DNA from: Hydrogenophaga sp. BPS33
GTDB lineage: Bacteria > Pseudomonadota > Gammaproteobacteria > Burkholderiales > Burkholderiaceae_C
NCBI RefSeq assembly: GCF_009859475.1
Contig: NZ_CP044549.1
Span: forward strand, 248,001 to 312,000
DNA length: 64,000 nucleotides
Reading direction: 5' to 3'
The position numbers and the translations under genes were made by a program. Of this stretch, positions 1 to 64,000 are shown piece by piece (positions within the stretch are counted from its first letter, which is position 1; the number at the start of each line of letters is the position of its first letter). The notes under the pieces were generated by a model, which worked only from the letters and a program-made list of their open reading frames with translations, did not search any database and was not told the DNA's origin.

Positions 1-516
1 GGTGCCAACCGCGAACTGGCGGGGGCGGAGGTGGAGTTGGTGGAGGTGGAGCGGCGTGAAAAACGCCTGAAGACCGCGCTGGCCGAGGTGGCCGACCACT
101 ACGACTTCGTGCTGATCGACTGTCCACCGTCCTTGAGCATGCTGACCCTCAACGGCCTGTGCGCCGCGCACGGCGTGGTCGTGCCCATGCAGTGCGAGTA
201 CTTTGCGCTGGAAGGGCTGACCGACCTGGTCAACACCATCAAGCAGGTGCACGCCAACCTCAACAAGGATCTGGCCATCATCGGCCTGTTGCGCGTCATG
301 TTCGATCCGCGCATCACCCTGCAGCAGCAAGTGAGCGACCAGCTCAAGGCCCACTTCGGCGACAAGGTGTTCAACACCGTGATTCCGCGCAACGTGCGCC
401 TGGCCGAAGCCCCCAGCTATGGCCTGCCCGGTGTGGTGTTCGACCCATCGGCCCGGGGCAGCCAGGCCTTCGTGGCCTTCGCCGAGGAAATGGTCGAACG
501 CATCCAGAAGATGTAG
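1..516 (+). CDS. parA: ParA/Soj chromosome-partitioning ATPase, 5' end outside the window
   Basis: The reading frame is open from the first base, so only the C-terminal 171 residues are present and the true start lies upstream. The visible part holds the Walker B region DFVLIDCPPSLS, followed by the conserved stretch leading to YFALEGLTDLV and the C-terminal RNVRLAEAPSYG typical of ParA/Soj. The family is a deviant-Walker ATPase that binds DNA non-specifically and, stimulated by ParB, separates the replication origin regions. A parS site follows 4 bp after the stop and parB lies 579 bp downstream, which supports the chromosomal Par system. The Walker A motif is not visible. Confidence 0.95.
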   Translation, partial: GANRELAGAEVELVEVERREKRLKTALAEVADHYDFVLIDCPPSLSMLTLNGLCAAHGVVVPMQCEYFALEGLTDLVNTIKQVHANLNKDLAIIGLLRVMFDPRITLQQQVSDQLKAHFGDKVFNTVIPRNVRLAEAPSYGLPGVVFDPSARGSQAFVAFAEEMVERIQKM

Positions 517-519
517 GGC

Positions 520-1068
520 GTGTTTCACGTGAAACCTGAAAACGTCCTCATCCTGCCCGGGTGGCAGAACAGCGGCCCCGAACACTGGCAGAGCCGCTGG
601 GAAGCCACTCACGGTTACCGCCGCGTGGACCAGCACGACTGGATGAGCCCCAAGCGCGGCGACTGGATTGCGCGTCTCGAAGACGTGCTGCTCGGCTGCG
701 ACGGGCCTGCGGTGCTCGTGGCGCACAGCCTGGGCTGCCTGCTCACGGCCGCTTGGGCTTCTCATTCGCAGAACACCGCCCGCGTGAAGGCCGCCCTGTT
801 GGTGGCACCGGGAGACGCGGAGCGCGAAGAGCTGCAACCCCTGCTGCCGAGTTGGTCCCCCATCCCCCTCGGGCGCCTGCCGTTTCCCAGCGTCCTCATG
901 GGCAGCCGCAACGATCCGTACTGCAGCTTCGAGCGCGCACAGACGTTCGCCACCGCCTGGGGTTCGCGCTTCGTGGACCTGGGCGATGCCGGCCACATCA
1001 ACGCCGAGACCGGCCTGGGCGACTGGCCGGCCGGCCACGCGGTGCTGGCCGGGCTCTTTCATCTCTGA
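520..1068 (+). CDS. RBBP9/YdeN-type alpha/beta hydrolase
   Basis: A small serine hydrolase of 182 residues. The N-terminal LPGWQNSGPEHWQ, the nucleophile elbow in LVAHSLGC, an Asp in SRNDPYC and a His in DAGHIN make up the triad expected for the RBBP9/YdeN family. The substrate is not known. It sits between parA and parB, 3 bp after the parA stop, so it is probably co-transcribed with them. The start is uncertain: GTG at 520 gives MFHVKP, while GTG at 529 gives MKPENV. The codons for FHVKP are themselves the parS site, so the 5' end of the gene is constrained by partition-site function. Confidence 0.85.
   Translation: MFHVKPENVLILPGWQNSGPEHWQSRWEATHGYRRVDQHDWMSPKRGDWIARLEDVLLGCDGPAVLVAHSLGCLLTAAWASHSQNTARVKAALLVAPGDAEREELQPLLPSWSPIPLGRLPFPSVLMGSRNDPYCSFERAQTFATAWGSRFVDLGDAGHINAETGLGDWPAGHAVLAGLFHL
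521..536. promoter_or_regulatory. parS: parS centromere-like site
   Basis: TGTTTCACGTGAAACC matches the 16-bp parS consensus TGTTNCACGTGAAACA at every defined position except the last. The core GTTTCACGTGAAAC is a perfect palindrome. ParB nucleates on such sites and spreads to build the partition complex. Its place between parA and parB is typical of origin-proximal par loci. Confidence 0.93.
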
Positions 1069-1095
1069 TCCGAATTTTTGAAAGCAACACGACCC

Positions 1096-2016
1096 ATGGT
1101 CACCAAAAAACCCAAGGGCCTCGGCCGCGGACTCGAAGCCCTGCTGGGCCCCAAGGTGGAAGAAGCCGCCGCCACGCCCGGCGCGGTGGAAGGCGCGCCA
1201 AGCACGCTGGCCGTGAGCGAACTGGTCGCCGGCATGTACCAGCCGCGCACGCGCATGGACGAGGGCGCTCTGTACGAATTGGCCGAGTCCATCAAGGCCC
1301 AGGGTGTGATGCAGCCGATTCTGGTGCGCAAGCTCATCGACGGCGAAAACGCGGGCAAGTACGAAATCATCGCCGGCGAGCGCCGCTTCCGCGCTTCGAA
1401 GCTGGCCGGCCTGGACTCGGTGCCGGTGCTCGTGCGCGATGTGCCCAACGAGTCCGCCGCCGCCATGGCCTTGATCGAGAACATCCAGCGCGAGGATCTC
1501 AATCCCCTGGAAGAGGCGCACGGCCTGCAACGTTTGGTAAAAGAGTTTGGGCTCACTCACGAACAGGCCGCGCAGGCCGTGGGCCGCTCGCGCAGCGCCG
1601 CCAGCAACCTGCTGCGCCTGCTGCAGTTGGCCGAGCCGGTGCAGACCATGTTGATGGCCGGCGACCTTGATATGGGCCACGCCCGTGCCTTGCTCGCGCT
1701 GGACAAGGCCAGCCAGATCACGGCCGGCAACCAGATCTCGGCCAAGAAGATGTCGGTGCGAGAAGCCGAGAGCCTGGTGAAGAAGCTGGGTGCCGAATTC
1801 GCGCTGGCACCGCAAAAGCTCAAGAAGGAAAAGTCGCGCGACACCCGCCGCGTGGAAGAGGAGCTGGCCGATTTGCTGATGGCCGAGGTCGAGGTGCGGG
1901 TGAAGAAGCGCGTGAAGCGCCACGGCCGTGTGGAAGAGATGGGCGAGTTGGCGATCCAGTTCGGCTCGCTGGATGAACTCAACGGGCTGATCGACAAGTT
2001 GCGCGGCGGGCGCTGA
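1096..2016 (+). CDS. parB: ParB/Spo0J chromosome-partitioning protein
   Basis: ParB of 306 residues. It opens with KPKGLGRGLEALLG, the motif that contacts ParA. It then carries the CTP-binding ParB/Srx fold with the GERRFRA box, and the helix-turn-helix region around LTHEQAAQAVGRSRSAASN that reads parS. The C-terminal part, with lysine-rich and acidic stretches, is the dimerisation domain. An upstream in-frame TTG at 1078 exists, but ATG at 1096 places the conserved GLGRGL motif in its usual position. The protein acts on the parS site at 521-536. Confidence 0.95.
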   Translation: MVTKKPKGLGRGLEALLGPKVEEAAATPGAVEGAPSTLAVSELVAGMYQPRTRMDEGALYELAESIKAQGVMQPILVRKLIDGENAGKYEIIAGERRFRASKLAGLDSVPVLVRDVPNESAAAMALIENIQREDLNPLEEAHGLQRLVKEFGLTHEQAAQAVGRSRSAASNLLRLLQLAEPVQTMLMAGDLDMGHARALLALDKASQITAGNQISAKKMSVREAESLVKKLGAEFALAPQKLKKEKSRDTRRVEEELADLLMAEVEVRVKKRVKRHGRVEEMGELAIQFGSLDELNGLIDKLRGGR

Positions 2017-2022
2017 TCAGCC

Positions 2023-3015
2023 TCAATCGCGGTTGCGGCGCTCGTCGCCGCGGTTGTTGTTGTGGTTGCCGCGTCCGCGCTCGTCTTCGAACCGCCGCGG
2101 CCCGGGCGATCCCCGGTCCGGGCCCTGTTGCGGCTGCATGGGCTCCGCGCGCATGGGTGCTTGCCGTTGGGGTGGTGGCTGCTGGCGCTGAAAGTCCGGT
2201 GGTCTGGGCTGCTGCCACTGGGGTGCTTGCCTTGGCTCGGGCGCAGCAGGCCGCTCGGAGGGTCGGGCCCGGCGCTGCTCGGGTTCGAAGGGGCGCATGG
2301 GTGGCTGCACGTCGCGCCGATCGACGCGGGGTTCGGGCCGCTCCATGGGCATGGGCGGGCGCTCGTTGCGCTCGGGCCGGCGCACATCCTCCCGCTGCGG
2401 TGGCCTGCCTTGCATCGGTGGTGCCGGCTGTGGGGCGGGCTGTGGTGCGGGAGCAGCGAGCTGCGCCCGCACGGTTGGGTTGCGGGGTTGGTAGCGGTAG
2501 TGCTCGCCGCGGATGCGGTCCTGCTCCCCGGCCTGCGGGTAGCGGCTTTGCGGGTATCCGCGCTGGTAGTCCGGCAGGGGCGCCGGGGCGGGCGCCTTGG
2601 CGCGGTCCCAGCGGTTCCAGCCGTCGCGGCGTTGCGACCAGTCGTGCCCCCAGTGCTCGCCCCAACGCGGTGGCGCGTCGGCCCGCCAGCGCGTGAAATA
2701 CAGGGGGGGATGGCGGTAGTAGCGCACCGGCACGCGCAGCAGGTAGACCGGCACATAGAGCGGCGCCATGATCTGCCACGGCCCGTTGTACCAACTGCTG
2801 TAGTACCAGGTGTCGTCCCAGAAGACCCAGTACAAGCCGTCGTAGAAGAAGACGTTGCCCGGCGCGTCGGGCGCGTAGTAGACCGGGTAGCCCGGCACGC
2901 GCTGCAGTTGGGGGTACACCGGCAGCTGGATGCCGATGTTGACGAAAACCTGGGCCTGCGCGGCGGGAGGGGCCTGCAGCATCAGGAGGGGAAGGGCAAG
3001 GAGCAGGTGGCGCAT
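2023..3015 (-). CDS. Secreted aromatic- and proline-rich protein of unknown function
   Basis: 330 residues, beginning with a clear signal peptide (MRHLLLALPLLMLQAPPAAQAQ). Residues 25-110 are rich in Tyr, Trp and Pro (YDGLYWVFWDDTWYYSSW). The remaining two-thirds are low-complexity Pro/Arg/Gln/Glu, with many PQ, RP and ER repeats. Exported proteins with this aromatic head and proline-rich basic tail are common in Burkholderiales, but I know of no assigned function. It is likely periplasmic or outer-membrane associated. It converges on parB with only 6 bp between the stop codons. The strongly skewed composition makes overlapping frames long and misleading. Confidence 0.7.
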   Translation of the reverse strand: MRHLLLALPLLMLQAPPAAQAQVFVNIGIQLPVYPQLQRVPGYPVYYAPDAPGNVFFYDGLYWVFWDDTWYYSSWYNGPWQIMAPLYVPVYLLRVPVRYYRHPPLYFTRWRADAPPRWGEHWGHDWSQRRDGWNRWDRAKAPAPAPLPDYQRGYPQSRYPQAGEQDRIRGEHYRYQPRNPTVRAQLAAPAPQPAPQPAPPMQGRPPQREDVRRPERNERPPMPMERPEPRVDRRDVQPPMRPFEPEQRRARPSERPAAPEPRQAPQWQQPRPPDFQRQQPPPQRQAPMRAEPMQPQQGPDRGSPGPRRFEDERGRGNHNNNRGDERRNRD

Positions 3016-3022
3016 GGCGGCC

Positions 3023-4447
3023 TCAGAGTGCGAAGATCTTCCCCGGGTTCAGGATGTTGTCCGGATCGAGTGCTCGCTTGATGGTGCGCATCATGTCCAC
3101 CGCGCCGGTGCCGGCCTCGGTCACCAGAAAGCCCATCTTGTGCAGTCCCACGCCGTGTTCGCCGGTGCAGGTGCCTTCCAGGCGCAGGGCGCGCGCCACC
3201 AGCTTGTGGTTCAGCTCTTCGGCAAGGGTGTGTTCTTCCCGTTTGCTGGGGTCGATCAGATAGCCGAAGTGGAAGTTGCCGTCGCCCACGTGGCCGACGA
3301 GAAAGTAGGGCAAGCCCGACGCATCCGCCTCGGCCACCGAGTCGAGCAGGCAGTCGGCCAGGCGCGAGATCGGCACGCAGGTGTCGGTGGAGATCGCGCG
3401 GCAGCCCGGCTTGCTCTGGATGGCGGCGAAGTAGGCGTTGTGCCGCGCGGTCCACAGGCGCGTGCGTTCCTCGGGGGTGTCGGCCCATTCGAAGGCGTTG
3501 CCGCCGAAGTCGTTGGCGATCTCCTGCACGGTCTCGGCCTGTTCCTTCACGCTGGCGGGTGAGCCGTGGAATTCCATCAGCAGCATGTGTTCTTCGCGCA
3601 GGCCCAGCTTGCTGTGCGCGTTGACCATGCGCACGCTGTGGCGGTCGACCAGTTCGCAGCGCGCGATCGGCACACCGAGCTGGATCACCTGGATCACGGT
3701 GCGCACGGCGGCCTCGATCGTCGGGAACGAGCAGGTCGCCGCCGAAATGGCCTCGGGCAGGGGGTAGAGCTTGAGCGTGACCTCGGTGATCACCCCCAGC
3801 GTGCCTTCGCTGCCCACCATCAAGCGCGTGAGGTCGTAGCCCGCGCTGCTTTTCTTCGCGCGCGAGCCGGTGCGGATGACCTCGCCCTGCGCGGTGACCA
3901 CTTCGAGCGCCAGCACGTTCTCGCGCATGGTGCCGTAGCGCACGGCGTTCGTGCCACTGGCGCGCGTGGCGCACATGCCGCCGATGGAGGCGTCCGCGCC
4001 CGGGTCGATCGGGAAGAACAGGCCTTCGCTTTTCACCGCCTCGTTGACCGCCTTGCGCGTCATGCCGGGCTGCACCGTCACGGTGAGGTCTTCGGCGTTG
4101 ATGGACAGCACCTGGCCCATGCGGCTCACGTCGATGCTGATGCCGCCCTGCACCGCGAGCAGGTGGCCTTCGAGCGACGAGCCCACGCCGAAGGGAATGA
4201 CCGGCACGCGGTGCTGGGCGGCGAGTTTCACCGCATCGGCCACGTCCTGGGTGCTCTCGGCGAACACCACCGCCGCCGGCGGCGGTACTTCGTAGATGGA
4301 TTCGTCGCGGCCGTGCTGTTCGCGCACCACCATCGCCGTGGAGCATTGCGCGCCGAACCGGTGCTGCAGCGCGGTCAGAAATTCGGCCGGGACAGGGCGT
4401 TGATGGACCTCGGGCGCCAGGTGGCTGTGGGCGGTGGGTGCGTTCAT
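3023..4447 (-). CDS. FAD-binding D-lactate dehydrogenase / glycolate oxidase GlcD family
   Basis: 474 residues with the full architecture of the family. An N-terminal PCMH-type FAD-binding domain holds PVIPFGVGSSLEGH and the PGADASIGGM motif, and MVGSEGTLGVIT lies near the domain end. The C-terminal FAD-oxidase domain contains GHVGDGNFH and CTGEHGVG and ends NPGKIFAL. The family oxidises D-2-hydroxy acids (D-lactate, glycolate, D-2-hydroxyglutarate) and passes electrons to cytochrome c or quinone. The sequence most resembles the single-subunit D-lactate dehydrogenase (cytochrome) branch, but the substrate cannot be fixed from sequence. No GlcE or GlcF partner is adjacent. Confidence 0.88.
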   Translation of the reverse strand: MNAPTAHSHLAPEVHQRPVPAEFLTALQHRFGAQCSTAMVVREQHGRDESIYEVPPPAAVVFAESTQDVADAVKLAAQHRVPVIPFGVGSSLEGHLLAVQGGISIDVSRMGQVLSINAEDLTVTVQPGMTRKAVNEAVKSEGLFFPIDPGADASIGGMCATRASGTNAVRYGTMRENVLALEVVTAQGEVIRTGSRAKKSSAGYDLTRLMVGSEGTLGVITEVTLKLYPLPEAISAATCSFPTIEAAVRTVIQVIQLGVPIARCELVDRHSVRMVNAHSKLGLREEHMLLMEFHGSPASVKEQAETVQEIANDFGGNAFEWADTPEERTRLWTARHNAYFAAIQSKPGCRAISTDTCVPISRLADCLLDSVAEADASGLPYFLVGHVGDGNFHFGYLIDPSKREEHTLAEELNHKLVARALRLEGTCTGEHGVGLHKMGFLVTEAGTGAVDMMRTIKRALDPDNILNPGKIFAL

Positions 4448-4535
4448 GGGCGTGTCTCCGGTCGCGGCAGGCTGTGGGGAAATCCGCCGGCCAGTTTACG
4501 CCGGGGGCCCTGCCGCGGCCATCCCATCGACCCGA

Positions 4536-4763
4536 TCAGCGCCGCGGGGTGTTGACGATCACATCGCGCGACAAGGCCACGGGCTGGGAAGCGTCCGCCA
4601 GCCGTGCCGGGGTGAACGACTTGATCGCCTGCCGCGTTGGCGGGGCCACCTGCACATGGGCGATGCCGGCCAGTCCCAGCGCGCACGCGGCCATCAACTT
4701 CACGCTGCGCCGCTCGAAGTCGGAGATGGACAAAGGGGACTTGAGGCGGAATCGGGACGGCAT
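4536..4763 (-). CDS. Small hypothetical protein with one hydrophobic segment
   Basis: 75 residues. I do not recognise a family. A basic N-terminus (MPSRFRLKSPL) precedes a hydrophobic segment, LMAACALGLAGIAHVQVAPP, at about residues 23-42, consistent with a single membrane anchor or an uncleaved signal. In favour of a real gene is a good ribosome-binding site (AGGAGA) 7 bases before the ATG. It lies alone between the GlcD-like gene and the cobalamin adenosyltransferase. Function unknown. Confidence 0.45.
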   Translation of the reverse strand: MPSRFRLKSPLSISDFERRSVKLMAACALGLAGIAHVQVAPPTRQAIKSFTPARLADASQPVALSRDVIVNTPRR

Positions 4764-4988
4764 CGGTGGATCTCCTGCGCTATCGGAATGAAAGACGAGC
4801 CCGCATTACCGCCCGGTTCGCGCACGCAGGCCAGCGCTTTTGCCAGCCGTTGCGCTCTTCAAAAGACCTTTGCCTCAGACACATTTCCCTGCATGTCGTT
4901 ACGGGCGCGGGCGGTCGAGGACAATCGGTGCCGCTCGACCTCTTTTGTTCCATTCCATTCATTTCAGAGCGCCAGAAGGAGACAGACC

Positions 4989-5555
4989 ATGGGCAACCGA
5001 CTCACCCAGATCGCCACCCGCACCGGCGACGCCGGCACCACCGGCCTGGGCGACAACACCCGCGTCTCCAAGGACAGCCTGCGCGTGCACGCCATGGGCG
5101 ATGTGGACGAACTCAACTCGCACATCGGCCTGCTGCTGTGCGAGGACATTCCCGATGGCGTGCGCCAGCTGCTGGTGGAGATCCAGCACCAGTTGTTCAA
5201 CCTCGGCGGAGAGCTCTCCATCCCCGGTTTCGAACTGCTCAAGCCCGAGGCCGTGCTCGCACTCGATCAGGCGCTGGCCACCCACAACGAAACCTTGCCG
5301 CGCCTGCAGGAGTTCATCCTGCCCGCCGGCAACCGCGCCGCCAGCCAGGCGCATGTGTGCCGCACCGTGGCGCGCCGCGCCGAGCGCGCCGTGGTCGCGC
5401 TGGACAAGGCGGAAACTCTGAAAGAGACGCCGCGCCAATACCTCAACCGCCTGAGCGATCTCATGTTCGTGCTCGCGCGCGTGCTCAACCGCATGAACGG
5501 TGGCGACGACGTGTACTGGAAGAGCGAGCGCCTGGCCAAGGCGGACGCATCATGA
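4989..5555 (+). CDS. Cob(I)alamin adenosyltransferase, PduO type
   Basis: 188 residues. The N-terminal TRTGDAGTTGLGDNTRVSKD is the ATP-binding signature of PduO-type ATP:cob(I)alamin adenosyltransferases, and the C-terminal RLSDLMFVLARVLNR is the other hallmark. The enzyme transfers the 5'-deoxyadenosyl group from ATP to cob(I)alamin, making adenosylcobalamin. ATG at 4989 is chosen because an AGAAGGAGA ribosome-binding site precedes it and because the family starts with this sequence. Upstream in-frame codons would add an unrelated tail. The stop overlaps the next gene by 4 bp (ATGA), so the two are translationally coupled. Confidence 0.95.
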   Translation: MGNRLTQIATRTGDAGTTGLGDNTRVSKDSLRVHAMGDVDELNSHIGLLLCEDIPDGVRQLLVEIQHQLFNLGGELSIPGFELLKPEAVLALDQALATHNETLPRLQEFILPAGNRAASQAHVCRTVARRAERAVVALDKAETLKETPRQYLNRLSDLMFVLARVLNRMNGGDDVYWKSERLAKADAS

Positions 5556-5926
5556 GGCGGACCGGGCTGGCGTGGCTGCTCGTGTCCGCCACCGTGGTGG
5601 CCGCGCCAGCCTTTGCGCAGGGCAAGAACAAGAAGGCAGAGAAGACCGACAAGAACGAGAAGGGCGGCGAGGTGACGCTGGTGTGCGAGGCGGCGTACCA
5701 GCCCGCGCGCACCACCTGGACGCGCACGGTCCACATCGGCTACGACAAGAAGCGCGTGACCAGCGTGAAGATCGACGGCGTGCCGGTGTTCACCTTCTCG
5801 GTCGACGGCACCGTCATCCGCACCGCCATCGACAACGAACGCATCCAGATCGATACCGCGGCACAAAGCTGGTCCAGCGACTTTCGCGGGCAGGCGACGG
5901 CGCAGGGGCGTTGCGAGCGCAGTTGA
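5552..5926 (+). CDS. Small secreted/periplasmic hypothetical protein
   Basis: 124 residues with a signal peptide (LAWLLVSATVVAAPAFAQG, cleavage near residue 23). A short Lys/Glu/Asp-rich linker (KNKKAEKTDKNEKGG) follows, then a compact domain of about 85 residues rich in beta strands (TRTVHIGYDKKRVTSVKIDG, FTFSVDGTVIRTAI). Two Cys residues (about 50 and 121) could form a disulphide. I do not recognise a named family. It overlaps the adenosyltransferase stop by 4 bp, and this is the only functional hint. Confidence 0.75.
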   Translation: MRRTGLAWLLVSATVVAAPAFAQGKNKKAEKTDKNEKGGEVTLVCEAAYQPARTTWTRTVHIGYDKKRVTSVKIDGVPVFTFSVDGTVIRTAIDNERIQIDTAAQSWSSDFRGQATAQGRCERS

Positions 5927-8215
5927 TCACGCGCCCGAACGGTGCCGCAGCAGGCGCAGCCCGTTGAACACCACCAGCAGGCTGCCGCCCATGTCGGCGA
6001 ACACGGCCATCCACAGCGTGGCCTGACCCATCACCGCCAGGGTGAGGAACACCACCTTGATGCCGAGTGCGAGCGCGATGTTCTGCCACAGCACGCTGCG
6101 CGTGGCGCGCGAGAGGCGGATGAACTCGGCCAGCTTGCGCGGGTCGTCGTCCATCAGCGCAATGTCGGCGGTTTCGATCGCGGTGTCGGTGCCCGCCGCG
6201 CCCATGGCGAAGCCGATGTGGGCCTTGGCCAGCGCGGGCGCATCGTTGATGCCGTCGCCCACCATGCCCACCACCGCGCCGTTGGCCGCGAGCGCTTCAA
6301 TGGCCTTGAGCTTGTCCTGCGGCAGCAGCTCGCTGCGCACGTCCTCGATGCCCACCTGTTGCGCGATCGCTTCGGCCGTGTGGCGGTTGTCGCCCGTCAG
6401 CATGATGGGTTGAACGCCCAGCGCCTTGAGTTGCCGCACGGCCTGTGCGCTTTCGGGCCGCACCTGGTCGGCGATGGCGAAGATGCCGATGGCCTGCTCG
6501 CCACGCACCAGCACCACCGCCGTCTTGCCTTGCACTTCCAGCGCATCGAGCTGCGCTTCGAGTGCGGGTGTGCACGCACCCGACTCCTCCAGCAGACGGT
6601 GGTTGCCGAGGCGGTAGCGCTCACCCGCCATGAAGCCCTCGATGCCGCGCCCTTGCAGCGCCGTGAAACCGCTGACGTCCAGCGCCGATGCCGCTGCCGC
6701 TGCCGCGCCGCGCGCTGTGATGGCCTTGGACACGGGGTGATCGCTGCGGCCCGCGAGCGCCAGGGCGCGCGCGAGCATGTCGCGCTCATCGCCTTGCAAG
6801 GTCAGCACGTCCGTGACCACCGGCTTGCCCTGGGTGAGCGTGCCGGTCTTGTCCAAGGCGATGGCCTTGAGGCGATGGCCTTGCTCCAGGTACAAACCGC
6901 CTTTGATCAGGATGCCGCGCTGCGCCGCCGCGGTCAGGCCCGAGACCACCGAGATCGGCGTGGACAACACCAGCGCGCAGGGGCAGGCGATGACCAGCAG
7001 CACCAGCGCGCGGTACACCCAGGTCATCCAGTCCGCGCCCATCAGCAACGGTGGGAGCACCGCCATGGCGATGGCCACCGCGAACACGACCGGTGTGTAA
7101 ATGCGCGCGAAGGTATCGACAAAACGCTGCGTGGGCGCGCGCGTGGCCTGGGCTTCCTGCACGGCGCGGATGATGCGCGCCAACGTAGAGTCGTTGGCCA
7201 GCGCGCTGCTGCGGTACAGCAGTTCGCCGTTCTGGTTGATGGTGCCGGCAAAGAGTTTGTCGCCCACGGCCTTGTCGACCGGCACGCTCTCGCCGGTGAT
7301 GGCCGCCTGGTCCACGGCGGACGTGCCAGACTCGACCGTGCCGTCGAGCGCGATGCGCTCGCCCGGGCGCACGCGCACCAGGGCGCCCAGGGCCACGGAC
7401 TTCGCCGGCATGCTGTGCCACGTGTCGCCTTGCTGCACGGTGGCAGTTTCGGGCGCCATCGACATCAGGCCTTCCACCGCGCGCCGGGCGCGGTCGAGCG
7501 ACTTGTCCTCGATCATCTCGGCGATGGCGAACAGCACCATCACCATGGCTGCCTCGGGCCACTGGCCGAGGATGCCCGCGCCGGTCACGGCCACGGTCAT
7601 CAGGGCGTTGATGTTGAGGTTGAAATGGCGCAGCGCGGTCAGGCCCTTGCGGTAGGTGTCCACGCCGGCCAGGGCGATGGCGGCGAGTGCCAGCGCCACG
7701 GTCGGCCAGGCGGAGTCGCCCAGCGACAGCGCCACCACTTCGGCGCCCAGTGCCAGCGCACCGCCCAGGGCTAGGCGCCAAGTCGGTACTTCGGCGGCGT
7801 GGCTGGCGGCGTGGTCGTCGTTGTCGTCACCGTGATCGTGATCGTGATCGCCGTGGTCTTCGTGCGTCACGGCCGATGCCGCTGGAGAGGCACGCGCCGC
7901 GGGCGCCGACCCCACGGCCTTGATGCCGATCGCGCCCAGGCCTTTGCCATGGGCTGGCGCTGCACCACCACCCAGGCGGACCTCGAAGCCCGAGCGCTCG
8001 GCCGCCGCGATCAGCTCGGGCTCGGGCACCGCGTCGTGCTGCACGCGCACCGAACGCCGGATGAAGTCGGGCGACACGTCGCGCACGCCGCCCAGGCGGC
8101 GCAATTCCTTTTCCACTGCGTTGAATTCCGCCGCACAGCACATGCTGGGCACGTGCAACCAGGTGGAGCCGGCCGGGGTGGAGGAAGCGAGGGCAGGGTT
8201 TTGTTGGGAGTCCAT
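5927..8215 (-). CDS. Heavy-metal P1B-type ATPase (Zn/Cd/Pb exporter)
   Basis: 762 residues from ATG 8215. An N-terminal HMA-like domain carries MCCAAE (residues 25-30), a CCxxE variant of the usual CxxC metal site. A His/Asp-rich loop follows (118-139, HEDHGDHDHDHGDD). The membrane core contains the CPC motif (VIACPCALVL), and the cytoplasmic domain has the phosphorylated Asp in DKTGTLT and MVGDGINDAPAL. This pattern fits the ZntA/CadA/PbrA group, which exports Zn2+, Cd2+ or Pb2+. An ATG at 8224 is also in frame but overlaps the -10 box of a MerR-type promoter, so 8215 is preferred. No MerR regulator gene lies nearby. Confidence 0.93.
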   Translation of the reverse strand: MDSQQNPALASSTPAGSTWLHVPSMCCAAEFNAVEKELRRLGGVRDVSPDFIRRSVRVQHDAVPEPELIAAAERSGFEVRLGGGAAPAHGKGLGAIGIKAVGSAPAARASPAASAVTHEDHGDHDHDHGDDNDDHAASHAAEVPTWRLALGGALALGAEVVALSLGDSAWPTVALALAAIALAGVDTYRKGLTALRHFNLNINALMTVAVTGAGILGQWPEAAMVMVLFAIAEMIEDKSLDRARRAVEGLMSMAPETATVQQGDTWHSMPAKSVALGALVRVRPGERIALDGTVESGTSAVDQAAITGESVPVDKAVGDKLFAGTINQNGELLYRSSALANDSTLARIIRAVQEAQATRAPTQRFVDTFARIYTPVVFAVAIAMAVLPPLLMGADWMTWVYRALVLLVIACPCALVLSTPISVVSGLTAAAQRGILIKGGLYLEQGHRLKAIALDKTGTLTQGKPVVTDVLTLQGDERDMLARALALAGRSDHPVSKAITARGAAAAAASALDVSGFTALQGRGIEGFMAGERYRLGNHRLLEESGACTPALEAQLDALEVQGKTAVVLVRGEQAIGIFAIADQVRPESAQAVRQLKALGVQPIMLTGDNRHTAEAIAQQVGIEDVRSELLPQDKLKAIEALAANGAVVGMVGDGINDAPALAKAHIGFAMGAAGTDTAIETADIALMDDDPRKLAEFIRLSRATRSVLWQNIALALGIKVVFLTLAVMGQATLWMAVFADMGGSLLVVFNGLRLLRHRSGA

Positions 8216-8222
8216 GGTCCGC

Positions 8223-8253
8223 ATTACAGACCCTGAAGCAGCTACAAGGTCAA
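8223..8253 (-). promoter_or_regulatory. MerR-family (ZntR/CadR/PbrR-like) promoter and operator
   Basis: Read on the minus strand: -35 TTGACC (8253-8248), a 19-bp spacer, and -10 TGTAAT (8228-8223). The spacer holds a 9-3-9 dyad, ACCTTGTAG/CTG/CTTCAGGGT (8250-8230), with 7 of 9 arm positions complementary. The overlong 19-bp spacer with a central dyad is the hallmark of promoters untwisted by MerR-family activators. The arm sequence resembles known ZntR/CadR operators. Transcription should start close to the ATG at 8215. Confidence 0.85.
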
Positions 8254-8299
8254 GCCGCCGCGCCTCAAGGCCCTGCCGGCGGGTGCGGCTTTCTCCGGC

Positions 8300-8722
8300 C
8301 TATCTGGGGGCCAGCACCGCCATCGTGATGCGCGAAACGCAGGTCAGTTCGCCCGCGTCGTTCGTCAGATCGATCTGCCACACCTGCGTGGTGCGGCCCA
8401 CGTGCACCGGGCGCGTCACCCCAGTCACCCAGCCGGCGGTGGCCCCCTTGAGGTGGTTGGCGTTGATGTCCAGCCCCACCGCCCGGTGTCCTTCGGGGCA
8501 GCTGTAGGCGGCGCCACACGAGCCCAGTGTTTCCGCCAGCACCACGCTCACGCCCCCGTGCAGCAAGCCATAGGGCTGCTTGGTGCGCTTGTCCACCGGA
8601 ATGCGCGCGCGGATGAAGTCCGGGCCGACCTCGAGGAATTCGATGCCGAGGTGCTGCACGGCGGTATCGTGGTGGATGGCGGTGAGTTCTTCCACCGAGA
8701 TGGGTTTTTTCCAGACGGACAA
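8300..8722 (-). CDS. PaaI/YbdB-like hotdog-fold thioesterase
   Basis: 140 residues. The motif PYGLLHGGVSVVLAETLGS is the active-site region of hotdog acyl-CoA thioesterases of the PaaI/EntH/YbdB group, with the catalytic acidic residue in LAETLGS. GLDINANHLKGAT and RTTQVWQID follow as in the family. No ATG fits. A TTG at 8722, 7 bases after AGGAG, gives MSVWKKPISVEEL and is the best start. The probable role is hydrolysis of aromatic or hydroxyphenylacetyl-type CoA esters. The gene lies between the metal ATPase and the divergent AsmA-like gene. Confidence 0.85.
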   Translation of the reverse strand: MSVWKKPISVEELTAIHHDTAVQHLGIEFLEVGPDFIRARIPVDKRTKQPYGLLHGGVSVVLAETLGSCGAAYSCPEGHRAVGLDINANHLKGATAGWVTGVTRPVHVGRTTQVWQIDLTNDAGELTCVSRITMAVLAPR

Positions 8723-8836
8723 GGTGATGCTCCTGTGAGTGATGCCGCCACTATAGGAAATCTCCGAAGCCCCGCGCGGCCTGCGCCTACAAGGCAGGCG
8801 GGGCCGGGCCGGCAAGATGCCGCCTGGAGCCAAACC

Positions 8837-10126
8837 ATGAAAACCGCCGCACGCCGCTGGGCCATCGCCGCGACCGCCCTGCTGGGGGTGCTGGTCGTCG
8901 GGGCCTGGCTGCTCGCGCGTTCCTATGTGCCCAGCAACGAGGAGCTTGCGCGCCGCGTGGAAAGCGAGTTCGAAGCGCGCATGGGGCAAGCCCTGGTGGT
9001 TCGAGAGGCCCGCTGGCGCGTGCGCGGCACGCCCGTGATCGAGCTGCGGGATGTGCACACGGTGCAGCCGGGCGAGGCCGGGATTCGCGCGAAACGTCTC
9101 GCCATCTATCCGCAGCTCCTGCCTCTGCTGGACAAACGCCTGGTGATCGACCGCCTGGAGGTCGACGGGGCCGACGTGCCGCGCCAGGCGCTGGCCGCCT
9201 ACCGCAACAAGCTGCAGGACGCCCACGACGACCAGAGCGCCAGCGTGGTGCTGCGCCACCTGGCCTTCAAGGACCTGACCTACACCTCGTACAGCGGCGT
9301 GCCGCTGCGCTACGACGGTGACGTCACCTTCAACGAGACCGATCGGCTGCCACAACATGTGTCGCTGCGCCGCTCCGATGCGCGCACGCCCGCGACGTTG
9401 GAGGCCACGCGCGATGGCAAGTCCGACGACGGTGCCGATGTCTACCGGCTGCAACTGCAGGCCGGTGGGGGCACGGCACGTGGGCAAGCGCGGCTGGCCA
9501 CTTCGAAGGGGGGACGCATGACCCTGACCGGTGAACTCACACCGCGCCAGGTGGAGATCCAGGCCCTGCTGGAGAGCTTCGAGCGCCGCTCGGTCGTCGG
9601 TGGCAGGGCGTCGGGCGAGACCACATTGCGCGCCGAGGGCGACACGGTGGGCGAGCTGTTCCGTTCGCTGCGCACGCGCAGCACCTTGCAGGTAGAGGGT
9701 GCGCGGCTGCTGCGCGTCGATCTGGACAAGGCCATCAAGTCGCTGGGCGAGGACCGCACGGGTGAGACGCCGCTGGACCGCCTGAGCGGCGTCATGGTCA
9801 CGCAAAACACGGCGCAAGGCCTCAAGACCAGCTTCACCCAGGTGGAGGCGGTGGCGGGCAGCTACAGCGCGAGCGGTGAAGCCACTCTGTACCGCCGGCA
9901 GATCCAGGCCAAAGGCCGGCTGGAGGCGGCGGGCGGCGTGGTCGATGTGCCCTTCTCGGCGCACGGGCCCACGCGCGATCCAACGTTCGAGATGGCCTGG
10001 GGCTCGATTGCGGGCGCGGCCATTGGCACGGCCGTGCTGCCAGGTATCGGCACCTTCATCGGCGCGAAGATCGGTGGCGCGGTCAGCGAGCCGCCACCGA
10101 TTCCGCCGGCGCGCGAGCGCCGGTGA
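8837..10126 (+). CDS. AsmA-like envelope protein
   Basis: 429 residues with an N-terminal signal anchor (residues 8-28, WAIAATALLGVLVVGAWLLA). A long beta-rich region follows, with the repeated amphipathic pattern of AsmA/TamB-like bridge proteins (VREARWRVRGTPVIELRDV, LLDKRLVIDRLEVDGADVP). The C-terminus carries a Gly/Ala-rich segment (IAGAAIGTAVLPGIGTFIGA) and a proline-rich end. Members of this superfamily are thought to help lipid transport between inner and outer membranes. The assignment rests on architecture more than on precise motifs. It converges with the uracil permease, 4 bp apart. Confidence 0.7.
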   Translation: MKTAARRWAIAATALLGVLVVGAWLLARSYVPSNEELARRVESEFEARMGQALVVREARWRVRGTPVIELRDVHTVQPGEAGIRAKRLAIYPQLLPLLDKRLVIDRLEVDGADVPRQALAAYRNKLQDAHDDQSASVVLRHLAFKDLTYTSYSGVPLRYDGDVTFNETDRLPQHVSLRRSDARTPATLEATRDGKSDDGADVYRLQLQAGGGTARGQARLATSKGGRMTLTGELTPRQVEIQALLESFERRSVVGGRASGETTLRAEGDTVGELFRSLRTRSTLQVEGARLLRVDLDKAIKSLGEDRTGETPLDRLSGVMVTQNTAQGLKTSFTQVEAVAGSYSASGEATLYRRQIQAKGRLEAAGGVVDVPFSAHGPTRDPTFEMAWGSIAGAAIGTAVLPGIGTFIGAKIGGAVSEPPPIPPARERR

Positions 10127-10130
10127 GCGA

Positions 10131-11438
10131 TCAGGCTTTGTCGCGGGAGGATGCCCCGCCACGGTTGAGCAACGCGTACAGGATGATCGCGCCGAAGGTC
10201 GCGGTACCGATGCCGCCCAGGGCGAAGCCGCCGAACTTCAGCGTGTAGTCGCCCGTGCCCAGGATCAGCGTGATCGCCGCCACGAGCAGGTTCTTGTTGT
10301 CGGAGAAATCGACCTTGTTGTCGACCCAGATCTTCGCGCCCGCGATCGCGATCAAACCGAACACCACGATGGACACGCCGCCCATCACGGCCAGCGGAAT
10401 GGCCTGGATCAGCGCGCCGAACTTGGGCGAGAAGCCGAGCAGGATCGCCATCAGGCCGGCGACGAAGAAGATCGCGGTGGAATAGATCTTGGTCGCGGCC
10501 ATCACGCCGATGTTCTCGGCGTAGGTGGTCACGCCGGTGCCACCCGCGCTGCCGGCCACCATGGTGGCCACGCCATCGCCGATGAAAGCTCGGCCCATGT
10601 ACTGGTCCAGGTTGCGACCGGTCATCGCGGTCACGGCCTTGATGTGGCCGAGGTTCTCTGCCACCAGGATGATGGCCACCGGCGCGATCAGCAGCATGGC
10701 GTTGGCCTGGAACACCAGCGCGCTGAAGTTCGGCATGCCGAACCACGCGGCGCTGGCAATGCCCGAGAGGTCCAGCGGCTTGCCCATGCCCAGACCGTTG
10801 GTGAGCACGGCGTAGACGATGCTCGCGATGATCAGGCCCATGAGGATGAGCAGGCGTTGCAGCATGCCGCGCGTGAACACGGCCACCAGCGCCACGCAGA
10901 CGAAGGTGATGCCCTGCATCCACGCATCGAAGCCAGTGGGCGCCATGTTCTTGATCGGGATGCCGGCCAGGTTCAGGCCGATCACCGCCACCACCGCGCC
11001 GGTGACCACCGGCGGCATGAAGCGCTCGATCCAGCCCGTGCCCACGGCCTGCACGACCACGCCGATGAGGGTGTAGACCAGGCCGCAGGCGATGATGCCG
11101 CCCAGGGCCACGCCCAGGTTGGCGTTGGGCCCCGGGCCTGCGTAGCCGCTGGCCGCGATCACCACGCCGATGAAGGCGAAGCTCGAGCCCAGGTAGCTCG
11201 GCACCTTGCCGCCGGTGACGATGAAGAAGATCAGCGTGCCGATGCCGCTCATGAGGATGGCGACGTTCGGATCGAAGCCCATCAGGATGGGGGCGAGCAC
11301 GGTGGCGCCGAACATGGCGATCAGGTGCTGCACGCCCATCACCGCGGTCTGCGGCCAGGGCAATCGTTCATCGGGTGCGATCACGCCGCCGTTGGCGAGC
11401 GTGGCGGCGTTCTTCTCGGTCCAGCTGAACATGCCCAT
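10131..11438 (-). CDS. Uracil/xanthine permease, NCS2 family (UraA-like)
   Basis: 435 residues, largely membrane-embedded (about 14 expected segments). Visible signatures are the N-terminal AVMGVQHLIAMFGATVLAP with the NCS2 helix-1 motif, the central NLGHIKAVTAM and the GGTGVTTYAENIGVMAATKI block typical of UraA/PyrP nucleobase:H+ symporters. It most likely imports uracil. The ATG at 11438 follows a GAGGAGA-like ribosome-binding site. It stands alone, with no pyrimidine-catabolic genes next to it. Confidence 0.9.
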   Translation of the reverse strand: MGMFSWTEKNAATLANGGVIAPDERLPWPQTAVMGVQHLIAMFGATVLAPILMGFDPNVAILMSGIGTLIFFIVTGGKVPSYLGSSFAFIGVVIAASGYAGPGPNANLGVALGGIIACGLVYTLIGVVVQAVGTGWIERFMPPVVTGAVVAVIGLNLAGIPIKNMAPTGFDAWMQGITFVCVALVAVFTRGMLQRLLILMGLIIASIVYAVLTNGLGMGKPLDLSGIASAAWFGMPNFSALVFQANAMLLIAPVAIILVAENLGHIKAVTAMTGRNLDQYMGRAFIGDGVATMVAGSAGGTGVTTYAENIGVMAATKIYSTAIFFVAGLMAILLGFSPKFGALIQAIPLAVMGGVSIVVFGLIAIAGAKIWVDNKVDFSDNKNLLVAAITLILGTGDYTLKFGGFALGGIGTATFGAIILYALLNRGGASSRDKA

Positions 11439-11559
11439 GCGAGCTTCTCCTCGTTGTTGTGTCGGTTTTCAGGCGCGGTTGCGCCGGCGGGCATTGTGCC
11501 CGCAAAGCCCGCAAAACGATGTCCCGCGAGAAGCGGGACGGCCTGTTCAGGCGCCGATC

Positions 11560-12894
11560 TCAGGAACCGATGGCCGGCAGCACCTCACCCCGGCTTTCCC
11601 CAAAGCCGATGCGCGCCGCGCCCGGCTTCTCGCACCAGCCGCGCAGGATCACCGTGTCGCCGTCTTCCAGGAAACGCCGCGCGCCGCCGATGCCCGGCAG
11701 GGGCACGTCGCGCGTGCCGCCGGCGCTGAGTTCCACGATCGCGCCCGCTTCGGACGGCGTGGGGCCGGAGATGGTGCCCGTGCCCAGCAGGTCGCCGGAC
11801 TGCAGGTTGCAGCCGTTCACCGTGTGTTGCGCCAGCATCTGCGCGATGGTCCAGTACTGGTGCTTGAAGCTCGTGGCCGAGAGCCGGTCGGCGGCGACGC
11901 CGCGTGTGCGGTGTTCGCGCGATTCGAGCCGCACTTCGAGTTGCACGTCCACGCCGCCTTGCGCGCTGTTGGCCGGGCTGTCGAGGTAGGCCAGCGGCTG
12001 TGGCTCGTCGGCCGGGTGGGCGAAGGGCACGCGGTAGGGCGCCAGCGCTTCCATCGTCACGATCCAGGGCGAGACCGTGGTGCAGAAGTTCTTGCCCAGG
12101 AAAGGCCCGAGCGGATCCATTTCCCAGAACTGGTGGTCGCGCGCGGACCAGTCGTTGAGCAGGCACATGCCGAAGATGTGCTGCTCGGCTTCGGCCAGCG
12201 GAATCGGCGTGCCCATGGCGTTGCCCGGGCCGACGTAGAAGCCCATCTCCAGCTCGTAGTCCAGCCGCTTGCACGCGCCGTACACCGGGGCTTCCATGCC
12301 CGGCGCGCGCGCCTGGCCCATGGGGCGGCGAAACGCCGTGCCGCTGATCACCACGCTGGAGGCGCGGCCGTGGTACGCGATCGGGATCCACTGGAAGTTG
12401 GGCGTGAGCGGGTTGTCCGGGCGGATCACGCGGCCCACGTTGCGCGCGTGGTGGATCGAGGTGTAGAAGTCGGTGTAGTCGCCGATGCGCGTGGGCACGC
12501 GGTGCTCCACCTCGGCCTGCGGCACCAGGCTCTCGCGCAGCGTGGTCACACCAGGACCGCTGGCGCCCGTCTTGAGCAAGTCGAACAGCGCGTGGCGCAA
12601 TGCCCGCCAAGCGGCAGGGCCCATCGCCAGAAGGTCATTCAACGCATCGCTCGCGCAAGCATTCGCGGCCTGCGCGGCCGTGCCCGAGACGGCATTGCCG
12701 CGCGCGACCGCGGCCAGGTCGATCACCTGGTCGCCAATGGCCACGCCACCGCGAAACGCCTCGTTCGATCCCCGGCGGCGGAACACGCCGAAGGGCAGGT
12801 TCTGGATCGGAAAGTCCGTGCCCGGCGCGTTGGCCGATTCGAGCCAGCTGCGGGTGTTGGCGTCGTGTGTGTGGTTCAGTTCCATGGTGTTCAT
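11560..12894 (-). CDS. Fumarylacetoacetase
   Basis: 444 residues, the full two-domain length of FAH. The small N-terminal domain (NLPFGVFRRRGSNEAFRGGVAIG) precedes the catalytic FAH domain with YTDFYTSIHHARNVGR, FRRPMGQ, LDYELEMGFYVG, NDWSARDHQFWE and QSGDLLGTGTISGP, which carry the metal ligands and the catalytic His. FAH splits fumarylacetoacetate into fumarate and acetoacetate, the last step of homogentisate breakdown. It is the final gene of an eight-gene operon, and its ATG overlaps the stop of the cyclase gene by 4 bp. No homogentisate dioxygenase is present in the window, so the operon may process another fumarylacetoacetate-type compound. Confidence 0.93.
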   Translation of the reverse strand: MNTMELNHTHDANTRSWLESANAPGTDFPIQNLPFGVFRRRGSNEAFRGGVAIGDQVIDLAAVARGNAVSGTAAQAANACASDALNDLLAMGPAAWRALRHALFDLLKTGASGPGVTTLRESLVPQAEVEHRVPTRIGDYTDFYTSIHHARNVGRVIRPDNPLTPNFQWIPIAYHGRASSVVISGTAFRRPMGQARAPGMEAPVYGACKRLDYELEMGFYVGPGNAMGTPIPLAEAEQHIFGMCLLNDWSARDHQFWEMDPLGPFLGKNFCTTVSPWIVTMEALAPYRVPFAHPADEPQPLAYLDSPANSAQGGVDVQLEVRLESREHRTRGVAADRLSATSFKHQYWTIAQMLAQHTVNGCNLQSGDLLGTGTISGPTPSEAGAIVELSAGGTRDVPLPGIGGARRFLEDGDTVILRGWCEKPGAARIGFGESRGEVLPAIGS

Positions 12895-13691
12895 GCGGTG
12901 AGAGCGTCGTCGAAGATGGCGACCGCGCGCGTCCAGCCAGCGGAGGCGCCGCGGATCTTGTGCGGGAAGCAGGAAATGAAGAAGCCCGTGGGCGGCAGAC
13001 TCTCCAGGTTGTGCAGCTTCTCGATGTGGCAGTAGCCGATGTCGCGCCCGGCCTTGTGGCCTTCCCAGATCAGGCCGGCGTCCTGTGTGGCGGCGTATTT
13101 CTCGGCGGTATAGACGAAGGGCGCGTCCCAGCTCCAGGCGTCGGTGCCGGTCAGGCGCACGCCGCGCTCCAGCAAATACATGGTGGCCTCGTAGCCCATG
13201 CCGCAGCCGGCCGAGACGAAGTCGTTGTGGCCATAGCGCGAACCGGCGCGCGTGTTCACCACCACGATCTCCAGCGGCGTGAGCGTGTGGCCGATGCGCG
13301 CGAGTTCGGCCTCGACATCGGCGGCGGTCACCACATAGCCGTCGGCGAAGTGGCGAAAGTCCAGCTTCACGCCCGGCTGGAAGCACCACTCCAGCGGCAC
13401 CTCGTCGATGGTGATGGCCGGCTTCTTCTCGCCCAGCGCCTTGTCCATGGTGCTGTGGAAGTGGTAGGGCGCGTCCAGGTGCGTGCCGTTGTGCGTGGAC
13501 AGTTGCACCATTTCCACCGCCCAGACGTCGCCGTCGGGCAGGTCTTCCTGTTTCAGGCCGGGGAAGAACGGGGCCATCTGCTCGAACGAGTTCTTGTGGT
13601 CGAAGTACTGGATCTTGGGCGCGAACGCGGGCGGGTCGCTCACCACGTCGTTTTCAAGATAGATGGACAGGTCGACGAATTTGCGGGGCAT
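12891..13691 (-). CDS. Cyclase-family metal-dependent hydrolase (kynurenine formamidase-like)
   Basis: 266 residues. STHNGTHLDAPYH (residues 65-77) is the HxGTHxDxPxH metal-binding motif of the cyclase/KynB family. VVVNTRAGSRYG and DAWSWDAPF are further family segments. Members hydrolyse amides or lactones or catalyse cyclisations, with bound divalent metal. The operon setting, beside GST, FAH and a lactonase-like protein, suggests hydrolysis of an open or cyclic intermediate in a carboxylic-acid pathway. The exact reaction cannot be told from sequence. The stop overlaps the FAH start. Confidence 0.88.
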   Translation of the reverse strand: MPRKFVDLSIYLENDVVSDPPAFAPKIQYFDHKNSFEQMAPFFPGLKQEDLPDGDVWAVEMVQLSTHNGTHLDAPYHFHSTMDKALGEKKPAITIDEVPLEWCFQPGVKLDFRHFADGYVVTAADVEAELARIGHTLTPLEIVVVNTRAGSRYGHNDFVSAGCGMGYEATMYLLERGVRLTGTDAWSWDAPFVYTAEKYAATQDAGLIWEGHKAGRDIGYCHIEKLHNLESLPPTGFFISCFPHKIRGASAGWTRAVAIFDDALTA

Positions 13692-13711
13692 GGGGGGTCC
13701 AGAGCGTGGTT

Positions 13712-14440
13712 TCAGCAGGTGGGGCCGAGGTCCCGTGTGCCGGGGTAGTAGGTGGTGGCGAAGGCGGGGCGCGCCTGCAGCCGTCGGTACCAGTCGGTCA
13801 CGCGCGGCAGGTCTTTCCATTGGCCTTGCAGCGACAGGTCTTCCATGCGCACGATGCTGGGCATGACGCTGATGTCGGCCAGCGTGAAGCTGTCGTGCGC
13901 CAGCCATTCGGTTTTCTCTAGCGCGCGCTCCATGCGCTCAAGCGTGTCGCGCAGGCGGCGCACGGCAGCGTCCACCTCTTCTTGTGGAAAGCCGGTGCGG
14001 CCCATCTGGAGGTAAAAGTCGCGCCGCACCGGCAGGCGCTCGGCATGCTCGCGGAATTGCTCGTCGGTGTAGCCGCTGTACTTCATGACGAAATAGGCGT
14101 TGAAGGAGGGGTAGCGGATCGATGGCGTGGGCACTTCATCGATGTACTGCCGCCAGGCTCGCATGTGCGCCAGCTCGACCTTGTTGGACGGGCGCAGGGG
14201 CCGCTCGGGGAACACGTCTTCCAGGTATTCGTTGATGACCGAGGAGTCCACCACCACGCCGCCGTCGTGGACCAACGTGGGCACGACGCCGTTCGGGTTC
14301 AGCTTCAGGTACTCCGGTTTGAGCTGGTCGAAGTTGCTGAAGATCAGGCGGTGGTCCACCCAGTCCAGCTGTTTCTCGGCGAGCGACATGCGCACCTTCT
14401 GGCTGCAGGTGGAGATGGGGGCGTTGTAGAGCTCGAGCAT
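13712..14440 (-). CDS. Glutathione S-transferase family protein
   Basis: 242 residues. An N-terminal thioredoxin-like domain with STCSQKVRMSLAEK (active-site Ser/Cys region) and NPNGVVPTLVHDGGVVVDSSVI (glutathione-binding cis-Pro and DSS) precedes the helical C-terminal domain, with FTLADISVMPSI at its core. In an operon ending with fumarylacetoacetase, a GST would plausibly act as a maleylacetoacetate-type cis-trans isomerase. The first motif differs somewhat from classic zeta-class enzymes, so ether cleavage or another glutathione-dependent step is possible. A good AGGAGA ribosome-binding site precedes the ATG. Confidence 0.88.
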   Translation of the reverse strand: MLELYNAPISTCSQKVRMSLAEKQLDWVDHRLIFSNFDQLKPEYLKLNPNGVVPTLVHDGGVVVDSSVINEYLEDVFPERPLRPSNKVELAHMRAWRQYIDEVPTPSIRYPSFNAYFVMKYSGYTDEQFREHAERLPVRRDFYLQMGRTGFPQEEVDAAVRRLRDTLERMERALEKTEWLAHDSFTLADISVMPSIVRMEDLSLQGQWKDLPRVTDWYRRLQARPAFATTYYPGTRDLGPTC

Positions 14441-14462
14441 GGAAGTCTCCTGTGGGTTGGTC

Positions 14463-15521
14463 TTAACGTGCAGCGTCCCAGTGCACCATGGGCAGCCCCG
14501 CGACTGGGGACTGGAAATACGGGATGCGCGTGCCCAGCAGGCTGCCCAGGTACACCGTGCGCAGGTCGGGCCCGCCGAAGGTGATGCTGGCCATCCAAGG
14601 CGCAATGCTCCCGTGCGCGCGCTGCATGTCTTCGGCGCTGGCGGTGCCGTCCTGCATGCGTTGCACCAGTGCACGGGCCGGCTCGCCGTTGCTGTCGTCC
14701 AGCAACAGGCGCTTATCGCCTTGCGGCGTGAGGGCGATCAACTGGTCGACCATCACCAGCGTGCACCAGAGGTTGCCGAAGCTGTCGAAGGCGATGCCGT
14801 CGGGCGGGCCGCCCAGGTGCGAAGGGCCGAAGACTTCGCGGTCGGTGAGTCGCACGCCCGCAGCGGCGGACTCGTCAAGCCGCATGCGTGTGATGTGAGG
14901 GCCGGTGGTCTCGACGATGTAGAGCCATTCCTCGCGCGCATCCAGCCGCACCTCGTTGGTGAAGTGAAAACCCTCGGCCACCACGCGCAGGCCGTGTTCG
15001 TCGATCACCGCGATGTAGCCGTCTTTCACGCGGCGCGCGGCGGCGGCGGTCCAGGGGTTCACGCGGGTCGAGACGGTGAGCCAGATGCGGTTGCGCCGGT
15101 CGCGCAGCACAAAGTTGACCTTGCCGATGGGCATGCCGTCGATGCGGTCCACCAGGGTGCGGGTGCGGCCGTCGCGTGCCATCACCTCCAGGCAGTCGGT
15201 GCCGAAGTTGGAGATCAGGATCTCGCCCTCGGCGTTGAAGGCCAGGCCGTTGGGCAGCGTGCCTTGCGTGAACTTGGTTTCGAATGCCTCGGCGGTGGCC
15301 GCGTCGACGCTGGCAAACGCCGTGTCGGCGCGCTGTCCCACGAACCGCTGCGTACCGTCGGCGGCGATGCGCGTCACGCCGCCGCGCGCATCGGCCGCCC
15401 ATAGCGTGCCGTCGCGCTCGGCCAGGATGCACTCGGGTCGTTGCAGGTCCCGGCCGGCGTAGCGGATTGCCGCGCGGTCCACTACAAAGCCGTCGAGCGG
15501 GTTGGGGGCGGGCGCGGTCAT
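14463..15521 (-). CDS. SMP-30/gluconolactonase-like beta-propeller hydrolase
   Basis: 352 residues with the six-bladed propeller features of SMP-30/Gnl/LRE proteins: RPECILAERDGTLWAADARGG, GTLPNGLAFNAEGEILISN, GFHFTNEVRLDAREEWLYIVET and GGPPDGIAFDSFGNLWCT. The acidic and Asn residues that hold the divalent metal are in place (PEC, PNG, TNE, PDG). The family hydrolyses sugar or other lactones. The start overlaps the stop of the TRAP large permease by 4 bp, so uptake and lactone hydrolysis are tightly coupled. The substrate is unknown. Confidence 0.88.
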   Translation of the reverse strand: MTAPAPNPLDGFVVDRAAIRYAGRDLQRPECILAERDGTLWAADARGGVTRIAADGTQRFVGQRADTAFASVDAATAEAFETKFTQGTLPNGLAFNAEGEILISNFGTDCLEVMARDGRTRTLVDRIDGMPIGKVNFVLRDRRNRIWLTVSTRVNPWTAAAARRVKDGYIAVIDEHGLRVVAEGFHFTNEVRLDAREEWLYIVETTGPHITRMRLDESAAAGVRLTDREVFGPSHLGGPPDGIAFDSFGNLWCTLVMVDQLIALTPQGDKRLLLDDSNGEPARALVQRMQDGTASAEDMQRAHGSIAPWMASITFGGPDLRTVYLGSLLGTRIPYFQSPVAGLPMVHWDAAR

Positions 15522-16840
15522 TTGAGCAACACCAGGCTGATCTGCGGGAACGCCATCAGCAGCGCGAGCACCGCCAGCATGGTGAGCGTGAACGGCGCGG
15601 TGCCGCGGAAGATCTCGCCCAGGCTGATGTCCAGCGTCTTGCCGAGCGTGCTCTTGATGACGTAGATGCTGAGCCCGAACGGCGGTGTGAGCAGCCCGAT
15701 CTCCACCGCCACCACGGTGACCACGCCGAACCAGATCAGGTTCAGGTCGAACTGCACCGCCAGCGGCAGCATCAGCGGCAACACGATCAGCAGGATCGAC
15801 GCCGAGTCGATGATGGTGCCCAGCAGGACCACGATCAGCACGTAGATCACCAGGAATGCGACCACGCCGAAGCCGGCGGCCGACATCCATTCCAGCATCG
15901 CCTGCGGCGTGCCGCTCATGGCCAGCATGCGGGTGTAGATGTTGGCGCAGATGATCAGGAAACTCACCGACACGGTGACATGGCCGGTCTCGGTCAGCAC
16001 GCCCCAGAAGCTGCGCAGCGTGAGCTTTCGCCGCATCACGGCGATCACCAGCGCCACCAGCGCGCCGACCGCGCCGGCCTCGGTAGCGGTGAACAGGCCG
16101 GTGTAGATGCCGCCCAGGATGGAGCCGATCAGTACCACGATGGGCACGATCTTCTTGACCATCTCGCCCAGCGGCATGAGCTCACCGTCGTCCACCGCCT
16201 GCGGCACCGCGTCGCGGTAGACCATGCCCGGGCGCAGGTAGGCCATCGCGACAATGACCAGCGCGTAGGCCACGGCCAGCAGCAAGCCGGGCACGATGCC
16301 CGCGGTGAACAGATCGCCCACGGACTGGTCGGACAGAAAGCCGTAGAGGATCATCAGCAGGCTGGGCGGGATCAACATGCCCAGCACCGACGAGCCAGCC
16401 ACCACCCCGACCGCGAACTTGGGCTCGTAGCCGAAGCGCAGCATCTGCGGCACCGCCACGCGGGTGAACACCGCGGCCGAGGCAATGGAAATACCGGTGA
16501 TCGCGGCGAACACCGCGTTGGCCGCCACGGTGGCCACGCCCAGGCCGCCGCGGATGCGTCGGAACGCCTGGTTGGCGACCTCGAACGCGTCCTTGCCGAC
16601 ATCGGCGTATGCCACCAGAAAACCGGTGAGCACAAACAGCGGCACCACGCCGAAGATGTGGCTGGCGATGGAGTCGCTCACCGCCTGCGCGAGCAAGTTG
16701 GCGGCGATGCCAGCGTCGTCGCGGATCAACCAGACCCCGATGAAGCTGAGCAGCCCGAGGGTGATGGAGACGTGCATGCCGGCGTAGATGAACACCAACA
16801 TCAACACCAGCGAGCCCAGGGCAATGGTGACGCTGCTCAT
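15518..16840 (-). CDS. TRAP transporter large permease subunit (DctM)
   Basis: 440 residues, with about 12 hydrophobic segments over the whole length. GVVAGSSVLGMLIPPSLLMILYGFLS is the conserved DctM/ion-transporter-superfamily motif, and TPPFGLSIYVIKS is the second, in the C-terminal repeat. It forms the ion-driven import channel of a tripartite ATP-independent periplasmic transporter, with the DctQ and DctP proteins encoded just upstream in the same operon. TRAP systems usually import C4-dicarboxylates, keto acids, sugar acids or aromatic acids. Confidence 0.95.
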   Translation of the reverse strand: MSSVTIALGSLVLMLVFIYAGMHVSITLGLLSFIGVWLIRDDAGIAANLLAQAVSDSIASHIFGVVPLFVLTGFLVAYADVGKDAFEVANQAFRRIRGGLGVATVAANAVFAAITGISIASAAVFTRVAVPQMLRFGYEPKFAVGVVAGSSVLGMLIPPSLLMILYGFLSDQSVGDLFTAGIVPGLLLAVAYALVIVAMAYLRPGMVYRDAVPQAVDDGELMPLGEMVKKIVPIVVLIGSILGGIYTGLFTATEAGAVGALVALVIAVMRRKLTLRSFWGVLTETGHVTVSVSFLIICANIYTRMLAMSGTPQAMLEWMSAAGFGVVAFLVIYVLIVVLLGTIIDSASILLIVLPLMLPLAVQFDLNLIWFGVVTVVAVEIGLLTPPFGLSIYVIKSTLGKTLDISLGEIFRGTAPFTLTMLAVLALLMAFPQISLVLLK

Positions 16841-16862
16841 GGGACGACCTTCCGTGCGGGGC

Positions 16863-17459
16863 TCATGCCGTGGCTCCCGGTTGGCGGCGGCGGGCCAGGC
16901 GGCGCAGATCCATCCACGCCAGCAGCCCGAAGCACAGCGCCGTGGCCGTCAAGCCCACCAGCGTGATCAGACGCACCGGCCACACCGGTGCCTGGAAGTC
17001 GCCAATGGCGCCGACGTATTCGCGGATGCGGATCGATTCCACCAGCGGCTCCCAGCTCGCCAGCAGGATGACCACCATCAGCGCCAGGCCCACGGCGTGG
17101 AACAGTGCATGCAGTGCATCGTTCAGCGCGGGGCGGGTGCGCTTGAGCCGATCGAGCAGGATGTCGGCGCGTGTGAAGCGGCCGGTGCGCAAGGTGTCGC
17201 TCAACTGCAGGAACACGATGCCCACGATGGACAGCGACACCAGCTCGGTGACGCCGCGCACGGGCGCGCTGAGCAGGTTGCGGCCGAACACATCGAGGTT
17301 GATCAGCACCATCAGCGCCAGAATCCACAGGGTACCCAGGGCGTTCATGACGCCGAACAGCCGGTGCAGGCCGAAGGGCAGGGCGGCGCCGTAGGAGTCG
17401 GACGCGCCCGCTCCTTCGGCAGGCGGCGCATCGGCCTGCCGTACAGGGAGTTCGCTCAC
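16863..17459 (-). CDS. TRAP transporter small permease subunit (DctQ)
   Basis: 198 residues with four membrane segments (around residues 35-55, 70-90, 115-135 and 155-175). FGRNLLSAPVRGVTELVSLSIV carries the Asn/Arg and Glu features common to DctQ proteins. It pairs with the large permease encoded 22 bp downstream. It starts 1 bp after the stop of the substrate-binding-protein gene, so the three transporter genes are one transcription unit. Confidence 0.92.
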   Translation of the reverse strand: MSELPVRQADAPPAEGAGASDSYGAALPFGLHRLFGVMNALGTLWILALMVLINLDVFGRNLLSAPVRGVTELVSLSIVGIVFLQLSDTLRTGRFTRADILLDRLKRTRPALNDALHALFHAVGLALMVVILLASWEPLVESIRIREYVGAIGDFQAPVWPVRLITLVGLTATALCFGLLAWMDLRRLARRRQPGATA

Positions 17460-17460
17460 G

Positions 17461-18528
17461 TTATTTGCTCCAGTCGCGTGGCACCTTCGCGCCAGCGCGG
17501 ATCAGGCCGGCCATGTAGGCATTGAGCACGTCCTGCGCGGGCAGGCCTTTGCTCTGTGCATCGGCGGCCCAGGTCTTGGCCACCGGTGAGAGCGCGTCGG
17601 CCCAGCGCTTGCGCTCGGCATCGCTCAGCTCGCTGATCTTGGCGCCGGCCGCGCTCATTTCCTTCATGCGCGCTTCCATCAGCGCGGTCTGCGCCGTGGC
17701 GTACTGCGCGGTCCATGCATCGCCGGCCTCGCGGATCGCCTTTTGCACCTCCGGTGGCATGCGGTCGAAGCGGCGCTTGTTGATGGCAATGCCGCCAGCG
17801 AACTGGGAGCCGAAGTTGACCTTGGTGATGTAGGGCGCCACCTCGTGCAGTTTGGCCGCTGCGGCGCCCGTGGTGAACACCGCCGCACCGTCGGACACGC
17901 CGGACTTGATGTCTTCGTAGTATGAGTTGAGCGTACCGGCCACGCCCACCGCTCCGGTACCGCGGATCCAGTTGGCCGCCGGGCCCGGCGCACTGATCTT
18001 CTTGCCGTTGAGATCCTCGTATTTGGTGATCGGGAACTTGGACCAGATGTGGTACGAGTCCAGCGCCATGCCACCCAGGTAGACCAGACCGTTCTTGGTC
18101 CAGGCGTCGGCCATGGACGGAATGCTCTTTTGCATGTCCGCGATGGTCTTGCTCACCAGGTCGATGCGGTCGGTGCCGAAGGGCGTGTAGTACGACACGT
18201 TCTGCATCGGAAACTTGGCGGCCTCGAACAGCGTGCTGACCACGCCCACATCGGCCACGCCATCGGCCACGCCCTTGGACTCGCCGCCCAACTTCACCAA
18301 GGTGCCGCCGTAGGCCTTGGTCCACTCGATCTTGTACTTGCCCCCGGCGGCGGCGAGCTTCTTGTCCACCTCGGGAATGAACACCTCGTCCAGCGTCTTG
18401 ACCCACAGGAACACCGGTGGATGGCCAGCGGCGGCGGTGAGCTTGATGACCTGCTGCGCCTGCGCGGCGCCAGCCGACAGGGCCAGTGCGGCAAGGAGCA
18501 AACAGGGTTTGAGGGCGTGGTTCTTCAT
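17461..18528 (-). CDS. TRAP transporter periplasmic substrate-binding protein (DctP)
   Basis: 355 residues with a signal peptide (MKNHALKPCLLLAALALSAGAAQAQ). The mature part has the DctP fold, with GGESKGVADGVADVGVV near the hinge and a C-terminal helix that ends MAGLIRAGAKVPRDWSK. The family captures a carboxylate through a conserved Arg and hands it to the DctQM permease. SEFAGG-like motifs for sialic acid are absent, so the ligand is probably an organic or aromatic acid. The start overlaps the stop of the TetR gene by 4 bp. Confidence 0.92.
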   Translation of the reverse strand: MKNHALKPCLLLAALALSAGAAQAQQVIKLTAAAGHPPVFLWVKTLDEVFIPEVDKKLAAAGGKYKIEWTKAYGGTLVKLGGESKGVADGVADVGVVSTLFEAAKFPMQNVSYYTPFGTDRIDLVSKTIADMQKSIPSMADAWTKNGLVYLGGMALDSYHIWSKFPITKYEDLNGKKISAPGPAANWIRGTGAVGVAGTLNSYYEDIKSGVSDGAAVFTTGAAAAKLHEVAPYITKVNFGSQFAGGIAINKRRFDRMPPEVQKAIREAGDAWTAQYATAQTALMEARMKEMSAAGAKISELSDAERKRWADALSPVAKTWAADAQSKGLPAQDVLNAYMAGLIRAGAKVPRDWSK

Positions 18529-19274
18529 GTGCGTCTCCGGGTTGTCGTGGAACGGGTTGTCGTGGAACTGCTTGAACGGGAACGGGGAGGCGGTGCGCCG
18601 GTGCCCAGCGTGGCCTGCACGCCGGCGGTGATGAAGCGGATCAGGCGCGCGGTGACGCGCGGGTCGCAGGGCGTGTTCTCACCGTGCGACAGGCGCTCGA
18701 TGCGCGAGTCGCTCATGTGGTGGATCAGTGCGCCCAAGGCGAACTGGTACGCCCATGCGGCGTCGGCGCGGCTGCTGTTGGGGCAGGCGTCGTGCAGCGC
18801 GTCGATGAAGGCGTGCGCCATCGGATCGAAGTAGTCGGCCAGCACGCGGTCGGCGTCGGGCGTGCGGTAAGCGAGTTCGCGCGCGACCAGCAACGCGTAG
18901 TACTCGCCCTCGGCGCTGGCCCGCATGCGCATCACCGGTTCGACAAAGGCGCTCACCATGCGCTCCAGGGTCTGCGCGTCGCGCGGGCCGTTGCGGGCTG
19001 CGGCGAGCAAGGCCAGGCGCTCGTTCACCGTGTCGCGCCAGTGTTCGAAGATCGCGTGGAAGAGTTCGTGTTTCTGGCCGTAGTAGTAGCCCACCAGCGC
19101 CAGTGGCACCGAGGCCTCCTCGGCGATCTGGCGGATGCTCACTGCGTGGTAACCGGACTGCGCGAACAGGCGTTCGGCCGCGAGCAGGATGGCCTGCTTG
19201 CGATCGGGGCGTGGCGCCAGCTTGCCACCTTTGGCGCTTCGTGCGGTCTTGGTGGGCGGGTGGGCGCTGGACAT
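18525..19274 (-). CDS. TetR-family transcriptional regulator, first gene of the TRAP/FAH operon
   Basis: 249 residues. The N-terminal helix-turn-helix spans RKQAILLAAERLFAQSGYHAV to VPLALVGYYYGQKHELFHAI, with the classic TetR YYY/F-K-E pattern. The C-terminal ligand domain is of the AcrR-like TetR type, ending in an unusual low-complexity Ser/Thr/Arg tail. As first gene of the operon it should control its own transcription and that of the transporter and enzymes, probably relieved by the imported substrate or an acyl-CoA. A palindromic site lies 10 bp before its start. Confidence 0.9.
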   Translation of the reverse strand: MSSAHPPTKTARSAKGGKLAPRPDRKQAILLAAERLFAQSGYHAVSIRQIAEEASVPLALVGYYYGQKHELFHAIFEHWRDTVNERLALLAAARNGPRDAQTLERMVSAFVEPVMRMRASAEGEYYALLVARELAYRTPDADRVLADYFDPMAHAFIDALHDACPNSSRADAAWAYQFALGALIHHMSDSRIERLSHGENTPCDPRVTARLIRFITAGVQATLGTGAPPPRSRSSSSTTTRSTTTRRRT

Positions 19275-19283
19275 GGAGCGGAA

Positions 19284-19320
19284 TGTACGGTTGTACAAAA
19301 ATATTGGACACCCGTACAAA
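19284..19320. promoter_or_regulatory. Probable TetR operator between the TRAP/FAH operon and aacS
   Basis: TGTACGGTTGTACA (19284-19297) is a perfect 5-4-5 dyad. The half-site GTACAAA occurs at 19293-19299 and again at 19314-19320, three helical-phase steps of 7 bp apart. It lies in the 101-bp gap between the divergent TetR and acetoacetyl-CoA synthetase genes, so one repressor could control both directions. The site is seen; its use by this TetR protein is inferred. Confidence 0.55.
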
Positions 19321-19375
19321 CCCTGAGCTGACAAGACTTGCAATCGGCTCGCTGCGCGATACGCTGCACGCCACC

Positions 19376-21490
19376 ATGGCGACATCCCACCCCACCCCGT
19401 CCTACCTGCCCCAGATCCGTCTGTACCAGCAATGGCTCGCCGAACACCGCGGCCTGCAGTTCGACCACTACGACGCGCTTTGGCGCTGGTCCACCACCGA
19501 CCTCGACGGCTTCTGGCAAAGCATCTGGGACTATTTCGATCTGCAGTCGCCCACGCCGCACACGGCCGTGCTCGCAAAGAACGTGATGCCCGGTGCCCAA
19601 TGGTTCACCGGTGCGCGCGTGAACTATGCGCAGCAGGTGTTGCGCCATGTGGGGCAGGCGCACGAAGCGGGATTCGCGGCGGTGATCGGTCGCGACGAGA
19701 AGGGTCGACGCACCGAGCTCGGCTGGCCCGAGTTGCGCCGCCAGGTGGCCTCGCTCGCGCAGCACCTGCAGGCGCAAGGCGTGCAGCCGGGCGACCGCGT
19801 GGCGGCCTACCTGCCCAACATCCCCGAAGCCATGGTCGCCTTTCTCGCGACGGTCTCGATCGGGGGTGTGTGGAGCATCTGCGCGCCGGACATGGGCACG
19901 AACGCCGTGCTCGACCGCTTTCGCCAGATCGAACCCGTGGTGCTGATCGCCTGCGATGGCGTGCGCCACGCCGGGCGCGACCACGACCGGCTGGGTGTGG
20001 TGGCCGAACTTCGCGCCGCGCTGCCCAGCGTGCGCCACGTGCTGCTGCACACCCACCTGGCCGAGAGCGAAGAGGCGCAGGCCGCTGCGCTGCAAGCCGC
20101 CGCGCCCTGCACCCGGTTGGTTGCGGCCACCGCGCGCGACGACGCGGCCACCGCCGCCTTCGAACCGCTGTGGTTGCCGTTCGACCACCCGCTGTGGATC
20201 GTCTATTCCAGCGGCACCACCGGCCTGCCCAAGCCCATCGTGCACGGGCATGGCGGTACCGTGCTGGTGGGCATCGCGCTCATGTGCCTGCACAACGACG
20301 TGGGCTGCAGCTACCAGGCCAACAGCTGGGGCGAGCGCTTCCACTGGTACAGCTCCACCGGCTGGGTGATGTGGAACGCGCAGACCAGCGGCCTGCTCAA
20401 CGGCACCACCTGCGTGATCTACGACGGCAACCCAGGCGGCAGCAAGGACAAGCCCGACTGGACCACGCTCTGGCGCTTTGCCGCCGAGGAAGGCGTGAGC
20501 TTCTTCGGCGCGGGCGCAGCCTTCTTCGCCAACTGCCTAAAGTCCGGCGTGGATCTCGCGGCATGTGGCGACCTGTCCCCGGTGCGTGCATTGGGCACCA
20601 CCGGGTCACCGCTATCGGAGGACGCGCAGCGGTGGGGCACGGAGCAGTTCCGACGCATCGCGCGGAACGCGGCGCAGCAAGACATCTGGTGGTGCAATAT
20701 CAGCGGCGGTACCGACTTCGCCGGCGCCTTCATCGGCGGCAACCGCGAGCTGCCGCAGACGCCCGGGCGCATGCAATGCCGCCTGCTCGGCTGCGCGGTC
20801 GAGGCCTGGAACGAGCAGGGCCAACCGGTGATCGACGAGGTGGGCGAACTCGTGTGCGCGCAGCCGATCCCCTCGATGCCGTTGTACTTCGTGGGCGACA
20901 CCGACCATCAACGCCTGATCGGCAGCTACTTCGATGCCTACCCGCCCGGCCAGGGCCGCAAACCGGGCGGCGGTGACCTGGGCGAAGAGGCCGGTGCCGT
21001 CTGGCGCCACGGCGACTGGCTGCGCATCCACGCCGACGGTTCGTGCGTGATCTACGGCCGCTCCGACGCCACCATCAACCGCCACGGCCTGCGCATGGGC
21101 ACGAGCGAGCTCTACAGCGCGGTCGAGGCCCTGCCCGAGGTGCTGGACTCGATGGTGGTCGACCTCGAATACCTCGGGCGCGAGAGCTACATGCCGCTCT
21201 TCGTGGTGCTGCGCGATGGGGTTGCGCTCGATGACGCGATGCAGCAGCGCATCCACGACCGCATCAAGACCGCGCTGTCCCCGCGCTTCGTGCCCAATGC
21301 CATCTTCCAGGTGCCGGAGATCCCGCGCACGCTCTCGGGCAAGAAGCAGGAACTGCCGATCAAGAAGCTGCTGCTGGGCCAGCCGCTGGAGAAGGTGATC
21401 AACCGCGAGGCGATGGCCAATCCGGGTTCCCTGGACTGGTACCTGCGGTTCGCGGCTGAGCGCGCTGCGACGGTCAAGCCCGTCGGCTGA
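19376..21490 (+). CDS. Acetoacetyl-CoA synthetase
   Basis: 704 residues. An ANL-superfamily adenylate-forming enzyme with the P-loop-like IVYSSGTTGLPKPIVHGHGG, the acyl-CoA-synthetase N-terminal domain (FWQSIWDYFDLQS) and the A10-like KKQELPIKKLLLG. The length and the motifs MPLFVVL and GRSDATINRHGLRMGTSE match acetoacetyl-CoA synthetases rather than acetyl-CoA synthetases. The reaction is acetoacetate + ATP + CoA to acetoacetyl-CoA. It is transcribed divergently from the FAH operon, whose last enzyme produces acetoacetate. Its 3' end overlaps the next, convergent gene by 17 bp. Confidence 0.93.
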   Translation: MATSHPTPSYLPQIRLYQQWLAEHRGLQFDHYDALWRWSTTDLDGFWQSIWDYFDLQSPTPHTAVLAKNVMPGAQWFTGARVNYAQQVLRHVGQAHEAGFAAVIGRDEKGRRTELGWPELRRQVASLAQHLQAQGVQPGDRVAAYLPNIPEAMVAFLATVSIGGVWSICAPDMGTNAVLDRFRQIEPVVLIACDGVRHAGRDHDRLGVVAELRAALPSVRHVLLHTHLAESEEAQAAALQAAAPCTRLVAATARDDAATAAFEPLWLPFDHPLWIVYSSGTTGLPKPIVHGHGGTVLVGIALMCLHNDVGCSYQANSWGERFHWYSSTGWVMWNAQTSGLLNGTTCVIYDGNPGGSKDKPDWTTLWRFAAEEGVSFFGAGAAFFANCLKSGVDLAACGDLSPVRALGTTGSPLSEDAQRWGTEQFRRIARNAAQQDIWWCNISGGTDFAGAFIGGNRELPQTPGRMQCRLLGCAVEAWNEQGQPVIDEVGELVCAQPIPSMPLYFVGDTDHQRLIGSYFDAYPPGQGRKPGGGDLGEEAGAVWRHGDWLRIHADGSCVIYGRSDATINRHGLRMGTSELYSAVEALPEVLDSMVVDLEYLGRESYMPLFVVLRDGVALDDAMQQRIHDRIKTALSPRFVPNAIFQVPEIPRTLSGKKQELPIKKLLLGQPLEKVINREAMANPGSLDWYLRFAAERAATVKPVG

Positions 21491-22379
21491 CCAACACCAT
21501 ACCCACCGCCACGCCCACCAGCGCCACCACCAGTTGGGGCGTGAGCGGTTCGCTCAACAGCACCACGCCGAACACCAGCGCGAACACGGGGGTGAGGAAC
21601 GTGAAACTCGACATCTGCGTGGCGGGGTAGTGGCGCAGCATCCACATCCAGGTGAGGTAACTGGCGAACGCGCCGATCACCGTTTGCAGCGCGACGGAAC
21701 CCCAGGCCATGGCGGAGTAGTCGAAACGCCAGCTCTCGCCCATCGCCAGCGAGAGCACCGGCGCGACCACCGCGGTGACGGCGAGTTGGTAGAACAAGGT
21801 CTTCTCGGCACTGGCCGTGCTGAGCGTGGTCGCGCGGATGGTCAGCGTGGTCAGGCCCCAGAACACGCCCGCGGCCAACCCCAGCAGGTCGCCCCGCCAT
21901 TGCCCCGTCACCGGGGAGCTGTGCAGAAAGCCTTCGCTGAAGGCAATGGCCACGGCCAGGAACGCCACCACCAGACCGATCCACTGGATGCGCCGCAGCC
22001 GCTCGCTCGGCACGACGCGGGGCAACAGGATGGCCACCACGAAAGGGCTGGTGTACAGGAACACCGTCAGGCGCGAGGCGCTGGTGTGCATCAGGCCCAG
22101 GTAGATGCCGCAGAACTCGCCCGCGAACAACAAGCCCGCCAAGACGCCGGCGCGCAGCGTGCCGTCACGCTCGAACAGCGGTATGCCACGGGCGGCGCAC
22201 CAGGCCCAGAGCAGCAGCGTCGCGCCCACCATGCGGATCGAGGCCTGCCACATCGGCGGCACCTCGGCCACCGTGCTCTTGATAAGGATCTGCTGAAACC
22301 CCCAGAAGGCGCAGCACGCCACGAGCAAGGTGATGGCCAGGGCGTCGAGGTGTGTTTTGCGCTGGGGTGTGGGCGTCAT
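21474..22379 (-). CDS. EamA/DMT-superfamily transporter
   Basis: 301 residues with ten hydrophobic helices in two EamA repeats. CCAFWGFQQILIKSTVAEVPP begins the first repeat, and FWGLTTLTIRATTLSTASAEK begins the second. DMT proteins of this kind export amino acids or metabolites, but the substrate is not apparent. The family often carries housekeeping exporters of uncertain role. It converges with aacS (17-bp overlap) and is followed upstream by the MarR gene on the same strand. Confidence 0.88.
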   Translation of the reverse strand: MTPTPQRKTHLDALAITLLVACCAFWGFQQILIKSTVAEVPPMWQASIRMVGATLLLWAWCAARGIPLFERDGTLRAGVLAGLLFAGEFCGIYLGLMHTSASRLTVFLYTSPFVVAILLPRVVPSERLRRIQWIGLVVAFLAVAIAFSEGFLHSSPVTGQWRGDLLGLAAGVFWGLTTLTIRATTLSTASAEKTLFYQLAVTAVVAPVLSLAMGESWRFDYSAMAWGSVALQTVIGAFASYLTWMWMLRHYPATQMSSFTFLTPVFALVFGVVLLSEPLTPQLVVALVGVAVGMVLVSRRA

Positions 22380-22408
22380 GGGCGGGGTGGTCTGCAGGTG
22401 TGGCGGGC

Positions 22409-22840
22409 TCAGGCGGTTCTTGCGAGCCGGCGCAACTGGTCCTTGAGGCGGCGCACTTCGGCCTCGCTCAGCGCGCCGAGTGCGGCGCTCTCGTGTTCGC
22501 GTGCCTGCGCGATCAGGGGTGCCACTTTCTTCTGTCCGGCGGCGGTGATGCCAACCAGCGTGCGGCGCTGATCGGCCGGGTCGCCACGCAGCGTCACCCA
22601 GCGCTGCGCGGCCAGACGCTGCACCAGCTTGGTCACCGTGGGTTGCTGGCTCAGCACCTCCGACGCGAGCTGGCCCACCGACATGGGGGGCTGTGCGCTG
22701 AGCGTGGCCAGCACGCGCCACTCGATACCGCTCAGGCCCGCTTCGCGCACAACCGCGTCGAACTCCTTGAACAAGGCGTGGTTCGCCAGTCCCAGGAGAT
22801 AGCCCAGGTAGTCGTCGACAAAGCTGTCAGCGCGGCTCAC
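22409..22840 (-). CDS. MarR-family transcriptional regulator
   Basis: 143 residues. A winged helix spans LSGIEWRVLATLSAQPPMSVGQLASEVLSQQPTVTKLVQRL, with the wing at RGDPADQRRTLVGITAAG, both standard for MarR. Its start overlaps the flavin-reductase stop by 4 bp. A MarR regulator (NicR, PicR) controls known pyridine-carboxylate pathways, and this gene sits beside NicX- and NicD-like enzymes, so a similar role is likely. The palindrome at 23371-23388 is the expected operator. Confidence 0.92.
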   Translation of the reverse strand: MSRADSFVDDYLGYLLGLANHALFKEFDAVVREAGLSGIEWRVLATLSAQPPMSVGQLASEVLSQQPTVTKLVQRLAAQRWVTLRGDPADQRRTLVGITAAGQKKVAPLIAQAREHESAALGALSEAEVRRLKDQLRRLARTA

Positions 22841-23358
22841 AACGGGTGCTCGGCGTAGAAGCGCCCGCCGTGGAACAGCAGGGGCGAGGCTTCGGGGCGG
22901 TGGCCGCAGTGCTCGACTTCACCCACGAAGATCACGTGGTCGCCTTCGGCGTACTGGCTGCGGTTGAAGCATTCGAAGCTCGCGGCCACGCCGTCGAGCA
23001 CCGGCGCGCCGCTCACGCCGGTGGTGAACGCCACGCCGGTCCAGCGGTCGGTGCCGCGCGCGGCGAAGCGTTCGGCCAGCGCCTGCTGATCGGCGGCCAG
23101 AACATTGATCGCGTAGTGGCGGCCGTTGGAGAACGCGGCCATCGAACCCGCCGTGCGCGCCAGGCTCCAGAGCACGAGCGGTGGCGACAAGGACACCGAG
23201 TTGAACGAATTGGCGGTAAGACCGACGAGCTCGCCGCTGTCGGTGCGGGCCGTCACGATCGTGACGCCCGTGGCAAACATGCCCAGAGAGGCGCGAAACT
23301 CCAGCGCCGAAAAATCGGGAGGCCGGGCCTGATGGCCGGCGGAAAGGGCAGGGGACAT
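22837..23358 (-). CDS. Flavin reductase (HpaC/RutF type)
   Basis: 173 residues. FRASLGMFATGVTIVTARTDSGELVGLTANSFNSVSLSPPLVLWSL is the FMN/FAD-binding core of flavin reductases that feed two-component monooxygenases, and GDHVIFVGEVEHCGHRPEASPLLFHGGRFY ends the domain as in HpaC and NTA-MoB. It supplies reduced flavin to a partner oxygenase. The acyl-CoA-dehydrogenase-fold protein encoded across the divergent promoter is the obvious candidate. It is co-transcribed with the MarR gene. Confidence 0.93.
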   Translation of the reverse strand: MSPALSAGHQARPPDFSALEFRASLGMFATGVTIVTARTDSGELVGLTANSFNSVSLSPPLVLWSLARTAGSMAAFSNGRHYAINVLAADQQALAERFAARGTDRWTGVAFTTGVSGAPVLDGVAASFECFNRSQYAEGDHVIFVGEVEHCGHRPEASPLLFHGGRFYAEHPL

Positions 23359-23370
23359 GCTTGGAATTTA

Positions 23371-23388
23371 CATGAATATTCATGAATA
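23371..23388. promoter_or_regulatory. Perfect palindrome, probable MarR operator in a divergent promoter
   Basis: CATGAATATTCATG (23371-23384) is a perfect 14-bp palindrome, and the overlapping TATTCATGAATA (23377-23388) is a perfect 12-bp one. They lie in the 54-bp gap between the flavin-reductase and NicX-like start codons, where a repressor would block both promoters. MarR proteins bind AT-rich palindromes of this size. Binding is inferred, but symmetry and position are seen directly. Confidence 0.75.
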
Positions 23389-23412
23389 ATGGCGCGACAA
23401 GGAGATAAGCCC

Positions 23413-24468
23413 ATGTTGCAGGAGCGGACTGAACCCGCCTGGATCGACGCCTTCGAAACGGTGTTGCGCCGTTGTGCATTGCAGCCCGGCGACACGGTGG
23501 CCATTCTCGGTGAAACCCAGAGCCGGCCGGTTTTGCTGGAGTTGGCACGCCTGGCGGCGGCCCGCATGCACGCACGCGCGTTCATGCTCATGCTGCCTTC
23601 GGTGTTCGGCCCGGCGGGCGAGCCCGTGTCGCGCTCCACCGGCGCCAGTCCTGCCATCCAGCAGCTGGGCCCCGTTATCGCGGCATTGTCGGCGTGCACG
23701 CTGGTGCTGGACTGCACGGTCGAAGGCCTGATGCACGCGCCCGAGCTGCCGGTCATCCTCAAGGGCGATGGCCGCACGCAGCCGCGCGTCGTCTACGTGA
23801 GCAACGAACACCCCGAAGCGCTGGCGCGGCTGCTGCCCGACGACGCCACCGAAGCGCGCGTGAAAGACCATGTGAAGCGGCTGCGCGCCGCACAGACCAT
23901 GCGCGTTACCTCGGCCTCGGGCACCGACCTGCGCATCTCCTTGCAGGGGGCGGTGTCGGGCGGCAACTGGGGCAGCACCACGCGTCCCGGTACGCTCACG
24001 CATTGGCCCGGCGGCCTGGTGCTGGCGTTTCCCGCCGCAGGCAGCGTGAACGGCACCCTCGTGCTGGCCGAAGGCGACGTCAACCTCACCTTCAAGCGCT
24101 ACATTGAAAACCCGATTGCGCTCGCGATCGACAACGACCACATCACGCATATCGAGGGCCGCGGTGTGGACGCGCAGCTGCTGCGCAGCCACTACGCGGC
24201 GTGGAATGAAAAGGAGGCCTACGCCGTGAGCCACATGGGATATGGACTGAACGAAAACGCCCGCTGGGACAGCATGGCGCTCTACGACAAACGCGATTTC
24301 AACGGCACCGAACTGCGCGCCTTCGCCGGCAACTTTCTCTACAGCACCGGTGCCAACGAAGTCGCCGGTCGCCACACACGCGGGCACTTCGACTTTCCGC
24401 TGCGCGCCTGCACCGTGCAGCTCGACGGCCACACGGTGGTCGACGCCGGAAAGGTGGTGGCCGCATGA
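23413..24468 (+). CDS. 2,5-dihydroxypyridine 5,6-dioxygenase-like (NicX family) ring-cleavage enzyme
   Basis: 351 residues, matching the length of NicX (350). From my memory of Pseudomonas putida NicX, the C-terminal half aligns throughout: GTLVLAEGDV, SHMGYGLN, RAFAGNFLYSTGANEVAG and GHFDFPLR. His274, His325 and Asp327 occupy the positions of the NicX iron ligands. NicX opens the ring of 2,5-dihydroxypyridine with O2, giving N-formylmaleamate. The N-terminal half looks more divergent, so the substrate may be a different hydroxylated pyridine or related heterocycle. ATG 23413 has an AAGGAGA ribosome-binding site and fits the family start. The stop overlaps the next gene by 4 bp. Confidence 0.8.
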   Translation: MLQERTEPAWIDAFETVLRRCALQPGDTVAILGETQSRPVLLELARLAAARMHARAFMLMLPSVFGPAGEPVSRSTGASPAIQQLGPVIAALSACTLVLDCTVEGLMHAPELPVILKGDGRTQPRVVYVSNEHPEALARLLPDDATEARVKDHVKRLRAAQTMRVTSASGTDLRISLQGAVSGGNWGSTTRPGTLTHWPGGLVLAFPAAGSVNGTLVLAEGDVNLTFKRYIENPIALAIDNDHITHIEGRGVDAQLLRSHYAAWNEKEAYAVSHMGYGLNENARWDSMALYDKRDFNGTELRAFAGNFLYSTGANEVAGRHTRGHFDFPLRACTVQLDGHTVVDAGKVVAA

Positions 24469-25259
24469 TCCCGAAGTTCACGACCCTGGGCAGCGGCACC
24501 ACGGTCTTGATGCTGCACGGCATTGGCGGTGGGCACGTCGCCTTCGCGCCGCAGGTAGAAACGCTGGCGGCGGCCGGTTACCGCGCGGTGGCCTGGGACA
24601 TGCCCGGCTACGGCCACAGCGCACCTATCGAACCGTATACCTTCAAGGGCCTGGCGCAGAGTTGCGTCAACCTCATCGATGCCCTGCAGTGCGATCACGT
24701 GGTGTTGCTTGGCCACAGCATGGGCGGCATGGTGGCGCAGGAAGTGGTGGCGCGGTATCCCGAGCGCGTGAGCCGCCTGGTGCTGTGCGGCACCTCGGCC
24801 GCGTTCGGCAAACGCGCCGATGGTCGCGGCGCCGATGCGTGGGCGCAGCAGTTCGTGGCACAGCGAACCGCGCCGCTGGATGAAGGCAAGAGCATGGTCG
24901 AGGTGGCGCAAAAACTGGTGCCGCAGATGGTCGGTCCTGGCTCGATGCCCGAGGGTGTGCGCCTGGCCGAGCATTGCATGGGCGGTGTGCCCGCGGCCAC
25001 CTACCGGCGCGCGCTCGATTGCCTCGTCACGTTCGACCGGCAGTCGGCGCTGAAAGACATCGCCGTGCCCACGCTGCTCATCGGCGGCGAGTTCGACCGC
25101 GTGGCTGCGCCGGCGGTGATGCAGCAGATGGCGCAAGACATCGCGCACGCGCGCTACGAAGAGCTCAAGGGCATCGGCCATCTGATGAACCTGGAAGCAC
25201 CCGAGGAGTTCGACGGCCTGCTGCTCGATTTCCTGGCGCAGACGCGTGCTATTCATTGA
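24465..25259 (+). CDS. Alpha/beta hydrolase, N-formylmaleamate deformylase-like (NicD-like)
   Basis: 264 residues with the complete hydrolase triad: Ser85 in LGHSMGGM, Asp211 in GGEFDRVAAP and His239 in GIGHLMNLEAP. MLHGIGGGHVAF forms the oxyanion region. In nicotinate and picolinate catabolism, an alpha/beta hydrolase encoded after NicX removes formate from N-formylmaleamate, and this gene has the same order and a 4-bp overlap with the NicX homologue. Specificity is inferred from context, since many hydrolases share this sequence pattern. Confidence 0.82.
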   Translation: MIPKFTTLGSGTTVLMLHGIGGGHVAFAPQVETLAAAGYRAVAWDMPGYGHSAPIEPYTFKGLAQSCVNLIDALQCDHVVLLGHSMGGMVAQEVVARYPERVSRLVLCGTSAAFGKRADGRGADAWAQQFVAQRTAPLDEGKSMVEVAQKLVPQMVGPGSMPEGVRLAEHCMGGVPAATYRRALDCLVTFDRQSALKDIAVPTLLIGGEFDRVAAPAVMQQMAQDIAHARYEELKGIGHLMNLEAPEEFDGLLLDFLAQTRAIH

Positions 25260-25282
25260 TCGTTCTTCCACAGGACAAGTGC

Positions 25283-26539
25283 ATGAGCACGACACCGTCA
25301 CTGGATTTCACCCCGGCCGTGGGCGACATGCCCTTCACGGCGTTGCAGCGCGAGCTTCTCCTGAAGGCACACACGCTCGGCCGCGAGCGTTTCGCGCCGC
25401 GCGCCGCGCTTTGGGACCGCGAGGCCAGCTTCCCCTTTGCGAACTACGACGATCTGCGCGAAGCCGGCTTCCTGCGGCTCTGCGTGCCCACCACGCACGG
25501 CGGCCTGGGCGCCGACTACGCCACCTACATGATGGTGGCGGCCGAGATCGGGCGCTTCTGCGGTGCCACCGCGCTCACCTGGAACATGCACATCTGCAGC
25601 ACCCTGTGGACCGGTGTGCTGGCCGACGGCATCGCCATGACCGATGTGCAGCGTACCGAACACGCTGCGCGCCGCGAGCTGCATTTCCAGCGCATCGTGA
25701 ACGGCGGCGCGGTCTATGCCCAACCCTTCAGCGAAGGCAGCGCCGCGGCGGCCGGACGCGCGCCTTTCGGCACCACCGCGAGAAAGGTGGAGGGTGGCTG
25801 GCGCATCAACGGCCGCAAGATCTTCGCCAGCCTGTCGGGCGCGGCCGACTACTACGGCATCCTCTGCACCGAGGACAAAGGCGACGAGCACCCCGACGCG
25901 CGCGACACGCTCTACATCAGCGTGCCTGCGACCAGCGCGGGCTTCTCCATCGGTGGCGAGTGGGACCCGCTGGGCATGCGCGGCACCGTCAGCCGCAACC
26001 TCGCGTTCCACGACGTGTTCGTGAGCGACGCCGAACAGCTCATGCCACGCGGCCTTTACTTCAAGGGAGCGCAGACCTGGCCCGCCATGTTCTTCACGCT
26101 CTCGCCGACCTACCTGGGCGTGGCCACGGCGGCCTACGACTTCACTGTGAAGTACCTGCGCGGCGAGGTCGAGGGCGAGCCGCCGGTCGAGCGCCGGCAA
26201 TACCCCACCAAGCAAATCGCGGTGGCGCAGATGCGCATCCAACTCGAGAGCATGAAGAGCCTGTTCGCGCGCGCGATCGCGGAGGCCAAGCCCAATCCCT
26301 CGAAAGATGAAAAGCTTCGGCTCTATGCCGCGCATTACAGCGTGATGGAAGGCGCCAACGACATCGCCCGCCTGGCCCTGCGCACCTGCGGTGGCCAGAG
26401 CATGATGAAGCACCTGCCGCTGGAGCGCTTGTACCGTGACAGTCGCTGTGGTGCGCTCATGCTGCCATGGACCGCCGAGCTCATCCTGGACCGCATGGGC
26501 CGCGAAACGCTCTACGAAGTGGGTGAGAAGGGCGATTGA
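25283..26539 (+). CDS. Acyl-CoA-dehydrogenase-fold flavoprotein, probable two-component monooxygenase
   Basis: 418 residues with N-terminal helical, middle beta and C-terminal helical ACAD domains: VPTTHGGLGADYATYM, YAQPFSEG and GGWRINGRKIFASLSGAADYY. The end, CGGQSMMKHLPLERLYRDSRCGALMLPW, follows the ACAD fold, but the region that should hold the catalytic Glu of true dehydrogenases shows no clear YEG(T/S)-type motif. ACAD-fold proteins of this kind (DszC, SfnB and others) are reduced-flavin monooxygenases. With a flavin-reductase gene across the divergent promoter and NicX/NicD-like enzymes in the same operon, ring hydroxylation is the likely role. Confidence 0.8.
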   Translation: MSTTPSLDFTPAVGDMPFTALQRELLLKAHTLGRERFAPRAALWDREASFPFANYDDLREAGFLRLCVPTTHGGLGADYATYMMVAAEIGRFCGATALTWNMHICSTLWTGVLADGIAMTDVQRTEHAARRELHFQRIVNGGAVYAQPFSEGSAAAAGRAPFGTTARKVEGGWRINGRKIFASLSGAADYYGILCTEDKGDEHPDARDTLYISVPATSAGFSIGGEWDPLGMRGTVSRNLAFHDVFVSDAEQLMPRGLYFKGAQTWPAMFFTLSPTYLGVATAAYDFTVKYLRGEVEGEPPVERRQYPTKQIAVAQMRIQLESMKSLFARAIAEAKPNPSKDEKLRLYAAHYSVMEGANDIARLALRTCGGQSMMKHLPLERLYRDSRCGALMLPWTAELILDRMGRETLYEVGEKGD

Positions 26540-26562
26540 GAGCGCATCCCTAGAATGCGCCG

Positions 26563-27438
26563 ATGCACCGCACCCCCTTCCTGTTTCGCTGCCTCGCACC
26601 GTGCGCCGTCACACTGGGCATTTCGTCCCTGGCGGTGGGCGCTTTCGCGGCGTCACCTCTGCGTGGTCCCGCGCACCACCGCACCGTGGCCAACGAGAAC
26701 CCGTGCGTGGCCTTGGTCGCCCGCCTGCCCAACCTCTCGCGCGCTCTGTGCGATGCGGCGGCGCTGCGCGCCACGGCCGGTCGATCGGTGAAAGGCCGCA
26801 AGCTGTACGTGCGCGACGTGATCGCACCCGATGCCCGGCTGCGTGTGCTCGTGGTGGGTGCCATGCATGGCGACGAGCTGTCTTCCACGTCGGTGGCCTT
26901 GCATTGGATCGCCTATGCGGCGCAGGCCCCTGCCAATGCGCACTGGCGCTTCATTCCCGTGCTCAATCCCGATGGCCTGCTGTTGCGCAACGCGCGGCGC
27001 ACCAACGCCAATGGCGTGGATCTCAACCGCAACTTCCCCACGCCCAACTGGGAGCGCGACGCCAAGGTCTACTGGGAGCGGCGCACACGCAAAGACCCGC
27101 GCCGCTGGCCGGGGCCGAAGCCCTTATCAGAGCCCGAGTCGCGCTTTCTGCACGAGGAGATGACCCGCTTCGACCCGCACCTGATCGTGAGCATCCATGC
27201 GCCCTACGGCCTGCTCGATTTCGACGGCCCAGGAGCGCCGCCGACGAAGCTGGGCCGCTTGTTCCTCGACCAGGTCGGTGTCTTTCCCGGCAGCCTGGGC
27301 CACTACGGCGGCGTGCACCAGGGTATGCCGGTGGTCACAGTCGAGCTGCCCAATGCGCTGCGCACGCCGCTGGACGCGGAAATGCGCCAGATGTGGCTCG
27401 ATCTGCAAGGCTGGATGGTTGAGCGCCTGCGGCCCTGA
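26563..27438 (+). CDS. M14-family zinc carboxypeptidase / murein peptide amidase-like
   Basis: 291 residues with a signal-like N-terminus (hydrophobic at 10-30, ending FAA). The zinc site is His102 and Glu105 in GAMHGDELSS and His212 in SIHAPYG. Substrate-binding Arg is in LNRNFP, and the catalytic Glu261 is in TVELPNA. The pattern fits the MpaA/DUF2817-like branch of M14, which trims peptidoglycan peptides. An export signal suggests a periplasmic role in cell-wall turnover. It is short for an M14 enzyme but complete. It converges with dadA without overlap. Confidence 0.88.
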   Translation: MHRTPFLFRCLAPCAVTLGISSLAVGAFAASPLRGPAHHRTVANENPCVALVARLPNLSRALCDAAALRATAGRSVKGRKLYVRDVIAPDARLRVLVVGAMHGDELSSTSVALHWIAYAAQAPANAHWRFIPVLNPDGLLLRNARRTNANGVDLNRNFPTPNWERDAKVYWERRTRKDPRRWPGPKPLSEPESRFLHEEMTRFDPHLIVSIHAPYGLLDFDGPGAPPTKLGRLFLDQVGVFPGSLGHYGGVHQGMPVVTVELPNALRTPLDAEMRQMWLDLQGWMVERLRP

Positions 27439-28794
27439 TCAGCGAGATGCGCGCGCAGGCTTTATGAGCGCGGGGGCCGATGCGATGGGCCGTGCGCGCG
27501 ACGGGACCATACCGTGGAAGGCGAATTGCATCGCCGGCTGCTCCCCGCTGATGAGTTCGGCCATGGCCTTGCCCGAGCCCGCGCCATGTGTCCAGCCCAG
27601 CGTGCCATGGCCGGCGTTGATCCAGAGCTTGCCCAGCGGGGCGCGGCCGATCAATGGAATGTTGGTGGGCGTGGCAGGGCGCAGGCCACACCAGAACTGC
27701 GGGTTGCCGCCTTGTTCGGGCGTGCGCGTATCGGCCACACCGGGGAACACCTGTTCGATGCGGCGCACCAGCATCTCGCAGCGCTTGCGCGCCAGTGGGG
27801 TGTCCAGCGCGAGATCGAAGCCGCCGAGTTCGATGGTGCCGGCCACGCGCAACTGGTTGCCCAGCCGCGAGATGGCGCATTTCATCTGGTCGTCGAGCAT
27901 GCTCACCGAGGGCGCGCGCTCGGCATTCAGCAAGGGCAGCGTGGCGCTGTAGCCCTTGCCAGGATAGATCGGCACTTTCACGCCCACCGTCTTGAGCAGT
28001 GGCGTGGTGTACGAGCCGCAGGCCACCACAAACGCGTCTGCCTTGAGCGCGCGCGCCGCACCGGTGGCGCGGTCGCGCACACGCACCTGGCGCAACTCGC
28101 GGCCATCGCTTTCCAGGCGTTCGATGTCGTGGCCAAACAGCAGTTGTGCCCCACGCTGGGCGCACAAGGCGGCCAGTTGCTGGGTGAACACGCGCGCGTC
28201 GCCCGATTCGTCGCTTTGGGTGAACGTGCCGCCGACGATGCGCTCACCAAACGACTTCAGCGCCGGTTCGATCCGCAACAGCTCTTCGCGCGACACCACA
28301 CGGCGCTGCACGCCAAAGCGCTGCATCACGGCCGCGGCGTCGGCCGCGCCGTCGAAGGATTTCTGGTCGGTGTAGTAATGCGCGATGCCGCGCTCAAGCC
28401 GGTTGTAGTCGATGCCGGTGTCGGCCACCACCTCCTTGAGCGCGGCATGGCTGTATGCGCCCAAGGCCACGAGTTGCGCCACGTTGCGCACGAACGCCGC
28501 ATCGTTGCACTGCGCGAGGAACTGCAGGCCCCAGCGCCATTGCGCCCAGTCCAGTTGCGGGCGAAACAGCAGCGGCGACTCGTCGGAGAACATCCACTTG
28601 AGCGTCTTGAGGGGCGCGTCCTTGTTGGCCCAGGGTTCGCAATAGCTCACCGAAATCTGCGCCGCGTTGGCGAAGCTGGTTTCCAGCGCGGCATCCGCCT
28701 GCCGGTCGACCACGGTGACCTCGTGTCCGCGTTGCAGCAAGTGCCACGCCGTGCTGATGCCAATGATGCCTGCGCCCAATACCGTGACTTGCAT
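27439..28794 (-). CDS. dadA: D-amino acid dehydrogenase DadA-like
   Basis: 451 residues. The Rossmann FAD motif VLGAGIIGISTAWHLLQRGH begins the protein. ETSFANAAQISVSYCEPWAN and the C-terminal FWCGLRPATPTNIPLIGRAP and NAGHGTLGWTHGAGSG are the DadA/DAO signatures. The enzyme oxidatively deaminates D-amino acids, passing electrons to the quinone pool at the inner membrane. ATG 28794 is chosen over the upstream 28836 because the FAD motif begins just after it. The divergent neighbour is a LysR regulator of the ArgP/LysG type, which may control it. Confidence 0.92.
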   Translation of the reverse strand: MQVTVLGAGIIGISTAWHLLQRGHEVTVVDRQADAALETSFANAAQISVSYCEPWANKDAPLKTLKWMFSDESPLLFRPQLDWAQWRWGLQFLAQCNDAAFVRNVAQLVALGAYSHAALKEVVADTGIDYNRLERGIAHYYTDQKSFDGAADAAAVMQRFGVQRRVVSREELLRIEPALKSFGERIVGGTFTQSDESGDARVFTQQLAALCAQRGAQLLFGHDIERLESDGRELRQVRVRDRATGAARALKADAFVVACGSYTTPLLKTVGVKVPIYPGKGYSATLPLLNAERAPSVSMLDDQMKCAISRLGNQLRVAGTIELGGFDLALDTPLARKRCEMLVRRIEQVFPGVADTRTPEQGGNPQFWCGLRPATPTNIPLIGRAPLGKLWINAGHGTLGWTHGAGSGKAMAELISGEQPAMQFAFHGMVPSRARPIASAPALIKPARASR

Positions 28795-28935
28795 GGTCCG
28801 CTCCACAAAAAGTAAGGTGAATGGATGCAGTATCAAAAAAACGGAGCGCTTGGTGAAGAGAAATTAAACTAACATCGCAATCATCAGAACGACTTATGTG
28901 TGGTGCGCCCGTACGCGTCCTTGCCGGAGGTTTCC

Positions 28936-29865
28936 ATGAGCACGTTTGACCCTGACGCACTGGAGTGCCTGGCCGCCATCATCGAAGAAGGCGGCTTCGA
29001 GCGTGCCGCGCAACGTCTCTCGATCACCCAGTCGGCCGTTTCGCAGCGCCTGCGCGCGCTGGAGGCGCAGGTGGGTACGGTGCTGATCGTGCGCAGCCGC
29101 CCGCTCAAACCCACGGCGGCGGGCCAGCTCATGCTCAAGCACGCCAAGATGATGCGGCTGCTGCGCGCCGATCTGGAGAAGGATCTCAAGGAACTCGCGC
29201 CCAGTTCCACTGGCCATGGCCGTGACGAAGAGCGCATTTCGGTGGCGATCAACGCCGACAGCATCGCTACCTGGGCGTTGCCCGCGCTCGACGGCCTGGC
29301 CCAAGGCGGCTTGCCGATCGAAATCATCACCGACGACCAGGAGTTCACGCACGAGTGGTTGCGCGAAGGCCAGGTGCTGGGTTGCGTGACGTCATTGGGG
29401 CAGACGCTGCGTGGCTGCAAAATGGAAGAGCTGGGCACGATGGACTACGTGGCCGTGGCGCGAGCGGACTATGCCGCCGAACATTGCCCCAAGGGCCTGA
29501 ACGCCCACAACTTCTACCAGCAGCCCTTCGTGGCATTCAACCGCAAAGACCACCTGCAGCACAGTTTCGTCGAGCAAGCCTTCGGTCTGTCGCGCGTCAT
29601 GCTCAAGCAGTTGTTCGTGCCCTCCAGCGAAGGGCAGGTGCGCGCCGTGCTGGCGGGCTGGGGGGTCAGCGTGGTGCCCGAATTGCGCGTGCGCGAGTTG
29701 ATCGAACGGGGCGAGCTGGTGAACCTCGCGCCGCGCCACCGGCTGGGCGTGGCCCTGCACTGGCATTGCTGGAACCTCAGCTCCGACGTGCTGGACGCTT
29801 TGAGTTCGGCGCTGCGCAGGGCTGCGGCCCAGAGCCTTCGATCGCCCGGCAAGGACGCCGACTGA
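28936..29865 (+). CDS. LysR-family regulator of the ArgP/IciA/LysG type
   Basis: 309 residues. Helix-turn-helix: EEGGFERAAQRLSITQSAVSQRLRALEAQVGTVLIVRSRPLKPTAAG, whose RSRPLKPT segment is typical of ArgP/LysG. The central WALPALDGL and the C-terminal HWHCWNLSS also fit. ArgP-type regulators sense lysine, arginine or histidine and control amino acid export and related genes. It is divergent from dadA across 141 bp of AT-rich DNA. ATG 28936 follows a GGAGG site. An upstream GTG at 28900 is less likely. Confidence 0.88.
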   Translation: MSTFDPDALECLAAIIEEGGFERAAQRLSITQSAVSQRLRALEAQVGTVLIVRSRPLKPTAAGQLMLKHAKMMRLLRADLEKDLKELAPSSTGHGRDEERISVAINADSIATWALPALDGLAQGGLPIEIITDDQEFTHEWLREGQVLGCVTSLGQTLRGCKMEELGTMDYVAVARADYAAEHCPKGLNAHNFYQQPFVAFNRKDHLQHSFVEQAFGLSRVMLKQLFVPSSEGQVRAVLAGWGVSVVPELRVRELIERGELVNLAPRHRLGVALHWHCWNLSSDVLDALSSALRRAAAQSLRSPGKDAD

Positions 29866-29869
29866 CGGA

Positions 29870-29892
29870 AAAAAGCCCCGCCGAGGCGGGGC
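29870..29892 (-). terminator. Rho-independent terminator of the fasciclin gene
   Basis: An 8-bp perfect stem, GCCCCGCC/GGCGGGGC (29875-29892), with a GA loop. On the minus strand it is followed by a run of six T (plus-strand A at 29869-29874). It ends the minus-strand fasciclin transcript. On the plus strand it has no T run. Confidence 0.85.
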
Positions 29893-29912
29893 ATGCGCAT
29901 CGCGGGATGCAC

Positions 29913-30368
29913 TCACTTCGGCATGATGACCGTGTCGATCACATGGATCACGCCGTTGTCGGCTGCAATGTCGGTCTTGACCACATTGGCCGCGTCCACC
30001 TTGACACCGCCGGAAGTCGCGACCGTGACCATGCTGCCTTGCACGGTTTTGACCGTGCCGGCCTTCACGTCCTTGGCCATCACTTTGCCGGGCACCACGT
30101 GGTAGGTCAGCACCTTGGTCAGCGCGGCTTTGTCCTTGAGCAATGCGTCCAGCGTGGCTTTGGGAATTTTTGCGAAGGCCTCATCGGTTGGCGCGAAAAC
30201 GGTGAACGGGCCGGGGCCCTTCAAGGTATCGACCAGGCCAGCGGCCTGCACAGCGCTGACCAGCGTCTTGAACGATCCGGCCGCCACAGCGGTGTCCACG
30301 ATGTCGGCGGCGTGGGCTGAGCCCATCGCGCCCAGTGCCAGAAGCGAAGCAATCAGGGTCTTTTTCAT
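29913..30368 (-). CDS. Secreted fasciclin-domain protein
   Basis: 151 residues: a signal peptide ([20 protein letters not shown]) and one FAS1 domain with the H1 motif [17 protein letters not shown], the central [10 protein letters not shown] and the H2-like [16 protein letters not shown]1 proteins are exported adhesion or surface proteins, and in bacteria are often periplasmic with unknown partners. The length is normal for a single-domain form. Divergent from the TetR gene. Confidence 0.95.
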
Positions 30369-30451
30369 GACGAATCCTTACGGTAAAGGGTTGGGCTTGC
30401 GCGATATGGCGCATGCCGGAGCGGATCTTATCCTAAAAAGTCACAATGTAG

Positions 30452-30461
30452 ACTGATCAGT
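30452..30461. promoter_or_regulatory. ACTGATCAGT palindrome, possible TetR operator
   Basis: A perfect 10-bp palindrome within GTAGACTGATCAGTATGTAA, in the 174-bp gap between the divergent fasciclin and TetR genes. TetR proteins often bind sites with the core ACTGATCAGT. A role in autorepression is inferred. Confidence 0.5.
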
Positions 30462-30542
30462 ATGTAACACAACTTTTTGGTTTACATGTCGACGATACCG
30501 TCAATCTGCGGCAGAATCCCCAGCTGTCAAAAAAGGTTGCCC

Positions 30543-31190
30543 ATGGTCAGCGCCACTCTGAAATCGCCCGTTGAAACGCCCCCCAAGCGCAGTTTTCGCG
30601 CCCAGATGCACCTTGCTCGCGAGGACGCCATCATCACGGCGGTCAACCGCTTGCTGGCCGAGAAGGGCTTCGAGGCCATGACGGTCGATGAGGTGGCTGC
30701 GGAGGTGGGCATTGCAAAGGCGAGCTTGTACAAGCACTTTCCCAGCAAAGAGGATCTGGCCGCCGCAGCGATGGTTCGGGTGATGGACCGCGCGCGCGCC
30801 TTTCTCGACCAGCTGGCCAGCGAGCAGGCCGGCGCAGCTCCGATCGACCAGCTCAAGGCCGTGGCGCGCTGGACCATGGAAGTGCAACTTGCCGGCGAAA
30901 TGCCATCGTTGCCGAGCGAAAACTCCAGCCTGCGCGCGGCGCTGAACACCAACAAGGCCTATGTCGATGGACTCATGGAAGTCAGCGATCGCCTGGGTGC
31001 ATGGATCACCGACGCCCAGGCCGACGGCAGCCTCGGTGCTGCGCTGCCGCCCATTGCCGTGCTCTACACCTTGTACGCGCGTGCCTGTGATCCGGTGCTG
31101 GGCTTCCTGAGAGGCAGCGGGCAATACAGCAACGAGGAGATCATCGAAATGGTGCTGAGCACCTGCTTTGATGGGCTGCGCTCGCGCTGA
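30543..31190 (+). CDS. TetR-family transcriptional regulator
   Basis: 215 residues. The helix-turn-helix covers REDAIITAVNRLLAEKGFEAM and VAAEVGIAKASLYKHFPSKEDLAAA, with the KHF motif of the TetR family. The C-terminal region (residues 90-210) is a TetR_C-like domain with no recognised ligand signature. It is divergent from the fasciclin gene with the ACTGATCAGT palindrome between them, so it may repress itself or the neighbour. ATG 30543 lies downstream of other in-frame starts but fits the domain start. Confidence 0.88.
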   Translation: MVSATLKSPVETPPKRSFRAQMHLAREDAIITAVNRLLAEKGFEAMTVDEVAAEVGIAKASLYKHFPSKEDLAAAAMVRVMDRARAFLDQLASEQAGAAPIDQLKAVARWTMEVQLAGEMPSLPSENSSLRAALNTNKAYVDGLMEVSDRLGAWITDAQADGSLGAALPPIAVLYTLYARACDPVLGFLRGSGQYSNEEIIEMVLSTCFDGLRSR

Positions 31191-31216
31191 CGCCGCAGCG
31201 CTTCAAGCATAAAAAA

Positions 31217-31238
31217 GGGCCGCGTTCAGCGGCCCTTT
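31217..31238. terminator. Bidirectional hairpin terminator
   Basis: GGGCCGC (31217-31223), loop GTTCA, GCGGCCC (31229-31235): a perfect 7-bp stem. T-rich tracts follow on both strands (TTTGTGTTT on plus; six T from plus-strand A at 31211-31216 on minus). It lies between the convergent TetR and universal-stress genes. Confidence 0.85.
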
Positions 31239-31259
31239 GTGTTTGCGCCCGTCTCAGGA

Positions 31260-31682
31260 TCAGCGCACCAGCATCACCGGGACACCACAGTGCGCGAGCA
31301 CTTGTGTGGCCACCGAGCCCATCACCAGATTCCCCAGGGCGCTCTTGCCGTGCGAGCCCATCACGACCAGGTCGTACTTGCCACCGTCGGCCAGCTTGGA
31401 AATTTGCTCACCGGGCGAGCCCACCTTGTGGACCGTCTTGGCGTCGATGCCACTGCGCTTGAGGAACTTGACCACCGGGCTGGTGATCTTGGCCGACTCC
31501 TCTTCGTAGTATTCGTTGACCACATCGGCGCCCACTGCAGCGCGCGCACGAGCCGGCAGCGGGGCTTGCACGGTGATCAAGGTGAAATCGTTGTTGGTAC
31601 CAAACATCTCGTCGTGCGTGGCCAGATACGCCAGCATCTTCTTGGTGTACGCACTGCCATCAACGGCCAACAAAATCTTCAT
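31260..31682 (-). CDS. Universal stress protein, UspA family
   Basis: 140 residues, the standard single-domain length. The N-terminal MKILLAVDGSAYTKKML and the C-terminal nucleotide-binding GSHGKSALGNLVMGSVATQVLAHC include the G-2X-G-9X-G(S/T) motif of ATP-binding Usp proteins. The family accumulates under starvation and other stress, and this form is likely an ATP-binding dimer. The ribosome-binding site AGGAGA is 8 bases before the ATG. Confidence 0.95.
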   Translation of the reverse strand: MKILLAVDGSAYTKKMLAYLATHDEMFGTNNDFTLITVQAPLPARARAAVGADVVNEYYEEESAKITSPVVKFLKRSGIDAKTVHKVGSPGEQISKLADGGKYDLVVMGSHGKSALGNLVMGSVATQVLAHCGVPVMLVR

Positions 31683-31755
31683 AAGGTTATCTCCTATGTG
31701 GTTGCATCAATCGCGCAGTGTATTCGCGTCGCGCACCGATTGACTTTGTGGTAGC

Positions 31756-32553
31756 TCAAACCGATGCGACTGAGCTGCGCTGGGGCACCGCGATCAACTG
31801 TTGCGGGATGAAGCCATCCTGCTCGTTTTTCACGGCGTAGCCCAGCGGATTGGCCACGATGCGGCAACGACCCACTTGCACGTCCGTGGGGCAATGCAGA
31901 TGCCCGTGCAGCCAGAGATCGGCTTGCGCCAGCCAATCTTCCAATGCGTTGCAGAAGCCCGCGGTGCCCGGCGTGAGCCCGTAGCGCGGATCTGCGCTGT
32001 GCAGCGTGGGCGCAAAGTGGGTCACGACCACCGTTGGGCCATCGAAGGGTTCGTTCAAGGCGTTGCTCAGCCAGTGTTGGCACTCCAGCGCGAGTTCGCG
32101 CATGGCTGCGGCGTCAAAGAGCTGTCCGGCGCGCCGACCTGCCATCTTCACGAGGTAGTGGTTGGCCGCGCGGTAGGCCTTCTCGCGATCGCCGAGCGCG
32201 TCGTAGTCGCTCCACAGGGTGGTGCCCACGAAGCGCACGCCTTGCAGCACGCGCGTCTCTCGCTCCAGCCAGATCAAGCCCAGGCGCTCGCAGGTCTGGC
32301 GCAGTTGTCCGTGGGCTTCGTCCACATCGAGGGCGTCGTACTCGTGGTTGCCAGGGACGAACAGCACCGGCACCGGCCAATCGGCAAAGCGCCCCAGGCC
32401 CCAATCGCTTTCGGCCATGGCGCTGCCGTCCCGGCGCAGCTGGTAAGAGCCGACGTCGCCCGCCAGTACGAGCAGATCGGCGCCGGGCGCGGGTGTGGGC
32501 ACGAAATCGGGGTTGGCTTCGAGGTGCAGATCGCTGAGCAGCTGGATTTTCAT
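31756..32553 (-). CDS. Calcineurin-like metallophosphoesterase
   Basis: 265 residues. The metal-binding motifs run in order: SDLHLEANPDF (D-x-H), VLAGDVGSY (GD), FVPGNHEY (GNHE), VVTHFAP (H) and GHLHCPTDVQV (GHxH). These mark a dinuclear metallophosphatase of the Calcineurin/DUF4427-like group. The substrate is unknown; phosphodiester or nucleotide targets are typical. It lies downstream of the LysR gene on the same strand, 23 bp away, so the two may be co-transcribed. Confidence 0.9.
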   Translation of the reverse strand: MKIQLLSDLHLEANPDFVPTPAPGADLLVLAGDVGSYQLRRDGSAMAESDWGLGRFADWPVPVLFVPGNHEYDALDVDEAHGQLRQTCERLGLIWLERETRVLQGVRFVGTTLWSDYDALGDREKAYRAANHYLVKMAGRRAGQLFDAAAMRELALECQHWLSNALNEPFDGPTVVVTHFAPTLHSADPRYGLTPGTAGFCNALEDWLAQADLWLHGHLHCPTDVQVGRCRIVANPLGYAVKNEQDGFIPQQLIAVPQRSSVASV

Positions 32554-32576
32554 GTGTGCATTGTCGGCCAGGACCT

Positions 32577-33545
32577 TCAGGCCCCGGTGGCACGGAGCTC
32601 AAGGGCGGCGGCGCGCGCTACCGCCTGCCGCAACCACCGGTGCGCGGTGTTGTGGGTGGCGTTTCGATGCCAGAGCGAGTCCACATGCACCGAAGGCACC
32701 TGCAGGGGCAGCTCGCACTGTGCGAGTTCATGTTCCATGCCCGTGGCGCCCACGAAGTGGCGCGGCAGCACGGTGAGCAGATCGGTGGTGGCCACGACCT
32801 GGCCAGCCGTGAAAAACTGATTGACCGTGAGCATCACCCGGCGTTGGCGCGACATCGCTGCCAATGCTTCGTCAACGAACCCGAAAGGACGGCCCGAAAA
32901 GCTCACCAACAAATGGCGCGCCTCGCAATACGTGTCCAGATCGATCGGCTTGCCCGCCAACGGATGGTTGCGCCGCATGACGACGACGTACTCACCGACG
33001 TACAGCCGCTGGTGGAGAAAGTTCGGATTGTGTTCCTGCAGATGCTGAGCCCCCAACTCGGCCAGCACACCGGGGAAATAGCCGATGGCGAGATCGACCG
33101 TCCCCGACTCGAGCAAGTCGCGTGGATCGCGTGTGGTCAGGGGCAGTGTGCGCAGGTTGGCGTTCGGCGCCTCGCTGACAAAGATGTCCATCAGCGCGGG
33201 CATGAGCTTGGCCGCGGTGGCGTCGGCCATGGCCAGCAGAAAGGCGTTGTGGGCGCTCGCGGGGTCGAAATGACCCGGCGCGAGCGATTCGCGCAGCATG
33301 TGCAAGGCATCCCTCACCGAGGGCCACAAGGTCAGGGCCGCGGGCGTGGGCTCCACGCCATAGCCCGAGCGCCGCACCAGATCGTCGCCCAACGCCTCGC
33401 GCAGGCGGCGCAGCGCATTGCTCACGGCGGGCTGCGTCATCGAGAGGTTGTGCGCCGCTCGCGTGAGGTTGCGCTCGGTCATGACCTCGTCGAAGACGCG
33501 CAACAGGTTCAGATCCAAAGTTCGGAAGTTGAGGTCTTTTATCAC
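32577..33545 (-). CDS. LysR-family regulator (NodD/NahR-like)
   Basis: 322 residues. Helix-turn-helix around LDLNLLRVFDEVMTERNLTRAAHNLSMTQPAVSNALRRLREALGD, whose first part (LDLNLL) and the SNALRRLR helix place it in the NodD/NahR/LinR branch. The effector domain follows. Regulators of this branch often respond to aromatic compounds. It is divergent from the membrane-protein gene at 33646, with a nested dyad between them that could be its binding site. Confidence 0.92.
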   Translation of the reverse strand: MIKDLNFRTLDLNLLRVFDEVMTERNLTRAAHNLSMTQPAVSNALRRLREALGDDLVRRSGYGVEPTPAALTLWPSVRDALHMLRESLAPGHFDPASAHNAFLLAMADATAAKLMPALMDIFVSEAPNANLRTLPLTTRDPRDLLESGTVDLAIGYFPGVLAELGAQHLQEHNPNFLHQRLYVGEYVVVMRRNHPLAGKPIDLDTYCEARHLLVSFSGRPFGFVDEALAAMSRQRRVMLTVNQFFTAGQVVATTDLLTVLPRHFVGATGMEHELAQCELPLQVPSVHVDSLWHRNATHNTAHRWLRQAVARAAALELRATGA

Positions 33546-33547
33546 TC

Positions 33548-33569
33548 TTGTGAATGTAATTCATCACAA
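33548..33569. promoter_or_regulatory. Nested dyad, probable LysR-binding site
   Basis: TTGTGA-N10-TCACAA (33548-33569) is a perfect 6-bp inverted repeat. Inside it is TGAAT-GTA-ATTCA (33551-33563). It begins 3 bp upstream of the LysR start codon, in the divergent intergenic region. LysR proteins bind dyads containing T-N11-A. The spacing is too wide for a CRP site. Confidence 0.6.
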
Positions 33570-33645
33570 AGATAAATTGGAAAGATATGAGGGTTTCCCC
33601 TAACATTCGCTCGTCCAAAAGACATTTACCCCAAAGGAGTTCGCC

Positions 33646-34221
33646 ATGAGCACGATCGTTTCCCTTCCCAATGCCCCGCTGGGCTCGCGCCCGGCATCTG
33701 TCCCCGCGCACAAGGGGATCGAGGGCGTCCGCCGCCGCGGCGAAAACACCCGTGGCCTGACCGCCATGTTGCTGGCTGCTGTGCTGGCGGCGGTGGTGGT
33801 GTCCGCTGACCGCCTGATCAGCACCTGGGCCGATGACCAGTTGTTCCTGGCCTGGGTCCTCCTGTGGGTGGTGGTTTTCGCCAGCATGGCCTTGTTTGCC
33901 GATACCGCCCGTTCGCTGGCCCGTCGCGCCGCGGTGGGGCTGGACCGATGGTCACAGGCTTTGGCGGAAGCGCGCGCCGAAACCCGCCTGTGGAAATTGG
34001 CCCGCATGGACCACCGTCTGATGGCCGAGCTGACCGCCGCCCGCATGCGTGCGCAGGAGGAAGTGGCTGAGCAACCGGCTGCGCCCGTGACGCAGTCCTA
34101 TGCCGAAGCCCTGGCGCCGCTGGGCCTGCCCGAAGCGCCGAAGGCCGTTGAAGCGGAGCAGAGCTATTGGGTCCGGGTGGGCATGGCCCGCGCTCGCCGT
34201 CAGCTGGCGCACTACTACTGA
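33646..34221 (+). CDS. Two-helix membrane protein of unknown function
   Basis: 191 residues. Two adjacent hydrophobic helices are seen (about residues 38-56, LTAMLLAAVLAAVVVSADR, and 64-85, LFLAWVLLWVVVFASMALFA). A charged helical stretch rich in Ala, Arg and Glu follows (90-140, ARSLARRAAVGLDRW to ARMRAQEEVAEQ), likely cytoplasmic. I do not recognise a family, though proteins of this shape occur in other Comamonadaceae. An AAAGGAG ribosome-binding site precedes the ATG. Divergent from the LysR gene. Confidence 0.8.
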   Translation: MSTIVSLPNAPLGSRPASVPAHKGIEGVRRRGENTRGLTAMLLAAVLAAVVVSADRLISTWADDQLFLAWVLLWVVVFASMALFADTARSLARRAAVGLDRWSQALAEARAETRLWKLARMDHRLMAELTAARMRAQEEVAEQPAAPVTQSYAEALAPLGLPEAPKAVEAEQSYWVRVGMARARRQLAHYY

Positions 34222-34251
34222 CCCGCAGCGCCCTGCGCACCCAACAGAAAC

Positions 34252-34283
34252 AAAAAACGCCACCCTTCGGTGGCGTTTTTTTT
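34252..34283. terminator. Bidirectional hairpin terminator
   Basis: CGCCACC (34258-34264), loop CTTC, GGTGGCG (34269-34275): a perfect stem followed by eight T on the plus strand, with six A before it. It serves the membrane-protein gene on the plus strand and can end the convergent pckG transcript on the minus strand. Confidence 0.9.
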
Positions 34284-34357
34284 GTTTGCCGATCGCATAT
34301 CGGCATGGCGGTAGAGGCTCGCAGACCGTTCGAGCCTCCTGCCGGGCCTGGCCAAAC

Positions 34358-36217
34358 TCAAGCCGCCAGACGCTTCTCGATCGCGGCCTTGGTCTCTTCG
34401 AGTTCGCTCGGCAGGTGGTACGCCAGTTGGGTGAACAGCTCGCTGTGCAGGCCCAGTTCCTGGGTCCAGGCTGCCTTGTCGATGTGGGTGACGGTGCGGT
34501 ACTGGTCGGCCGAGAAGTCCAGACCTTCCCAGTGGATGTCCTCAAAACGGGGGCTCACGCCAAAGGCGTGTTCCACGCCGGCACCGGCCTGACCTTCCAG
34601 GCGGTCGATCATCCATTTCAGTACACGCATGTTTTCGCCAAAGCCCGGCCAGACGAACTTGCCGGCCTCGTCCTTGCGGAACCAGTTCACGCAGAAGATG
34701 CCCGGCAGCTTCGCGCCTTGGGCCGCGAGCTTGGCGCCCACGTCGAGCCAGTGCTGGAAGTAGTCGCTCATGTTGTAGCCGGTGAATGGCAGCATGGCGA
34801 AGGGGTCGCGGCGCACCACGCCTTGCGCACCGAAGGCGGCGGCGGTGGTTTCCGAGCCCATGGTGGCGGCCATGTACACGCCCTCGGTCCAGTTGCGCGC
34901 CTCGGTCACCAGCGGCACGGTGGTGGAGCGGCGGCCACCGAAGATGAAGGCGTCGATTGCCACGCCCGCCGGGTCGTCCCAAGCGGCGTCCAGCGCGGGG
35001 TTGTTGGTGGCGGCAACGGTGAAGCGCGCGTTCGGGTGGGCCGCCTTGGCGCCGGTTTCCTTGGCGATCTGGGGCGTCCAGTCCTTGCCTTGCCAGTCGA
35101 TGGCGTGGGCCGGTGCTTCGCCCATGCCTTCCCACCACACGTCGCCATCGTCGGTCAGCGCGACGTTGGTGAAGATCACGTCGCGGTCCAAGCTGGACAT
35201 GCAGTTGGGGTTGGTGGCGGTGTTGGTGCCCGGGGCCACACCGAAGTAGCCGGCTTCGGGGTTGATGGCGTACAGGCGGCCATCCTTGCCGGGCTTGATC
35301 CAGGCGATGTCGTCACCGATGGTCGTGACCTTCCAGCCTTCGAAGCCTTTGGGTGGGATCAGCATGGCGAAATTGGTCTTGCCGCAGGCGCTGGGGAAGG
35401 CTGCGGCCACGTGGTATTTCTTGCCTTGCGGGTTGGTCACGCCCAGGATCAGCATGTGCTCGGCCAGCCAGCCCTGGCGCTTGCCCATGGTGGAGGCGAT
35501 GCGCAGGGCGAAGCACTTCTTGCCCAGCAGTGCGTTGCCCCCGTAGCCCGAGCCGTAGCTCCAGATTTCGCGCGTTTCCGGGTAGTGAACGATGTACTTG
35601 GTGGTCGGGTTGCAAGGCCAGGTGGTCTTGTCGGTCTCGCCCTCGGCCAGCGGCGCGCCCACGGTGTGCACGCAAGGCACGAACTCGCCCTCGGCGCCGA
35701 GCACGTCGTACACGGCCTTGCCCATGCGGGTCATGAGCTTCATGTTGACGGCCACATAGGCGCTGTCGGAGAGCTCGATGCCGATGTGGGCGATCGGGCT
35801 GCCCAGGGGGCCCATGCTGAACGGCACCACGTACATGGTGCGGCCACGCATGCAGCCATCGAACAGCGGCTGCAGCGTGGCGCGCATCTCGGCCGGCGCT
35901 TTCCAGTTGTTGGTCGGGCCGGCATCTTCCTGGCGGGCCGAGCAGATGAAGGTGCGGTCTTCAACACGGGCCACGTCCGAGGGGTCGGAGCAGGCCAGGA
36001 AGCTGTTGGGCCGTTTCACCGGGTCAAGCTTTTTCAACGTGCCGGCATCTACCAGCTGTTGGCACAGGCGGGCGTATTCCTCTTCGCTGCCATCGCACCA
36101 GACGATCTGATCGGGCTTGCACAAGGCAGCCATGTCGGCCACCCAGGCGATCAGCCGGGCGTGTTTGACGTAGGGGGGGGTGTTGAGGGTAAGGCCCTGC
36201 ATCACAGGTGAGTTCAT
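34358..36217 (-). CDS. pckG: Phosphoenolpyruvate carboxykinase (GTP)
   Basis: 619 residues, the usual GTP-type PEPCK length. Diagnostic parts are [15 protein letters not shown] (P-loop kinase motif with the reactive Cys), the oxaloacetate/Mn2+ region around [10 protein letters not shown], and [18 protein letters not shown] near the end. The enzyme converts oxaloacetate + GTP to PEP + CO2, the entry to gluconeogenesis, and suits growth on acids. ATG 36217 agrees with the family start. The upstream region carries direct repeats that may control it. Confidence 0.96.
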
Positions 36218-36488
36218 GGATGGGCTCCAGAAGTTGTAAACCGGTGCACCTCAGAGACACCGACAGCCGCAGGCGTCGGCGTCGACGCGGCGGCTGTCCA
36301 AAGTGTCCCTTCGGGGGAGGGGTCGACGCGGAGAAGGTGGGGAGTGCCAGGTCCCAGGACCTAGCCCACCCGGCGAGTCGGCCTATGGGGCAATTTTATG
36401 AAAGTGCCCACCGGGTTACATGGTTGTTACATGCAAAGCCTGCATAACGTGATGCATTCGACGCCTCAACCTCCTGGACGTCTCGGGC
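36218..36488. other. Intergenic region upstream of pckG, with repeated motifs
   Basis: No gene is seen. GTTACATG is directly repeated at 36415-36422 and 36426-36433 (11-bp period, one helical turn). Next to it, ATGCA-AAGCC-TGCAT (36431-36445) is an inverted repeat, and another ATGCA follows in GATGCATT. Near 36349, CAGGTCC/CAGGACCT forms a second dyad. The cluster about 200 bp before pckG looks like a regulator-binding region. Which regulator is unknown. Confidence 0.4.
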
Positions 36489-36523
36489 AAAAAAAAAGCC
36501 GAAGGCCCGTTCGGGCGTTCGGC
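36489..36523 (-). terminator. Rho-independent terminator of the 47-residue membrane protein gene
   Basis: On the minus strand: GCCGAA ... TTCGGC outer stem with an inner CCCG/CGGG stem (plus 36498-36523), then nine T (plus-strand A 36489-36497). It lies 20 bp after the stop of the small gene. Confidence 0.88.
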
Positions 36524-36543
36524 TTTCTCGAGAAATGGAGCGA

Positions 36544-36687
36544 TCAGGCCATGAACACGGCAATGAACGCCAGTAGAAACATGAGCACGCCACCAGCGAT
36601 GGGCAGCACGACGGGCATGTAAGGAACGATGGACTCCACCAGATCTTCGGGATGATCGCTGGACGCGTGGCTTTCGTGCTGAGACAT
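36544..36687 (-). CDS. Small single-pass membrane protein, 47 residues
   Basis: Deduced by reading the minus strand; too short for usual gene finding. The first 19 residues are polar and His/Asp/Glu-rich (MSQHESHASSDDHPEDLVE, as read), and a hydrophobic helix follows (about 23-46, PVVLPIAGGVLMFLLAFIAV, then FMA). A GGAG site lies 10 bases before the ATG, and a strong terminator follows the stop, so it is very probably a real gene. The function is unknown. Small proteins with this pattern are often accessory subunits of membrane complexes. Confidence 0.7.
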   Translation of the reverse strand: MSQHESHASSDHPEDLVESIVPYMPVVLPIAGGVLMFLLAFIAVFMA

Positions 36688-36740
36688 GTTGCGGGGCTCC
36701 GTCAAGGGTTCAAAACTTGCGGGATTTTACGGGATAGGGT

Positions 36741-37169
36741 TCAGAGCAGCGCATAGGTGGTGCTTGCACGGCACACGCTGCGTCCGTCGTTGGCGCCGCA
36801 GATGTCGATCTCGCCGAACGCCAGGTTCTTGCCGGCGCGGATCACGCGCGCGGTGATGCGGGCGTCTTGCTCCGAGAGCGGTTTGAGGAAACTGCTGTTG
36901 AGCTGCACGGTGGTCATGGGGCGGCGGGTGCCCAGCTGCGTGACGATGGCCAGCACCATGGCGGTGTCGGCCGCTGCCATCATGGCCTGGCCGCACAGCA
37001 TGCCGCCCACGCGCGAAAGCTGTTCGCTCTGCGGCAGTACCAGGGTGACCTCGCCATCGCCGAAGGACGATACCCGCAGGCCCATGGCCTGGATCCACGG
37101 CGCGAACCAATCCCTCAGCAGCCCCTGCAGCAACTCGGTGGTGATGACCTCGTCGGGGTTCGAGCCCAT
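36741..37169 (-). CDS. PaaI-family hotdog thioesterase
   Basis: 142 residues. The hotdog helix region is RVGGMLCGQAMMAAADTAMVLAIV, with the conserved Gly-Gln and the acidic Asp, and TTVQLNSSFLKPL is the following strand pair. It belongs to the PaaI/DUF4442-like thioesterase group that hydrolyses acyl-CoA esters. It starts 4 bp after the stop of the mechanosensitive-channel gene, so the two form an operon. Confidence 0.87.
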   Translation of the reverse strand: MGSNPDEVITTELLQGLLRDWFAPWIQAMGLRVSSFGDGEVTLVLPQSEQLSRVGGMLCGQAMMAAADTAMVLAIVTQLGTRRPMTTVQLNSSFLKPLSEQDARITARVIRAGKNLAFGEIDICGANDGRSVCRASTTYALL

Positions 37170-37173
37170 GGGC

Positions 37174-38634
37174 TCAGTCCTCGCGGCGCAGCTTGGAGAG
37201 CCAGTGCTCCATCAGCTTGCCGGCGGCTTCACGTCCGCCCAGTCCGAAAGACAGCGCTACCGCCACAGAGACGGCGCCCAGCGTGAGACCGAAGGCCAGG
37301 TTGACGATGTCGTCGGCAATGCCCATGGCGCGCAGGCCCATGGCGATCACCAGCGCCAGGATGGCATAGCGGCCGATGCGCGCCAGGCCTTTGGTGCCGG
37401 CGCCGCTGGCGCGGTCGATGGCGTCGTAGGCGAGGTTGGCGAGCCAGAAGCCGATCACCAGGATGGCCGAGCCGAGCAGGATGTCGCCACCGAAGCGGAT
37501 GAAGCTGGAGACGATGACGCTGACCTGGCCAAAGCCGAGTTGCGCCGCGGCCTCCACGGTGGCGAACAGCATGGCGAAGAACAGCACCACGCGGCCCACG
37601 GCGGTGGAGGCGCTGGTGTTCTCGAAGGCATGGGCCATGTTCACGCGCGCGGGCAGAGCGTCAAAACCCAGCGTGGCCAACAGGCTGGCCAGCAGCTTGC
37701 TCGCGAACGACGCCACCAGCCAGGTGACCACCAGGATCAGTGCTGCGGCGATGAGGTGCGGCACCGCCTGCAGCATCAGGTTGAGCATGTCGGTGGCGGG
37801 TTTGGAGATGGCTTCGACCTTCAGCGCGTCGAGCGCGGCGATCAACGAGGGCAGGAACACCGCCACGAAGACCAGCATGCCGATGACGCGCGAGAGCTTC
37901 ACCGTGTCGCCCAGGCCGGCTTGGTGCCCGAGCTTGTCCACGCCGGCCGTGCGGCTCAGGTGCGTGGTGAGGTTGCGCAGCACGGTGGCCACGATCCAGC
38001 CGACGCCGCCGATCACCAGGGCCGCGACCGCGTTGGGCAACATGTCCAGGGTCTTGGTCACCATCTGGCGCAACGGTTCGAGCAGCCCTTCCATTTGCAG
38101 CGCGCCCAGCACGGCGGGCACGAACAGCAGGATCACCAGCCAGAACAGCGCGCCCGAGAGGCTCTCGCTGATGGGCGCCATGTCGGCGTGTTCGGACAGC
38201 GTCTCATCCAGCGTGGTCTTGTCCAGCAGCTTCTGCGACAGTGCGCGCACGACGCTGGCGACGAGCCACCCGACAAGTGCCAGGACCAGGCCGCCGATGA
38301 TGCGGGGCGCGTACTCGAACAACTGGGTGGTGAAGGCCGAGAACGGACCGGAGACGAGCGCCAGGTTGAGCGAGTTGAAGACCGCGACCAAGGTGAGCAG
38401 GATCACGATCCAGAACAGCGCCAGCGCAACCGCGCCTTCGACGTCCACGCGCGTGTTCGTGAGTTTGCCCACGCGGTGGTTGAGGCCGATAAAGCCCAGG
38501 CTCTTGCGCGTGCCGGCGCGCACGATGACCGCAATGAGCCAGCCTAGAATGAAAATGGCGAGCGCGCCGAGCAGTTGTGGAATGTGCGTGCCCAGCGTGT
38601 TCTGCAGGGAATTCCACAAGGTGTTGGTATCCAT
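37174..38634 (-). CDS. Mechanosensitive-channel-family membrane protein with repeated TM-helix domain
   Basis: 486 residues with about ten or more hydrophobic segments in repeated units. LGALAIFILGWLIAVIVR, IIGGLVLALVGWLVASVVRAL and VAALVIGGVGWIVATVLRNL share the pattern of the conserved TM-helix repeat (PF05552-like) found in MscS-superfamily and related proteins. A full MscS beta domain is not clearly present, so gating by tension is uncertain. Its stop precedes the thioesterase gene by 4 bp. Confidence 0.8.
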   Translation of the reverse strand: MDTNTLWNSLQNTLGTHIPQLLGALAIFILGWLIAVIVRAGTRKSLGFIGLNHRVGKLTNTRVDVEGAVALALFWIVILLTLVAVFNSLNLALVSGPFSAFTTQLFEYAPRIIGGLVLALVGWLVASVVRALSQKLLDKTTLDETLSEHADMAPISESLSGALFWLVILLFVPAVLGALQMEGLLEPLRQMVTKTLDMLPNAVAALVIGGVGWIVATVLRNLTTHLSRTAGVDKLGHQAGLGDTVKLSRVIGMLVFVAVFLPSLIAALDALKVEAISKPATDMLNLMLQAVPHLIAAALILVVTWLVASFASKLLASLLATLGFDALPARVNMAHAFENTSASTAVGRVVLFFAMLFATVEAAAQLGFGQVSVIVSSFIRFGGDILLGSAILVIGFWLANLAYDAIDRASGAGTKGLARIGRYAILALVIAMGLRAMGIADDIVNLAFGLTLGAVSVAVALSFGLGGREAAGKLMEHWLSKLRRED

Positions 38635-38721
38635 TTCTTCCTCCGGGTAACGTTGGCAATGCGGCGCATGATGTCAGAGGCTGCGCCACAGCGTCAACCG
38701 TGCAGAGCCGCCCGCGCGGCC

Positions 38722-39927
38722 CTACATGGGCACCGACGCGGCATCAAAACCCGCCTCGCGCAGGCGTTCGATCACCAGTTCGATGTGCTCGCGCCCGCGC
38801 GTCTGCAGCACCAGTTCGATGGCGACGTTCTGCGCCGCCAGCAGCGTGAAGGCGCGTTGGTGGTGCACCTCGTTCACATTGGCGCCCGCTTCGGCGACGG
38901 TGGTCGCGATGCGCGCGAGGTTGCCGGGCACGTCGCGCGCATTGACCTGGATGCGCGCCAGCCGGCCCGCGCGCACCATGCCGCGCTCGATGATGGAGGC
39001 CAGCAGCATCGGGTCGATGTTGCCCCCGCACAGCACCAGGCCCACGCGTTGTCCGGCAAAGCGCGCTGGGTGTTTGATGAGCGCTGCGAGGCCGGCCGCG
39101 CCAGCGCCCTCCACCAGCGTTTTCTCGATCTCCAGCAGCATCACGATGGCCTGCTCGATGTCACCCTCGTCGACCAGCAGCAGTTCATCGACACGGCGAC
39201 GCACAATGGCCTCGGTGATCACGCCTGGTGTGCCCACGGCGATGCCTTCGGCGATCGTGCTCGTGCCCTGCGGCAATTGCGTGCCCTGGATGGCATTGAC
39301 CATGGCGGGGAAGCGCTCGGTCTGCACGCCGACGATGCGGATGTCGGGGCGGATTCCCTTGGCGGCGGTGGCAATGCCTGCGATCAGGCCGCCACCGCCG
39401 ATCGCGATCACCAAGGTGTCCAGATCGGGTTGCTCGCGCAGCATCTCCAGCCCCAGCGTGCCTTGGCCGGCGACGATGGCCTCGTCGTCGTACGGGTGCA
39501 CGAACACCAGACCATCGCGTTGCGCGAGCTCGCGCGCATGCGAACGTGAAGCGTCCAGCGTGTCGCCGTGCAGCACCACCTCGGCGCCGAAGCCGCGCGT
39601 GCGCTCCACCTTCACACCCGGGGTGAAGAGTGGCATGACGATCACCGCGCGAATGCCCAGGCGTTGCGCGTGGTAGGCCACGCCCTGGGCGTGGTTGCCC
39701 GCGCTCATGGCCACGACGCCCCGCGCGCGCTCCTGCGCGGTGAGTTGCGCCAGTTTGTTGCACGCGCCCCGCTCCTTGAACGACGCTGTGTACTGCAGGT
39801 TCTCGAACTTCAGAAACACCTGACAGCCGGTGAGCTGGGAAATCGTGCGCGACTCGACGAATGGTGTGTCGAGCACATGCCCCTTCAGGCGGGCGGCGGC
39901 GGCTTCGATGTCGTGGAGTTGCAGCAT
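38722..39927 (-). CDS. Threonine ammonia-lyase (catabolic type, with C-terminal ACT domain)
   Basis: 401 residues. The PLP-binding Lys is in TASFKERGACNKL, the phosphate loop is IGGGGLIAGIA, and SAGNHAQGVAYHA is the serine/threonine dehydratase Asn loop. The C-terminal 80 residues (RLARIQVNARDVPGNLARI, VNEVHHQRAF) are an ACT-like regulatory domain. It deaminates threonine to 2-oxobutanoate. The short ACT-containing form fits the catabolic/biosynthetic intermediate type. Divergent from the AAA+ gene. Confidence 0.93.
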   Translation of the reverse strand: MLQLHDIEAAAARLKGHVLDTPFVESRTISQLTGCQVFLKFENLQYTASFKERGACNKLAQLTAQERARGVVAMSAGNHAQGVAYHAQRLGIRAVIVMPLFTPGVKVERTRGFGAEVVLHGDTLDASRSHARELAQRDGLVFVHPYDDEAIVAGQGTLGLEMLREQPDLDTLVIAIGGGGLIAGIATAAKGIRPDIRIVGVQTERFPAMVNAIQGTQLPQGTSTIAEGIAVGTPGVITEAIVRRRVDELLLVDEGDIEQAIVMLLEIEKTLVEGAGAAGLAALIKHPARFAGQRVGLVLCGGNIDPMLLASIIERGMVRAGRLARIQVNARDVPGNLARIATTVAEAGANVNEVHHQRAFTLLAAQNVAIELVLQTRGREHIELVIERLREAGFDAASVPM

Positions 39928-40098
39928 GGCGGCATTGTGAACCAGCCGTTGCGCGGGGGCATGCGGGCAAAGCCTGACAAACTGCTCAAACGGCCTTAGC
40001 ACGCTCTTCCATCATTCGTCAAGCTAGGTTATGGTCCGCTCAACTGCCGGCCCACGCTGGCATGGAATCCCAGGGACGATAGGTCTGGAGGTGTCTGG

Positions 40099-42492
40099 AT
40101 GAACAAGCGCTCGCCGCCGCCGGCGGCAACGGCGGTTCGCACCGTGCCCGAGGCGCGCGAAAGCCGCGGCCCCCTCGCGGGCGAGGGGCGTGTGTTCGTG
40201 CCACACGGCCTGCGCCAGGCACCGGTGCTGGACCTCATGTGCTCCCATTTCGTGCTCACCCTGGCTGCGCGCCAGGGCCCGCGTTTCAACGTGCGGCGCG
40301 ACCTCAACACCTTGCTCTCGCTTGCCGGCCGCCATCTGGTGTGGCCGCAGACCGTGCTGCTGCGCTTGCGCGGGTTTCTGCAACGCCGCTGCAAGGACAA
40401 CGAGCTCTGGAGCGGCCACGACCTGCTGGCCACCAACGCCTTCATGGAGCGCTACGGCGTGTGGCGCGGCCCGTATGAGGAAGGCACGCTGTTCTTCTAC
40501 CTCGACGAGTACGCCAAGGAGTCGCCCAAAGACCTGCTCTCGGTGCTGGCCGTGACCGGTGAGTGGCTGAGCCATTCGCTGAAAAAGCAGTCCACCCTGG
40601 TGGAGAAGAACATCGACGCGCTTGCCGGCCTGCTGCAGCTCAACCGCGCCGAGCGCGCGCTGCTGCTGTACGGCACGCTGGCGCGCTACCAACGCGACCT
40701 GCGCTCCATCCTGGTCGAGTTCAAGGTGAACAACGCGCCCGAGGCCTATGCGGCGATCGCCGACGTGGCCGGCGTGAAGGCCAGCGAGGTCGGCGAAGCG
40801 CTGCGCGCGGGCTCGCGCCTGGAGCGCATCGGCATGGTGGAGAACCTGATCTCCGAGCACAACATCACCGATCTGGCCGACCTGATGAAGGTCAGCGAAA
40901 AGTTGCCGCCGGTGCTGATGCGCGAGTACCGCACGCAAAGCGAGCTGATGGCTGTGTTCACCCGGCCGGCCGCGCGGTCGGCACTGAGCGAGAAGGACTT
41001 CGACTACGTGGGCGAAGACGTGCGCCTGCTCTGCGGCCTGTTGCGCGAAGCCGTGGCGCGCAAGGAGCTGGGCGTGAACGTGCTGCTCTATGGACCTCCT
41101 GGCACGGGCAAGACCGAGTTGGCGCGCGTGGTGGCCAACGCCGCGGGTCTGGAGTTGTTCGAGGTGGAGTACGCCGACCGCGATGGCAATGCGCTCTCGG
41201 GACGCGACCGCTACCGTTCGCTGCAGATCGCCCAGGTGTTCCTGAAAGGCACGGCGCATTCCGCCTTGTTGTTCGACGAAGTGGAAGACGTGTTCCCACC
41301 CATTTCCAGCGAAGCCGCGCAGCTGATGGCGCGCGCCGAGCATGTGACTGCGCCGCACACGGGCAGTGTCAGCGGAAAGGCCTGGGTCAACCAGATTCTG
41401 GAGACCAATGCCGTGCCCACGCTGTGGGTGACCAACCGCATCGAGCAGATCGATCCTGCGTTTCGCCGCCGCTTCGCCTACCACCTCGAACTCAAGAGCC
41501 CGCCGCCGGGCGCGCGCGAACAGCTGGTGCGCAAGACACTCGAAGGTGCGCCAGTGTCCGACACGCTGGTGGCCCGGTTGACCGAGCGCAAGGGGCTCAC
41601 GCCCGCGCAGATCCGCACCGCTTTGCGGTTTGCGCAACTGGCTGCGAGCCCTGCCAAACCCAAGGCTCGGCGCACCGCCAAGGCGCCGGCGTTGCTGGAC
41701 GACCTGATCGAGCGCCAGCTCAAGAACGCCGACCTGGCCCTGGGCCGCAAACCCGATCTGGCGCAGCGCCCGAGCGCCACGCAGTACAGCCTGGACATGC
41801 TCAACATCGAGACGCGGCACGAACTGCCCCGTGTGATCGCCGCGCTCAAGGCGCGCGGCCATGGTTGTCTGTGTTTCCACGGCGCTCCCGGCACCGGCAA
41901 GACCGCGCTGGCCGAGCACATCGCGCAGCAGTTGGAGCGCCCTCTCATGATCCGGCGCGCCAGCGATCTGGTGAGCAAATTCGTGGGCGAGACCGAACAG
42001 CAGATGGCCGCGATGTTCCGGGAAGCCGAAGCCGAGAAGGCCGTGTTGTTGCTCGACGAGGCCGACAGCTTCCTGCAGGACCGCAGGGGTGCGCAGCGCA
42101 CCTACGAAGTGACCGAAGTCAACGAGATGCTGCAAGGCATGGAGCGGTTCGCCGGCATCTTCATCTGCACCACCAACCTGATGGACAGCATCGACCAGGC
42201 AGCGCTGCGGCGCTTTACCTTCAAGATCCGTTTCAAGCCACTCACGGCAGAACAGCGCGAAAGGATGTTCGTGGTGGAGGCGCTGGAGGGTGATGCCACG
42301 CGGCTGGAGCCGGCGTTGCGCGCGCGGCTGGCCAAGCTTGATCAGCTCTGCCCGGGCGATTTCGCCGCGGTCAAACGGCAGGTGGAGATCCTGGCGGAAG
42401 TGCTGGCGCCGGAGGAGTTCATCGCCCAGCTCGAAGCCGAGCACCGCATCAAACCGGAGGTGCGCGAAGCACGGGGCATCGGTTTCACCTGA
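40099..42492 (+). CDS. Tandem AAA+ ATPase of unknown function
   Basis: 797 residues. Two AAA+ modules: Walker A GPPGTGKT (332-339) and Walker B LLFDEVED (390-397); then GAPGTGKT (595-602) and LLLDEADS (650-657). The arginine-finger/sensor regions are plausible (NRIEQIDPAFRRRF; TTNLMDSIDQAALRRFTFK). The first 300 residues are helical with no recognised domain. The organisation resembles cytosolic unfoldase-type or Cdc48-like ATPases more than DNA-processing ones. A GGAGG ribosome-binding site precedes ATG 40099. The partner and role are unknown. Confidence 0.88.
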   Translation: MNKRSPPPAATAVRTVPEARESRGPLAGEGRVFVPHGLRQAPVLDLMCSHFVLTLAARQGPRFNVRRDLNTLLSLAGRHLVWPQTVLLRLRGFLQRRCKDNELWSGHDLLATNAFMERYGVWRGPYEEGTLFFYLDEYAKESPKDLLSVLAVTGEWLSHSLKKQSTLVEKNIDALAGLLQLNRAERALLLYGTLARYQRDLRSILVEFKVNNAPEAYAAIADVAGVKASEVGEALRAGSRLERIGMVENLISEHNITDLADLMKVSEKLPPVLMREYRTQSELMAVFTRPAARSALSEKDFDYVGEDVRLLCGLLREAVARKELGVNVLLYGPPGTGKTELARVVANAAGLELFEVEYADRDGNALSGRDRYRSLQIAQVFLKGTAHSALLFDEVEDVFPPISSEAAQLMARAEHVTAPHTGSVSGKAWVNQILETNAVPTLWVTNRIEQIDPAFRRRFAYHLELKSPPPGAREQLVRKTLEGAPVSDTLVARLTERKGLTPAQIRTALRFAQLAASPAKPKARRTAKAPALLDDLIERQLKNADLALGRKPDLAQRPSATQYSLDMLNIETRHELPRVIAALKARGHGCLCFHGAPGTGKTALAEHIAQQLERPLMIRRASDLVSKFVGETEQQMAAMFREAEAEKAVLLLDEADSFLQDRRGAQRTYEVTEVNEMLQGMERFAGIFICTTNLMDSIDQAALRRFTFKIRFKPLTAEQRERMFVVEALEGDATRLEPALRARLAKLDQLCPGDFAAVKRQVEILAEVLAPEEFIAQLEAEHRIKPEVREARGIGFT

Positions 42493-42544
42493 GCCGTCGG
42501 CACGAAACGGGTCCGAATCCAGAATGCCGCGGAACTGGCCTTGG

Positions 42545-42569
42545 CCTGTCCTGCGCTTGTCGAAGGGCC
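42545..42569. repeat. Dispersed REP-like repeat (one copy)
   Basis: CCTGTCCTGCGCTTGTCGAAGGGCC. The inner CTTGTCGAAGG closely resembles a short repeat scattered between genes in many proteobacterial genomes (consensus near CCTTCGACAAGCTCAGGAC). Only one clear copy was found in this window. Confidence 0.5.
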
Positions 42570-42624
42570 AGGCCGCAGGCATTGCCCCCTGGGGGTGACG
42601 CACCGCAGGTGCGGCGCGGGGGGG

Positions 42625-42969
42625 TCAATGAACCAAGGCCATCGGACCCGTGGGCAGCTCGTCCGACGAATAGTCGGGGTGGTGGCTCAGGAAGAAGCGC
42701 AGCTTCTGGTCCAGGCGGGCTAGGCGGTCGTGGGCGACGCTTTCGCAGTGGTGCTTGGAAATCAGCGAGAACAGCTGGCTGCGCAGAAACCACAGATCCT
42801 TCGGCGTCAGGCACGAAGAGAGCGTGGCCTGCATGCGGGTGCGGATCGGGTCCTTGATGTCCGCCATGGCCTGGTGGAATTCATCGACGACAAAGTCCAG
42901 TTCCAGCACCTGCGTATCGTGGTACTGGGCTTTCGGGGTTTTGCCAAACCACGGCAACCTGAAAAACAT
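42625..42969 (-). CDS. Conserved hypothetical protein
   Basis: 114 residues, mostly alpha-helical, with no transmembrane segment. LDFVVDEFHQAMADIKDPIRTRM and LWFLRSQLFSLISKHH are the more regular stretches. It lies between the AAA+ gene and recQ, on the opposite strand to the AAA+ gene. A GGGAG site is 6 bases before ATG 42969. The frame extends upstream, but the upstream part is a low-complexity basic shadow. The function is unknown. Confidence 0.75.
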   Translation of the reverse strand: MFFRLPWFGKTPKAQYHDTQVLELDFVVDEFHQAMADIKDPIRTRMQATLSSCLTPKDLWFLRSQLFSLISKHHCESVAHDRLARLDQKLRFFLSHHPDYSSDELPTGPMALVH

Positions 42970-43143
42970 GAAGCGCTCCCGTCGTCGATGTCGATGTGTC
43001 TGGCCTGGAAAAGGACTCTTCCGGCTACATCCAGAACATCGGCTTGAGGGCCGGCCGCTTGAGCGGCGGACGGGGGCTGAGCGACGGGCGGTTGGCCCGT
43101 TCACACCTTGGTTGTCAGTGCTGCTTTTCGATGGACTTTAGCT

Positions 43144-45057
<1,914 letters not shown>

Positions 45058-45061
45058 GGAC

Positions 45062-45481
45062 TTACATCTGTTCCCAGGGCAGGCCATCGAAACGCCAGCC
45101 GTTCAGTGTGGAGCGCTTGAACGCGTCGTTGAGCTCGCCTTCGAAGCCGTGAAGCACGTGGGCCACGTCAGTGAAACCCGCAGCCTCCAGCGCCTTGCCC
45201 GCGTCCAGCGTGCGCTTGCCGCTGCGGCAGATGAGCAGCACCGGGCGGTCCTTGCGGCCCGCTTCCTGCTCGACCGCGGTCGCAAAGCGCGCCGGATCGG
45301 GCGTGAGGTCGGGGTATTCGTACCAGGGAATGTTCTCCACGCCGGGTGGGCGGCCCACGTAGAGCGACTCGATCTCCATGCGAACGTCCACGAACAGCGG
45401 GGGGTCTTCGCCCTGGGCGGCGCGCAGCTCACCCTGGGCCTGCAGCCAGGCCCAAGCCTGCTGGGGCGTGAGGTGTTTCAT
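45062..45481 (-). CDS. Rhodanese-domain protein
   Basis: 139 residues, single rhodanese fold. The active loop holds Cys85 in [34 protein letters not shown] is the conserved N-terminal part. Single-domain rhodaneses carry sulfane sulfur on the Cys. The gene precedes recQ by 4 bp; the link between the two is not obvious. It is divergent from metH1. Confidence 0.93.
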
Positions 45482-45561
45482 GGCGGCTATTGTCGGGGAA
45501 TTCGCGGGGCCACCCTCCTGGCGGTCGGTTGGGCGCGCAGGGGCTTTCATACAATCCCGGC

Positions 45562-46608
<1,047 letters not shown>

Positions 46609-46827
46609 GACCAGGACGGCCCGGTCCACGGGCTGGTCACGCACCTGTATTTTCCTGACCTGTGCGGCACCTGCCGCGTGGCGCCTGGCTCGGCCCAATC
46701 GCGATAGCAACGGCCATCGCTGCGGTTTGCGCCTCGTTCTGGGCACGAGTGCATCGATTTCATGTTGTGCTGCCACTTGCGGGACCGCACACCAGGCAGG
46801 GGATGCATCGTCCCCGTGGCAGGAGGA

Positions 46828-47430
46828 TCAGTCCAGGTCCGGTACCAGCCGGTTGATCTCTTCCTGCATGCTCTGCACCAACTGGCCGTAGAGTTGCAGC
46901 TTGTTGTCGGTTTCGCGCAGGCGCCTGCTCAGACGCAGTGCCACGGCGCTCAGCAGCTTGGCGGCGGTGGTCGGCTCTTCGGCGATCATGGCTTCGAGCG
47001 CGGCACGCGTGAGCACGGCGCAGCCCACGTCGGTGCTGGCGGTGCAGGTGGCCGAGCGGGCGGCGCCATCCATCAGCGACATCTCACCCATCAGGTGACC
47101 CGGCCCGAGCACGTTCACAGTCAATGGCGAGATCCGGCTCACCGTCACCGTCTCGACCGTGACTTCGCCATCGACCACCAGGGCCATGAAGCCGTCGTCG
47201 CCGCTGCTGCCGCTGGCGCCCTGGCGGATGATTTCCTCGCCCTCGGCGCAATGGCGCATCTGCATGTAGCCGACCACCGTGAGCGCTTCTTGCGGGTTGA
47301 GCTGGATCAGTGCGGTGGCCGAACGCAGCAGCTGCGCGGCGCGCAGCGCGGTGGCCGAGGCGTTCACGCGGGCGCGCCGGGCGCTGGCGGCTTTGTCGTT
47401 GGTGCCAAACAGGGAGCTGAGCAAGGCCAT
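46828..47430 (-). CDS. Cyclic-nucleotide-binding-domain protein, no DNA-binding domain
   Basis: 200 residues. The cNMP-binding fold spans about 45-165, with GHLMGEMSLMDGAARSATCTAS, resembling the phosphate-binding cassette (GE...ARSA) of CRP/PKA domains. The C-terminal part is helical, ending LYGQLVQSMQEEINRLVPDLD, without a helix-turn-helix. It may be a cAMP- or c-di-GMP-sensing accessory protein. It is divergent from the two-component system at 47527. The start at 47430 is reasonable but lacks a strong ribosome-binding site. Confidence 0.85.
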   Translation of the reverse strand: MALLSSLFGTNDKAASARRARVNASATALRAAQLLRSATALIQLNPQEALTVVGYMQMRHCAEGEEIIRQGASGSSGDDGFMALVVDGEVTVETVTVSRISPLTVNVLGPGHLMGEMSLMDGAARSATCTASTDVGCAVLTRAALEAMIAEEPTTAAKLLSAVALRLSRRLRETDNKLQLYGQLVQSMQEEINRLVPDLD

Positions 47431-47526
47431 GACGGAGTTCCGGGGGAGAGGGGAAATCGGTTCGATTGTCGTGCCTTCCCGCTTCGGCGCGTGGCTTTGG
47501 CATATCCATTGCTTGGGTTGGGCACC

Positions 47527-48735
47527 ATGCAACTCGATGCCGCCCAACTCGTCAGCCATGCCGCGGCCCCGTCGACCGACGCTTGGCGCGACCCGCTGGG
47601 CCTGCTGCTGGCGTCCACCGGCGAAGGGGTGTTTGGCGTCGATCTGGACGGTCTTTGCGTGTTCATCAACCACGCGGGCGCGCGCATGATCGGCTTCGAG
47701 CCGGGGGAGCTGCAGGGTTGCAACATGCACGAACTCACCCACCATTCGCACGCCGATGGCGGGCACTATCCGGTGGAGGACTGCCCGATCTTCAATGCCT
47801 TCCGCCAGGGCCTGCCCTGCCGCATCGACAGCGAGGTGTTCTGGCGCCGCGATGGCACGTCCTTCCCGGTGGAGTACTCCAGCCACCCGATCGTGGACGA
47901 AGGCCAGGTGCGCGGCGCGGTGGTGACTTTCGTGGACATCACCGAGCGCAAGCGCGCGGCCGATGCGCTGCGGCGCGCCAAGGACGAACTCGAGGAGCGC
48001 GTGGACGAGCGCACGCTGGCCCTGGCCACCGCGCTCAAACAAGTGCGCGAATTGGCGGCGCGCTCGGAAGCCGTGCGGGAGGAGGAGCGCACCCGCATCG
48101 CACGCGAGGTGCACGACGAACTCGGCAGCTTGCTGGTGGCGCTGAAGATGGATGTGAACTGGATGGACAAGCGCCTGTCCGAACAGGAAAGCCGCAGCGC
48201 CGAGGCCGCTCACCACATGCGCGACCACATGCGCTGCAAGTGCCAGAACATGAGCCGCCTGATCGAGACCGCGGTGGACAACGTCGGGCGCATCATCACC
48301 GACCTGCGCCCCAGCATCCTGGACCACCAGGGCCTGTGGGCGGCGCTGGAGTGGCAGGCGCAGGAGTTCGTGCAATCGGCCGAGCTGGCGCTGGACTGGC
48401 ACATGGACGTGCCCGACGCTCCCGAACCCGCCGAGCCGCTGGCCATGGCGGTGTTCCGCATCTTTCAGGAGATGCTCAGCAACGTAGGCCGCCATGCGCG
48501 CGCGCAGTGGTTGGGCGTGGACATTGTCGTGAAGGGCTCAGCGCTGCGCCTGACGGTGCAGGACAATGGCGTGGGCGCGCCGGCCCAGGCCTTTGAAGCC
48601 GCCCATGCCTATGGCGTGATGGGCATGCGCGAGCGGGCACGGCATTTCGGTGGCGATATACACATAGACAGTGCACCCGGCCAAGGCACCCGCATGTGCC
48701 TGTCGGTGGGACTGCCTCCTGGAGACACCGCATGA
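47527..48735 (+). CDS. PAS-domain sensor histidine kinase (NarX/UhpB type, HisKA_3)
   Basis: 402 residues. A PAS domain (residues 25-140) has a His/Cys-rich motif THHSHADGGHYPVEDCP (71-87). A coiled coil leads to the HisKA_3 H-box IAREVHDELGSLL with phospho-acceptor His196. The HATPase domain has LAMAVFRIFQEMLSNVGRHARA, DNGVGAP and GVMGMRERARHFGG. No transmembrane segment is seen, so it is cytosolic. It overlaps the response-regulator gene by 4 bp. Confidence 0.93.
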   Translation: MQLDAAQLVSHAAAPSTDAWRDPLGLLLASTGEGVFGVDLDGLCVFINHAGARMIGFEPGELQGCNMHELTHHSHADGGHYPVEDCPIFNAFRQGLPCRIDSEVFWRRDGTSFPVEYSSHPIVDEGQVRGAVVTFVDITERKRAADALRRAKDELEERVDERTLALATALKQVRELAARSEAVREEERTRIAREVHDELGSLLVALKMDVNWMDKRLSEQESRSAEAAHHMRDHMRCKCQNMSRLIETAVDNVGRIITDLRPSILDHQGLWAALEWQAQEFVQSAELALDWHMDVPDAPEPAEPLAMAVFRIFQEMLSNVGRHARAQWLGVDIVVKGSALRLTVQDNGVGAPAQAFEAAHAYGVMGMRERARHFGGDIHIDSAPGQGTRMCLSVGLPPGDTA

Positions 48736-49415
48736 ACACCCAGTTCGATCTCATGACCGAAACCATCCGCGTGCTGATCGGCGACGACCACCGCATCGTG
48801 CGCGAAGGCCTCAAGCAGATCCTGGCCGACGCCTCGGATGTCCAGGTGGTGGCCGAGGCGCAGACCGGCCACGAGGTGCTGGCCGAAGTGCAGGCGGCCC
48901 GTGGCAAGGAGGGCCTGGACCTGGTGCTGCTCGACGTGGCCATGCCCGGGCTGGATGGGCTGGACGTGTTGCAGGCGATCAAGCGCGAGTACCCCAACCT
49001 GCCGGTGCTCATGCTCAGCACCTACCCCGAAAAGCAATACGCGGTGCGCTGCATCCGCATGGGTGCGTGCGGCTATCTCAACAAAAGCGCGGACCCCGAC
49101 GACATGATCACGGCGGTGCGCAAGGCCGCCGGTGGCGCGGTGTTCGTGAGCCAGGCCACGGCCGAAGCGCTCGCCGCGGCCGTGGGCAGCGCTGGCGCAC
49201 AGACCGGAGCCGAGGCGCTCTCGCACCGCGAATACCAGGTCTACCGCCTGCTGACGCAGGGGCGCACCGTGAGCGAAATTGGTGCACAGCTGGGCCTGGC
49301 GGCGAACACCGTGAGCACTTACCGTGCACGCGTGCTGGAGAAAACCGGCGCGAAGAACGATGTGGAGCTCGCGCTGTACGCCGAGCGCCACGCGCGCGAC
49401 CCCCGATCCGGTTGA
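48732..49415 (+). CDS. NarL/FixJ-family response regulator
   Basis: 227 residues. The receiver domain has VLIGDDHRIVREGL, the phospho-acceptor Asp68 in LVLLDVAMPG, and Lys118 in YLNKSADP. The LuxR-type HTH is SHREYQVYRLLTQGRTVSE, with IGAQLGLAANTVSTY. It is the partner of the kinase, with a 4-bp overlap. It ends 136 bp before the cyanate-type transporter operon, with an inverted repeat between, so this pair may control cyanate use. Confidence 0.93.
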   Translation: MNTQFDLMTETIRVLIGDDHRIVREGLKQILADASDVQVVAEAQTGHEVLAEVQAARGKEGLDLVLLDVAMPGLDGLDVLQAIKREYPNLPVLMLSTYPEKQYAVRCIRMGACGYLNKSADPDDMITAVRKAAGGAVFVSQATAEALAAAVGSAGAQTGAEALSHREYQVYRLLTQGRTVSEIGAQLGLAANTVSTYRARVLEKTGAKNDVELALYAERHARDPRSG

Positions 49416-49428
49416 AAGGCCGTTCCCT

Positions 49429-49444
49429 GTAGGGCTGGCCCTAC
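49429..49444. promoter_or_regulatory. Inverted repeat upstream of the cyanate transporter operon
   Basis: GTAGGGCTGGCCCTAC is a perfect 7-2-7 inverted repeat, 108 bp before the substrate-binding-protein gene. It is the right size for a response-regulator dimer. The lack of a T tract argues against a terminator. Role inferred. Confidence 0.45.
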
Positions 49445-49551
49445 GCGGCGTCGTGTGGCGCGGCACGACTTTCACACGATGGCGCACCCGCCACCGGTTC
49501 TGGCCCGGTGCTTGCAGACGGCCTCCTCGTCTTCAACACACGAGGTGCGCC

Positions 49552-50961
49552 ATGTCCGAATTCTTCGATCCCTACAACGCCGACCGCCCGCTCATGCTCA
49601 AGTGCAGTTGCGGGCGCGACCACTCGATCGCGGAGCACCACGCCGAGGTGGCGGCCGACCGAGCGGCCCTCGCGTTGCGCCAGCGCAGCGAGAGCGCAGA
49701 GTTCGAGGCCTACAGCAATGCGTTCGTCGAGGCCACGCTGGTCAAGGCGCTGTTCCCGCAAGACGAGGTGCGCCGCCGCTTCCTGCGCGCAGTCGGCAAG
49801 GGCACGGCGATGGCGGCCATCGCCAGCGTGCTGCCGGTGGCCAGCCTGCAGGCCATGGCTCAGGAGAAGAAGGGTTCGCTGGAAAAAACCAACCTCAAGA
49901 TCGGCTTCATTCCCATCACCTGCGCCACGCCGCTGATCATGGCCAAGCCGCTGGGCTTCTATGAGAAACAGGGGCTCAACGTCGAGGTGATCAAGACCGC
50001 GGGCTGGGCGCTGATCCGCGACAAGATGATCAACAAGGAGTACGACGCCACGCACTTCCTCTCGCCCATGCCACTGGCCATATCCATGGGCGTGGGCTCC
50101 AACGCCGTGCCCATGAACGTGGCGACGATCCAGAACACCAACGGCCAGGCCATCACCCTGCACATGAAGCACAAGGACAGGCGCGATCCCAGGCAGTGGA
50201 AGGGCTTCAAGTTCGGCGTGCCGTTCGAATACTCGATGCACAACTTCCTGCTGCGCTACTACCTGGCCGAAGCCGGCCTCAACCCCGACACCGACGTTCA
50301 GATCCGCGTGGTGCCGCCGCCCGAGATGGTGGCCAACTTGCGTGCCGGCAACATCGACGGCTACCTCGGCCCGGACCCTTTCAACCAGCGGGCGGTGTAC
50401 GACGAGGTGGGCTTCTTGCACATCCTCACCAGGGACCTGTGGAATGGCCACCCCTGCTGCGCCTTCGGCACCAGCACCGAATTCATCACCCGGAACCCCA
50501 ACACCTTCGCCGCGCTGTACCGCGCGGTGCTCACCGCTGCGGCCATGGCGCGCCAGGCCAAGAACCGCGAGCTCATCGCGAAAGTGATCGCGCCGCAGGC
50601 CTACCTGAACCAGCCCGAGACGGTGATCTCGCAGGTCCTCACCGGCCGGTTTGCCGATGGCCTGGGCAAGATCCAGACCGTGCCCGACCGCGCCGACTTC
50701 GACCCGATGCCGTGGCAGAGCATGGCCGTGTGGATGCTCACCCAGATGCAGCGTTGGGGCTATGTGAAGGGCGAGGTGAACTACCGCAAGCTCGCCGAGC
50801 AGGTGTTCCTGATCACCGATGCGCGCCAGCACATGAAGGCGCTGGACATCGACTTCAAGGCCGGCCCGGCCTACACCAAGCACACCATCATGGGCAAGGA
50901 GTTCGATCCCGCCAAGCCGGTGGAATACCTCAAGAGCTTCGCGATCTCCAGGGCGGCCTGA
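49552..50961 (+). CDS. NrtA/CmpA-type ABC substrate-binding protein with N-terminal extension and Tat signal
   Basis: 469 residues. The C-terminal 360 residues follow NrtA/CmpA: KIGFIPITCATPLIMAKPLGFYEKQGL, AMPLAIS-like SPMPLAISMGVG, and GYLGPDPFNQRAVY. The export signal is Tat-like, RRRFLRA (74-80), with a hydrophobic stretch (84-99) and AMAQ as cleavage region. The first 73 residues form an unusual cytosolic extension with LKCSCGRDHSIAEHH, a possible metal-binding Cys/His motif. The neighbours (permease, ATPase, cyanase) suggest cyanate or nitrate uptake, with cyanate more likely. Confidence 0.88.
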   Translation: MSEFFDPYNADRPLMLKCSCGRDHSIAEHHAEVAADRAALALRQRSESAEFEAYSNAFVEATLVKALFPQDEVRRRFLRAVGKGTAMAAIASVLPVASLQAMAQEKKGSLEKTNLKIGFIPITCATPLIMAKPLGFYEKQGLNVEVIKTAGWALIRDKMINKEYDATHFLSPMPLAISMGVGSNAVPMNVATIQNTNGQAITLHMKHKDRRDPRQWKGFKFGVPFEYSMHNFLLRYYLAEAGLNPDTDVQIRVVPPPEMVANLRAGNIDGYLGPDPFNQRAVYDEVGFLHILTRDLWNGHPCCAFGTSTEFITRNPNTFAALYRAVLTAAAMARQAKNRELIAKVIAPQAYLNQPETVISQVLTGRFADGLGKIQTVPDRADFDPMPWQSMAVWMLTQMQRWGYVKGEVNYRKLAEQVFLITDARQHMKALDIDFKAGPAYTKHTIMGKEFDPAKPVEYLKSFAISRAA

Positions 50962-50963
50962 GC

Positions 50964-51827
50964 ATGAGCACCAAGCGCCTGAACCTGCGTGCCACGCTGG
51001 TGTCCCTGCTCCTGTTCGTGGTCTTCATCGGTGCGTGGCAGCTGGGCACTTCTGCCCCCTCCGTCGGTGGCTCCAGCGCCGGCATGACGGCCGACGAAAT
51101 CGAGTACGCCAAGCTCATGGGCAAGGACCCGGGGGCGCAGAAGTCCAGCGGCTTTCCGCAGCCGCTGGCGGTGGCCAAGGCCAGTTGGGAGCACCTGTCC
51201 GACCCGTTCTACGACAAGGGGCCGAACGACAAGGGCATTGGCATCCAGCTCGCCCATTCGCTGGCCCGCGTGGCCAGCGGTTTCGTGCTGGCCATGGTGG
51301 TGGCCATACCGCTGGGCTTCCTGATCGGCATGTCGCCGCTGATGCGCAAAGCCTTCGACCCCTTTGTGCAGGTGCTCAAGCCCATCAGCCCGCTGGCCTG
51401 GATGCCGCTGGCGCTCTACACGCTGAAAGACTCCAACGTCAGCGGCATTTTCGTGATCTTCATCTGCTCGGTCTGGCCCATGCTGATCAACACCGCCTTT
51501 GGTGTCTCGGCCGTCAAGCGCGAATGGCTCAACGTGGCGAGCACGCTGGAGGTGCGCCCGCTGCGCAAGGCCTTGCGGGTCATCCTGCCGGCGGCCGCGC
51601 CCACCATCCTCACCGGCATGCGCATCAGCATGGGCATCGCCTGGCTGGTGATCGTGGCGGCCGAGATGCTGGTGGGGGGCACCGGCATTGGCTACTTCGT
51701 GTGGAACGAGTGGAACAACCTGTCGCTGACCAACGTGATCTTCGCGGTGCTGGTCATCGGTGTGGTCGGCATGCTGCTCGACCTGATGTTCGCCCAATTC
51801 CAGAAGGCGGTGACCTATGTGGAGTGA
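50964..51827 (+). CDS. ABC transporter permease (NrtB/CynB type)
   Basis: 287 residues with six or so transmembrane segments. The EAA-like loop is LNVASTLEVRPLRKALRVILPAAAPTILTGMRISMG, typical of nitrate/sulfonate/taurine permeases. It begins 2 bp after the substrate-binding-protein stop. It forms the membrane pore of the importer, pairing with the ATPase downstream. Confidence 0.93.
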   Translation: MSTKRLNLRATLVSLLLFVVFIGAWQLGTSAPSVGGSSAGMTADEIEYAKLMGKDPGAQKSSGFPQPLAVAKASWEHLSDPFYDKGPNDKGIGIQLAHSLARVASGFVLAMVVAIPLGFLIGMSPLMRKAFDPFVQVLKPISPLAWMPLALYTLKDSNVSGIFVIFICSVWPMLINTAFGVSAVKREWLNVASTLEVRPLRKALRVILPAAAPTILTGMRISMGIAWLVIVAAEMLVGGTGIGYFVWNEWNNLSLTNVIFAVLVIGVVGMLLDLMFAQFQKAVTYVE

Positions 51828-51891
51828 ATTCGACTCACGAGAAGGGCAGGCCCCGGCCCTCGCACCGTCCCCAACCAAAGACGTTCCCAAG

Positions 51892-52686
51892 ATGACCGGT
51901 TTTCTCCAGGTTGAAAAACTCGCCAAGGCCTACCAGGCCGACAAGCCCGTGTTCGCCGACGTGTCCTTCGCCATCGACAAGGGTGAGTTCGTCTGCATCA
52001 TCGGCCACAGCGGCTGCGGCAAGACCACCATCCTCAACGTGTTGGCCGGGCTGGAGTTCGCCACCGCCGGCCACTGCTTCATGGACGGGCGCGAGATCGC
52101 CGGCCCGAGCCTGGAGCGCGGCGTGGTGTTCCAGAGCCACGCGCTCATGCCCTGGCTCAGTGTGCGGCAGAACATCGCTTTCGCCGTGAAGTCGCGCTGG
52201 CCCGACTGGCGCCGGGCGCAAGTCGACGCGCAGGTCGAGAAGTTCGTGGCCCTGGTGGGTCTTTCGCCCGCCATCGACAAGAAACCCAGCCAGCTCTCGG
52301 GCGGCATGAAGCAGCGCGTGGGCATTGCGCGCGCCTTTGCGATCCAACCCAAGATGCTGTTGCTCGACGAGCCGTTTGGCGCGCTGGACGCGCTCACGCG
52401 CGGCACGATCCAGGACGAGCTCATGGCCATCGTGGGCCAGACGCGCCAGACCGTGTTCATGATCACGCACGACGTGGACGAGGCCATCCTGCTGGCAGAC
52501 CGCATCCTGCTCATGAGCAATGGCGCGCAAACGCCGACGGGCTATGTGCCCGGTGGCATGGCCGAGGTGGTGGTCAACCCGTTGCCGCGCCAACGCGCGC
52601 GCGCCCAGCTGCACCACTTGGACGGGTACTACGAACTGCGCAACCACATCGTCGACTTCCTGGTCTCGCGTGCGCGGGCCCACTGA
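51892..52686 (+). CDS. ABC transporter ATP-binding protein (NrtD/CynD type)
   Basis: 264 residues. Walker A is GHSGCGKTT, the signature is LSGGMKQRVGIARAF, Walker B is MLLLDEPFGALD, and the H-loop is MITHDVDEA. FQSHALMPWLSV is the Q-loop of the nitrate/taurine subgroup. An in-frame ATG at 51817 overlaps the permease stop and would add 25 residues; 51892 fits the family start. It energises import with the permease and binding protein. Confidence 0.92.
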   Translation: MTGFLQVEKLAKAYQADKPVFADVSFAIDKGEFVCIIGHSGCGKTTILNVLAGLEFATAGHCFMDGREIAGPSLERGVVFQSHALMPWLSVRQNIAFAVKSRWPDWRRAQVDAQVEKFVALVGLSPAIDKKPSQLSGGMKQRVGIARAFAIQPKMLLLDEPFGALDALTRGTIQDELMAIVGQTRQTVFMITHDVDEAILLADRILLMSNGAQTPTGYVPGGMAEVVVNPLPRQRARAQLHHLDGYYELRNHIVDFLVSRARAH

Positions 52687-52740
52687 GCTTTTCACGCCAC
52701 CCCTTCACCCCACCCTTTCATCCACACCCGAGGCAACACC

Positions 52741-53184
52741 ATGAGCCGACTCGCCGTCACTGAAAAGATCATCCATACCAAGGTCACCAAGGGCCTGAGC
52801 TGGGCCGACGTGGCCAGGAAGGTGGGCCAGTCCAAGGAGTGGACGACCGCGCTGTGCCTGGGGCAGATGACCGCCACCGCCACCCAGGCCAAGGTGCTGG
52901 GCAAACTCTTTGGCCTCTCCGTCGAAGAGCAGAAGTGGCTGCAGGTCGTGCCCTACAAGGGCTCACTGCCCACCACTGTGCCCACCGACCCGCTGATCTA
53001 CCGCTTCTACGAACTGGTCAGCGTCTACGGCACCACCTTCAAGGAACTGATCCACGAAGAGTTCGGTGACGGCATCATGAGCGCCATCGACTTCAAGATG
53101 GACCTGCAGCGCCAGGCCGACCCGAACGGCGACCGCGTGAACATCGCCATGTCGGGCAAGTTCCTGCCCTACAAGCAGTACTGA
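52741..53184 (+). CDS. cynS: Cyanate hydratase (cyanase)
   Basis: 147 residues. The catalytic triad of cyanase is seen: Arg88, Glu91 and Ser114 in IYRFYELVSVYG and GIMSAIDF, each 8 residues before the Escherichia coli numbering. The decameric enzyme converts cyanate and bicarbonate to CO2 and carbamate, which gives ammonia. It follows the ABC transporter by 54 bp, as in the cyanobacterial cynABDS arrangement. The usual CynR regulator is absent. Confidence 0.97.
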   Translation: MSRLAVTEKIIHTKVTKGLSWADVARKVGQSKEWTTALCLGQMTATATQAKVLGKLFGLSVEEQKWLQVVPYKGSLPTTVPTDPLIYRFYELVSVYGTTFKELIHEEFGDGIMSAIDFKMDLQRQADPNGDRVNIAMSGKFLPYKQY

Positions 53185-53221
53185 GAACCTGTGAGCGCAT
53201 CCGCTGGCCGCCGCCACGGCG

Positions 53222-54091
53222 TCAGCCCGGCAGCGGAATCCATTCCTTGTCGTCACCTGGTGGCAGCGGAATGCGGCCCGCGGCCCAATCGGCCTTGGCC
53301 TGTTCGATGCGATCCTTGCGCGAGGACACGAAGTTCCAGAACACATGCCGCTCGCCCAGCGGCTCGCCGCCAAAGACCATCAGCGTGGCCTTGGTGTGCG
53401 CGGTGAGGGTCGCGTCCGTGTCGTTGTCGAACACCAGCAGTTGTCCGGTGACGTAGGTCTGCCCGTCGTATTCCACTTCGCCGCGCGCCACGTAGACGGC
53501 CTGCTCGCTGTAGCCGCCAGGCAGCGCCAGGCGCGCACCCGCTTGCCATTCGGTGTGCAGGTAGAAGAGGGGTGAGTGCGTGCGCACCGGGCTTCGCATG
53601 CCGTAGGCCTCACCAGCGATCAGGCGCATCCAGACGCCATCGGCGTCGCGCACCGGCAGGTCGGTGGCCGGGTAGTGCGTGAAGGCCGGATCGGTTTCCT
53701 CGTCGGCCTCGGGCAGCGCCACCCAGAGCTGCATCAGTTCCAGGCCACCCCCGGCAAACGAGTCCGGGTGTGTGAAGCGTTCCGAGTGCGAGATGCCACG
53801 CCCCGCGGTCATCCAGTTCACGTCGCCAGGATTGATGAACTGGTGCACGCCCAGGCTGTCGCGGTGTTCCACCTGGCCGCTGAGCAGGTAGCTCACGGTG
53901 GACAGGCCGATGTGCGGGTGCGGGCGCACATCGGCCGCGCGCGTGTTTTCGGCGGCCAGCGTGACCGGGCCGGCATGGTCGACGAAGATCCAGGGGCCGA
54001 CCATGCGGCGTTTCGCGTAGGGCAGCACGCGCCGCACCTTGAGGCCGTGGCCCAGGTCGGCCGCGCGGGCATTGATCACCATCTCGAGCAT
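53222..54091 (-). CDS. Pirin-family protein (YhhW-like)
   Basis: 289 residues. The metal-binding His motif HPHIGLSTVSYLLSGQVEHRDSLG and NWMTAGRGISHSE form the N-terminal cupin, and a second cupin follows. YhhW-like pirins can oxidise quercetin or act as redox-sensing regulators. It lies 19 bp downstream of a second pirin gene on the same strand, so the two are co-transcribed. Confidence 0.92.
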   Translation of the reverse strand: MLEMVINARAADLGHGLKVRRVLPYAKRRMVGPWIFVDHAGPVTLAAENTRAADVRPHPHIGLSTVSYLLSGQVEHRDSLGVHQFINPGDVNWMTAGRGISHSERFTHPDSFAGGGLELMQLWVALPEADEETDPAFTHYPATDLPVRDADGVWMRLIAGEAYGMRSPVRTHSPLFYLHTEWQAGARLALPGGYSEQAVYVARGEVEYDGQTYVTGQLLVFDNDTDATLTAHTKATLMVFGGEPLGERHVFWNFVSSRKDRIEQAKADWAAGRIPLPPGDDKEWIPLPG

Positions 54092-54110
54092 GTCGTTTCC
54101 TTTCGTGGGG

Positions 54111-54983
54111 TCAGGCGGTCGCCGTGATGCGGCCCATCTTGCCACTCTGGAAGTCGGCAAAGGCCTGGTGGATCTCGGCCTCGCTGTTCATCACGAACGG
54201 ACCGTACCCCACCACCGGCTCGTCGATCGGCTCGCCGACCAGCCACAGCACGGTGGTGTCTTCCAGAACCTCGACGCGCACGTCCTGGCCATCGCGCGAA
54301 TGCACCGCCATCTGCGCGGCCGTCACTTCCTGGCCGTCGGCCAGGCGCAGGCGGCCACGCAGCACGAAGGGCGCGGTGGTGTGGCCTTCGGCGGCAGGCA
54401 GTGTCAGCGTGTGGCCGGCCTTCAGGCGCAAGTCCCACACCTGCATGGGCGTGAAGGTGCGGGCCGGGCCCTGGGCGCCCAGCAACTCGCCAGCGATGAT
54501 GCGCGCCGTGCCGGCCCCATCGGGCAGGTCGACCTGCGGAATCTGGTCGCGCGTGATGCCCTGGTAGCCTGGTGCCGCCATCTTGTCGCGCGCCGGCAGG
54601 TTCACCCACAACTGCACCATTTCGAACGCGCCACCTTCCTTCGCGAAACGCTCGCCGTGGTACTCCTCGTGCACGATGCCGGCGGCCGCCGTCATCCACT
54701 GCACCTCTCCGGGGCCGATGGTGCCGCCACCACCGCTGGAGTCGCGGTGCGAGACTTCACCGTCGTAGACGATGGTCACGGTCTCGAAGCCGCGGTGCGG
54801 GTGCTGGCCCACGCCGCGCTGTTTCGCGGTCGGATCGAAGCGCGTGGGTCCGCCGTAGTCGAGCAGTAGAAACGGCGAGAACCGTTCGGGCGCGCTGTTG
54901 TACGAAAAGATGCTGCGCACGGGAAAGCCGTCGCCGACCCAGTGGCCGCCGGCGCTGCGTTGGATGAAGGACACGGTTTTCAT
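54111..54983 (-). CDS. Pirin-family protein
   Basis: 290 residues. PHRGFETVTIVYDGEVSHRDSSGGGGTIGPGEVQWMTAAAGIVHEE is the pirin N-terminal cupin with its metal His residues. The C-terminal half has APFVLRGRLRLADG and the ending typical of the family. It is related to but distinct from its neighbour (different loop composition), so the pair is an old duplication. The divergent LysR at 55083 is the likely regulator. Confidence 0.92.
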   Translation of the reverse strand: MKTVSFIQRSAGGHWVGDGFPVRSIFSYNSAPERFSPFLLLDYGGPTRFDPTAKQRGVGQHPHRGFETVTIVYDGEVSHRDSSGGGGTIGPGEVQWMTAAAGIVHEEYHGERFAKEGGAFEMVQLWVNLPARDKMAAPGYQGITRDQIPQVDLPDGAGTARIIAGELLGAQGPARTFTPMQVWDLRLKAGHTLTLPAAEGHTTAPFVLRGRLRLADGQEVTAAQMAVHSRDGQDVRVEVLEDTTVLWLVGEPIDEPVVGYGPFVMNSEAEIHQAFADFQSGKMGRITATA

Positions 54984-55052
54984 GGGGATTCTCCTTGTAG
55001 GGGTCCACTGTACCGGGCCCGCCCGCGCGTGATAAGTCGGTAAGATCGCAAA

Positions 55053-55066
55053 TCATTTTTCAATGA
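55053..55066. promoter_or_regulatory. LysR-type dyad between the pirin and LysR genes
   Basis: TCATTTTTCAATGA (5-4-5 inverted repeat, TCATT/AATGA), an ATTT-N-A type LysR box, in the 99-bp divergent gap. It lies 16 bp before the LysR start. Probable autoregulatory site, inferred. Confidence 0.5.
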
Positions 55067-55082
55067 GCTGAACAATCAAGGT

Positions 55083-55991
55083 ATGGACCTGAACGACACC
55101 CTGGTGTTCGTGCGCGTGGCGCAAGCCGGTGGTTTCAGTGCCGCCGCGCGCTTGCTGGGCATGCCGGTGTCCACGCTGAGCGTGCGCGTGTCGCGGCTGG
55201 AGCAGCGTCTGGGCGTCACGCTGTTGCAGCGCACCACGCGCCGCCTGCGCCTGACCGAAGCCGGTCAGGCCTACTTGCGCCAGGCCGCGCGCGGCCTGGA
55301 GGAAATTCTGCAGGCCGAGGCCCAGATCGACGCCGGCAAGCACGAAGCGCAGGGGCTGTTGCGCCTCACGCTCCCGATCGACATGGGCGATGAGCAGTTG
55401 CTAGGCATTCTGAGCGCCTACCGCGCGCGCCATCCGGGGGTGTCGGTCGAACTGGTGTTTTCCGATGCGCGCCTCGACCTGGTGGAGCAGGGCCTGGACC
55501 TTGCCCTGAGAGCCGGTGAACTGGCCGATTCCAGCCTGGTTGCGCGCCGCATCGGGCAGGCGCGCTGGGCACCGTTCGCCCACCCGGACTACCTGAAACG
55601 GGCGCCCCCTTTGCGCCAGCCCAAGGACCTCGCGCACCATGCCACGTTGTGCTTCAGCCCGCTGGGGCGCGACAGCTGGACCCTCATGCGCGGCAAGGCA
55701 CGCGCCACCGTGCCTTTGCGCAGCGCCTTCGCGGCCAACGACATGCGGATGATCCGCCAGCTCGCGCTCGACGCACAAGGCGTGGCCTTGCTGCCGGACT
55801 ACGTGTGCCGCCGCGAGATGAGTCATGGGCAGCTGGTGTCCTTGCTCCCGGGTTGGCACGCGCGCACGGACCCGATCCACCTCGTGTATCCGGGGCAGCG
55901 TTTTGTTCCCGCCAAGCTGCGCCACTTCATCGACGAAACCGTACCGGCCCTCTCGGCCTTGTTTTCAATCCCTTCGCACTTGGAAAAATAG
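55083..55991 (+). CDS. LysR-family transcriptional regulator
   Basis: 302 residues. The helix-turn-helix spans DLNDTLVFVRVAQAGGFSAAARLLGMPVSTLSVRVSRLEQRLG, and the effector domain follows. The QAGGFSAAARLLGMPVSTLS pattern is the common CatR/YhcS-like group. It is divergent from the pirin pair, so it most likely controls them. A similar arrangement of LysR plus pirins is frequent in this group of bacteria. Confidence 0.92.
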   Translation: MDLNDTLVFVRVAQAGGFSAAARLLGMPVSTLSVRVSRLEQRLGVTLLQRTTRRLRLTEAGQAYLRQAARGLEEILQAEAQIDAGKHEAQGLLRLTLPIDMGDEQLLGILSAYRARHPGVSVELVFSDARLDLVEQGLDLALRAGELADSSLVARRIGQARWAPFAHPDYLKRAPPLRQPKDLAHHATLCFSPLGRDSWTLMRGKARATVPLRSAFAANDMRMIRQLALDAQGVALLPDYVCRREMSHGQLVSLLPGWHARTDPIHLVYPGQRFVPAKLRHFIDETVPALSALFSIPSHLEK

Positions 55992-56014
55992 TGTGAACAG
56001 GCCCTAGGTTCCCC

Positions 56015-57046
56015 ATGCGCATCGAACACCTTCGCCAACGCCTGCGCGCGCTCGGCGCCAATCCCCGCCATGAACAGCGCGTGCTGCGCCTGTGGTCGCA
56101 AGCCCTGCCGCAGGACGCGGGCCGGCGCGAGATCGCGCATTTCTTGCCGGCCAGGCTGGTGGCGGCCTTGCCCGCGCTGGCCGACGAACTCGCCGCTCTG
56201 GCGCGGGTGCAATCCGTGCATCCGGGCCAGGACGGCTCGGCGCGGCTGCTGGTGGCGTTGGCCGATGGCCAGACCGTGGAGAGCGTGCTGCTGCCGCGCG
56301 ACGGCCTGTGTGTGTCCACCCAGGTCGGCTGTGCGGTGGGCTGTGTGTTCTGCATGACCGGCAAGAGCGGTCTGGTGCGCCAGGTCGGCAGCGCCGAGAT
56401 CGTGGCGCAAGTGGCGCTTGCGCGCGGCCGCCGCCGGGTGAAGAGGGTGGTGTTCATGGGCATGGGCGAGCCCGCGCACAACCTGGACAACGTGCTCGAG
56501 GCGATCGACCTGCTCGGCACGGTGGGCAACATCGGCCACAAGAACCTGGTGTTCTCCACCGTGGGCGATCCGCGCGTATTCGAGGCGCTGCCGCGCGGCC
56601 GCGTCAAGCCTGCATTGGCACTCTCGCTGCACACCACCCGGGCCGAATTGCGCGAACAGCTGCTGCCGCGAGCGCCCCGCATGAGCCCGCAGGAGCTGGT
56701 GGCCGCTGGCGAAGCGTACGCGCGCACCACCGGTTATCCGATTCAATACCAGTGGACCTTGCTCGCGGGCATCAACGACGGCGACGGCGACATCGAGGAC
56801 GTGGCACGCTTGCTGCACGGCAAGTACGCCATCCTCAACATGATCCCGTACAACACGGTCGACGACCTGCCCTACCAGCGCCCGAGCGCGGAACGCGCCA
56901 GTGCCATCGCGCGGCGCCTGCACCAGCGCGGCGTGCTCACCAAGCTGCGCCAGTCGGCCGGGCAGGACGTGGAGGGCGGTTGCGGGCAACTGCGCGCGCG
57001 GGCCGAGCGGCCGGCGCGCCGGGTGATTCCCGTTCATCCCGGGTAG
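56015..57046 (+). CDS. RlmN/Cfr-family radical SAM methyltransferase paralogue
   Basis: 343 residues. The radical-SAM cluster is C106-x3-C110-x2-C113 in VGCAVGCVFC. Cys99 and Cys323 (DVEGGCGQL) match the RlmN pair Cys118/Cys355 that carries out methyl transfer on adenosine C2. LSLHTT, NMIPYNTV and the flanking LGTVGNIGHKN fit the family. The genomic context is not that of the housekeeping rlmN, so this looks like a second copy. It overlaps the convergent next gene by 13 bp. Confidence 0.87.
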   Translation: MRIEHLRQRLRALGANPRHEQRVLRLWSQALPQDAGRREIAHFLPARLVAALPALADELAALARVQSVHPGQDGSARLLVALADGQTVESVLLPRDGLCVSTQVGCAVGCVFCMTGKSGLVRQVGSAEIVAQVALARGRRRVKRVVFMGMGEPAHNLDNVLEAIDLLGTVGNIGHKNLVFSTVGDPRVFEALPRGRVKPALALSLHTTRAELREQLLPRAPRMSPQELVAAGEAYARTTGYPIQYQWTLLAGINDGDGDIEDVARLLHGKYAILNMIPYNTVDDLPYQRPSAERASAIARRLHQRGVLTKLRQSAGQDVEGGCGQLRARAERPARRVIPVHPG

Positions 57047-57834
57047 GGAGACGTTGCGGGTGCCGAGGGAGCGCCGGTGTCGGGCGCATCCGCCGTGAAC
57101 ACGACTTGCACGCCGCAGCCGTTGCGCGACATGGCGACGCGCCGCAGATGATGGCGCCACGCCTGTCCGGTGAGCGGGCCTTCGCCGCGTGCGCAATACG
57201 GCGCACGCGTCTCGTCGTCGAACACCATGGCATCGGGTGACAGGCGCGCGAGGCATTCCAGCGCTTCCAGGCGGCCATCGGTGACGGCCACCACACCATC
57301 ACCCTGGGCTTGGCGCATGGCCCGGGTTCCCGTGCCCGTGTGACGGCGCATGAAGTCGAACACCTCCTCGCGGCGGTCCTGCGGAATGAGCGTGGGCGCC
57401 AGCCGCACCAGATCGGAGTTGTCGAAATGGCGCTCGCCGTAACCGCCTGCCGAGGCCCTGCCGGCGAGCGCGTCGAACAGGCGGCTGCGAACGCAGGGGT
57501 GGGGTGCCACGAGCAAGAAGTGGCTTGTGAACCGACCGTCGTCGGTGCGGGCCGCTTTTGCGTCGCGCTGGTTCAGCAACTGCCAGATCAGCAGCGCCAG
57601 CGTGACGCAGATCTGGTCCGTACCGCAGGTCAGCCCCACCCGGTGCACCCGTTGGGCGGGCCGAGGTGCGGCGGCGTTCGGTGCCTCGTGAGCCCCGATG
57701 GTGTTCAGGATCGCCAGGCGCTGGCGCTCGAGAAAGCCGGGGTCGCTGCGGCGCTGGCGCTCGCGAGGGCCGAACCACCACCGCAGCAGCGCGTCGGTGG
57801 TGACTGTAGAACTTGGTAGTATGTTGTTGGACAT
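57034..57834 (-). CDS. Degenerate restriction-helicase (type III Res-like) fragment
   Basis: 266 residues. The stretches LLRWWFGPRERQR, LERQRLAILNTIGAHE, LALLIWQLLN, RFTSHFLLVAPH and RHFDNSDLVRL resemble, from memory, the N-terminal half of large DEAD/DEAH restriction proteins (Res subunit type). Where those have a Walker A (TGxGKT), this has LTCGTDQIC (68-76). Motif II is FDDETR (205-210) rather than DEAH, and motif III is FTADAP (246-251). It ends soon after motif III, at about a quarter of full length. It looks like an inactivated relic, though still an intact open frame with a GGGAG site before ATG 57834. Confidence 0.55.
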   Translation of the reverse strand: MSNNILPSSTVTTDALLRWWFGPRERQRRSDPGFLERQRLAILNTIGAHEAPNAAAPRPAQRVHRVGLTCGTDQICVTLALLIWQLLNQRDAKAARTDDGRFTSHFLLVAPHPCVRSRLFDALAGRASAGGYGERHFDNSDLVRLAPTLIPQDRREEVFDFMRRHTGTGTRAMRQAQGDGVVAVTDGRLEALECLARLSPDAMVFDDETRAPYCARGEGPLTGQAWRHHLRRVAMSRNGCGVQVVFTADAPDTGAPSAPATSPYPG

Positions 57835-58268
57835 AAAACTCCCTGATTGAATACATTTTTCAGAAAGTTTAATCAATAGGTAGTGCGTTGACCAACTGTC
57901 TTCTTGGTTTCATATCCCATGGGGTATTCGGCGACCATCGCATCGGGCGCAGCAGAGGCCGCGTGGGCTGGTTGCGACAAATCGGCGTTGTCGTTCCGGG
58001 TGACCCGGGGCGGTCAGGTGGCCGGTTGCACACCATGGGCCTCATGCGGCTGCATTCCTGGGGGCGTGCGCACGGCAAGCGCGGTAAGTGAATACTTCCG
58101 AATGCCGTGAAATTCATTTGGTGGGTACTGCTCAGGCCCAGCCGTCCCAAGAGCTGGTGTCCCGGCCATCAGAACCGCGTCTTTTTTCTGGCACTGCTGC
58201 GCTTTTTTGCCGGTAGAGTCTTAATCAACACGTGTATCAGGGGGATAACAAGACGGCGAGGTGACGCA
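57835..58268. other. Intergenic region between the Res-like relic and the regulator gene
   Basis: 434 bp with no convincing gene. The first 60 bp are AT-rich (TTCAGAAAGTTTAATCAATA), unlike the flanks. Two short overlapping frames on either strand show no family or ribosome-binding site. The last part is AT-rich and should hold the promoter of the 58269 gene. Confidence 0.4.
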
Positions 58269-58706
58269 ATGCCGAAAACTAGCGTTCAGGGCATGGATCA
58301 CAAGCTCGAATTTGCCCAAAGGCTGCGGGATGCGATGGTGTCGGCGGGCCTGGAGCCCAGGCCCAGCGTGCTGCTCAACTTGTTCAACGCGCGTTACTGG
58401 GGCCGTTCGGTGTCGTTCCAGGGGGCGGCCCGTTGGCTGCGCGGCGAGTCGATTCCCGAGCAGGACAAGCTGCTGGTGCTGGCCGAAATCCTGCGCGTGG
58501 AGCCCGAGGTGTTGCGCTTTGGCCAAGCGGTGCGTCAGCGTGTGCAGGAGCAACGCAAGCGATGGGACGAGGGCTTGAGTTACCAGGAGCGCGAGGTGCT
58601 GGACGCCTTCCTCAACCTGCCGGTGCCGCAGCGCAAGATCGTGCGTGAGGTGATCCTGGCATTTGCGCAGGCCCACCCGGCCAGGGACGGGGCTGCCGTG
58701 GCCTGA
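58269..58706 (+). CDS. Small helix-turn-helix-like regulator
   Basis: 145 residues. FAQRLRDAMVSAGLEPRPSVLLNLFNARY with SVSFQGAARWLRGESIPEQDKLLVLAEILRVEPEVL is close in pattern to the N-terminal helix-turn-helix of phage-repressor-like XRE proteins. The C-terminal half is helical and unknown. It lacks a peptidase domain. A GAGG site is 7 bases before ATG 58269. It lies just before the SAH riboswitch of metH2, with a hairpin between. Confidence 0.75.
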   Translation: MPKTSVQGMDHKLEFAQRLRDAMVSAGLEPRPSVLLNLFNARYWGRSVSFQGAARWLRGESIPEQDKLLVLAEILRVEPEVLRFGQAVRQRVQEQRKRWDEGLSYQEREVLDAFLNLPVPQRKIVREVILAFAQAHPARDGAAVA

Positions 58707-58717
58707 GAAGGTGTGAA

Positions 58718-58738
58718 GGCTTCCCTGTGGAAGCCCTT
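58718..58738 (+). terminator. Hairpin after the small regulator gene
   Basis: GGCTTCC (58718-58724), loop CTGT, GGAAGCC (58729-58735), then CTTTG. The stem is perfect but the T tract is short, so it is a weak terminator. Confidence 0.5.
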
Positions 58739-58779
58739 TGCGCCAAGAAGTGCGTGGCGCCACGCTAAAATCGCCGCCT

Positions 58780-58872
58780 CTCAAGGAGCGTTGCAGCGCC
58801 GGCGGGCTTTTCACAGGCTCCTCACCGTGCGTCAGGCTTGAGTGGGCGCAAACAGGCCCAAACGGCGCTCAC
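58780..58872 (+). ncRNA. S-adenosylhomocysteine (SAH) riboswitch
   Basis: Conserved parts of the ahcY-type SAH riboswitch are seen in order: CAAGGAGCGTTGCAGCG, CAGGCTTGAG and AACGGCGCTCACC. P1 is a perfect 6-bp pair CTCAAG (58780-58785) with CTTGAG (58837-58842). A pseudoknot forms between GAGCG (58786-58790) and CGCTC (58866-58870), with a TGGG/CCCA hairpin between. SAH binding turns on methionine-cycle genes. It directly precedes metH2, so a start at 58842 cannot be right. The -10 TAAAAT (58765-58770) lies upstream. Confidence 0.93.
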
Positions 58873-58907
58873 CAGTCTGTTGTCCGCAACCTGTCTTGGT
58901 GAGTCCC

Positions 58908-61640
<2,733 letters not shown>

Positions 61641-61761
61641 GGCCGGTCGGTAGGGGATAATTCCGCGCATTCGCGATCCGTTGGGATCGCCCGGGTCAGC
61701 CACGAACGCTGCAGCCAGCCCGCCCAGGTGTCTTTCCTGCTGTCTGGTCCTTGGCCCACCC

Positions 61762-62340
61762 GTGTTCGACCACTACTACCGCGAACTGTTCAACTTCCTG
61801 GCGCTCAAGCTGCGGGACCGCGACGCCGCGGCCGACCTGGCGCAGGAAAGTTTTGCCCGTGTGTATGCGGCGCAACGTTCGGGCACGGCGATCCGCGACC
61901 CCCGTGCGCTGCTCTACAGGATCGCGCGCAATCTCCTGACCGATCGTTACCGCCGCCACGCGGTGCGCGCGGGGGCGGACGCCGCCGCACCGTTGGACGA
62001 AGACGCGGACCGTCGCGGCTTCGATGTCGACGAACAGGCCGGCCCGGCCGCCCTGGAGCCGGAAACGGCCCTGGCCGTGCGTCAGCGCTTCGAGGCCATC
62101 GCGGCGATCGTGGACAGCCTGCCGCCGCGCTGTCGCGAAGCCTTTATCTTGGTGAAGTTCGATGGCTTGAGCCACGCCGAAGCGGCGATCCGGATGGGCA
62201 TCGCCGTCAAGACGGTGGAGATGCAGGTGCAGATCGCGTTGAATGCTTGCTGGGACCGACTGGATGCGCTTGAGCGGGGCGCTCAGCGCGGCGGCAGCGA
62301 GCGCCCGCGCCGAGAGCGGGGCCGCAAGCCCGAGCCTTGA
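61762..62340 (+). CDS. ECF sigma factor, FecI type
   Basis: 192 residues. Sigma region 2 is YYRELFNFLALKLRDRDAAADLAQESFARVYA, and region 4 is LPPRCREAFILVKFDGLSHAEAAIRMGIAVKTVEMQV. The C-terminus is basic. It should direct RNA polymerase to the ferric siderophore receptor gene. No ATG fits; GTG 61762 gives MFDHYYREL, and an upstream TTG (61681) is possible. A weak Fur-like motif, GGGATAATTCCGCGCATTC, lies upstream at 61652-61670. FecR follows in the operon. Confidence 0.9.
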   Translation: MFDHYYRELFNFLALKLRDRDAAADLAQESFARVYAAQRSGTAIRDPRALLYRIARNLLTDRYRRHAVRAGADAAAPLDEDADRRGFDVDEQAGPAALEPETALAVRQRFEAIAAIVDSLPPRCREAFILVKFDGLSHAEAAIRMGIAVKTVEMQVQIALNACWDRLDALERGAQRGGSERPRRERGRKPEP

Positions 62341-62434
62341 GCCGCAGACCCTACGCCATCACCATGCCAGCACCCACGAAAGTCCTTACAGGGTCGAACC
62401 CCGATCATGCGTCTACAGACAGGAGAAAACCTGC

Positions 62435-63535
62435 ATGACCGTGGCCAACGTTTTCAGCAACTCCTCCACCGACGGCGATGACCCCTTGCGTTTGCGCGAG
62501 GCGGCGCTGGGCTGGTTCGTGCGGCGGCGCGACACGGCCGCCTGGGGCCGAGACGACGAGGCCGCGTTCCAGTCATGGCTGGCGTCGGACGTGCGCCATG
62601 CCCCGGCTTATGCGCAGTGCGGCCAGCAATGGGAGCGCCTGGACGGCATGCCCGACGATCTCATGGCGCGGATGCGGCGCAACCTGGTGCGCGACAAGGC
62701 CTTGATGGAGACGCTCCAAGCACCGGCCGAGGACGCGCGACCCATGGCCGTGGCCTCGCGGCGGCGTTTCCTGCAGCCTGCCACCGCGCTGGCCGGTGTC
62801 GCGCTGATGGCCGGGGTGGGGCTGTTGACCTGGCGGCACCAGCAGGCCAAACCCGTCTGGGTGCAGGCGTTCCAGACCGGGCGCGGCGAGCAACGCAGCG
62901 TGCGCTTGCCCGACGGCTCCACGCTGCGACTGGACACTGCCACGCGTGTGGCCGTGTCCTACTACCGCGGGCAGCGCGAGGTCCGGCTGTTCGACGGACA
63001 GGCCTTGTTCGACGTGCAAGCGGATGCCGCGCGTCCTTTTCACCTGTGGGCCGGGCCCTTGCGCGTGACCGTGGTCGGCACGCGCTTCTCGGTGCGCCAC
63101 ACCCCCGATTTGCCGGGCAACGCCGGTGTGCGGGTGGCGGTGGAGCATGGCAAGGTCCGGGTGGCGCGCCCCGATGCCTTCGGCGAAGGCAACACGCCCC
63201 GGTGGCCCGGCGTGCTGTTGACTGCGGGGGAGCAGGTGGCCAGCGACGCGCGTGGCGTCCTGGAGCCGGTGGCCGCCGTGCCGTCGGGCGGCATCGCTCC
63301 GTGGCAGAACCAGCGCGTGAGCTTCGTGGACGTGCCGCTGGGCCAGGCGCTCGCGGAACTGGAGCGTTATCGGCCCAGTGGTTTGCGCGTGCGCGACCCC
63401 GCCGTGGCCGCCCTGCGGCTGTCGGGCACGTTCGATCCCTTGAATCCGCAAACCCTGCGCATCGCGCTGCCCCGGGTGTTGCCGGTGCGCTTGAGCGATA
63501 GCGGCGATGGCGAAACCGAGGTGCTGCTGCGCTGA
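62435..63535 (+). CDS. FecR-family anti-sigma regulator
   Basis: 366 residues. The cytosolic N-terminal DUF4880-like region (LREAALGWFVRRRDTAAWG, FQSWLASDVRHAPAY) binds the sigma factor. One membrane helix is at about 112-128 (ATALAGVALMAGVGLLT). The periplasmic FecR domain has TGRGEQRSVRLPDGSTLRLDTAT, and a STN-like C-terminal end. The protein relays the state of the TonB receptor to the sigma factor. AGGAG precedes ATG 62435. Confidence 0.93.
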   Translation: MTVANVFSNSSTDGDDPLRLREAALGWFVRRRDTAAWGRDDEAAFQSWLASDVRHAPAYAQCGQQWERLDGMPDDLMARMRRNLVRDKALMETLQAPAEDARPMAVASRRRFLQPATALAGVALMAGVGLLTWRHQQAKPVWVQAFQTGRGEQRSVRLPDGSTLRLDTATRVAVSYYRGQREVRLFDGQALFDVQADAARPFHLWAGPLRVTVVGTRFSVRHTPDLPGNAGVRVAVEHGKVRVARPDAFGEGNTPRWPGVLLTAGEQVASDARGVLEPVAAVPSGGIAPWQNQRVSFVDVPLGQALAELERYRPSGLRVRDPAVAALRLSGTFDPLNPQTLRIALPRVLPVRLSDSGDGETEVLLR

Positions 63536-63552
63536 TGCTGGGTGGCAGCCGA

Positions 63553-63571
63553 AATAAGAATTTTTCGCATT
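63553..63571. promoter_or_regulatory. Fur-box-like site before the TonB receptor gene
   Basis: AATAAGAATTTTTCGCATT. Its complement AATGCGAAAAATTCTTATT matches 16 of 19 positions of the inverted-repeat Fur box AATGAGAATAATTCTCATT. It lies 73 bp before the receptor start, consistent with iron repression. Confidence 0.6.
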
Positions 63572-63643
63572 GGGTACAGGGTTGGGGCGCTTCGCTGCGT
63601 CAACACAGGTAGTCGCTGTTTTGTCTACCTGGAGAAGACCCTC

Positions 63644-64000
63644 ATGAACCGCCTTTCGATGCGGCCGCTGCCGCTCGCCCTCGTATTGGCCATTGCCTTC
63701 AGTGCCCCGGCCCTGCACGCACAGACCGGTGGCGGCACGCCGGTGCAGATCCGCATTGCCGCCCAGCCGCTGGCGCAGGCCTTGAACGACTGGGCGCGGC
63801 AGACCGGCCTGCAGCTGGTGGTGCAGCAAAGTGCCGTGGCAGGTAAAAACGCGCCCGCGATCTCGGGCCCCCTGAGCCCGCGCCAGGCGCTCGATCGGTT
63901 GCTGGAGGGCAGCGGGCTGTCCGGCCGTTTCGAGGGCCGTCTGGTGACGATCGAGCCTGTGCCCCGCGCAGGCGAGGCCACCACGCTGGGCACCGTGACG
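63644..64000 (+). CDS. TonB-dependent siderophore receptor with signalling domain, 3' end outside the window
   Basis: 119 residues visible. A signal peptide (LALVLAIAFSAPALHAQ) is followed by the STN domain (VQIRIAAQPLAQALNDWARQTGLQL, LSPRQALDRLLEGSGLSGRF), which interacts with FecR in FecA/FpvA-type transducers. The plug and barrel lie beyond the window. GGAGAA precedes the ATG. It completes the FecI-FecR-receptor signalling unit, which responds to a ferric siderophore. Confidence 0.93.
   Translation, partial: MNRLSMRPLPLALVLAIAFSAPALHAQTGGGTPVQIRIAAQPLAQALNDWARQTGLQLVVQQSAVAGKNAPAISGPLSPRQALDRLLEGSGLSGRFEGRLVTIEPVPRAGEATTLGTVT

Follow-up and report, generated by a model that had tools for sequence, protein, structure and literature searches.

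A conserved MarR-type gene cluster with a separate-clade NicX-type dioxygenase in Hydrogenophaga sp. BPS33, and its putative role in the catabolism of an aromatic or heteroaromatic acid

NicX opens the ring of 2,5-dihydroxypyridine to give N-formylmaleamate. In the HsaA-D system the substrate is hydroxylated, its ring is then cleaved and a hydrolase acts next, while the salicylyl-CoA 5-hydroxylase and anthraniloyl-CoA monooxygenase pathways carry out the aerobic, CoA-linked hydroxylation of aromatic acids; to our knowledge these two pathways include no NicX-type enzyme. Molybdenum hydroxylases often hydroxylate N-heterocycles. Within a class of non-heme iron ring-cleavage dioxygenases, NicX is described as the member that defines the subtype; it acts on 2,5-dihydroxypyridine, a pyridine, whose oxygen O1 is held by Glu177 and His189, and is reported to have no other known substrate (PMC7910607). 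TdaE is an ACAD-like flavoprotein dioxygenase which acts on a CoA ester and oxygenates a CoA-linked ring (PMC8283759).

The DNA analysed here, referred to as the window, is a stretch of 64,000 nt from Hydrogenophaga sp. BPS33 (NZ_CP044549.1, positions 248,001-312,000, forward strand); coordinates below are window positions, those of host genes elsewhere being prefixed C1. A first-pass annotation had described five genes around one palindrome, and all of them were found where it had placed them (Table 1). The MarR and flavin reductase genes overlap by 4 bp, as do those for the NicX-like protein and the hydrolase. Since the minus-strand arm runs on into the EamA permease gene, of which 64 of the 71 close loci have a homologue, the unit probably consists of six genes.

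Table 1. Features of the gene cluster and its presumed control region
Feature	Position	Strand	Remarks
EamA/DMT-family permease	21474..22379	-	Pfam EamA 114 bits; start uncertain, 22379 or 22391
MarR-family regulator	22409..22840	-	Pfam MarR_2 52 bits
Flavin reductase	22837..23358	-	Pfam Flavin_Reduct 134.6 bits
Palindrome CATGAATATTCATG	23371..23384	strandless	Between two divergent arms; presumed MarR operator
Putative NicX-type non-heme iron ring-cleavage dioxygenase, separate clade	23413..24468	+	NicX 7cn3 match E 5.9e-54
Alpha/beta hydrolase	24465..25259	+	Pfam Abhydrolase_1 113.9 bits
ACAD-fold flavoprotein	25283..26539	+	Pfam Acyl-CoA_dh domains

Co-occurrence across genomes had been proposed as a check on the cluster, which proved to be conserved as a unit: homologues of the MarR, flavin reductase, NicX-like, alpha/beta hydrolase and ACAD-fold genes are found together in 56 of the 71 close loci, the flavin reductase being present in 67 and the ACAD-fold protein in 62. 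Genes for an acetoacetate-CoA ligase (36 of 80 named loci), a CoxL-type molybdenum hydroxylase (18), a Rieske protein (15) and a beta-lactamase-like protein (8) are partly conserved neighbours; they were considered as pathway members and judged to reflect synteny, because each is missing from most of the 80 loci. TRAP or TctC-type uptake genes adjoin the module in loci L098, L104 and L105, as read by eye.

Of 79 upstream regions, 65 carry the 14-bp palindrome CATGAAWWTTCATG with 0-1 mismatch, that is 64 of the 70 close regions (window included) versus one of the nine distant ones. None of 1,580 shuffled regions carried it with 0-1 mismatch, and one did so with two mismatches. The exact palindrome occurs only once in the host genome, where one other place has a single mismatch; a regulon search of that genome with the operator found no second exact site. 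The best NCBIfam match of the MarR protein is HpaR (56.5 bits, under its cut-off). With its MarR gene, and a palindrome conserved in the promoter region that the two arms share, the cluster is probably a MarR-controlled operon, the palindrome being its presumed operator. Bound there, MarR would repress both arms, and would be released on binding a pathway compound.

The NicX-like protein is 35% identical to NicX. Its predicted model has the fold and length of NicX (TM 0.89 and rmsd 2.3 over 345 columns against 7cn3_A), and the iron ligands H265, S302, H318 and D320 are kept in all 36 window-type rows of the alignment. So are Arg293 and His105, the latter being Phe in most nic-type rows (8 of 11), while His189 is found in 35 of the 36. 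The substrate-contact set Glu177/His189/His105 is nevertheless broken, since Glu177 is found in 11/11 nic-type rows and in none of the window-type ones (0/36); in substrate channel I, Val175 has become Gly in 32 of these 36. Cys76 and Glu308 showed clear states in the first alignment, but met gaps or other letters in a more careful one and were discarded. The protein matched no Pfam or NCBIfam family; PF26233, the family named by a protein search, lies outside the profile set, and the missing match is therefore not used as evidence. In the tree the window-type clade (36 rows) is split from the nic-type rows (11) by a branch of length 1.45 with support of 100/99. The first-pass annotation had named tight clustering with characterised NicX, or with M29 aminopeptidases, as fatal to its proposal. 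The homologue lies across that branch from NicX, and by fold the M29 peptidases PepS, AmpT and AmpS are far from it (TM 0.56-0.62). The ligands and the fold argue for ring cleavage, and this protein probably opens a ring, using iron. The automatic names '2,5-dihydroxypyridine 5,6-dioxygenase' (on many of 120 relatives listed) and 'peptidase M29' (also on many relatives) are probably both wrong for this second clade, which is large and has gene partners of its own.

Homologues of NicC, NicE and NicF were found in none of 72 loci, the window and the 71 close ones, at E 1e-5, which bears out the earlier report that an FAD monooxygenase, a maleamate amidase and a maleate isomerase are missing. The same loci gave one 28% match to NicD, namely the module's own hydrolase. 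Around other NicX types at least three of NicC, NicD, NicE and NicF are present in 8 of 10 loci examined. The hydrolase, which presumably acts on the ring-cleavage product, had been called NicD-like; this description holds for the fold but not beyond it, the NicD-like protein in the nicotinate-type cluster of the host being about 20% identical to the hydrolase. That cluster is a separate one at C1:606-614 kb and has its own NicX paralogue. We take NicE to be a member of PF17645. No PF17645 gene lies near the host's nicotinate-type cluster, the only host match being weak (64 bits, at 4.76 Mb). This family is found in 5 of 18 carrier genomes versus 21 of 102 others, and in all three genomes with the 41-42% type; in two genomes the distance between a PF17645 gene and the 42% type is about 1 kb, which fits the NicE assignment. 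The separate clade of the NicX-like protein, the loss of Glu177, the lack of NicC, NicE and NicF, the divergent hydrolase and the host's separate cluster together indicate that the window cluster probably stands outside the nicotinate route.

The flavin reductase has as its best NCBIfam matches HPA 3-hydroxylase reductase, FerA and HsaB, all under cut-off, and the ACAD-fold protein scores far below the curated monooxygenase cut-offs (HsaA, 65.4 of 450 bits; DszC, 60.8 of 850). An ACAD-fold protein linked to a flavin reductase is the combination expected of a group D two-component flavin monooxygenase, and the pair occupies the hydroxylation slot that the first-pass annotation had assigned to it; the reductase presumably supplies reduced flavin to the ACAD-fold protein as its oxygenase partner. 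Leu394, invariant in 23/23 aligned sequences, stands where we take the catalytic Glu of short-chain ACADs to lie, although the dehydrogenase sequences used end before the first Glu position. Residues 263-279, presumably the isovaleryl-type position, contain no Glu. The catalytic Glu of acyl-CoA dehydrogenases was thus found at neither the short/medium-chain nor the isovaleryl-type position. On Ensifer adhaerens plasmid p1, too, the ACAD of a small island is accompanied by a flavin reductase.

Of 19 loci outside the close group, 13 have a CoA ligase of one family together with the module, as do a further 20 loci from a single genus. The host's best match to this ligase, at 53%, is an unlinked AMP-forming CoA ligase (C1:449483-451021), the next by score reaching 36% and one partial match 40%. 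Its identity to 12 module ligases is 42-54%, versus 27-31% to two other ligases, and its relatives include Hydrogenophaga strains which carry the cluster. With a ligase in most of the distant loci and one kept elsewhere in the host, an activated aromatic acid is probably the type of substrate upon which the pathway acts.

We propose, with belief and doubt about equally balanced, that the cluster is an operon under MarR control which serves to break down an aromatic or heteroaromatic acid. The acid would be activated by the AMP-forming CoA ligase encoded elsewhere in the host, and its ring hydroxylated by the flavin reductase and ACAD-fold protein acting as a two-component monooxygenase. The NicX-type iron dioxygenase would then open the ring beside the new hydroxyl, and the alpha/beta hydrolase would split the product. 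The sequences themselves show the components and that these are conserved, the iron ligands, the clade apart, the changed substrate contact and the family of the ligase; from them we infer this order of reactions, ring opening at the CoA-ester stage, the mode of induction given above and which acid is used.

Two other explanations dispense with a new pathway. That the cluster is a spare part of nicotinate catabolism, making or opening 2,5-dihydroxypyridine, would agree with the database name carried by so many relatives, but is most improbable given the separate clade, the lost Glu177 and a host which already has its own nicotinate-type cluster. That no ring is catabolised at all, the proteins being an M29-like peptidase or a side branch of acyl-CoA beta-oxidation, is very unlikely as well. 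The 'peptidase M29' labels would suit it, and in structure comparison the ACAD fold ties with true dehydrogenases; against this, M29 peptidases fit the model far worse than NicX does, the NicX iron ligands are kept and the ACAD-fold protein is without the usual catalytic Glu.

The first-pass annotation favoured a hydroxypyridine or an acid with a pyridine ring, nicotinate and picolinate excepted, with an ACAD-fold two-component hydroxylase in the place of NicC, and this we consider possible though doubtful. It accords with the substrate of characterised NicX, with the fold, and with the retention of the iron ligands, His105, His189 and Arg293. A molybdenum-hydroxylase large subunit is encoded nearby in 18 of the 71 close loci, though not in the window, and the 12 of these that were listed share 34-38% identity with the one from the nicotinate-type cluster of the host; however, no iron-sulphur subunit was found by these genes, and NCBIfam places one copy nearer to aldehyde and CO dehydrogenases, below cut-off. 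Also contrary to a pyridine are the lost Glu177, the lack of a NicD orthologue, and PF17645, which 13 of 18 carrier genomes do without while all three with the 41-42% type possess it. A benzenoid ring of the anthranilate or aminobenzoate type, derived for example from tryptophan via kynurenine, we think rather unlikely; it would be hydroxylated in the form of a CoA or gamma-glutamyl derivative before the NicX-type enzyme cleaved it. Such a ring is a live rival because in one genus the module lies directly beside kynR-kynBUA in 21/21 loci examined (out of 36 carriers among 60 genomes), yet kyn genes near the module are confined to that genus, with 0/80 among the named loci. Tryptophan 2,3-dioxygenase is present in 18/18 family genomes with the window-type gene versus 60/102 without it (Fisher 2e-4, a statistic which ignores relatedness, genome size and lifestyle). 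An aminobenzoate would offer an acid group to the CoA ligase and an amine group to the glutamine-synthetase-like gene, and L073, L078 and L104 have a gene of the salicylyl-CoA 5-hydroxylase/anthraniloyl-CoA monooxygenase type close to the module, a fragment of one being read by eye at the edge of L099. For NicX itself, however, a pyridine is the only known type of substrate (PMC7910607). Anthranilate was also examined by complementation and is retained as a rival only: were the module the anthranilate route, genomes of the kyn-linked genus which lack it would be expected to differ in a PRK08255-type gene, but this gene scores above cut-off in 57/60 genomes of the genus whether or not they have the module, so that the module is no replacement for a missing anthranilate route. 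At the kyn locus of 20 of the 24 module-free genomes no replacement module was seen among the neighbours; all 20 have the kyn genes and a flavin reductase, and one has a MarR match.

Tentatively, then, the operon may represent an undescribed aerobic route in which a benzenoid or heterocyclic ring bearing a carboxyl group first receives a CoA tag (in some relatives a gamma-glutamate tag) and is then hydroxylated by the ACAD-fold two-component monooxygenase, the tagged ring being opened by a NicX-type dioxygenase whose pocket has been rebuilt for a larger substrate. This gene set is described nowhere among the matches listed in the open-licence PMC literature (titles and starts of abstracts), which is weak evidence of novelty. 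Should the substrate be found, it would define a new ring-opening route, possibly CoA-linked, in a cluster common in Hydrogenophaga, Ramlibacter and their relatives.

As with NicX of Pseudomonas putida KT2440 (PDB 7cn3, 7cnt, 7cup; PMC7910607), the window protein has the characteristic fold, length, iron ligands, His105, His189 and Arg293; it differs in two extra residues before Leu104-His105, in the loss of Glu177, in its clade and in having no NicC, NicE or NicF homologue alongside. Nic-type clusters, including that of the host, share with it a NicX-family ring-opening enzyme and an alpha/beta hydrolase, but contain an FAD monooxygenase and an isochorismatase (NicC and NicF type) which the window cluster lacks. 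The ACAD fold and partner flavin reductase are those of the group D two-component flavin monooxygenases (HpaH/C2, HsaAB, KijD3), whereas the window oxygenase falls far under their curated cut-offs and the ring-cleavage enzyme is NicX-type, not extradiol. TdaE, which is biosynthetic, resembles the ACAD-fold protein by description rather than by sequence comparison. To the salicylyl-CoA and anthraniloyl-CoA pathways the likeness would lie in aerobic, CoA-linked hydroxylation, carried out there by a different flavoprotein family.

The window corresponds to C1:248001–312000 (C1 being a contig of the host) in the 6.77 Mb, three-contig genome of Hydrogenophaga sp. BPS33, and its closest relatives at the cluster locus are Hydrogenophaga. 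All five genes which the first-pass annotation had placed around a palindrome were confirmed at the coordinates claimed for them. They form two divergent arms, MarR with the flavin reductase and the NicX-like gene with the hydrolase and the ACAD-fold flavoprotein.

Genes of the module and the adjoining permease (window positions)
Gene	Position	Strand
EamA permease, extending the MarR/flavin reductase arm	21474-22379	-
MarR	22409-22840	-
Flavin reductase	22837-23358	-
NicX-like gene	23413-24468	+
Alpha/beta hydrolase	24465-25259	+
ACAD-fold flavoprotein	25283-26539	+

Relatives of the NicX-like protein were sought in one genome per species; 151 were found and the best 80 were used. Of these, 71 loci were classed as close, from Hydrogenophaga, Ramlibacter, Caenimonas, Polaromonas and their relatives, and nine as distant. 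The module is conserved as a unit: 56 of the 71 close loci contain homologues of all five genes, scored as presence in the locus, with gene order read separately. Counted singly, MarR is present in 63, the flavin reductase in 67, the hydrolase in 68, ACAD in 62 and EamA in 64. In 15 loci the set is incomplete; a contig end truncates 11 of them on the missing side, and four (L055, L063, L064, L066) truly lack genes. The palindrome CATGAAWWTTCATG occurs with at most one mismatch in 65 of 79 upstream regions, taken from the window and 78 of the 80 loci, and in none of 1,580 shuffles; by group the values are 64/70 for close and 1/9 for distant regions, with at least three mismatches in seven of the nine distant loci. 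The exact sequence occurs once in the host genome. Eight of the 80 loci (L001, L003, L014, L024, L027, L033, L045, L059) carry a serine-hydrolase gene, weakly beta-lactamase-like, between the hydrolase and ACAD genes. An acetoacetate-CoA ligase gene (944 bits; window 19283-21490) is near the cluster in 36/80 loci and is regarded as synteny.

The NicX-like protein matches KT2440 NicX (E 5.9e-54), and its predicted model (mean pLDDT 88.5) has a TM of 0.89 to 7cn3, the M29 peptidases following at 0.56–0.62. A tree was built from 49 rows selected from the available loci: 36 window-type, 11 nic-type (KT2440, the host paralogue at C1:607 kb and nine further loci) and two in neither group, L115 and a very long ABC-linked paralogue of the host. 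Window-type and nic-type rows lie on opposite sides of a branch that has length 1.45 and support 100/99. The observation of the cluster stands, and neither tight clustering with characterised NicX, nor M29 aminopeptidase identity, nor a lack of conservation as a unit, each proposed as grounds for refutation, was borne out. The ABC-linked protein, a third NicX paralogue in the host, is very diverged (C1:4739727-4740800; L085:7728-8801), is accompanied by ABC transporter genes and an alpha/beta hydrolase, and keeps the iron ligands with His189 replaced by Ala and Glu177 by Gln.

Iron ligands H265, S302, H318 and D320 are retained in all 36 window-type rows, as are His105 and Arg293 (36/36 each) and, in 35/36, His189. 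Glu177, which in NicX holds an oxygen of dihydroxypyridine together with His189 (PMC7910607), is present in 11/11 nic-type versus 0/36 window-type rows, where Asn (18), Val (9), Gly (6) or Thr (3) takes its place. The position of Val175, located in NicX in a substrate channel distant from the active site (PMC7910607), is Gly in 32/36. With the iron ligands kept, Glu177 lost and Val175 changed, the window-type proteins probably retain the iron-site chemistry and act on a substrate different from that of NicX, as judged from these residues.

Outside the close group, an AMP-forming ligase of one family accompanies the module in 13 of 19 loci (the nine distant ones plus 10 additional), and one genus has the same family at 20 more loci. 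In the 71 close loci no module-type ligase was found, the search returning three unrelated ligases at 24–29%. The host's stand-out relative (C1:449483-451021) is 53% identical; the next match by score is at 36% and one partial match at 40%. It shares 42–54% identity with 12 module ligases and 27–31% with two other ligases, and no catabolic genes were seen beside it on reading by eye. Cluster-carrying Hydrogenophaga strains 2FB, A37, D2P1 and palleronii are among its best 120 protein matches. Since ligase-bearing loci surround the window's clade in the NicX-like tree, at forks of middling support, we suggest that the ligase once belonged to the old module and later moved away. L102–L104, Ensifer and Aminobacter have a glutamine-synthetase-like gene instead, and TRAP or TctC uptake genes adjoin L098, L104 and L105 (read by eye). 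Taken together, the ligase, the glutamine-synthetase-like gene and the uptake genes point to an activated aromatic acid as substrate. On Ensifer adhaerens plasmid p1 (L158:9337-25029) the module occurs together with a glutamine-synthetase-like gene, a flavin reductase gene and an APC permease gene. The transposase genes on either side, of the IS3 and IS30 types, suggest that this is a mobile catabolic island.

Two ring types stand as rivals. An anthranilate-type ring, which we keep as a rival and not as the answer, would fit the position of the module beside kynR-kynBUA in 21/21 loci read of one genus, in which 36/60 genomes carry the NicX-like gene (the 21 were drawn from those 36) and 60/60 have tryptophan dioxygenase. 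The latter is also present in 18/18 genomes of the host family with the window type versus 60/102 without it (Fisher 2e-4, uncorrected for relatedness or genome size). However, no kyn genes lie close to the module in any of the best 80 loci (of 151), and the PRK08255-type gene occurs in 57/60 genomes of the kyn-linked genus irrespective of the module. A point for the pyridine ring is that 18/71 close loci (L014, L024, L027, L035 and 14 others) have the large subunit of a Mo-hydroxylase in the vicinity of the module, which the window lacks; no iron-sulphur subunit was found near it in those 18. In another observation, among genomes of one genus that lack the rest of the module, 20/20 of those read (L137–L156) have the flavin reductase gene beside the kynurenine operon, either as a relic or serving something else.

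A nicotinate-type cluster is present elsewhere in the host genome (C1:606–614 kb; L084). By Pfam it contains an FAD monooxygenase, isochorismatase and hydrolase; reading by eye added Mo-hydroxylase subunits, and the NicX paralogue there has Phe in place of His105. No PF17645 gene, our marker of NicE, was found near this cluster, and thus a missing NicE alone is not decisive. Among 120 genomes of the host family the window type (≥60% identity) is in 18, including the host, and a 41–42% type in three. PF17645 is present in 5/18 and 3/3 of these, respectively, about 1 kb from the 41–42%-type gene in two of the three; 5/18 does not exceed the background of 21/102 remaining genomes (Fisher 0.54). 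Searches at E 1e-5 of the window and 71 close loci gave no homologues of NicC, NicE or NicF, and for NicD one match (28%, L046), the module's own hydrolase. The hydrolase of the nicotinate-type cluster is 43–51% identical to those in eight loci of other NicX types.

The module differs from nic-type clusters in having no NicC or NicF homologue in the window or the 71 close loci and in its hydrolase (in the window ca. 20% identity to that of the host's nicotinate-type cluster), and is probably not a nicotinate route. We widen the proposed substrate class from a nitrogen heterocycle to an aromatic or heteroaromatic acid, probably activated. Compared with the known kind, it would represent NicX-type ring-opening with a different hydroxylase and a different hydrolase, and in most of the distant relatives read with an activating ligase in addition.
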